In this document: piece after piece, positions 1 through 23,374 of the stretch
Layout of the letters: the number at the start of each line of letters is the position of its first letter
Numbering within the stretch: the first letter of the stretch is position 1
DNA from: a virus
Length of the DNA stretch: 23,374 bases
IMG/VR virus record: IMGVR_UViG_3300003691_000054
Coordinates: 1-23,374 of that record
Strand: one strand, 5' to 3'
Program-made: the position numbers and the translations under genes
Notes under the pieces: generated by a model
Told to the model about the DNA's origin: nothing
Database searches by the model: none
The model's input: only the letters and a program-made list of their open reading frames with translations

Positions 1-1
1 A

Positions 2-934
2 ACATCTCAAGTTTACAATTTAACATCAGCTACAGGTTTTGATGCTTTTGAGTTCGCACGAATTAATTATAATGACTGTGAGTCACTGGGGACAATCACG
101 GACTACCGACAAGGCTTGGAGGTTGGTACAGGTCGATTTGGTGGCAAGCCAGAATTAACCTTAGCTGGTACGTGGTTAGGTGGTTATTTTATTGATACAT
201 CAATAGTTAGAGGAATGATAGACGGAGCTTATAGTTTATTTTCTGCTGGTGCTGGTTTTGTTATGAGTTCGCGCTTTAGAAGCAATCAAAACATTGACTT
301 ACCTGCTAGTGCTTCATTCTTTGACTTCTCCGCTAGTAATTTTGTCAACCCCTCGACAGTGCAAGTTATGGGGGCCATACTGACAAGAGATGGTGTTTTT
401 GATGCTACTGACTCAAATATAACGCCCAATATGTCAGAGGCTGATTTAGTTTCTGATTGGACAGGCAACAATGGTATGCCTAACACCTTTGAGGGTGGGT
501 CTGTCGGGGTAACTACGGAGGTAGCTACAACTATAAACACTATAGGTGTATTTGAAGATTTAGCGGCTACACTATGGACTGCTTTAGACTTGCAGCATTT
601 TGACAACCCTGCTGACGGACAGTTAAGGCATTTAGGGAATACGCCTAGAGAGTTTAAAGTTATCGCTGATTTATCTGTAGACTCAATAGCTAACGATGAT
701 ATAACAATAAGAGTTGCAAAGTGGGATGATTCAGCGTCTGCGTTTGTGACTGTTTTAGATCAATCAAGACAGGTTAATAATTTTAGTGGCGGTAGAGATG
801 TCGCTTTCTTTAGTATTAATATAAACACAGAGTTAGATAGGAATGACTACATCATACTTAGAGTTGCAAACCAAACCTCGACAAGCAATGTTACAGTTGA
901 GCAAGATAGTTACTATATAGTAGAAGCTAGATAA
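2..934 (+). CDS. Phage virion structural protein, 3' part only (start lies upstream of window)
   Basis: The frame is open from base 2 to the TAA at 932-934 with no stop, so the gene enters from the left and only its last 310 codons are seen. An internal TTG at 116 is not a convincing start. The sequence is rich in Thr, Asn, Ser and Asp with many aromatic-glycine patches. Near its end it reads DRNDYIILRVANQTSTSNV, a pattern I associate with beta-sandwich (jelly-roll-like) C-terminal domains of phage decoration or appendage proteins. It lies just upstream of the gp10-like tail gene and is separated from it by a terminator. In P22 the neighbour there is gp4, but I see no gp4 resemblance. A virion surface role is inferred from type and position; the exact function is unknown. 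Confidence 0.75.
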   Translation, partial: TSQVYNLTSATGFDAFEFARINYNDCESLGTITDYRQGLEVGTGRFGGKPELTLAGTWLGGYFIDTSIVRGMIDGAYSLFSAGAGFVMSSRFRSNQNIDLPASASFFDFSASNFVNPSTVQVMGAILTRDGVFDATDSNITPNMSEADLVSDWTGNNGMPNTFEGGSVGVTTEVATTINTIGVFEDLAATLWTALDLQHFDNPADGQLRHLGNTPREFKVIADLSVDSIANDDITIRVAKWDDSASAFVTVLDQSRQVNNFSGGRDVAFFSININTELDRNDYIILRVANQTSTSNVTVEQDSYYIVEAR

Positions 935-955
935 TAATAATTAGTTTAAATATTG

Positions 956-990
956 CCCGTTAGTCACTCTCCTTCTATCGGGTTTTTTTT
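956..990 (+). terminator. Rho-independent terminator after the first structural gene
   Basis: CCCGTTAG at 956-963 pairs with CTATCGGG at 975-982 (8 bp with one T-T mismatch) around an 11-base loop, followed by eight T residues at 983-990. It lies 21 bases after the TAA of the upstream gene and 50 bases before the gp10-like start, so it divides the late region into two transcription segments. Confidence 0.75.
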
Positions 991-1003
991 CGCCTTGAAT
1001 AAA

Positions 1004-1012
1004 TGGTACAAT
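1004..1012 (+). promoter_or_regulatory. Possible extended -10 promoter for the tail/ejection genes
   Basis: TG at 1004-1005 followed one base later by TACAAT at 1007-1012 fits an extended -10 element. No good -35 lies 17 bases upstream, where the terminator T-tract is. A start near 1019 would leave a leader of about 20 bases with AAAGGG at 1028-1032 before the ATG at 1040. The neighbouring sequence 992-1014 recurs in similar form just after another terminator at 22475-22496. Confidence 0.3.
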
Positions 1013-1039
1013 AAGCATATCAATTAAAAGGGTCACGAA

Positions 1040-2449
1040 ATGCCAGAACTAAACCTACCGATGATAAAAGGTAATCGACAAGATAATTATGATTATCGTG
1101 ATAACCTACCTGTAAATATGACTGCTGTTATTCGGAATATAAAAGGCGATCAAGGATACTTATTAACTCATGACGGTTTAACAGAGTTCGCGCAAACTAA
1201 CGGCAAAGCTAGAGGCGGAGTATTCAACGAAAGATTTAATAGGCATTATAGAGTGTCAGGCGATCACTTCGAATCAATATCACCTACCGGCACTGTTACA
1301 ACTATAGGTTTAACTGCTGGTGACTCTAATGTTTTGTTTGCTAATTCCTTTAACACTCAAGCTATACTAACTGATGGTAAATTATACTACTGGGATAACG
1401 CAACATTGATACAGGTTATTGATGCTGATTTAGGTATCCCAACAGATATAACATGGTTTCGTGGTATCTATGTAATGACTGATGGTGAGAGTTTATTTCA
1501 TACTGATATCGCTAATGAGTTCTCTATCTCTCCCCTTAAATATTCATCTAGTGAGTTCGCATCAGATAAAATTATAGCAGTAGCAAGGAATGACCAAAAC
1601 CAAATACTAGCATTTAACCGTTACTCTACTGAGTACTTTTACTTCGACCCCACAGTACCAACAGGCACAAGCGTATTACAAGTTATATCCGGCAAAGCGG
1701 CTAAAATTGGAATAGTAGGTGTACAATGCAAAGTAGAAATAGATGGCGCGTTTTTTATCTTGGGCGGAAGAAAAGAAGAATCTCCTAGTATCCATGTATT
1801 GAGTGGAGGTCAAGAAACTACAGTAGCAACTAGAGAAGTAGACAAGCTTATATCTAAATACACTGAGACGGAATTATCTACAGTTGTTTTAGAGTCTCGC
1901 GTAGTTGATAGAGATAAATTCTTAATTGTTCACTTACCTAATGAAACGCTCTTATATAATCACACTGTAGGTCGCGCTATGGGTGTAGAGGCTGCTTGGA
2001 CCTATGTTAAAACAGGTGTTGATGTTGATGAAGTATGGCGAGCTAAGTTTGGTGTGTTTGATCCTAGAGCCAGTAAATGGGTGTACGGGGATATTAAAGA
2101 AAACAAGCTGGCCTATCTTGATAAACAAACAGCGAGCCAATACGGAGAACAAATAGAGAATGTTGTTTATACTCCTATTGTTGACTTAGAGACTTACAGT
2201 ATAGATGTATTTGAAATAGACACTATCCCAGGCTACTCAGCAAATATTATTAGTAATTCATTTTCTATGAGCTTTGACGGTGTAACTTACGGTACAGAAT
2301 ACTTTGACCAGATAAGCATATCTAAAGACTATAACACTCGATATATTGCTAGGCGACTTGGTTACATTAGAGACTCGTTTAACTTTAAGTTTAGATTTGT
2401 CTCTAAAGATAAAATGGCGTTTAGTGGTTTGAAGGTAGATTACTCATGA
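1040..2449 (+). CDS. P22 gp10-like packaged-DNA stabilisation (tail plug) protein
   Basis: The 469-residue protein is nearly the same length as P22 gp10 (472) and recognisably similar over its whole length. It has LPMIKG at residues 6-11, YRDNLPVNM at 19-27, a STEYFYF segment near 200, KISKYTETELSTVV-type and FLIVHLPNETLLY segments in the middle, and a C-terminal RRLGYIRDSFNFKFR region ending in LSG-like residues. In P22, gp10 binds under the gp4 adaptor of the portal, helps close the channel after packaging and keeps DNA inside the capsid. The ATG has AAAGGG 7 bases upstream. Its stop overlaps the next start as ATGA. Position directly before the ejection proteins matches the P22 order. I am confident of the family; the partner proteins gp4 and gp26 are not visible in this window. 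Confidence 0.9.
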   Translation: MPELNLPMIKGNRQDNYDYRDNLPVNMTAVIRNIKGDQGYLLTHDGLTEFAQTNGKARGGVFNERFNRHYRVSGDHFESISPTGTVTTIGLTAGDSNVLFANSFNTQAILTDGKLYYWDNATLIQVIDADLGIPTDITWFRGIYVMTDGESLFHTDIANEFSISPLKYSSSEFASDKIIAVARNDQNQILAFNRYSTEYFYFDPTVPTGTSVLQVISGKAAKIGIVGVQCKVEIDGAFFILGGRKEESPSIHVLSGGQETTVATREVDKLISKYTETELSTVVLESRVVDRDKFLIVHLPNETLLYNHTVGRAMGVEAAWTYVKTGVDVDEVWRAKFGVFDPRASKWVYGDIKENKLAYLDKQTASQYGEQIENVVYTPIVDLETYSIDVFEIDTIPGYSANIISNSFSMSFDGVTYGTEYFDQISISKDYNTRYIARRLGYIRDSFNFKFRFVSKDKMAFSGLKVDYS

Positions 2450-2736
2450 CACGACAGATATTAAGAAGCCATAACGAAATAAGGCAATCGGTTACTTCTA
2501 CAGAGCAATTTGTAGAGGACTATAGCGCACTAAAAGAAGATTTAGCAAAAGCTCAATTATCGCTAACTGAGGCTATAGTAAGTTTAAGCCCTTTGTTCGG
2601 TACAGGCTCTCCAGAGGGCGTTATAACCTCCAACAATTCTATGGTATACTTTGATACAACAAACAGCCCTACTGACGTTACTCAGTATTTTAATGATACA
2701 GTAGGCATTAACACTAATTGGGTACAGGTGGTTTAA
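2446..2736 (+). CDS. Small tail protein with coiled coil and phage-fibre C-terminal motif
   Basis: This 96-residue protein starts within the ATGA overlap with the gp10-like gene. Residues about 17-48 are predicted by eye to form a coiled coil (heptad pattern around YSALKEDLAKAQLSL). Residues 52-96 carry a motif widespread at the ends of phage fibre and tail proteins: GTGSPEGVITSNN, an aromatic pair, and a final NTNWVQVV. It occupies the place of gp26 (tail needle) and gp14 in P22, but it is far shorter than gp26 (233 residues) and lacks a long needle coil. I therefore call it a small virion protein of unknown exact role, perhaps trimeric. The next gene begins one base after its stop. Confidence 0.7.
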   Translation: MTRQILRSHNEIRQSVTSTEQFVEDYSALKEDLAKAQLSLTEAIVSLSPLFGTGSPEGVITSNNSMVYFDTTNSPTDVTQYFNDTVGINTNWVQVV

Positions 2737-2737
2737 C

Positions 2738-3322
2738 ATGGGTTTATTTTCTTTCTTAGACAAGCCGTTTAGAACTGGAGCTAGCAGCGCAGCAAGAGAG
2801 GCTAAAGAGTCAGGTCAAGAATTCTTAGGGATGCAAAAAGAGTTTGGCGAAGAAATTCGCGGAATATCTCAACAGGGTATGGATGTAGGCTCTCAAGCTC
2901 TAGGCGGCTTATCTGATTACTATCTAGGCGCCCCAGATGTTCAGCAACAATACTATGATGATGCAATGGCTAGCCCTGCTTACCAGAATTATATGCAGCA
3001 AGGTGAAGAATCCATTCTAAGAAATGCTGCCGCTACTGGTGGTGTTCGTGGTGGTGCTGTAAACCCTGCTCTAGCTTTAAACTCTTTTAATGTAGCTCAA
3101 GGTTTGGTAGATCAACGATTAGGTGGTATGCAAGGTTTAGCTAACTACGGGCAAAGCGCTCAAAATCAATTTATATCGGGCTATGGTAACGTGTTAAGCG
3201 GTCGAGGCCAGACTATGGGCCAGATTGCTAATGTAGACATTAATCAAGCAGCAGGTAAGCAAAACATGCTATCAGGTTTAGTTGGTGGTTTAGGTTCTGC
3301 TGCAATCGGAAAATGGGGTTAA
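2738..3322 (+). CDS. DNA-ejection (injection) protein, P22 gp7-like
   Basis: The 194-residue protein starts MGLFSFLDKPFRTGAS and is rich in Gln, Gly and Ala. Its central part, SPAYQNYMQQGEESILRNAA then TGGVRGGAV, is a signature I recognise from phage DNA-transfer proteins of the gp7 type. The tail is glycine-rich (LVGGLGSAAIGKWG). In P22, gp7 (229 residues) is packaged in the head and released with gp20 and gp16 to make a conduit through the periplasm for the DNA. Three head-to-tail genes here (this one, 3324 and 4564) follow that order. AGGTGG upstream serves as ribosome-binding site. Family assignment is good; the mechanism is carried over from P22. Confidence 0.75.
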   Translation: MGLFSFLDKPFRTGASSAAREAKESGQEFLGMQKEFGEEIRGISQQGMDVGSQALGGLSDYYLGAPDVQQQYYDDAMASPAYQNYMQQGEESILRNAAATGGVRGGAVNPALALNSFNVAQGLVDQRLGGMQGLANYGQSAQNQFISGYGNVLSGRGQTMGQIANVDINQAAGKQNMLSGLVGGLGSAAIGKWG

Positions 3323-3323
3323 T

Positions 3324-4562
3324 ATGGCTTTTCAAATAAATACTTCGCCACTTGTCCAGAGTGGCGCGAATATAGGCAACGCTCTTGCTGGCTTGGGTCA
3401 AGCATATGGCGCAAGACAGCAACAAAACAGACAACAGCAGCAAGAGCAAGCTCAGCAGCAAAAGATGCAAGAGTTATATTCTGGTGCAGCTCAAGGTAAT
3501 ATTGATTCAATTAATGAGTTATGGGGTCAATCCCCACAAATGGCTCAACTATTTGAACAGCGAGAAGCCGAAAAGGTCGCTAAACTGGGTGCGGCTCAAG
3601 CATTGGAATCCAAGAAGGCCGAAACTGATTGGGGTTTAAGATGGAAACAAGCATCTCCAGAGCAAAAGCAAGGGTTGCTTGATGAGGCAATGGCGAATCC
3701 TTTAATTGACATTGATGATGATGACGTGGGTTTTGAGGGCGAACAACAAGATTTTGCTGTAAATAATATGCTGTTTGGTCATTTAGGTAAGGATGGCTAT
3801 AAGGCTGTTTTGGGTGAAAGCAAGGAGCAGCCTAAATTATCAGCAGAGGCGGTTGCTTTTAACGATCTAATTAAAGACTTCACGCCACAGCAGCAAAAGA
3901 CAGCAAAACTTGTCAAAGCTGGATTAAAGGGTAGAGCCGTTAGTAATGCTGAGCTTTCAGCTATAGAGTCGGGAGATATTAAAAGTTATTCAGATTACAA
4001 AGTACAACAGAAGCAGGCTGAAAAATTTGCAGAGATGACAGGCGCGTCTAGGTCAAAAGCAATAGACAAAGGCTTTGATAGTATAACTAAAATTAGCGCT
4101 GGAATTAGAAATATAGACAACGCTATAGGTGCTCTTGACAAAGGCGCTGGTGTTGGTGCTGTAGAAAAGTTATGGCCTTCAATTAAAGCTTCATCAGTTG
4201 AGTTAGATAATATCCGTGGTCAGATGGCACTTGATGTTGTTGGTGCCACAACTTTCGGCGCTTTATCTAAGGGTGAATTAGATCTAGCTAAAGACATAGC
4301 ATTACCTACTGGTTTAGATACTCCTGAGTTAAAGGATTATTTAACTAGAAAACGAGCGGCACAGGAAAAATTAAAATCTTACTATAACGAGCAAATACAG
4401 TTTTTAGACCAAGGCGGAACTGTTGCCGGATTCTTGCGACAAAAAGAAAAAGAATCAACAGGACAGCCAGCGCAAGACGTAAATAAACAAGCGCTAGATT
4501 GGGCTAATGCTAACCCTAATGACCCAAGGGCCGCACAAATATTACAGAAGATAGGCGGATAG
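3324..4562 (+). CDS. DNA-ejection protein, P22 gp20-like by position
   Basis: The 412-residue protein begins one base after the previous stop (TAATATG). The N-terminus (INTSPLVQSGANIGNALAGL) is followed by a Gln-rich coiled segment at about 31-48 (ARQQQNRQQQQEQAQQQK) and then a mainly alpha-helical, charged body. Such Gln-rich helical proteins with a GNALAGLGQAYG-type start are typical of the second ejection protein of podoviruses. Position 7-20-16 supports a gp20 role: release from the capsid and formation of part of the trans-envelope tube. Direct sequence similarity to P22 gp20 cannot be asserted by eye. An overlapping ORF at 3385-3639 is a shadow of this gene. Confidence 0.65.
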   Translation: MAFQINTSPLVQSGANIGNALAGLGQAYGARQQQNRQQQQEQAQQQKMQELYSGAAQGNIDSINELWGQSPQMAQLFEQREAEKVAKLGAAQALESKKAETDWGLRWKQASPEQKQGLLDEAMANPLIDIDDDDVGFEGEQQDFAVNNMLFGHLGKDGYKAVLGESKEQPKLSAEAVAFNDLIKDFTPQQQKTAKLVKAGLKGRAVSNAELSAIESGDIKSYSDYKVQQKQAEKFAEMTGASRSKAIDKGFDSITKISAGIRNIDNAIGALDKGAGVGAVEKLWPSIKASSVELDNIRGQMALDVVGATTFGALSKGELDLAKDIALPTGLDTPELKDYLTRKRAAQEKLKSYYNEQIQFLDQGGTVAGFLRQKEKESTGQPAQDVNKQALDWANANPNDPRAAQILQKIGG

Positions 4563-4563
4563 T

Positions 4564-6165
4564 ATGGCTGAGTTTAACCCAGACGAGTTTTTAGCTACTA
4601 GTTCATTTAACCCTGATGAATTTTTAGCTAGTGGCCAGCAAGCACCTACAGAGCCAGCAGACAATATTGACGTGTCTGCAATACCTGGCGAAACCGATAT
4701 GGCAAGACCGAAACCAGAGAGGAGCTTAGGTGAAATGGCACAAGGTGTCGGTGAGGCAGCTTTAACCACTGCAACAGGCGCAACAGGTGGAGCTTTAGGT
4801 TTTCTAGGTGGCTCACTTGAGGGTATAGCTAAGAACCTAATGGGTGATATAACACAAGAGGAGGCTATGCAAATAGCACAGCAAAGAGCATCTCAATTCA
4901 CTTATGAGCCAAGAGGCGAGGAAGGGAAAGAGATAGTAAAAGATATAGGTGAAACTCTAAGTGTGTTACCGCCTGTTATGGGTGTTGGTGTAACACCTAA
5001 ATTCGCTATGACTAATAGTCCTCTAGGTAAGAAAATAGCAGATACAGGCAGCGAAAGGATAAAGAAAGATTTCACTAAAAAACTAGGTGATGATCGATTT
5101 ACTTCTCAAACTTTTGGTAGAGTAAAAGAAGCAAGAAAGCAAGGGTTTGACGATGGCATGACTACCATGATAGCGAACTCTCCTGCCGTAGATAAAAGCA
5201 AATTTAGCAAGATGATTAAGGTTATGGAGGCAGGAAAAGGAAAGACTTTGGACCAGCAAAGATACAGGCCTGCTGATGTCGCTGGTGATTCATTATTACA
5301 AGATGTTAATTTCTTACGTGCCGAGAATAAAAAAGCAGGTCAAGATTTAGGTGATATTGCTAAGAACTTAAAAGGCGAGCCTGTTGACACCTCAGCCCCT
5401 ACCAATAAGTTTTTTGATGACTTAGGTGAGATGGGTGTTAAGCTTGATGATGATGGTACTTTAGACTTCACAGACTCTTTAATAGAATTCAGTACGCCTG
5501 CTAAAGCCCTTATTAACAACACTTTAACCAAGATACAAAGGCGCCCCAATCCGGATGCAGAGCAAGCACACAAGTTTAAGAAGTTTCTTGATGAGGATTT
5601 AAGTCATGGTAAAAAGCAAGAAGGTGGTGTTTCTGGTACGGTGGAAAAAGTGCTAGGCGATTATCGCAGGGGTATAAACGAAGCTATAGGCGAAGATTAC
5701 CCGATGTATAAGGATGCTAACAGACGATTCTCTGAAACTATAAACGACCTAAATGAATTAGGTGATGTTGTTGGTAGAAAGCTAAACATGAAAGGCCCTA
5801 ACGCAGATAAGGCATTTGGCGTAGCATTGCGAGGGCTAATGAATAACACTAAAGGACGAGCCAACCTAATGACATCAGTCGATAATATACAGGCAACATC
5901 TAAGCAGTTCGGAGGTAGAAACCAAGGGGATATACTTGCTCAAATGTTATTTGCTGATGAGCTAGAGGTTGTATTTGGGGGCGCCGGAAGAACTGGATTA
6001 AAAAGCCAAGTTAAGCAAGGAGCCACTGATGCAGCTATAGACTTATCTCAGATGTCTTTAGTTGGCGCAGCGGCCGTAGGCGCTAAAGCAGGAGCAAAAA
6101 GATTAAGGGGCATTAACGAAGCAAACCAGTTAAAGGCAATTAAAAAACTTATTGGCTCTAAATAG
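4564..6165 (+). CDS. DNA-ejection protein, P22 gp16-like by position
   Basis: The 533-residue protein (P22 gp16 is 609) starts one base after the previous stop (TAGTATG). It opens with a tandem repeat, FNPDEFLA at residues 4-11 and 15-22, of the kind found at the start of many ejected phage proteins. A Gly/Ala-rich hydrophobic stretch at about 64-90 (ALTTATGATGGALGFLGGSL) could enter membranes. The rest is long alpha-helical, charged sequence, ending with an Ala-rich segment (LVGAAAVGAKAGAKRL). P22 gp16 leaves the virion with the DNA and acts at the inner membrane. No lytic transglycosylase motif is seen, so cell-wall cutting must come from elsewhere. The role comes from position and type. 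Confidence 0.65.
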   Translation: MAEFNPDEFLATSSFNPDEFLASGQQAPTEPADNIDVSAIPGETDMARPKPERSLGEMAQGVGEAALTTATGATGGALGFLGGSLEGIAKNLMGDITQEEAMQIAQQRASQFTYEPRGEEGKEIVKDIGETLSVLPPVMGVGVTPKFAMTNSPLGKKIADTGSERIKKDFTKKLGDDRFTSQTFGRVKEARKQGFDDGMTTMIANSPAVDKSKFSKMIKVMEAGKGKTLDQQRYRPADVAGDSLLQDVNFLRAENKKAGQDLGDIAKNLKGEPVDTSAPTNKFFDDLGEMGVKLDDDGTLDFTDSLIEFSTPAKALINNTLTKIQRRPNPDAEQAHKFKKFLDEDLSHGKKQEGGVSGTVEKVLGDYRRGINEAIGEDYPMYKDANRRFSETINDLNELGDVVGRKLNMKGPNADKAFGVALRGLMNNTKGRANLMTSVDNIQATSKQFGGRNQGDILAQMLFADELEVVFGGAGRTGLKSQVKQGATDAAIDLSQMSLVGAAAVGAKAGAKRLRGINEANQLKAIKKLIGSK

Positions 6166-6167
6166 TT

Positions 6168-6248
6168 TTACCTAAATGCCTCTCTTATACCAATTGCGAT
6201 AGCACAAGACATTGAAAAAATAAATAAACCAAGAGCAATAGTAAGCAT
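6168..6248 (-). CDS. Candidate 26-residue membrane peptide, opposite strand to late genes
   Basis: Reading leftward from ATG at 6248, the frame gives MLTIALGLFIFSMSCAIAIG followed by IREAFR and a TAA at 6168-6170. Residues 2-20 form one hydrophobic helix and the tail is charged, so an inner-membrane peptide is likely if it is made. On the - strand, AAAGG lies 7 bases before the ATG, good ribosome-binding spacing. The gene fills most of the only substantial gap among the late genes, between the gp16-like and head-binding genes. P22 carries its immI region (sieA, mnt, arc, ant) at this same place, including the opposite-strand membrane exclusion protein SieA. The peptide has no likeness to SieA. 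Small size keeps confidence moderate. Confidence 0.45.
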   Translation of the reverse strand: MLTIALGLFIFSMSCAIAIGIREAFR

Positions 6249-6262
6249 AATAGAGCCTTTAA

Positions 6263-6271
6263 TGTTAAAAT
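6263..6271 (+). promoter_or_regulatory. Possible extended -10 promoter for the receptor-binding genes
   Basis: TG at 6263-6264, one base, then TAAAAT at 6266-6271 fits an extended -10. No clear -35 is present. A start near 6278 would give a leader of about 36 bases, with AGGAAG at 6304-6309 before the ATG at 6314. P22 also starts tailspike transcription separately in this region. Confidence 0.3.
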
Positions 6272-6313
6272 AGCTTAATAAGCATAGCACAAAACAAAAC
6301 CTTAGGAAGATTA

Positions 6314-7504
6314 ATGACTATAATCAACAATAGTTTAGTAGCAGACGAGGCAAAACTAAGAATACATAACCCTATTCTATACACTCCAGACCCAGACAAA
6401 GGTAAGCCTTTAGATGGCGCTCAATGGTTTATCGGCATTGTAGGTCGTGACCCTGTATTACCTGAGAATCAGAAAATAGTTTATGCCTTACAAGAGAATA
6501 ATTCTGCAATACCTATTGCTCAGCCTATCGTTTGCGGTGCTGGTGGTATTCCTGAGCACAATGGCGCACCAATTACTTTAGGTGTTAGCGGTGACTACTC
6601 ACTAAAAATACTAGATAAAAATGGCGCACAGGTTTACTACTTCGCAAGAGTTGACGCTCCAAACAATCAAGGCTTTTCTGGTGTTATTGCAGAGGAGGCG
6701 CAAATTGTATCGGGTAGTTTAGTTTTAACTTACGGTGTAATCGAAGCAACCACAGCAAGCTTTTATATTTCTGCTGACGATTCAGGTACTAAGTTTACAG
6801 GCTCTTACCTCAGAAAAGATGTAGATTATACTGCTGATAGTGCTACTCAAATAACGCTCTTAAATGCAGCTTTAGACGGTGTTGTTGTCGTAGGTCGAGA
6901 GATGGACCCAACAGGGCAGATAGTTCCTGTTACAGAAGGTTCAAGCGCTTTACTTGTATATCAAGATATTGCCAGTGCAAAAACTGCTGACTTACAGTTA
7001 GGTGATACGGTTACCATTAACGGTGGCACTGTTGCCGGTGATAAGTTAGGTGGAAATAAATACTTAACTGTTGCTGGTGGTACTGGTACTGCTGACGATG
7101 AAAACTTTATTAATTTAACTAATGGCAATCAATTACAAGCTTTAGAAAACAACTTTAAACTTGCAAGATACGTTGAAGATACAAACACCGCATCAAGTAT
7201 TGTAGGTGTGTTAACTTTAGACTTAAATGAAGGCGGGGTATTTACTCATACGTTATCTGAAAACGTCACATTAAGCTTTGTTAATCAAAACTCAGCTACT
7301 GACGTAACAACTACGGTAGCATTAAAGCTAACTCAAGACCCTGTAACGCCTCGTACAGTTACTTATCCTGCTAGCGTAGTTTGGGCCGGTGGCACTCCTC
7401 CAGTTATGACTGCTACAGTTGACGCAGTAGATAGATATATATTTATCACAGATGATGCTGGTGTTACTTGGTACGGTGCAATAACAGGGCAGGACTTTAG
7501 CTAA
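6314..7504 (+). CDS. Tail appendage adaptor with P22 tailspike-type head-binding domain
   Basis: In this 396-residue protein, residues about 18-115 match the P22 tailspike head-binding domain: NPILY, GAQWFIGIVGRDPVLPENQ, a QPIVCGAGGIPEHNG segment and a YSLKILDKNGAQVYY segment. That domain docks trimeric spikes to the tail hub. Unlike P22 gp9 (666 residues), no long beta-helix follows. Instead there are short beta domains, and the last 60 residues (RTVTYPASVVWAGGTPP, then YGAITGQDF) form a C-terminal domain common in phage fibre proteins. It is probably an adaptor that anchors other receptor-binding proteins encoded next. AGGAAG at 6304-6309 sets the start. The stop shares one base with the next start (TAATG). 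Confidence 0.8.
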   Translation: MTIINNSLVADEAKLRIHNPILYTPDPDKGKPLDGAQWFIGIVGRDPVLPENQKIVYALQENNSAIPIAQPIVCGAGGIPEHNGAPITLGVSGDYSLKILDKNGAQVYYFARVDAPNNQGFSGVIAEEAQIVSGSLVLTYGVIEATTASFYISADDSGTKFTGSYLRKDVDYTADSATQITLLNAALDGVVVVGREMDPTGQIVPVTEGSSALLVYQDIASAKTADLQLGDTVTINGGTVAGDKLGGNKYLTVAGGTGTADDENFINLTNGNQLQALENNFKLARYVEDTNTASSIVGVLTLDLNEGGVFTHTLSENVTLSFVNQNSATDVTTTVALKLTQDPVTPRTVTYPASVVWAGGTPPVMTATVDAVDRYIFITDDAGVTWYGAITGQDFS

Positions 7505-7854
7505 TGTTAGGTATAGCAAAAGCAGTTGTTGGGGTAGCTCCTAGCTCCCCTTACTCAGTCAACTTGAACCCTGGAGAGGTTATAGTTTTCAGTGGTAACG
7601 GTTCGGCTAGTAGTCCTGTGGTTTATTCTACTGTTGTTAGTGGTGTTGGTCCGTTTAGTTATCAGTGGACCATAACAGGAAGTAGTATAACTATAGTCTC
7701 AGCTACAGAAGCTAATACACGTTTTGGGTCTGCTGGTTATAATGACTCATTTAATGAGGTAGCTACACTAACGGTAACTGACACAGGTAACGGAAACGCA
7801 GAAACAACGAGAGATATACAAGTTAAATTTACATTTGAATCACAGGGCCTATAA
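7504..7854 (+). CDS. Small Ig-like/PKD-like phage surface protein
   Basis: This 116-residue protein starts in a TAATG overlap with the adaptor gene, which suggests coupled translation. Residues about 20-110 look like an immunoglobulin or PKD beta-sandwich: GVGPFSYQWTITGSS near 50-65, a Tyr/Asn turn, then VATLTVTDTGNGNAETTRDI. Ig-like domains are common on phage surfaces, where they bind carbohydrates weakly. Here the domain is a stand-alone gene between an adaptor and a tailspike, so it may be a stabilising or decoration subunit of that appendage. No signal peptide is seen. Fold assignment is by pattern. Confidence 0.65.
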   Translation: MLGIAKAVVGVAPSSPYSVNLNPGEVIVFSGNGSASSPVVYSTVVSGVGPFSYQWTITGSSITIVSATEANTRFGSAGYNDSFNEVATLTVTDTGNGNAETTRDIQVKFTFESQGL

Positions 7855-7856
7855 AC

Positions 7857-10352
7857 ATGGTAACTTACAATAACACGATCATAATACAGTTTGACACTGA
7901 TGCTACTGGTAACGCTGGCTCAGGTAAAGAGGTTACTGTTTATCTAACGGGTACTTTGGCTAAGGCTGACTTGTTTGATTTACAAGCTAATCCTATTGGT
8001 AATCCTGTAACCTCTGACGATAAAGGTAATTATACCTTTAATATAGATGCAGGCTTTTATGATATCTATATTGACCAAGGGCTACCATCGCAAACCATTA
8101 TACATAACGAGCCTATCGCGGTTAGCACTGATGACGATGTAGCTATTGAGGAGATTATTACCCTTAATGCAGGTCAAACTACTGTAGTGTTTTCCACTAT
8201 CGACACTCAAACAGCAGGCTTTTATGTAGGTAATACCTCTAACGATAGAGGCCGATTAATCAACACGATTGACTATACTGTAACAAATCCAACAACGATA
8301 GAATTAACCTCTAGTTACCCTCAAGATACGCCTTGTTTAGGTGTTAGCTTTCAAGGTGGCGGATTAGTAAGCTCCAACCAATTAAACTTTTTAACATTGT
8401 CATCGGCACAAAATAACCCTGACGCTGTTAACGGTGGTATAGCAATAACAAAAGAGCGTACTACTGGAGATGGGGGTGGTGCTATCTGGGATTACGTACT
8501 AGAAAGCACAGTAGGTATCAACGGTTTTGACATTGTTGCCTGTTTAAGTATACCGACTTTGGCTTTAGTGCTAAGAAAGCCTAATTCAGACCCTAGAGCG
8601 TGGGGTATGGCTAACAGTGCAGCAGACAATAGCGGTGCATTTGCACGTATACTGGCTAGTGAACAACCAGACTTTGAGTTTACCGGTTCATTCAATATAA
8701 CGAGCGCTGTATCCGTAACTTTAATAGCTGATAAAACATTAAGCGGTACAGGCTTTATTAAGTGGAATAGCACAGCGTTACTAGACTATATGACTCATAT
8801 TGACTTGGCAGGTTTTAATATTGAAAACAGCCTTAGCTTTGACGGTAACACTTTAGCAGCTAGCGGTTTACGTATCTTTAACAACACGCCTCAATCTGGA
8901 GATTTACCAACAGTTAATTGTAATAACGCAACTTACAAAGATATGTTTAAAACTGGCGGCACAACTGGAAGTAATAGCGGCTTAACTATTCAGGGTTCTT
9001 ATGAGTTGGTAAAAATAAAAATAAATAAAGCTAAGCGCATTGGCCGAGATACAGGAACAGGCATTCCAGGGTCAACAGGAACCAATGGTATTTTAGTTGT
9101 TCATTCTGCTAGCACTTTCTATCCTAGAAAGGTCATACAGTCAGGCAACACTTACGAGGGGCTTTATTCTAACGAATTATCAGGAGCGACTGATGTTGAT
9201 GTAGATTGTTTTGCGTGTTTAATTCCTGACCCTTTAAACTTTCCTAACGATTCAGCAACATTTAATACCTATCCAGATGTAACGGTAGAATCACATAGTA
9301 ATACTTATAACGACCCAATAGGTCGAGCGGCTAAATTTCAGTGTGTACCATTTGTGCATCATGAAACTGTAAACAGAAATGGCAGTAGAGATGCAACAGG
9401 CTATGCGTATTCTGCTGAATTCGCACTTCAATGGGGTGTGGGAACATTAGAAAATATTAATTGTAATTACAGTGCTGTTGCCGGTATTTCACCGCTTGAT
9501 GGGGAGGTTATTGTAGGTTCATTTTTTAATGGGACTGACTACAACGTCAAAAAAGGCAGTATAAACATAAATAACATAAGGGTTAATATTGATATAGACG
9601 AAGCCCTACCTAACGCTATGGAGTTCCTGTTTGATATGAGAACGGGCGCAGGAGGGTTGGAAGACAAACCTCTAACAGAGATAAACATAAGCAATGTGGA
9701 TGTTACATTTGGCGAGACAGGTCACGTGATGGTGACTAATTTCGGTGATGCAGATATGCCTATAAACCTAAACAACATAAGTTTATTTAATTGCTCATGG
9801 GGCGTTATAGGGGGTAATAACAATTGCGAGGGCGTTACTTTTAACGTAAATAACTTTACAAACAAGGGTGCCGATGTTCTTTTCTTTGCTGATATAGGTG
9901 GAGGTACTAGAAACTTTAGCGGTAATGCTTACGGCTCTAGCAACTCTGGTATATCAGGTCAATATCGAAAGTCGTTGGGCAGCACCGATTCATTGCCTTT
10001 ATTAAATGGTGCTCTTGGAAGTGCAAACACTGGTGGAGCGTTATCCGTTCAAAGTGTAAGTTTAAATGATGATGACACACACATATTTGATAAGCGCGGT
10101 TACACTGCTGGCATGTTTACTTTTTTAGTAACTAATACATTCTCAAACGTATCTAAAATGATATCCTGTGCTAGCGCGTCAGGGGCTTTAACAGAGTTAA
10201 CATCAGCTTTCGGAGGGAATTACGCTTTAGGTGCTGGCTCTAACCCTGATACCGATGGAGTTATTAATCTGTGGGTAGATGGTACAGGTGCATTAAACAT
10301 TAAAAATAGACTAGGCTCAACGCGAGTGTTTACTATTAGCTTTTTGGGGTAA
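7857..10352 (+). CDS. Beta-helix tailspike / probable receptor-binding polysaccharide-active protein
   Basis: This is the largest protein in the window, 831 residues. Residues about 18-85 (VTVYLTGTLAKADLFD, NPVTSDDKGNYTFNIDAGFY) form a small beta domain typical of the N-terminus of phage spikes. Residues about 85-165 resemble the preceding adaptor's TTVVFSTIDTQTAGFYVG-type domain. From about 180 to 670 the sequence shows irregular short repeats rich in Asn, Ser, Ile and Val, as expected for a right-handed parallel beta-helix of the pectate-lyase type. The C-terminal 150 residues (from GQYRKSLGS) look like a separate beta-sandwich or trimerisation domain. Catalytic acids cannot be picked out by eye. 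It is probably the host-range determinant, cutting or binding surface polysaccharide. Confidence 0.7.
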   Translation: MVTYNNTIIIQFDTDATGNAGSGKEVTVYLTGTLAKADLFDLQANPIGNPVTSDDKGNYTFNIDAGFYDIYIDQGLPSQTIIHNEPIAVSTDDDVAIEEIITLNAGQTTVVFSTIDTQTAGFYVGNTSNDRGRLINTIDYTVTNPTTIELTSSYPQDTPCLGVSFQGGGLVSSNQLNFLTLSSAQNNPDAVNGGIAITKERTTGDGGGAIWDYVLESTVGINGFDIVACLSIPTLALVLRKPNSDPRAWGMANSAADNSGAFARILASEQPDFEFTGSFNITSAVSVTLIADKTLSGTGFIKWNSTALLDYMTHIDLAGFNIENSLSFDGNTLAASGLRIFNNTPQSGDLPTVNCNNATYKDMFKTGGTTGSNSGLTIQGSYELVKIKINKAKRIGRDTGTGIPGSTGTNGILVVHSASTFYPRKVIQSGNTYEGLYSNELSGATDVDVDCFACLIPDPLNFPNDSATFNTYPDVTVESHSNTYNDPIGRAAKFQCVPFVHHETVNRNGSRDATGYAYSAEFALQWGVGTLENINCNYSAVAGISPLDGEVIVGSFFNGTDYNVKKGSININNIRVNIDIDEALPNAMEFLFDMRTGAGGLEDKPLTEINISNVDVTFGETGHVMVTNFGDADMPINLNNISLFNCSWGVIGGNNNCEGVTFNVNNFTNKGADVLFFADIGGGTRNFSGNAYGSSNSGISGQYRKSLGSTDSLPLLNGALGSANTGGALSVQSVSLNDDDTHIFDKRGYTAGMFTFLVTNTFSNVSKMISCASASGALTELTSAFGGNYALGAGSNPDTDGVINLWVDGTGALNIKNRLGSTRVFTISFLG

Positions 10353-10355
10353 TAA

Positions 10356-11123
10356 ATGAAAACGTTTACTTTAGTATCTAATATGGTTAACTCTAAACTG
10401 ATTAGTGGGGAGTGGGCCGAAACTATCGGATTTACATCTCACACTGACGGTAAAGGTGCACCATATTTAATTAAGACAGCAGCTCAAGCAGCTATTGACG
10501 GTGATGTAATAGATGAGGTTATAAACTGGACCCTTGCAAATGGCAATGTAGCTATTAGGCATGATAGGCAGTCACAGCAAATAACTTATGATAATACTAT
10601 ATCAAGCTTAACTGCTACTGATGTTAAAGATGCGCTTGATGAGATAGTTGCCACTATTGGCGGCGGCACTCCTGTCACCTCTGTATTTGGTAGAACAGGT
10701 TTAATTACAGCAGAGTCAACTGATTATGATGCTTTCTATACTGAGGAGGCTCCTAATGACGGAATACAATATTCACGTAAAAATTTAGCTTGGTCGCCGG
10801 TATCATCGACTAGTGATACTAATTATTTGGGTGACTTGGTAACGTCAACTGTTACAAGAGGAGGCGCTATACATAATATAATCAATCGATCTTCTGTTGG
10901 CGCGGTTGCTTATACTTTAGACGTATCTACTTTTGCGGTAGGTGATAGAGTTACAGTTATCAGGCAGCAAGAAACAGCAGGCAATATAACAATAGATACT
11001 GACAGTGGTACAATAGAGCTACCTGACGGAACTAACGCAGCATCAAACACGATGAATACTGGCTCTTTTAGTTCAGAGTTCACAAAAACAAATACTAACG
11101 AATGGCGAGTAAGGGTCTACTAA
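10356..11123 (+). CDS. Tail fibre / appendage adaptor protein
   Basis: The 255-residue protein contains, near residues 105-145, VTSVFGRTGLITAESTDYDA and QYSRKNLAWSPV, a double motif that recurs in many phage tail fibre proteins just before or inside the shaft. The C-terminal half (VGDRVTVIRQQETAGNITID onward) is another common fibre-end beta domain. The N-terminal 60 residues carry SHTDGKGAPYLIKT, like the start of beta-helix spike domains. It is short for a fibre, so it probably links the spike to the next protein. The start follows the tailspike stop by three bases, and its own stop shares one base with the next ATG (TAATG). Confidence 0.65.
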   Translation: MKTFTLVSNMVNSKLISGEWAETIGFTSHTDGKGAPYLIKTAAQAAIDGDVIDEVINWTLANGNVAIRHDRQSQQITYDNTISSLTATDVKDALDEIVATIGGGTPVTSVFGRTGLITAESTDYDAFYTEEAPNDGIQYSRKNLAWSPVSSTSDTNYLGDLVTSTVTRGGAIHNIINRSSVGAVAYTLDVSTFAVGDRVTVIRQQETAGNITIDTDSGTIELPDGTNAASNTMNTGSFSSEFTKTNTNEWRVRVY

Positions 11124-12676
11124 TGACGGAATTATCAACATATTTAAGTGGCAGCGGTAACGCTCCAAATAACCAAGCTAGCGCATTCAACGTAGCTACT
11201 GATACAGTAGAGCAAGATAATAATACATGGCTTAAAACTGGCGTAGTAGAAACTAATGTGGCTACTTATCCAGATGCAGTAGAAAATGTTATGGCAACCA
11301 ACACAGCTAAATTTTATGCATTAAGCGACTTTACAGCTGTAGTATCTATGACTTCTGATGGTACTCGGATATGGTGCTTACAAGGTAATGCTGTAGTAGG
11401 TTTGGCTTCCGGTACCGATAAATATGTAGCTGATGCAGGCTTTACTATTCCAGAGGTAGACTTGCCAGCAGGTATAACTTATTGTGATTTTGATAGTCAT
11501 TTTTATGTATTATCCGCAGGGAGCAGCACAAAAGGATTTGTTTATAAGTACACTTCGACCGGTGTTTTTGTTAGTTACGTATGGACGGCTACAGCTAATG
11601 CTGATGTGCAGGATATTGGATATAACACAGACCTTGTGAGGTTTGGTGTTATATCTGACGAAGGAAGTACAACAAGAATATCGACTCACTCTATAAACGG
11701 CACTGAGGACGAAAATACACTCGTAGGAACTAACCTCCAGGTATCTAGTATTGATTACTTGAACACTGGTACTCCTGCATGGTATTTTGCTGACAAAGCA
11801 ATATCAGGCAGTATTCGAAGATTTAATTCTACTACATGGGCTGATTTGGGTAATGTTCCGCTTTCTAACTCTACAGACCAACACGCAGGATTAACAGAGC
11901 ATCAAGGCGAGATATTTATATCCGCTTTCGGTACGAGTAGTTCGCCAGATTTAGAAAAACGCTCTGATGGTTTAGGAGATTTAGGAACAGTAACCGATGC
12001 GCTACCTATGGATATGGGGAGCAACACGACTTGTCGCGGTATGGTGTGGGATGGGAGCTTTCATTGGCTATTAAACTTTGATAGGTTTATTTATCAATTA
12101 GATGTAACTGGATTATCAACAGGAACAAAAGTAGATTTCACCTCGTTGATTACTAATGCTGCCGGCCTTGCGTGGGATGGTACTTTTTACTGGTTACTAG
12201 GTGACGGAACAGCACATCAATTAAATAGCAGCCAAATAGCTACAGGTGTAAAAGTAAATATACCCAACGGAACGGTTATAGAGGCTACTGCATCAACAAT
12301 TTATGTAGCTGATGCTATCGGTACGTTAACGGAGATAAATAACACGACTTACGCTATAGAGGCAACTTACGATACAGGCATATCATCTATTACAGCTATG
12401 TTTCATGATGGCACCAATATATGGTTAGGCCGCGAAGAAATGCACGAATTCGACGTTACAACCAAATCATTAACGGGTAGATACTTGGATTGGTGGAATC
12501 AAACAGCTAACGCAGGTACCGAGATAACGGCAGCGCATTATAATACTAGTAACGAATGGATTGCCATTGCTACAGGTGCTTATGGTATTAGTGGCGTATC
12601 AACTCCGATTGTAGGCGAGAAAAGAGCTTACACCGACCCTACAACAGATTACCCAATTTACATCAAGGTGAAATAA
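11123..12676 (+). CDS. Appendage protein with beta-propeller-like repeats
   Basis: I chose ATG 11123 over the in-frame ATG at 11102: it makes a TAATG overlap with the preceding gene and has AAGGG at 11111-11115. The product is 517 residues. Blade-like repeats of the form hydrophobic-DG-x-x-hydrophobic-W are visible at about 78-84 (SDGTRIW), 309-317 (WDGSFHWLL), 351-359 (WDGTFYWLL) and 428-435 (HDGTNIWL). Each is followed by a polar turn and a segment such as IYQLDV or MHEFDV, which suggests a beta-propeller. The C-terminus (GEKRAYTDPTTDYPIYIKVK) resembles ends of other phage fibre proteins. It is probably a receptor-binding tip; the propeller could bind glycans. The ligand is unknown. Confidence 0.65.
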   Translation: MTELSTYLSGSGNAPNNQASAFNVATDTVEQDNNTWLKTGVVETNVATYPDAVENVMATNTAKFYALSDFTAVVSMTSDGTRIWCLQGNAVVGLASGTDKYVADAGFTIPEVDLPAGITYCDFDSHFYVLSAGSSTKGFVYKYTSTGVFVSYVWTATANADVQDIGYNTDLVRFGVISDEGSTTRISTHSINGTEDENTLVGTNLQVSSIDYLNTGTPAWYFADKAISGSIRRFNSTTWADLGNVPLSNSTDQHAGLTEHQGEIFISAFGTSSSPDLEKRSDGLGDLGTVTDALPMDMGSNTTCRGMVWDGSFHWLLNFDRFIYQLDVTGLSTGTKVDFTSLITNAAGLAWDGTFYWLLGDGTAHQLNSSQIATGVKVNIPNGTVIEATASTIYVADAIGTLTEINNTTYAIEATYDTGISSITAMFHDGTNIWLGREEMHEFDVTTKSLTGRYLDWWNQTANAGTEITAAHYNTSNEWIAIATGAYGISGVSTPIVGEKRAYTDPTTDYPIYIKVK

Positions 12677-12969
12677 TGACTATACAAGTAAAGCAACCAG
12701 GAGGCGGTAGAATTAGAGTAATATCTACGGGCGCTATGCAAAGACGCTTCACTATACCTGAGGAGGTTTTTATTGCTACTGATGGAGCGGCTACTGCGAT
12801 TAAATCAAGATTAATCAATGCTAGTTATGCCGATTTAGACTTTCAAGATACTGTTGAGGGTGTTGCTTATATTTGCGGTATTTTAAAAGCTGGCGGTGTT
12901 ATCGCTGATGAGGCGTTGAGAGTATCCGAACTATTAAAGGATGGAACAAAAGAGGAATCTTATGTATAA
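12676..12969 (+). CDS. Small phage protein of unknown function
   Basis: The 97-residue protein starts in a third TAATG overlap, so it belongs to the appendage operon. It begins with a basic segment (KQPGGGRIRVISTGAMQRRF), then IPEEVFIATDGAATAIKSRL, and ends acidic. Similar small proteins follow fibre genes in other phages and may be chaperones or minor tail parts. No catalytic motif is seen. The last 8 bases overlap the next gene. Confidence 0.6.
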   Translation: MTIQVKQPGGGRIRVISTGAMQRRFTIPEEVFIATDGAATAIKSRLINASYADLDFQDTVEGVAYICGILKAGGVIADEALRVSELLKDGTKEESYV

Positions 12970-13210
12970 AAAACATAACTACATTCTAAAGCTATTAATA
13001 TCTATAGACCAATTCTTTAATGTTTTATTGTTAAACGGTAATGAGGATCAAACAATAAGCGGTAGAGTTGGCTATAGGTCTTATGCTACCGGTAAGTGGT
13101 ATTGGTTAGTATTAGAGAAGATAATTGATACTGTTTTCTTTTTCGACAAAGGGCATTGTAAAAAATCAATTGAATGGGACAGGGTGAAATTAAAAAAGCC
13201 GGAGATATAG
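12962..13210 (+). CDS. Conserved small phage protein of unknown function
   Basis: ATG 12962 is preferred to the in-frame ATG at 12941 because AGAGGA lies 6-7 bases before it, giving 82 residues. The pattern is ISIDQFFNVLLLNGNEDQTI, then a GYRSYATGKWYW segment, then EKIIDTVFFFDKGHCKKS. It matches a small protein family I know from many gammaproteobacterial phages and prophages, often near tail or lysis genes, with conserved IDxLxN, DxTxSxR and FFDxxHC positions. No function is established to my knowledge. It is the last late gene. Its stop at 13208-13210 lies inside the hairpin of the leftward terminator. Confidence 0.65.
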   Translation: MYKKHNYILKLLISIDQFFNVLLLNGNEDQTISGRVGYRSYATGKWYWLVLEKIIDTVFFFDKGHCKKSIEWDRVKLKKPEI

Positions 13211-13219
13211 GACTCCGGC
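13192..13219 (-). terminator. Intrinsic terminator ending the leftward operon
   Basis: GCCGGAG at 13198-13204 and CTCCGGC at 13213-13219 form a perfect 7-bp GC-rich stem around an 8-base loop. Read leftward it is followed by six U residues (A-tract 13192-13197). Rightward there is no U-tract, so it should stop the early transcript before it runs into the late genes. It overlaps the last codons of the 12962 gene. Confidence 0.8.
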
Positions 13220-13242
13220 ACAAAAGTATAGATGGTCTCGAA

Positions 13243-13794
13243 TCATCTTTTTGTTTGTAATTCTTTCAATTTCTGCTTATATAACAACTCTATTTCTTTT
13301 AGCTCCTCACAAGTATACTTAACTATCTCGTGAGGCCCTTCTATCCAATCTAGCTTATCTAAACCTATCTTCTTAATCAAAGCAGGGCGATAATTACTAA
13401 TATTACCAGACAAATGATTGTTACAGGGAGCGCACTGTTTATGACAGTTGAGTTCTTCAAATCTAAGTTCAGGATGCGCCCCACGGCTTCTATAATGACC
13501 CGCATGATATTGACCGTTATGATTGCGGCCACAACTAACACAAGGCAAGGAATAATCACGCTCCCTAATATAAGCGTTAAAAGCGGCTTGAGCTTGCTTT
13601 TCTCTGAAAGGTCTATCATTACTCTTTAACTCCTTTTTTTGCTCTCTGTGTTTTATTTTGCGGCCTTGCTCTTTATTTTTGTAACCATGTTTGGTTGCAT
13701 GTTCGATATTGCAGAAATAAGATATATTAACCTTGATAGCATCTTCTGGCTTATTGTACTTTTTACAGTGAGGGCATTTACGCTTATTAGCCAT
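13243..13794 (-). CDS. ninG: NinG-family (Rap) recombination endonuclease
   Basis: I chose the ATG at 13794 because AGAGG lies about 8 bases upstream and the family begins there; the longer frame to 13887 adds unrelated residues. The 183-residue product has the NinG layout: CPHC at 7-10 with a further Cys at 28, a long basic helix (EQGRKIKHREQKKELK), then the HNH-like zinc core CVSCG at 85-89, QYHAGHYRSRG near 96-105, and NCHKQCAPCNNHLSGN at 116-131. Lambda NinG (204 residues) cuts branched DNA and supports Red-pathway recombination in place of or beside host nucleases. It is the last gene of the leftward operon, just before the terminator. Confidence 0.9.
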   Translation of the reverse strand: MANKRKCPHCKKYNKPEDAIKVNISYFCNIEHATKHGYKNKEQGRKIKHREQKKELKSNDRPFREKQAQAAFNAYIRERDYSLPCVSCGRNHNGQYHAGHYRSRGAHPELRFEELNCHKQCAPCNNHLSGNISNYRPALIKKIGLDKLDWIEGPHEIVKYTCEELKEIELLYKQKLKELQTKR

Positions 13795-13810
13795 TCTTAA
13801 AGCCTCTGTA

Positions 13811-13999
13811 TCACAGATTATTGTTAATATTTTTTGCAATTGATTTAATCCAACTAACAGCACCATCATGCAAATTCTTAACACCACACTGTAAATGCAT
13901 CAATTTGCGCTTAACCTTTTTACGTGGCTCATGCGTATATATATACTGCTTACAATGTGTGCAGTTAGGACCACTATACTTACTTGTCATGTTAATCAT
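13811..13999 (-). CDS. Small zinc-finger-like protein
   Basis: ATG 13999 (AAAGGG 7 bases upstream) gives 62 residues; ATG 13990 is an alternative. CTHC near residues 13-16 and HLQC near 36-39 could hold one zinc ion, with a strongly basic stretch between (PRKKVKRK). It overlaps the resolvase stop by 8 bases and lies 16 bases before NinG. A nucleic-acid-binding role is a guess; lambda also has short unknown genes beside ninG. Confidence 0.6.
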   Translation of the reverse strand: MINMTSKYSGPNCTHCKQYIYTHEPRKKVKRKLMHLQCGVKNLHDGAVSWIKSIAKNINNNL

Positions 14000-14543
14000 T
14001 CTCAAGCCCTTTATATTTATAAATAGTTGATGTACCTATATTCATCGCATTAGCTATTTCCATTACTGATTGACCGCTAGCTATACGGTTTTTCATTTCA
14101 GTTATTACTTTCTTTTTTAATGGCCTACGCCCGAACTGTTGGCCTCTTTCTTTTGCCTTTGCTATACCCTCTCTTTGTCTTATTTTCAGGTTAGCTATTT
14201 CAAATTGATTTACAGCACCAAATACAGAAAGCATCAAGTAACCCATAGGATTATCTCTGCCAGCAAATTCAAGGTTTTCAGTTTTAAACTTAACTGATAC
14301 GTTTTTTTCAACCAGCTCCGAAACTATATTAAGCAAATCTTTTAAGTTCCTGGATAATCTATCCATCGAGTGTACGTGTAAAGTATCACCCTCACGCAAG
14401 AAGGATAGGCACTCTTTTAACTGTGGGCGCTCTCTATCTTTACCGCTTATTTTTTCCTCGTAAACCCTGTCTAACTTAATTCCGTCTAATTGACGATCTA
14501 AGCATTGATCAATAGAGCTTACGCGCATGTATCCTACTATCAT
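13992..14543 (-). CDS. Serine recombinase of the resolvase/invertase family
   Basis: The 183-residue protein has the same length as gamma-delta resolvase. Residues 5-18 (YMRVSSIDQCLDRQ) carry the nucleophile, Ser9 in the RVS motif. Arg39 follows the usual spacing, and HSMDRLSR at 58-65 supplies the two active-site arginines. A long E-helix follows (104-130), and residues 140-180 form a helix-turn-helix (VMEIANAMNIGTSTIYKY). The HSMDRL and LMLSVFGA patterns are closer to Tn3/TniR resolvases than to Gin or Hin. An oddity: the Glu-Arg pair expected early in the E-helix reads Glu115-Ile116. It could resolve phage DNA multimers or a plasmid-like prophage, or invert a segment. No res or inversion site was identified. 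Confidence 0.85.
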   Translation of the reverse strand: MIVGYMRVSSIDQCLDRQLDGIKLDRVYEEKISGKDRERPQLKECLSFLREGDTLHVHSMDRLSRNLKDLLNIVSELVEKNVSVKFKTENLEFAGRDNPMGYLMLSVFGAVNQFEIANLKIRQREGIAKAKERGQQFGRRPLKKKVITEMKNRIASGQSVMEIANAMNIGTSTIYKYKGLEND

Positions 14544-14555
14544 TAATTTGTACCT

Positions 14556-14705
14556 CTACTTAAAAATAAAATCTATTACGGAATTAATGAGAACACCATT
14601 AACTCCTGTTGCGCTTGAGCAAATCATATCGACATAACCGAATGCAACTATCGGTATCATTGCTTTGTGCCTAACTATTCTTTGCCATAATTTAGGTTCA
14701 TCCAT
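14556..14705 (-). CDS. Hypothetical 49-residue protein
   Basis: Read by hand: ATG at 14703-14705, MDEPKLWQRIVRHKAMIPIV to start, ending NSVIDFIFK and TAG at 14556-14558. The last lysine codon and TAG form the AAG-TAG linker whose next bases, AGG, are the resolvase ribosome-binding site. Upstream it has the GTAGGATTTGAAT linker shared with its neighbours. A mildly hydrophobic centre (MIPIVAFGYVDMI) might contact a membrane. No family recognised. Confidence 0.6.
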   Translation of the reverse strand: MDEPKLWQRIVRHKAMIPIVAFGYVDMICSSATGVNGVLINSVIDFIFK

Positions 14706-14734
14706 ATTCAAATCCTACCTTTTCGTAAAATTAA

Positions 14735-14923
14735 TTAGCGCACTTCTGATAGTTTAACTGTCACTTTCCAAAAATTAGGCTGGTGATCAAAAGGGGCACT
14801 AATCTCTTTAATAATGAATTTTCTACCTAAGCGAAAATAAACTTCCTCATTGTTAAAGTGCTCAATAATATCTCTAAGTTCATTTTCTTCATTAGGGAGT
14901 ATCAATTCTAATTGTTCGTCCAT
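14735..14923 (-). CDS. Hypothetical small acidic protein
   Basis: 62 residues beginning MDEQLELILPNEENELRD; the N-terminal half is strongly acidic, the C-terminal half is beta-like (FWKVTVKLSEVR). The linker GTAGGGTTTGAATT precedes its ATG. Its TAA is followed by 29 bases before the next start, the widest spacing in this gene run. No family recognised. Confidence 0.6.
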   Translation of the reverse strand: MDEQLELILPNEENELRDIIEHFNNEEVYFRLGRKFIIKEISAPFDHQPNFWKVTVKLSEVR

Positions 14924-14933
14924 AATTCAAACC

Positions 14934-15128
14934 CTACTTTTGTGGGAACTGTTTAGTGAATTTATCTAACAAATCATCTTCACAGCATTCATCGGCAAAA
15001 TCCCATAGACAGTCGGTACATTTGATACGACTAAAGCCAAGTTCTCGACTACTCTCAATCGTAAGTGCAAAATCATCGTTACCACACTGAGGACATGGCT
15101 GCTCACATAATTCCATAATAGGTTTCAT
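14934..15128 (-). CDS. Small zinc-ribbon protein
   Basis: 64 residues. CPQCGNDDF at about 12-20 and IKCTDCLWDF at about 35-44 place two CxxC pairs as in a zinc ribbon; an acidic helix follows (ADECCEDDLLDKF). Phages carry many such proteins, often thought to bind nucleic acids or RNA polymerase, but nothing specific shows here. It starts after the linker GTAGACGGAGAAATAACG and ends QFPQK-TAG, the same last residues (QK) as two genes further up the run. Confidence 0.7.
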   Translation of the reverse strand: MKPIMELCEQPCPQCGNDDFALTIESSRELGFSRIKCTDCLWDFADECCEDDLLDKFTKQFPQK

Positions 15129-15142
15129 CGTTATTTCTCCGT

Positions 15143-15331
15143 CTACCTTGATAGATTAATTATTTGCTTCATTCCTGAATGTCGAACATGAAGCCTATGT
15201 AATTTGTTTTTGTAAAAGACAATTAAGCACCCATGCCACCATCTAACAAAGTAACAACTTTCAAAATTGTGTTTTGTTACCGCATGAGAAACATAAACTC
15301 TTTCACCTTGCTTTGGATGCCACCTACTCAT
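15143..15331 (-). CDS. Hypothetical small basic protein
   Basis: 62 residues, rich in His, Arg, Trp and Tyr (VSHAVTKHNFESCYFVRWWH, later KLHRLHVRHSG). The first part resembles a small SH3-like beta barrel. Its TAG stop at 15143-15145 forms the start of the next gene's GTAGACGGAG ribosome-binding site. No family recognised. Confidence 0.6.
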   Translation of the reverse strand: MSRWHPKQGERVYVSHAVTKHNFESCYFVRWWHGCLIVFYKNKLHRLHVRHSGMKQIINLSR

Positions 15332-15343
15332 ACAAGCCTACTT

Positions 15344-15559
15344 TTAAATAATAATTTCTTGGTTAGTTCTTGCATCAGATAACTTTCTAATTAACTCAAC
15401 TTCACAACTGGTAAAGCTATCTGGTGTAATGCCGTGATTAGCGTTACAACGAAATGATTCAATTTTATCAATCAAGTCAAACAAAGCTTCAGCTTCATAT
15501 TTTCTTTCGAGTTTTATAGTTACAGGTCTGAACGGTAACTGCTCTTGTTGCACTTTCAT
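15344..15559 (-). CDS. Hypothetical small protein
   Basis: 71 residues, largely helical (KYEAEALFDLIDKIESFRC, then CEVELIRKLSDARTN). It starts after the GTAGGATTTGAATT linker. The stop is TAA followed two codons later by an in-frame TAG that lies in the next ribosome-binding site, so the older stop was probably the TAG. No family recognised. Confidence 0.6.
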   Translation of the reverse strand: MKVQQEQLPFRPVTIKLERKYEAEALFDLIDKIESFRCNANHGITPDSFTSCEVELIRKLSDARTNQEIII

Positions 15560-15584
15560 AATTCAAATCCTACTTTAAAATAAA

Positions 15585-15923
15585 TTAATTTAACTTTGTG
15601 CGTCTTTTCCAGTAAGTGTGATTAAAATCACCAATAAGTTTTCTACATTCTTCTTTTGCCTTATCACGAATAAAGCCTCTACCATTTGGAGTGCCTTGAT
15701 ATACTAAGAATGAGTAATCGCACTTGTATTTAATTACGTGAACTTTACCGTTAACCTTTATGCTAAATCGTGGGTTCTCATTAGAGTTATCCATCATTTT
15801 GCATAAGTAGTATTGGTCAGATTTAACGCCTAAACCTACAAGCTCACTATCTTCACTAACATGGCCATGTACAAAGAATTTAATTCCTTTAGGGATGTAT
15901 CTCGCATTCGCATCTAACATCAT
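15585..15923 (-). CDS. Hypothetical protein
   Basis: 112 residues starting MM; the second ATG (15920) is also possible. Mixed alpha/beta, with a beta-rich first half (FFVHGHVSEDSELVGLG, FSIKVNGKVHVIKYK) and a basic C-terminal helix (KEECRKLIGDFNHTYWKRR). GTAGGAAAGA precedes the start. The TAA stop is followed five codons later by an in-frame TAG at 15570-15572 in the next linker. No family recognised. Confidence 0.65.
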   Translation of the reverse strand: MMLDANARYIPKGIKFFVHGHVSEDSELVGLGVKSDQYYLCKMMDNSNENPRFSIKVNGKVHVIKYKCDYSFLVYQGTPNGRGFIRDKAKEECRKLIGDFNHTYWKRRTKLN

Positions 15924-15929
15924 TCTTTC

Positions 15930-16142
15930 CTACTTTTGTGTAACTGGAAATTCCCAGTCACCCAATACGATATATTTAACTATTGACTCTACTAGCGCCA
16001 TAAGAACAGCGGTTGTCATAATAAAGCCAACACCGATAAACCAACCTATTACACCTATTTGATAGGTCGGGATAACTATGATTGCCGTCATAAGCACAGC
16101 AAACACGACAAAGTAAATAACTTCTCCAATCCTCTTTAACAT
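15930..16142 (-). CDS. Small membrane protein with two transmembrane helices
   Basis: 70 residues. Hydrophobic helices at about 8-26 (VIYFVVFAVLMTAIIVIP) and 30-52 (GVIGWFIGVGFIMTTAVLMA), with a short charged N-terminus and a C-terminal tail ending EFPVTQK. The final PVTQK is shared with the next gene upstream, the similarity continuing through the TAG and ribosome-binding site. Possible roles are exclusion of other phages or a holin-like function, but it is not beside an endolysin, so neither is supported. Confidence 0.65.
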   Translation of the reverse strand: MLKRIGEVIYFVVFAVLMTAIIVIPTYQIGVIGWFIGVGFIMTTAVLMALVESIVKYIVLGDWEFPVTQK

Positions 16143-16157
16143 TTGCTCTTTCTCCGT

Positions 16158-16400
16158 CTACTTTTGTGTAACTGGTATTGATACTGGTTTAGATGATTCG
16201 ATAGAGTAAACAGGATCAAAATCAGTTTGCATTTTAAATTCGTGAATAACTCCATCGTCATCTTCAACATAAACCTCAAACCTAATATCTCCGCTTTCAT
16301 CAATTTGGTGATATTCATCAGCGAAGTTTTGCGCTGCTTCGTCCAAATCACCACCCTGAACATCTTGTAAATCATCGATGTAAAATCCTGCTCTAGCCAT
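16158..16400 (-). CDS. Hypothetical highly acidic small protein
   Basis: 80 residues with about 20 Asp/Glu against about 5 Lys/Arg, for example DDLQDVQGGDLDEAAQNFAD and VYVEDDDGVIHEF. Such charge is seen in phage DNA-mimic proteins (anti-restriction, anti-CRISPR), but composition alone does not prove this. It ends SIPVTQK and a TAG embedded in the linker. A different-frame ORF at 16136-16375 overlaps it and is a shadow. It starts after the GTAGACGGAGAAATAACG linker. Confidence 0.65.
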   Translation of the reverse strand: MARAGFYIDDLQDVQGGDLDEAAQNFADEYHQIDESGDIRFEVYVEDDDGVIHEFKMQTDFDPVYSIESSKPVSIPVTQK

Positions 16401-16414
16401 CGTTATTTCTCCGT

Positions 16415-16588
16415 CTACTTATTCGTAATAAATTTTAAGTCTTGCGTTCTAACACAAGCGTAACCACGTTTTAATAAAAACCAAACGCATACTCTAGCCA
16501 TCCATTCATATTTAACCGTAAAAGAATAAACATCTTTATAGTCGTCTGGTGTCCACGCTTGCGGTGCGACTTCATAACCTTTTTTCAT
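16415..16588 (-). CDS. Hypothetical 57-residue protein
   Basis: Read by hand: MKKGYEVAPQAWTPDDYKDV onward, ending LKFITNK and TAG at 16415-16417. It fills exactly the space between two linkers, with GTAGGCTGAT before its ATG and its TAG inside GTAGACGGAG, so it is a real member of the gene run. Aromatic-rich centre (VKYEWMARVCVWFLLKRGY). No family recognised. Confidence 0.65.
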   Translation of the reverse strand: MKKGYEVAPQAWTPDDYKDVYSFTVKYEWMARVCVWFLLKRGYACVRTQDLKFITNK

Positions 16589-16594
16589 ATCAGC

Positions 16595-16963
16595 CTACTT
16601 TAAAAGACTAAATACTTTAGACATATCATCCTCAACAGTAAAATCTACTGAGACTAACTGTCCTAATTCCTTTTTACTGTAATGGACGCTCTCTGTATAC
16701 TGACCTTCTTTTTCTGAAAAACTCATTACGCCACATTGAAAAGATGATGTTGATACACGCCCTTTGCTATCTATATCCCAACTTTCATCGGCATATACAG
16801 AGCCATTATCAAAAACAAAGGTGGGGCATAAGCTATATCTATCATGTAAACTATTATCATCTTCACTATGGTAAAGCTCGTCAAACTTAATAAATTGCTC
16901 TGGCGTTAGGCTTGCTTCGTCCCATTCTCTATGAGAAACCTTGTGTTCAATCTTTACGCTCAT
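16595..16963 (-). CDS. Hypothetical protein, first gene of the small-gene operon
   Basis: 122 residues, acidic, mainly beta-like in the centre (CPTFVFDNGSVYADESWDID, RVSTSSFQCGVM). It starts at ATG 16963 with AAGGAA about 7 bases upstream, and lacks the shared linker because it follows the promoter at 17058-17086 by a leader of about 88 bases. Its TAG stop is embedded in the linker of the 57-residue gene. No family recognised. Confidence 0.65.
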   Translation of the reverse strand: MSVKIEHKVSHREWDEASLTPEQFIKFDELYHSEDDNSLHDRYSLCPTFVFDNGSVYADESWDIDSKGRVSTSSFQCGVMSFSEKEGQYTESVHYSKKELGQLVSVDFTVEDDMSKVFSLLK

Positions 16964-17057
16964 TTTAATTTCCTTTTTCTATAAAAGTTTACTGAATACA
17001 AACAGCAAGTTACATTAAAACTAACTCTATAAACCCACTGTTCGCTTGTTATATTTA

Positions 17058-17086
17058 ATACTAGACCTTAATATAATTAAAGTCAA
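17058..17086 (-). promoter_or_regulatory. Sigma-70 promoter of the small-gene/resolvase/NinG operon
   Basis: Reading leftward, TTGACT (17086-17081), a 17-base spacer and TAGTAT (17063-17058) make a near-consensus promoter. Transcription would start near 17051, giving a leader of about 88 bases before the ATG at 16963. It lies between that gene and the ninB stop at 17100. Confidence 0.75.
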
Positions 17087-17099
17087 CGCTTATTTTAAA

Positions 17100-17519
17100 T
17101 TAATTATCTTGCTTGTCTTGTAGTTGTTTATATTCGCAATCATCAGGTATTGTTAGCGTGTAACCTTCTCTCATGCACCATGCTTGTATTTGATTTAGAT
17201 AATGATGCATTTCACCTGTATCTAAGTTAGTTGTAGTTTTAACTATTGCAGGCTCACCTAGTGGCATATCAATAGTTTTTTCTGGACAATACCATTTTTT
17301 AAAAAACTCAGCCCATATCTCGCCACTGAATTTAACACCATTAACGTGAGCTTGCTTTGCTAGTTCAGCCATCCATTTCCAGTATAGGGAGTTTTGATCG
17401 TTACTTCTCTTCTCTCGCCATAAAACGATAGTGACTCGATAAGCCTTAGTTAAATCTAACTTCCACAACTCCTGTATAAACATTCCTATAGAATTAACGG
17501 TTAACTTAAAGTTTTTCAT
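17100..17519 (-). CDS. ninB: NinB-family recombination mediator
   Basis: The 139-residue protein (lambda NinB/Orf 146) has the family core YRVTIVLWREKRSNDQNSLY at about 27-46 with the conserved R-S-x-D-Q-N and the following W. A helical region follows (AELAKQAHVNG), then WAEFFKKW and a C-terminal QIQAWCMREGYTL, as in other members. Lambda Orf binds single-stranded DNA and SSB and replaces RecFOR in loading recombinase. It lies alone between a structured gap upstream and the next operon's promoter downstream. No clear ribosome-binding site precedes ATG 17519, only a weak GAAATAAGG-like stretch. A leftward -35-like TTGAAC at 17574-17569 lies beyond the palindrome at 17544-17559, so expression may be repressed through that site. 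Confidence 0.85.
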   Translation of the reverse strand: MKNFKLTVNSIGMFIQELWKLDLTKAYRVTIVLWREKRSNDQNSLYWKWMAELAKQAHVNGVKFSGEIWAEFFKKWYCPEKTIDMPLGEPAIVKTTTNLDTGEMHHYLNQIQAWCMREGYTLTIPDDCEYKQLQDKQDN

Positions 17520-17543
17520 TTCATGCCTTATTTCAATTTAATT

Positions 17544-17560
17544 TAGTAACGTGTTACTAT
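17544..17560. promoter_or_regulatory. Palindromic operator overlapping possible promoters upstream of ninB
   Basis: TAGTAAC (17544-17550), two bases, and GTTACTA (17553-17559) form a perfect inverted repeat of the size bound by small dimeric repressors. On the + strand the sequence TG at 17552-17553, then TACTAT at 17555-17560, is an extended -10 with TTCAAT 17 bases upstream. On the - strand the repeat covers the -10 region belonging to TTGAAC at 17574-17569. Either promoter would be blocked by a protein bound here. Confidence 0.5.
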
Positions 17561-17616
17561 TACAATACGTTCAATTTTTAACCAAACACAATGATAATTA
17601 ATTATGTTGATAGTAA

Positions 17617-17717
17617 AGGCGAAACCAAGACCCTCTTGGCTACCGCCTATTTGCCCAATGCCTCCAGTAGATATTTAACTACTGACGATGGATTGTAATA
17701 CGCCTCTTGAGTGAGGC
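17617..17717. other. Cluster of three hairpins between ninB and the small membrane genes
   Basis: Hairpin 1 has AGGCG (17617-17621) paired with CGCCT (17644-17648) and, inside it, CCAAGA (17625-17630) paired with TCTTGG (17634-17639). Hairpin 2 has CAGTAG (17665-17670) and CTACTG (17679-17684). Hairpin 3 has GCCTC (17702-17706) and GAGGC (17713-17717), directly after the leftward stop at 17718. No U-tract follows any of them leftward, so a standard terminator is unlikely. The + strand also holds a 35-codon frame, 17591-17698 (MIINYVDSKGETKTLLATAY at its start), without a ribosome-binding site. A structured leader, an attenuator or this peptide are all possible. Confidence 0.4.
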
Positions 17718-17888
17718 TTAGGCCGTTGCTATCCAAATAGATAAAGATATAACTAAGCAAGTTAACAATCCGTTATAAAACTTATAACCCTTGATTTCAT
17801 CATAATGCATCTCATCAGCTATATTCAGCTCTACTTGCTTCTCGTATAACTGAGATTCTAATACAGCTATCTTCTCTAAATCACTCAC
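17718..17888 (-). CDS. Small tail-anchored membrane protein (56 residues, GTG start)
   Basis: Read by hand from GTG 17888, which overlaps the previous gene's TGA as GTGA and has AGGAG about 7 bases upstream. The start is (M)SDLEKIAVLESQLYEKQVE, a predicted coiled helix; residues about 38-56 (FYNGLLTCLVISLSIWIATA) form one hydrophobic helix at the very C-terminus. It therefore sits in the inner membrane with its helical domain in the cytoplasm, or the reverse. Coupled to the 17885 gene. No family recognised; a lysis role cannot be excluded. Confidence 0.65.
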   Translation of the reverse strand: MSDLEKIAVLESQLYEKQVELNIADEMHYDEIKGYKFYNGLLTCLVISLSIWIATA

Positions 17889-17986
17889 GCTATCACTCCT
17901 ATAAAAACAGTCACAATAATTGACGCAATCAAATACCGGGTAAACTCAATTCGCCTTTGCCTTGCTATATCATCATGCCTTTTCAT
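17885..17986 (-). CDS. Tiny membrane protein (33 residues)
   Basis: Read by hand from ATG 17986, with AAGGAG 8 bases upstream: MKRHDDIARQRRIEF, then the hydrophobic TRYLIASIIVTVFIGVIA and TGA. The basic N-terminus and C-terminal helix predict an N-in membrane anchor. It overlaps the end of ninH by 14 bases and the next gene by 4, so the three are translated together. Strong ribosome-binding site and tight packing support a real gene despite its size. No family recognised. Confidence 0.65.
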   Translation of the reverse strand: MKRHDDIARQRRIEFTRYLIASIIVTVFIGVIA

Positions 17987-18191
17987 TTTTATTCTCCTTG
18001 GTTCGCGGGCCTACAAAAAATCTAAACTTACCATCAACTTTAATGATCATATGGCTTTCGTTACTAGTATCGTTTTCATACTTAGTTACTGTCGCCCTGT
18101 ATATACCCAAAACCTTAGCTAGATTACATTTGTTATATTTAATGGTAGGCATCGAGAGTAATTGAGGTATCGAGTATATTTCTACTAACAT
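17973..18191 (-). CDS. ninH: NinH-like DNA-binding protein
   Basis: The 72-residue protein (lambda NinH 68) shares the pattern IPQLL, then a helix-turn-helix CNLAKVLGIYRATVTKY at about 22-38, an END turn, HMIIKVDGKFRFFVG and a charged tail. Lambda NinH is related to the Fis-like helix-turn-helix group; its role is unclear. AAGGG about 7 bases upstream marks the start. It overlaps the winged-helix gene by 7 bases and the tiny membrane gene by 14. Confidence 0.7.
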   Translation of the reverse strand: MLVEIYSIPQLLSMPTIKYNKCNLAKVLGIYRATVTKYENDTSNESHMIIKVDGKFRFFVGPRTKENKNEKA

Positions 18192-18478
18192 GATAAGCCC
18201 TTACGCGTAAATACCTTAACCCCTGCTAACAAGCCTTTACCTCTGCGGCAATTAATATCACCACTTTCGACTAAAGCTTTAGCTATCCTGGACACATAAG
18301 TCCTATTCAAGCCACTAGCAACAATCAAATTCTGATAAGTAATTGAATCACGCGACTCTATTACGCCTTTAACTATCCTCAAGTGCTTAGCTGTTATAAA
18401 CCGGTCAGTGCTTTGCTTTGGCTTTTCTGACTCTTGTTCTTCTTTGTACATAGCTAATATTGATTTACCTGTAATCAT
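18185..18478 (-). CDS. Winged helix-turn-helix DNA-binding protein
   Basis: 97 residues. After a charged N-terminal 22 residues, the sequence LRIVKGVIESRDSITYQNLI and ASGLNRTYVSRIAKALVESG gives the three helices of a winged helix, with a wing at INCRRGKGLLAG. Such small phage proteins regulate transcription or assist replication; its target is unknown. The start is one base after the methyltransferase stop, with GGAGAAG upstream. Within the nin-type operon it could act together with ninH, which overlaps it. Confidence 0.7.
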   Translation of the reverse strand: MITGKSILAMYKEEQESEKPKQSTDRFITAKHLRIVKGVIESRDSITYQNLIVASGLNRTYVSRIAKALVESGDINCRRGKGLLAGVKVFTRKGLSC

Positions 18479-18479
18479 T

Positions 18480-19094
18480 TTATATCTTCTCCAAAACTAA
18501 AAAATAACTGTGAAAAATTCTTGCGTGTTTTTGTATTTTCTTTTTAGTTCCTTCTTGTTGCGGTATTGGCATGCGATGTTTAACCGGGAGAATAAATAAG
18601 TCTTTCAACCTAAATAAACCATTCGCCCATTCCACAACATTCATGTGTGTACAGTGCATTTTGTGATTGTGGATGATATCCTGACATTTAAAAACCATGA
18701 TTCCTTTTTTATCAAGTACCCGGTGAGCTTCAATCAATGTTTCCCGGTAATGCTTTTCTAATTCATCATAACGCCAGTAACCGCCAAACCGTTTAGCCAT
18801 AATCATGTTTCCGTTACCTTCCCGGGCTGCTCTAACGTATGTTAGGAATGGAGGGTCAAACACTAGGCTTTTAAGCTTACCACCCTCTAACGGCAAGGCA
18901 CTACTAGAGAACCCTAATACATCATGCCCGTGCTGCGGTGCTATATCAAACCGAAGTAGGGGTTTTGGTATGGAATCGTTATCGTAAAACTTACCGTTCC
19001 CATAAGATATGTCAGCGCCAAATCTTTTTATGCCACAAAGCTCCATAATTGATTTTAATATATCTATTTGGTCGTAATAAACTGATCTAATCAT
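18480..19094 (-). CDS. DNA methyltransferase-like protein
   Basis: I chose ATG 19094 because GAGGTG lies 5 bases upstream; the longer frame starts with GTG 19106 inside that ribosome-binding site. The 204-residue product has LVFDPPFLTY at about 77-86, the catalytic DPPF-type motif IV of amino-methyltransferases acting on DNA. Upstream RFDIAPQHGHDVL fits the acidic SAM-side loop, and downstream EAHRVLDKKGIMVFKCQDI resembles the strand after it. A standard FxGxG motif is not obvious, so cofactor binding may differ. Phages use such enzymes to protect DNA from host restriction or to mark it. Target base (N4-C or N6-A) cannot be told. It overlaps the 19087 gene by 8 bases. Confidence 0.75.
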   Translation of the reverse strand: MIRSVYYDQIDILKSIMELCGIKRFGADISYGNGKFYDNDSIPKPLLRFDIAPQHGHDVLGFSSSALPLEGGKLKSLVFDPPFLTYVRAAREGNGNMIMAKRFGGYWRYDELEKHYRETLIEAHRVLDKKGIMVFKCQDIIHNHKMHCTHMNVVEWANGLFRLKDLFILPVKHRMPIPQQEGTKKKIQKHARIFHSYFLVLEKI

Positions 19095-19290
19095 TATACA
19101 CCTCACTATCTATTGGCTCGAACATTGAGCAGTTTTTATACGGGTCAGGGTCGTCATCAACAGAGCAAGAGCCATCATTTTCAACAGAAAACCCGTACTC
19201 ACTGTTTTGAATATTCAATTTGTCATGATGTTTTTCATCGAACATATCGCATTTGTCGCAGTCATGACTTTGATTATAAATACAGCTCAT
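19087..19290 (-). CDS. Hypothetical Cys-rich acidic small protein
   Basis: 67 residues starting MSCIYNQSHDCDKCDMFDEK; five cysteines (3, 11, 14, about 42 and 54) and the acidic VDDDPDPYKNCSMFEP might bind a metal. It overlaps the gene before by 4 bases (ATGA) and the methyltransferase by 8. No family recognised. Confidence 0.6.
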   Translation of the reverse strand: MSCIYNQSHDCDKCDMFDEKHHDKLNIQNSEYGFSVENDGSCSVDDDPDPYKNCSMFEPIDSEVYND

Positions 19291-19721
19291 TCGAAAAACT
19301 CCTTTATCGTTAAGGTTTGACCATCAAAACTATTTGCAACTTCACCTCTCGAGGTGCACAGAGTATTTACAGATTTAAAATAACCGTCAATCTCTGGCTT
19401 GAATTGATCGCCAGCGGTTGAAATATCATCGAGCAACTTCCATAAAAACGCTATTTGATCATCTTTGTATGAAGCTCTCTTTTTTTCGTGGCTAATCAAG
19501 TCATTAACTCCAAATAAGTCGGGATATCTATCCATGTCTGTCGGGTCTGTTATTTTAGACCAGTACGGAACATCATCCGCAAAATAATGAACGCTACTAC
19601 TTATGAATTTATTGCTTTTTGATGCGTATATCCCTATTAGCTCACAACACTCGCTAACAGAATGAAATAAAACCATCTCTCTAGCAGGCGGTAATTCTTT
19701 CTTTGTTTTTATCCAGTTCAT
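19287..19721 (-). CDS. Hypothetical protein with DUF551-like N-terminus
   Basis: ATG 19721 is chosen over 19757 since GGAGG lies 6 bases upstream and it makes the ATGA overlap with the preceding gene; the product has 144 residues. The start MNWIKTKKELPPAREMVLFH followed by an aromatic YWSKI near residue 56 resembles DUF551 phage proteins (W-x-x-x-x-x-LP start, later W). The C-terminal half (residues 70-144) is helical and unlike that family. Function unknown. Confidence 0.6.
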   Translation of the reverse strand: MNWIKTKKELPPAREMVLFHSVSECCELIGIYASKSNKFISSSVHYFADDVPYWSKITDPTDMDRYPDLFGVNDLISHEKKRASYKDDQIAFLWKLLDDISTAGDQFKPEIDGYFKSVNTLCTSRGEVANSFDGQTLTIKEFFE

Positions 19722-19909
19722 TTCACACCTCCTTTTAAACTCGACCCCATAACGCAAGCTTTGTTAGTTATTGATCCCTTACTTCTATCTTTAAGCACAT
19801 GCATTAAATCATCTGCTGTTACTCCTTTACCGTCTACAGCTTTAATAACTTGCATCTCCCACGGTAAATAACCTTTCTGTTTACTGTTTTTCTTGGTTGC
19901 TAAGTTCAT
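19718..19909 (-). CDS. Hypothetical small helix-turn-helix-like protein
   Basis: ATG 19909 (AAGGTG upstream) gives 63 residues; the frame extends to 19924 but without a better site. LPWEMQVIKAVDGKGVTADD and LMHVLKDRSKGSITNKACVM resemble the three-helix DNA-binding folds of Myb/GcrA type (helix, conserved W, then an RS-x-x-S-x-x-x-K recognition helix). The ATGA overlap couples it to the next gene. Confidence 0.55.
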   Translation of the reverse strand: MNLATKKNSKQKGYLPWEMQVIKAVDGKGVTADDLMHVLKDRSKGSITNKACVMGSSLKGGVK

Positions 19910-19910
19910 C

Positions 19911-20096
19911 TTATTCACCTTCAACTTTAATTTGCTTGTTTAGTTGTTCTTGTATTTCATACAGGTTATTAAATACAACTTTCATTTTTTCAGAGTCCAT
20001 ACCGTATTCTTTATGGTTCATAACATCGTTTAATACAGCTAAACCGCTTCTAACTTTCGCTAAGTTACTAACTTTTATATAATCAGCCTCTTTCAT
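19911..20096 (-). CDS. Hypothetical small helical protein
   Basis: 61 residues, almost fully helical, with a probable coiled coil at the end (KVVFNNLYEIQEQLNKQIKV). The ribosome-binding sequence TTAAGGAGTAAATAAG before its ATG is nearly identical to that of the 20109 gene. Its TAA lies one base before the next ATG. No family recognised. Confidence 0.6.
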   Translation of the reverse strand: MKEADYIKVSNLAKVRSGLAVLNDVMNHKEYGMDSEKMKVVFNNLYEIQEQLNKQIKVEGE

Positions 20097-20108
20097 CTTA
20101 TTTACTCC

Positions 20109-20402
20109 TTAACTAAATATAATTTCACCGCTTTTTACCTTACTAATGATTTCATCTTTCAAAGGATGGTCATTAATAGGTACGGCTTTATTCTCCAGTT
20201 GATCAATAAAGCCTTTAGCTACTAACTCGCACTCGCCACCATTTTCATCATAAAACCGTAAATTGCCTGTTTTAGTTGCTCTAACGCTAAATTTATTCTT
20301 AGGTGTTTGCACAGATATAACGCTAGCAAGATTATCAATATGCGTTCTCGTTACTTCTATACTGCCAAAGTTAAATCCGAAATCTGTTATTTCACTTTTC
20401 AT
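20109..20402 (-). CDS. Conserved phage protein of unknown function
   Basis: 97 residues. The N-terminal half ITDFGFNFGSIEVTRTHID, then VISVQTPKNKFSVRATKTGN with LRFYDENGG, matches a beta-rich pattern I know from small early genes of many proteobacterial phages (ITDFGFxFG, then a strand pair ending RVY or RFY). No function is known. It starts with AAGGAG-TAA-ATAA before ATG, where the upstream gene's last codons (AAG GAG TAA) are themselves the ribosome-binding site. Confidence 0.65.
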   Translation of the reverse strand: MKSEITDFGFNFGSIEVTRTHIDNLASVISVQTPKNKFSVRATKTGNLRFYDENGGECELVAKGFIDQLENKAVPINDHPLKDEIISKVKSGEIIFS

Positions 20403-20406
20403 TTAT

Positions 20407-21018
20407 TTACTCCTTAATCCTATTCTTAATTATTTCAGCCATTCGTTTCTCAATATCAGTTTTACCTTGACCTCTATTAGTCACTTGCTTATCCATCTCG
20501 GTAACTACAGATTCAGCAGCTAATAACTTTTGATCACGAACCGGTAACTTACCTTTACGCTTTAACTCAAGTTTCAATTTAAACGTTTTATTAAATAACG
20601 CTCTTGCTTTCGTATCATCTAAAACCTTTTTACACTGATAACCAACATCAACTCTCGTGAAATACTCAACATCATCTAGAGCTGGTTTACGATTAATCAT
20701 CCTGTTAAAAGCTTCTGTAGTATCGAAATCTAAGCACAAACTTAAAAACTGAGGCAATGATGGCGGCCATGTTAATCTCTCGCTTATAGTGCGCTTTACG
20801 CCCCTCTGTAGATGATTATTCGTAATCGATGAAAGTTCCGCTATCCATATGCTCGATGGTTGCTCCCCTCTCTCCCTCATCCACTGCTCGCCCCAAATGT
20901 CCGTCATTTGCTCCCATATCCAATCCGCATTCATCGGACTGTCTATATTTGGCGTTGTTTCTTTCGACAACTCTTTCGTGTGCTGAAAGTTTTTGACTAG
21001 ATTTTTGAGATTGTCCAT
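20407..21018 (-). CDS. Lambda P-like replication protein (helicase loader)
   Basis: 203 residues (lambda P 233). WPPSLPQFLSLC at 84-95 is the hallmark of the phage P family, preceded by IWGEQWMRERGEQPSSIWIA and HLQRGVKRTISERL, which match the conserved first domain. The rest is basic and helical. Lambda P binds host DnaB and loads it at the origin with O. ATG 21018 has AGGGGA 7 bases upstream and so is well supported, although it starts 203 bases inside the preceding O-like gene in another frame. The conserved domain itself lies partly in the overlap. An origin would be expected near or within the O-like gene; I could not identify iterons there. Confidence 0.8.
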   Translation of the reverse strand: MDNLKNLVKNFQHTKELSKETTPNIDSPMNADWIWEQMTDIWGEQWMRERGEQPSSIWIAELSSITNNHLQRGVKRTISERLTWPPSLPQFLSLCLDFDTTEAFNRMINRKPALDDVEYFTRVDVGYQCKKVLDDTKARALFNKTFKLKLELKRKGKLPVRDQKLLAAESVVTEMDKQVTNRGQGKTDIEKRMAEIIKNRIKE

Positions 21019-21385
21019 TGTTATTCCCCTTTAACCAGTTTCTAACTGCTGCTTTCCAGCACTTCATTTTATTTTTACCAACCTTCCAACCGTTTGACTC
21101 GTAGAAGTCACAAAACTTAGCGGCCTCATTTTGATCGCTTACACCTTTAGATATCATATATAAATCAACTTCTGAAAATGCTGGAGGCTTAAATCTCGTT
21201 GACCTTTTAACCGCCTCTTTAACTGCTGCAATTTGAGTTTTAGGCTCTACATCAACGACACAAAACTTTCTTATCATCTTCTCTAATAGATAGCCTTTGC
21301 TTCTTTCATGCTTCTTACAATAAGCAACAAGCATATCATTAGCCTCTGGACTTACTTCACCGTTAAGTTTAAATGTTCTCTTCAT
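20816..21385 (-). CDS. O-like replication initiation protein with ribbon-helix-helix start
   Basis: The 189-residue protein is the first gene of the leftward operon; AAAGGAAA precedes ATG 21385. Residues 1-43 (KRTFKLNGEVSPEANDML, then YCKKHERSKGYLLEKMI) look like a ribbon-helix-helix DNA-binding domain. Residues 65-120 (FKPPAFSEVDLYMISKGV, then FYESNGWKVGKNKMKCWKAA and VRNWLKG) form the domain found in many phage replication proteins placed directly before P- or DnaC-type loaders. The last 67 residues are hydrophilic and overlap the P gene by 203 bases. Role as origin binder is inferred from order and domain. Its usual winged-helix O start is absent. Confidence 0.65.
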   Translation of the reverse strand: MKRTFKLNGEVSPEANDMLVAYCKKHERSKGYLLEKMIRKFCVVDVEPKTQIAAVKEAVKRSTRFKPPAFSEVDLYMISKGVSDQNEAAKFCDFYESNGWKVGKNKMKCWKAAVRNWLKGNNNGQSQKSSQKLSAHERVVERNNAKYRQSDECGLDMGANDGHLGRAVDEGERGATIEHMDSGTFIDYE

Positions 21386-21424
21386 GTATATGTTTCCTTT
21401 GTGATTAATAATTAATATTTTCTA

Positions 21425-21453
21425 ATCTTATTTAATATTTCTCTTGACGTCAA
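21425..21453 (-). promoter_or_regulatory. Leftward promoter of the replication operon
   Basis: Leftward TTGACG (21453-21448), a 17-base spacer, and TAAGAT (21430-21425) fit sigma-70 well. The start would be near 21418, with a leader of about 33 bases before the O-like gene. The -35 is part of the palindrome at 21443-21454. Confidence 0.75.
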
Positions 21454-21454
21454 G
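21443..21454. promoter_or_regulatory. Perfect 12-bp palindrome shared by divergent promoters
   Basis: CTTGACGTCAAG reads the same on both strands and supplies the -35 hexamer for both promoters. It may simply be two overlapping -35 elements, or also a binding site for a dimeric regulator. No second copy was noticed in the window. Confidence 0.6.
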
Positions 21455-21472
21455 TTTTATTTGAGCTAAATT
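21444..21472 (+). promoter_or_regulatory. Rightward promoter of the AP2-type gene, overlapping the leftward promoter
   Basis: Rightward TTGACG (21444-21449), a 17-base spacer, and TAAATT (21467-21472; 4 of 6 consensus) predict a start near 21479. GAGGA at about 21491-21496 then serves ATG 21505. It shares two bases of its -35 with the leftward promoter, so one polymerase would exclude the other. Confidence 0.6.
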
Positions 21473-21504
21473 TAATTTCATCAACAACGAATGAGGATTT
21501 TAAA

Positions 21505-22113
21505 ATGTCTTTTATTGAAATCAAAGCAAGTAAGAAATCATTATCTTTTAGGGGCTTGGTTTGCGGGGTAGGAGTAAATGATGCTGAATATATGATTGAG
21601 CGCATATTCGAGGGGAAGTCTTATGTATGTCCTTATTATAGGGTTTGGTCTCACATGATTGAGAGGTGCTATTCTATTAAATACCAGAAATTAAAGCCAT
21701 CATATATTGAATGTTCAGTTTGTGATGAGTGGCTTGTTTTTTCAGTGTTTGCTCGATGGATGAAAAAGAAAGACTGGCAAGGTAGGCAGTTGGATAAGGA
21801 TATATTAGTTCAAGGAAATAAAATTTATTCTCCAGACACTTGTATTTTTGTCGAGTCATTTATAAATAACTTATTTATAAAAAGCCAAAATAAAAAAGGG
21901 TCGTTGCCTGTTGGTGTTTACAAAGCAAAAAAAGAGAAAACATATAGAGCAAGTTGTAGGCATGGAGGCAAGTATATATATTTAGGAAATCATAAAACAC
22001 CAGAGGTGGCAAGTGAGGCGTACAAGGCGTTCAAGTGTAAAGTAATAGCTGAAATAGCAGAAAATCAAGATGAGCCATTAAGAACGGCATTATTGAACTA
22101 TAAAATAAACTAA
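21505..22113 (+). CDS. Putative AP2-domain phage endonuclease-like protein
   Basis: 202 residues. The first 125 follow a pattern I know from phage proteins related to homing endonucleases: YYRVWSHMIERCYS at 44-57, PSYIECSVCDEWLVFSVF at 65-82 and LDKDILVQGNKIYSPDTC at 96-113. Residues 134-180 (LPVGVYKAKKEKTYRASC, KYIYLGNHKTPEVASEAY) match the AP2-like DNA-binding repeat used by several phage HNH endonucleases. The nuclease core differs from a standard HNH, with few His, so activity is unsure. Free-standing copies spread by cutting phage genomes that lack them. It starts after GAGGA, directly downstream of the divergent promoter. Confidence 0.65.
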   Translation: MSFIEIKASKKSLSFRGLVCGVGVNDAEYMIERIFEGKSYVCPYYRVWSHMIERCYSIKYQKLKPSYIECSVCDEWLVFSVFARWMKKKDWQGRQLDKDILVQGNKIYSPDTCIFVESFINNLFIKSQNKKGSLPVGVYKAKKEKTYRASCRHGGKYIYLGNHKTPEVASEAYKAFKCKVIAEIAENQDEPLRTALLNYKIN

Positions 22114-22128
22114 TAAGGATAGTAAGTA

Positions 22129-22356
22129 ATGAGTGAGTTAATGTTTAAGCAAGGCCAAAAAGTAAACGTAACAGAGAGAATTCAAAAGCCTGGAGAATTT
22201 GGTGGGTGGGATCATTCATCTATTGAGACTGAGGGTATATTTCACTCGTGTAATTCAGAAGGGGCTTTTGTTCAAGTGGTTCAAGGGGATAGATTGAAAT
22301 TATATCAAGTTCCGTTTAGTGATATCTATATTAAACTTGAAAATAAGGATAAATAG
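22129..22356 (+). CDS. Hypothetical small beta-rich protein
   Basis: 75 residues with AAGGA 9 bases upstream. MFKQGQKVNVTERIQ, GIFHSCNSEGAFVQVVQGD and LKLYQVPFSDIYIKL give five likely strands, like a small SH3-type barrel. It follows the AP2-type gene by 15 bases. Its last codons contain the -35 of the candidate small RNA promoter. No family recognised. Confidence 0.6.
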   Translation: MSELMFKQGQKVNVTERIQKPGEFGGWDHSSIETEGIFHSCNSEGAFVQVVQGDRLKLYQVPFSDIYIKLENKDK

Positions 22357-22364
22357 CGTACAAT
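22337..22364 (+). promoter_or_regulatory. Sigma-70 promoter at the end of the 22129 gene
   Basis: TTGAAA (22337-22342), 16 bases, TACAAT (22359-22364): predicted start near 22371. The -35 is inside the preceding coding sequence and the -10 is just past its stop. No start codon with a good ribosome-binding site follows before the terminator. Confidence 0.6.
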
Positions 22365-22370
22365 AGTAAT

Positions 22371-22471
22371 TGTTATTTGGCGTGGTAACCAGATGATAGA
22401 TGAGGTTTAGTAAGTATTTCTGGGGCTTTAAGTTAGCCCTTACCACCAGAGATACTCACTAAGCCTTTTTT
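22371..22471 (+). ncRNA. Candidate small RNA of about 100 bases
   Basis: The segment runs from the predicted start of the 22337-22364 promoter to the T-tract of the 22404-22471 terminator and has no supported ORF. Besides the terminator stem, GTGGTAA (22382-22388) can pair with TTACCAC (22440-22446), an alternative that would touch only the edge of the main hairpin. Phages of the lambda group encode short antisense or trans RNAs in their control regions. The target is unknown. If the promoter is inactive, this is only the 3' end of the AP2 operon transcript. Confidence 0.4.
22404..22471 (+). terminator. Long-stem intrinsic terminator
   Basis: A 20-base arm (22404-22423) pairs with 22446-22465, with two G-U pairs and one A-C mismatch. 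The loop holds a second stem, GGCT (22424-22427) with AGCC (22435-22438). Six T residues follow at 22466-22471. The stem is far longer than termination needs, which hints at a further RNA role. Confidence 0.85.
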
Positions 22472-22819
22472 ATTGCCTCGAATAAATCCACAATAAATAC
22501 CTCGATTATAATTTATACGTCTATTGCGAAAGCTAACCACGGTTGGATTATTATTTAAAGCACTACAACGATCGCCCATAGTGCAACTGAGTTCTAAAGT
22601 TATTATAGGGGCTGGACACTACAAGAAGTGGAATGATAACGACCTAATTTAATCTTGTTAATGATTAGGTGTCTAAGCGATGCGATGGCTCCGAAGTCAT
22701 ATATTGTTGATTAGATATTAGAACTAAACTCATTTATTTGGGTTTGGGGTTCTTTTATCTTTTCACTCCACAATTCACCAAAGTCATGTATTAAGTAACT
22801 AGTGACTAAAGAGATTAAA
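22472..22819. other. Gene-free stretch with a hairpin and promoter-like boxes
   Basis: No convincing coding frame on either strand in about 350 bases. It starts with GCCTCGAATAAAT (22475-22487), close to the sequence after the terminator at 956-990. A perfect TATAAT lies at 22507-22512 without a good -35. ACCTAAT (22642-22648) pairs with ATTAGGT (22664-22670), with TTAA pairs inside. This may be a long leader of the HNH gene, an untranslated RNA or remains of a lost gene. Confidence 0.5.
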
Positions 22820-23308
22820 ATGAGTAAAGGTAAAAGAAATCTAAAGGCTAAAAAGGCAGAAAATAAAATAAAGCTTGAGCTCGCAAAAGCAAAATGCGCT
22901 TCATTCGTTGGATTGCCAAAAGATAAATATTCAATGTTAGAAATAGTAATTTGCGTATCCGCTAAATTAAATATTGTTGTTCGTGGTGATATACATCCGA
23001 ATGCACAGATAAAACATCTTGCAGGGCTCGTTAATAAAAAGCCTTATATTGTTTGCAAGAGAACAAAGAAGGACTTTTACTCTAGCAGGTCATGGAAAAT
23101 ACTTCGATACCAAGCTTTTGAGAAATACGGAAACCGGTGCCAGTGTTGTGGGGCTCGTCCTAGTGACGATATAGCTTTGCATGTTGATCATGTTAAACCT
23201 AAATCAACTCATCCTGAGCTCGCTTTGGATTTAAACAACCTACAAATACTTTGCGAAGATTGCAATGTAGGAAAAATAAACCAGTGGGATACTAACTGGA
23301 AAGCATAA
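22820..23308 (+). CDS. HNH endonuclease
   Basis: ATG 22820 (AAAGAG upstream) gives 162 residues; a GTG at 22802 has no ribosome-binding site. The C-terminal half is a complete HNH unit: FYSSRSWKILRYQAFEKYG at 86-104, CQCC at 107-110, LHVDHVKPKS at 120-129, LDLNNLQILCEDCNVGK at 136-152. His121/His124 and Asn139-140 are the metal and catalytic positions, and two CxxC pairs bind a structural zinc. The basic N-terminal 85 residues probably bind DNA. Phage HNH proteins act as free-standing homing enzymes or in DNA processing and packaging. Here it lies among control-region genes, far from terminase, and near another putative homing nuclease, so the first is more likely. Confidence 0.85.
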   Translation: MSKGKRNLKAKKAENKIKLELAKAKCASFVGLPKDKYSMLEIVICVSAKLNIVVRGDIHPNAQIKHLAGLVNKKPYIVCKRTKKDFYSSRSWKILRYQAFEKYGNRCQCCGARPSDDIALHVDHVKPKSTHPELALDLNNLQILCEDCNVGKINQWDTNWKA

Positions 23309-23360
23309 TTAATAGTATCTAATGACACTTATATTTAAAATTTAATAAGGATTTATAAAG

Positions 23361-23374
23361 ATGAATAATTCAGA
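23361..23374 (+). CDS. Start of a gene cut by the window edge
   Basis: AAGGA at 23347-23351, 9 bases before an ATG at 23361 and following the HNH stop by 52 bases, suggests a new gene. Only the first codons (M-N-N-S) are present, so nothing can be said about its product. Confidence 0.45.

Follow-up and report, generated by a model that had tools for sequence, protein, structure and literature searches.

Short conserved boundary sequences as probable joints between exchangeable single-gene cassettes in the nin-like region of a temperate phage group

In a marine lambda-like virus, of which we analysed a stretch of 23,374 nucleotides (hereafter the window), small genes are strung together by a few standard joints, each combining the stop of the previous gene with the start signal of the next. 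In a group of temperate phages, these linkers are probably short conserved boundary sequences between single-gene cassettes of the nin-like region that can replace one another, and are best read as serving both as stop/ribosome-binding site (RBS) and as homology for single-gene exchange. Exchange between linkers is well supported. Between related viruses, individual genes appear to have changed places in recent times, precisely at the joints, a view well supported by sequence comparison, with not every edge at the AAGTAG hinge. Boundary sequences are not findable at most mosaic joints (PMC3029335, PMC3233612). This phage group is a clear natural case, with a small joint vocabulary, combinatorial halves and exchanges recent enough (98.6-99.5% identity) for their edges to be read directly, and it bears on how viral genomes turn into patchworks.

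Organization of the array

Scanning of the window located the hexamer A[AG]GTAG just upstream of ten consecutive minus-strand starts between 14,544 and 16,608 (starts at 16,588, 16,400, 16,142, 15,923, 15,559, 15,331, 15,128, 14,923, 14,705 and 14,543), all ten where the initial annotation had placed them. Its count of seven true stops and two in-frame second stops was matched exactly on recount: the TAG of the linker terminates the preceding gene at seven of the ten junctions, is an in-frame second stop at two (6 and 15 nt downstream of the true stop) and out of frame at one, in front of the gene at 14,556-14,705. The hexamer occurs 20 times in total on the minus strand of the 23,374-b window, and ten of the 11 array starts carry it (binomial probability about 6e-22). 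Since it is carried by none of the ten other minus-strand starts and by one of the 15 plus-strand starts (Fisher p = 5e-7), the linker is not the ordinary RBS of this genome. A genome-wide RBS, one of the outcomes that the initial annotation had set against its own reading, was thus rejected: only one of 25 other window genes has the hexamer, and in longer relatives the matches cluster in the array. In the control phages (jenny 12G5, Edno5, PH357 and 1.081.O), one ORF out of 120 with a length of 50 aa or more carries it.

The array, like all features described in this section, is on the minus strand, with NinB/Orf at one border and NinG/Rap at the other. The upstream flank (17,100-17,519) encodes the NinB/Orf recombination mediator (PHROG 72, E = 1e-32; Pfam NinB) and the downstream flank (13,243-13,887) the NinG/Rap endonuclease (PHROG 171, E = 2e-73); NinG is also downstream of the array in G001, G002 and G010. 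The last linker-preceded gene, which is the last of the array (13,992-14,543), encodes a 183-aa serine recombinase of the small resolvase/invertase type (PHROG 125, E = 4e-57; Pfam Resolvase, 1e-34). Upstream of the array lies a non-coding leader of about 120 nt (16,964-17,099), which terminates with a linker of a second type, AGTAAACTTTTATAGAAAAAGGA, and shares 74-80% identity with the corresponding stretch of G001, G003, G005 and G016. It contains a promoter-like TTGACT-N17-TAGTAT (17,086-17,058). The case for this putative promoter rests on conservation, because promoter-like sites in the array region show no excess over shuffles; terminator-like sites there show no excess over chance.

The first array gene (16,595-16,963; 122 aa) ends in K*TAG inside linker 1 (16,589-16,608; GTCTTTTA-AAGTAG-GCTGAT; class D; TAG the true stop), of which the 25-nt stretch TTTTAAAGTAGGCTGATATGAAAAA is identical in G002. 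It is followed by a 57-aa gene (16,415-16,588) and linker 2 (16,401-16,428; TTACGAAT-AAGTAG-ACGGAGAAATAACG; class B; true stop), 23 nt of which are identical in G002 and G003. Next come the cassette gene of the MARAGFYIDD...PVTQK protein (16,158-16,400; 80 aa) and linker 3 (16,143-16,171; TTACACAA-AAGTAG-ACGGAGAAAGAGCAA; class B variant; true stop), whose 28-nt stretch ACCAGTTACACAAAAGTAGACGGAGAAA is identical in G009. A gene for a hydrophobic 70-aa protein with C-terminal PVTQK (15,930-16,142) is joined by linker 4 (15,924-15,943; TTACACAA-AAGTAG-GAAAGA; true stop) to a 112-aa gene (15,585-15,923). The TAG lies in frame 15 nt past a TAA stop in linker 5 (15,560-15,583; TTATTTTA-AAGTAG-GATTTGAATT; class A), which precedes a 71-aa gene (15,344-15,559), and in frame 6 nt past a TAA stop in linker 6 (15,332-15,351; TTATTTAA-AAGTAG-GCTTGT), which precedes a 62-aa gene (15,143-15,331). 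Linker 7 (15,129-15,156; (AT)CTATCA-AGGTAG-ACGGAGAAATAACG; class B; true stop) leads to the cassette gene of the CPxCG protein (14,934-15,128; 64 aa), and linker 8 (14,924-14,947; TCCCACAA-AAGTAG-GGTTTGAATT; class A; true stop) to a second 62-aa gene (14,735-14,923). The out-of-frame TAG is that of linker 9 (14,706-14,728; TTACGAAA-AGGTAG-GATTTGAAT; class A), behind which a 49-aa gene (14,556-14,705) and linker 10 (14,544-14,569; TTATTTTT-AAGTAG-AGGTACAAATTA; true stop) lead to the recombinase gene.

No cassette gave a function above the cut-off in Pfam or PADLOC, and an Rfam search gave no match; the CPxCG protein alone matches a PHROG, a family without assigned function. The array genes could be accessory, host-interaction genes. 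The joints provide a handle for finding unannotated small phage genes.

Linker anatomy and the stop/RBS signal

Linkers are ordered as a 5′ prefix, the AAGTAG hinge and an RBS suffix, followed by the ATG; these three parts correspond to the end of the preceding gene, a hexamer usually holding its stop, and the RBS of the downstream gene. In 47 tabulated junctions, the hinge is exactly AAGTAG in 42, and the conserved positions of the prefix are TTA and its last A. We distinguish four prefixes (TTACACAA, TTATTTTA, CTATCA and TTACGAAT) and about seven suffix classes of differing lengths, all classes being defined post hoc, after inspection of the data. The two main classes first described do exist, with three copies each in the window (class A, GATTTGAATT or variants; class B, ACGGAGAAATAACG or variants), but they are part of this larger set: the remaining four window suffixes are GCTGAT, GCTTGT, GAAAGA and AGGTACAAATTA, and for three of them relatives have an identical or similar class. 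Likewise, the description of the linkers as near-identical has to be narrowed to the hinge, their only invariant part. Prefix and suffix classes are independent (mutual information 0.38 versus 0.46 when permuted, p = 0.81; p = 0.92 for the core set). The linkers are a natural example of standardised genetic connectors.

Identity extending into the coding end was confirmed for the PVTQK genes, CCAGTTACACAAAAGTAG (18 nt, PVTQK*) being the same at the ends of the genes at 16,158-16,400 and 15,930-16,142. A pure coding tail, i.e., a TQK* protein motif, was rejected as the whole story: TTACACAAAAGTAG is also found downstream of the TGA stop of the upstream gene in G004 and is therefore not only coding tail. 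Prefix conservation reaches 8 nt 5′ of the stop in at least two classes, non-coding cases included.

The linkers might be a translation signal only, akin to the start-associated sequences (SAS) of mycobacteriophages, with the stop kept inside the RBS for coupling or for regulation by the ribosome or a phage or host factor, and with gene movement incidental. All of them face one orientation at the starts of unrelated genes in one region only (6 to 15 nt from hinge to start in the window), the TAG actually ends the upstream gene at 33 of the 47 junctions and is in frame at 40, and AAGTAGG can pair with the anti-Shine-Dalgarno (anti-SD) sequence with one interruption. This explanation nevertheless appears unlikely in view of the seven or so unrelated suffix classes of unequal length, the conservation upstream of the stop, the retention of the recombinase in relatives with different suffixes and the exchange edges at the hinge described below. 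Exceptional RBS strength was also rejected: anti-SD duplex energies average -5.9 kcal/mol for linker RBSs and -5.9 kcal/mol for other genes. The shared translation signal proposed in the initial annotation is compatible as a second role, because every suffix is a plausible RBS and the TAG is so often the used stop, but it leaves the prefix upstream of the stop and the exchange edges unexplained.

Recurrence in related phages

The motif search in related phages that had been suggested as a check found these linkers again in 13 further IMG/VR records and in two prophage contigs from a single bacterial genome (G023), where they join other genes. Linkers before unrelated genes share exact identities of 21-28 nt; identity between linker pairs is often only 6-20 nt, reaching at least 23 nt in 13 of 1,081 pairs and at least 31 nt in none. 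A linker precedes the recombinase gene in G001, G003, G004, G005 and G016 as well, that is, in six records with the window, and the recombinase was not found in G002 (41 kb in hand) or in G006-G011, several of which are fragments. Relatives keeping the same genes behind diverged linkers had been named as another outcome against the original proposal; the linkers of the recombinase in relatives mostly belong to another class of the vocabulary and are not decayed.

Among 84,980 bacterial species genomes, the class-B linker gave 19 exact matches and no repeated linker array; two of these matches precede an ATG (L037 and L051), both isolated. Annotated phages and plasmids yielded no linker array, and DNA similarity of annotated phages to the array region is confined to NinG. 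Loci L002-L007, L009-L014, L016-L019, L065, L071-L076, L078 and L080, in which the array is absent, were discarded as chance pattern matches.

Edges of exchanged genes

Homologous genes are found in differing contexts, and their similarity often begins at the hinge. The MARAGF gene is 87.6% identical at the DNA level over 250 bp between the window and G010, with different neighbours. The CPxCG gene, 85% identical in DNA between the window and G003 with its right edge at the hinge, has a distant homologue in prophage contig C15, and its neighbours differ across all three; the MKFTAQ gene is 88.5% identical between G001 and G003. The two G023 prophage contigs have in common a 296-bp gene with 98.6% identity: at its left edge, the 60 nt from AAGTAG onward are 100% identical and the 60 nt before it 25%, and its right edge is the second linker type, GCGTACTT. 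A 188-bp duplication with 99.5% identity also has its left edge at AAGTAG. Cassettes with 85-99% identity end at linkers, and the second type (GTACTT), unrelated to the first, bounds them equally well.

Among the 18 left edges of array-gene matches, 10 are no more than 10 nt away from a hinge, where chance would give 13% (p = 2e-5); the second hinge in this count was chosen after seeing the data. The other eight lie more than 10 nt from any hinge, and the left edge of the CPxCG gene (G003) and the right edge of the MKFTAQ gene are near a start codon, without a hinge. The enrichment is mild when leaders are not separated from all matches, because leader matches and the right ends of recombinase matches dilute it. 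With all these exchanges read from their products, an edge at a shared motif could likewise reflect a crossover at another place and subsequent loss.

Most mosaic joints are preferentially explained by illegitimate recombination at random points (PMC3233612, PMC3029335). Here, selection would keep joints with intact genes, the linkers would have spread by duplication or descent and other products would be lost; the off-hinge edges and the often short pairing lengths agree with it. However, this model predicts edges scattered in intergenic DNA and no small common vocabulary, whereas hybrid joints nearly always rebuild prefix-AAGTAG-suffix from known classes in free assortment, and the two youngest events start exactly at the hinge, making it an improbable source of the array. 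The recombination joints proposed as the other option in the initial annotation are strongly supported by the joining of other genes in relatives, the free assortment of the halves and the cassettes ending at linkers. These joints also offer defined sequences to mutate in a cross.

Possible mechanism of exchange

Since a given linker part is common to many genes in many phages, two phages or prophages that meet in one cell could pair at linkers that flank unrelated genes, and a crossover would then import a whole gene with its stop and RBS already fitted. Such exchange would probably proceed by general homologous recombination, through annealing or strand invasion, assisted by Orf (NinB) and Rap (NinG) where these are encoded. 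In lambda, orf and rap are known to contribute to phage mosaicism, and the shortest segments published as sufficient for pairing measure 23-27 bp with Red-beta and 31-34 bp with RecA (PMC3945230). The linker identities of 21-28 nt are near these lengths, and the pairs with 6-20 nt are below them. Help from Orf and Rap would not be general, because NinG is present in only three of the 13 relatives searched; among the window's genes, none was identified as encoding an annealing recombinase. The stop-in-RBS layout may in addition couple the translation of neighbouring genes by re-initiation.

Alternatively, the serine recombinase at the end of the array could cut the linkers and insert, remove and shuffle genes as in integrons. 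Its gene stands directly behind a linker in the six records, and the left and right half-sites assort freely, as such exchange would give. Against this, arrays occur in phages without a detectable recombinase, G002 among them; the linkers have no coherent two-fold symmetry (arm match 0.17-0.38 depending on the centre versus 0.26 when shuffled); the right halves are without consensus and unrelated to each other, though the core is conserved; and the GTACTT linker is an equally good boundary. Site-specific recombination is thus very unlikely, and the recombinase gene may itself be just another cassette. This explanation and that of a translation signal only both fit worse than boundary sequences. 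There is a slim chance that the AAGTAG hinge is the target of a dedicated phage activity, e.g., nicking by the serine recombinase or by a different enzyme linked to the array, that boosts exchange at linkers beyond the level of general recombination; in that case, the array would be a programmed system for stacking genes through standard stop/RBS joints, and not a passive use of homology.

Comparison with known systems

The SAS and ESAS of cluster K mycobacteriophages are based on a single 13-bp sequence, GGGATAGGAGCCC, which imperfect 17-bp inverted repeats often precede (PMC3203893, PMC12699233). Like the linkers, the SAS is a repeated asymmetric sequence located a few nt before the starts of unrelated non-structural genes (3-7 nt, versus 6 to 15 nt for the hinge in the window), overlapping the SD and sometimes containing the upstream stop codon. 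The likeness to SAS that had been noticed initially holds broadly for position and does not extend further: the consensus is absent from the whole window at up to two mismatches (at three, there are two matches against a chance mean of 2.2, neither at linkers), and inverted repeats of the ESAS type are missing upstream of the linkers, the region 14,500-17,110 having three short A+T-rich inverted repeats only. Unlike the SAS, the linkers come in several suffix classes and have a conserved upstream prefix, and there is evidence that genes were exchanged at them.

As described in PMC4503421, the PeSLs of T4-type phages (Arbiol 2010, Comeau 2014) are promoter/stem-loop cassettes, likewise repeated intergenic regulatory sequences proposed for modular gene shuffling; as portrayed there, they are transcription elements (early promoter plus stem-loop), whereas the linkers are stop/RBS elements without a stem-loop. 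The array resembles an integron in its row of single-gene cassettes behind a conserved leader, its repeated border elements and its nearby recombinase gene. It differs by a small serine recombinase, two unrelated boundary types and arrays without recombinase, and neither a tyrosine integrase nor a folded attC-type site was found at the array, where the linkers have no inverted repeats.

Kroger and Hobom reportedly described the interlinked genes of the nin region in 1982, and work on HK97, HK022 and HK620 is said to have described short conserved boundary sequences of lambdoid phages. In the lambdoid model, such sequences are proposed targets of homologous recombination (PMC3233612, PMC3029335). 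The array has in common with it the nin place between ninB/orf and ninG/rap, the small, tightly packed genes and a common sequence at the borders of unrelated genes, and its module edges lie, with exceptions, at the boundary sequence. Lambda's own nin-region starts are mostly ATGA overlaps, unlike the AAGTAG joints, and none of the 11 checked carries A[AG]GTAG. Compared with the lambdoid boundaries, the joint described here is bipartite and combinatorial, occurs in at least 14 phage records and makes recent exchanges with defined edges visible.

Genomic setting and anatomy of the linkers

The window, an entire IMG/VR record, is a genome fragment of 23,374 bases whose plus-strand half encodes virion proteins, including a head-closure protein (1040-2449), and whose minus-strand half is occupied by a lambda-like early region. 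Sequence searches identified in the latter a P-like helicase loader (20407-21018), a DNA methyltransferase (18480-19106) and NinB/Orf (17100-17519), followed by the array of small genes (14544-16963), a serine recombinase (13992-14543) and NinG/Rap (13243-13887). This gene content, from the loader to NinG/Rap, makes the array site the counterpart of the nin region in lambda. Two plus-strand proteins adjoining the early region (21505-22113 and 22802-23308) resemble HNH-type endonucleases by eye.

The ten junctions reported in the initial annotation, with AAGTAG or AGGTAG fused to a ribosome-binding site (RBS), are all present as described, and the roles given there to the TAG hold: true stop at seven and in-frame second stop at two. 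At the remaining junction it is out of frame. The motif A[AG]GTAG precedes 10 of the 11 array starts, vs none of the 10 other minus-strand starts and one of the 15 plus-strand starts in the window (Fisher, 5e-7).

Relatives were sought in IMG/VR with exact linker patterns and window proteins, and entire records, possibly fragments or chimeric as metagenomic contigs, were then scanned. Linkers occur in 13 further records (G001-G005, G007-G010 and G013-G016), the best relatives being G001 (36.8 kb), G002 (41.3 kb, with two separate arrays), G003 (48 kb), G004 and G005; the type of relatives recovered suggests a marine origin. Among 395 bacterial genomes of the GTDB order sampled around a Providencia genome, the level to which G023 is placed, linkers were present only in G023, on two prophage contigs (C13 and C15), one of which, matching G015 in length and coordinates, we take to be the same sequence.

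The tabulated junctions consist, in order, of a prefix, the AAGTAG hinge, a suffix and ATG. The hinge is exact in 42 of the 47, and the prefix is conserved in TTA (positions -8 to -6) and A (position -1). We distinguished four prefix classes (TTACACAA, which codes TQK and a stop, TTATTTTA, CTATCA and TTACGAAT) and suffix classes A (GATTTGAATT), B (ACGGAGAAATAACG), C (AGGTGAGT), C' (AGGTT-type), D (GCTGAT), E (GAATGAACAA) and F (GAGCAAAAATTAA), derived from the same data later used for their counts. The upstream gene ends at the TAG in 33 junctions; in seven the TAG is a later in-frame stop and in seven it is out of frame. The two halves combine freely, as the mutual information between prefix and suffix classes does not reach its permutation mean. 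The prefix is more than coding sequence, since in G004 a TGA ends the upstream gene and TTACACAAAAGTAG follows as non-coding DNA. In G002 (L059 2327-2352), two tandem hinges (ACAAAAGTAG repeated) precede a single gene, as might be left behind when a cassette is lost; the G001 leader similarly leads directly into a hinge.

Evidence for single-gene exchange between relatives

An unbiased all-against-all DNA comparison revealed single-gene matches in differing contexts. The window gene 16158-16400 is 87.6% identical to a G010 gene with unrelated neighbours, the match starting at AAGTAG and ending at TTACACAAAAGTAG. The window gene 14934-15128 matches a G003 gene at 85%, with the hinge as right edge and the left edge close to an internal ATG, and the MKFTAQ genes of G001 and G003 (88.5%) match from within a second linker type to the next start codon. 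Similarity of the recombinase genes begins at the linker, while the suffix varies: G001 and G004 have a C suffix, G003, G005 and G016 an F-type one, and the window has AGGTACAAATTA. Left edges lie within 10 nt of a hinge in 10 of 18 cases vs 13% expected, in a small set gathered after the linkers had been seen. Exchange is the probable reading of these edges.

Probable recent events in the G023 prophages

C13 and C15 have 296 bp in common at 98.6%, with 100% identity over 60 nt from AAGTAG on and 25% over the 60 nt upstream. Their prefixes differ (TTTTA-type on one contig, TTACACAA on the other), and on the right the match stops at GCGTACTT, which belongs to the second linker type. In C15 (57,582 bases), a 48-aa gene is duplicated at 99.5%, the duplication beginning at AAGTAG and one copy extending to the contig end. 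The 127 bases at one end of C15 recur at the other (L099 1-127; L093 7457-7583), and the sequence following them at the contig start differs from that after the internal copy past GTACTTAAAAAGAGGAA. On a circular contig, which C15 may be, the pattern would be consistent with a second copy that stops at the GTACTTAAAAAGAGGAA linker; C15 is possibly a circular phage-plasmid. Its homologue of the window gene 14934-15128 sits between a GGGTAG-type joint and TTACACAAAAGTAG. By eye, two further C15 products resemble ParA (L099 3429-4013) and SSB; a related gene and one for a ParA-like protein also occur in G008 (L061).

Second linker type and leaders

The second linker type, an RBS preceded by GTACTT(A/T)A or TAAACTT(A/T)A, terminates two conserved leader families (window, G001, G003, G005 and G016; G002, G007 and G009), is also found within arrays (MKFTAQ gene) and recurs in C15. 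The first leader (window 16964-17099) is about 120 nt, non-coding, with a promoter-like pair; it occupies the same position in the other four records and is 74-84% conserved between records though the downstream array genes differ. The second (L059 455-557, L062, L063 and L060; G002, G009 and G007) has a near-perfect inverted repeat before TAAACTTAAATAG-RBS (in G007, TTAATAGAGATA...TATCTCTATTAA), a possible operator or hairpin. Array genes preceding the second linker type at L093 5167-5313 and 6747-6920 end in SQK, comparable to the TQK tails at AAGTAG linkers.

Proposed roles of the linkers in exchange and translation

The explanation that a serine-recombinase cassette system acts at the linkers is weakened: some arrays have no detectable recombinase, we found no coherent symmetric site at the linkers, and the second linker type is unrelated to the AAGTAG type. 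The longest exact identities between linkers span 21-28 nt, and of 1081 pairs 13 attain 23 nt, so that general recombination is plausible at the longer matches and stretched at the shorter ones. Genes for Orf and Rap, which may assist exchange, adjoin the array in the window, and only some relatives code them likewise; an exonuclease PHROG is matched by a protein near the second G002 array and by one in G004, which also has an SSB-like protein; none of the proteins was identified as an annealing protein.

A purely translational signal is likewise weakened as an explanation of the linkers by the diversity of the suffixes, the ordinary strength of the Shine-Dalgarno (SD) sequences and the presence of exchange edges. 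A translational role, presumably through re-initiation, nevertheless likely accompanies the proposed exchange, because AAGTAGG can base-pair with the anti-SD if one mismatch is bridged, and the SD contains or adjoins the stop codon. The array genes are putative accessory, host-interaction genes. The linkers differ from the lambda nin joints, from SAS and from PeSLs.
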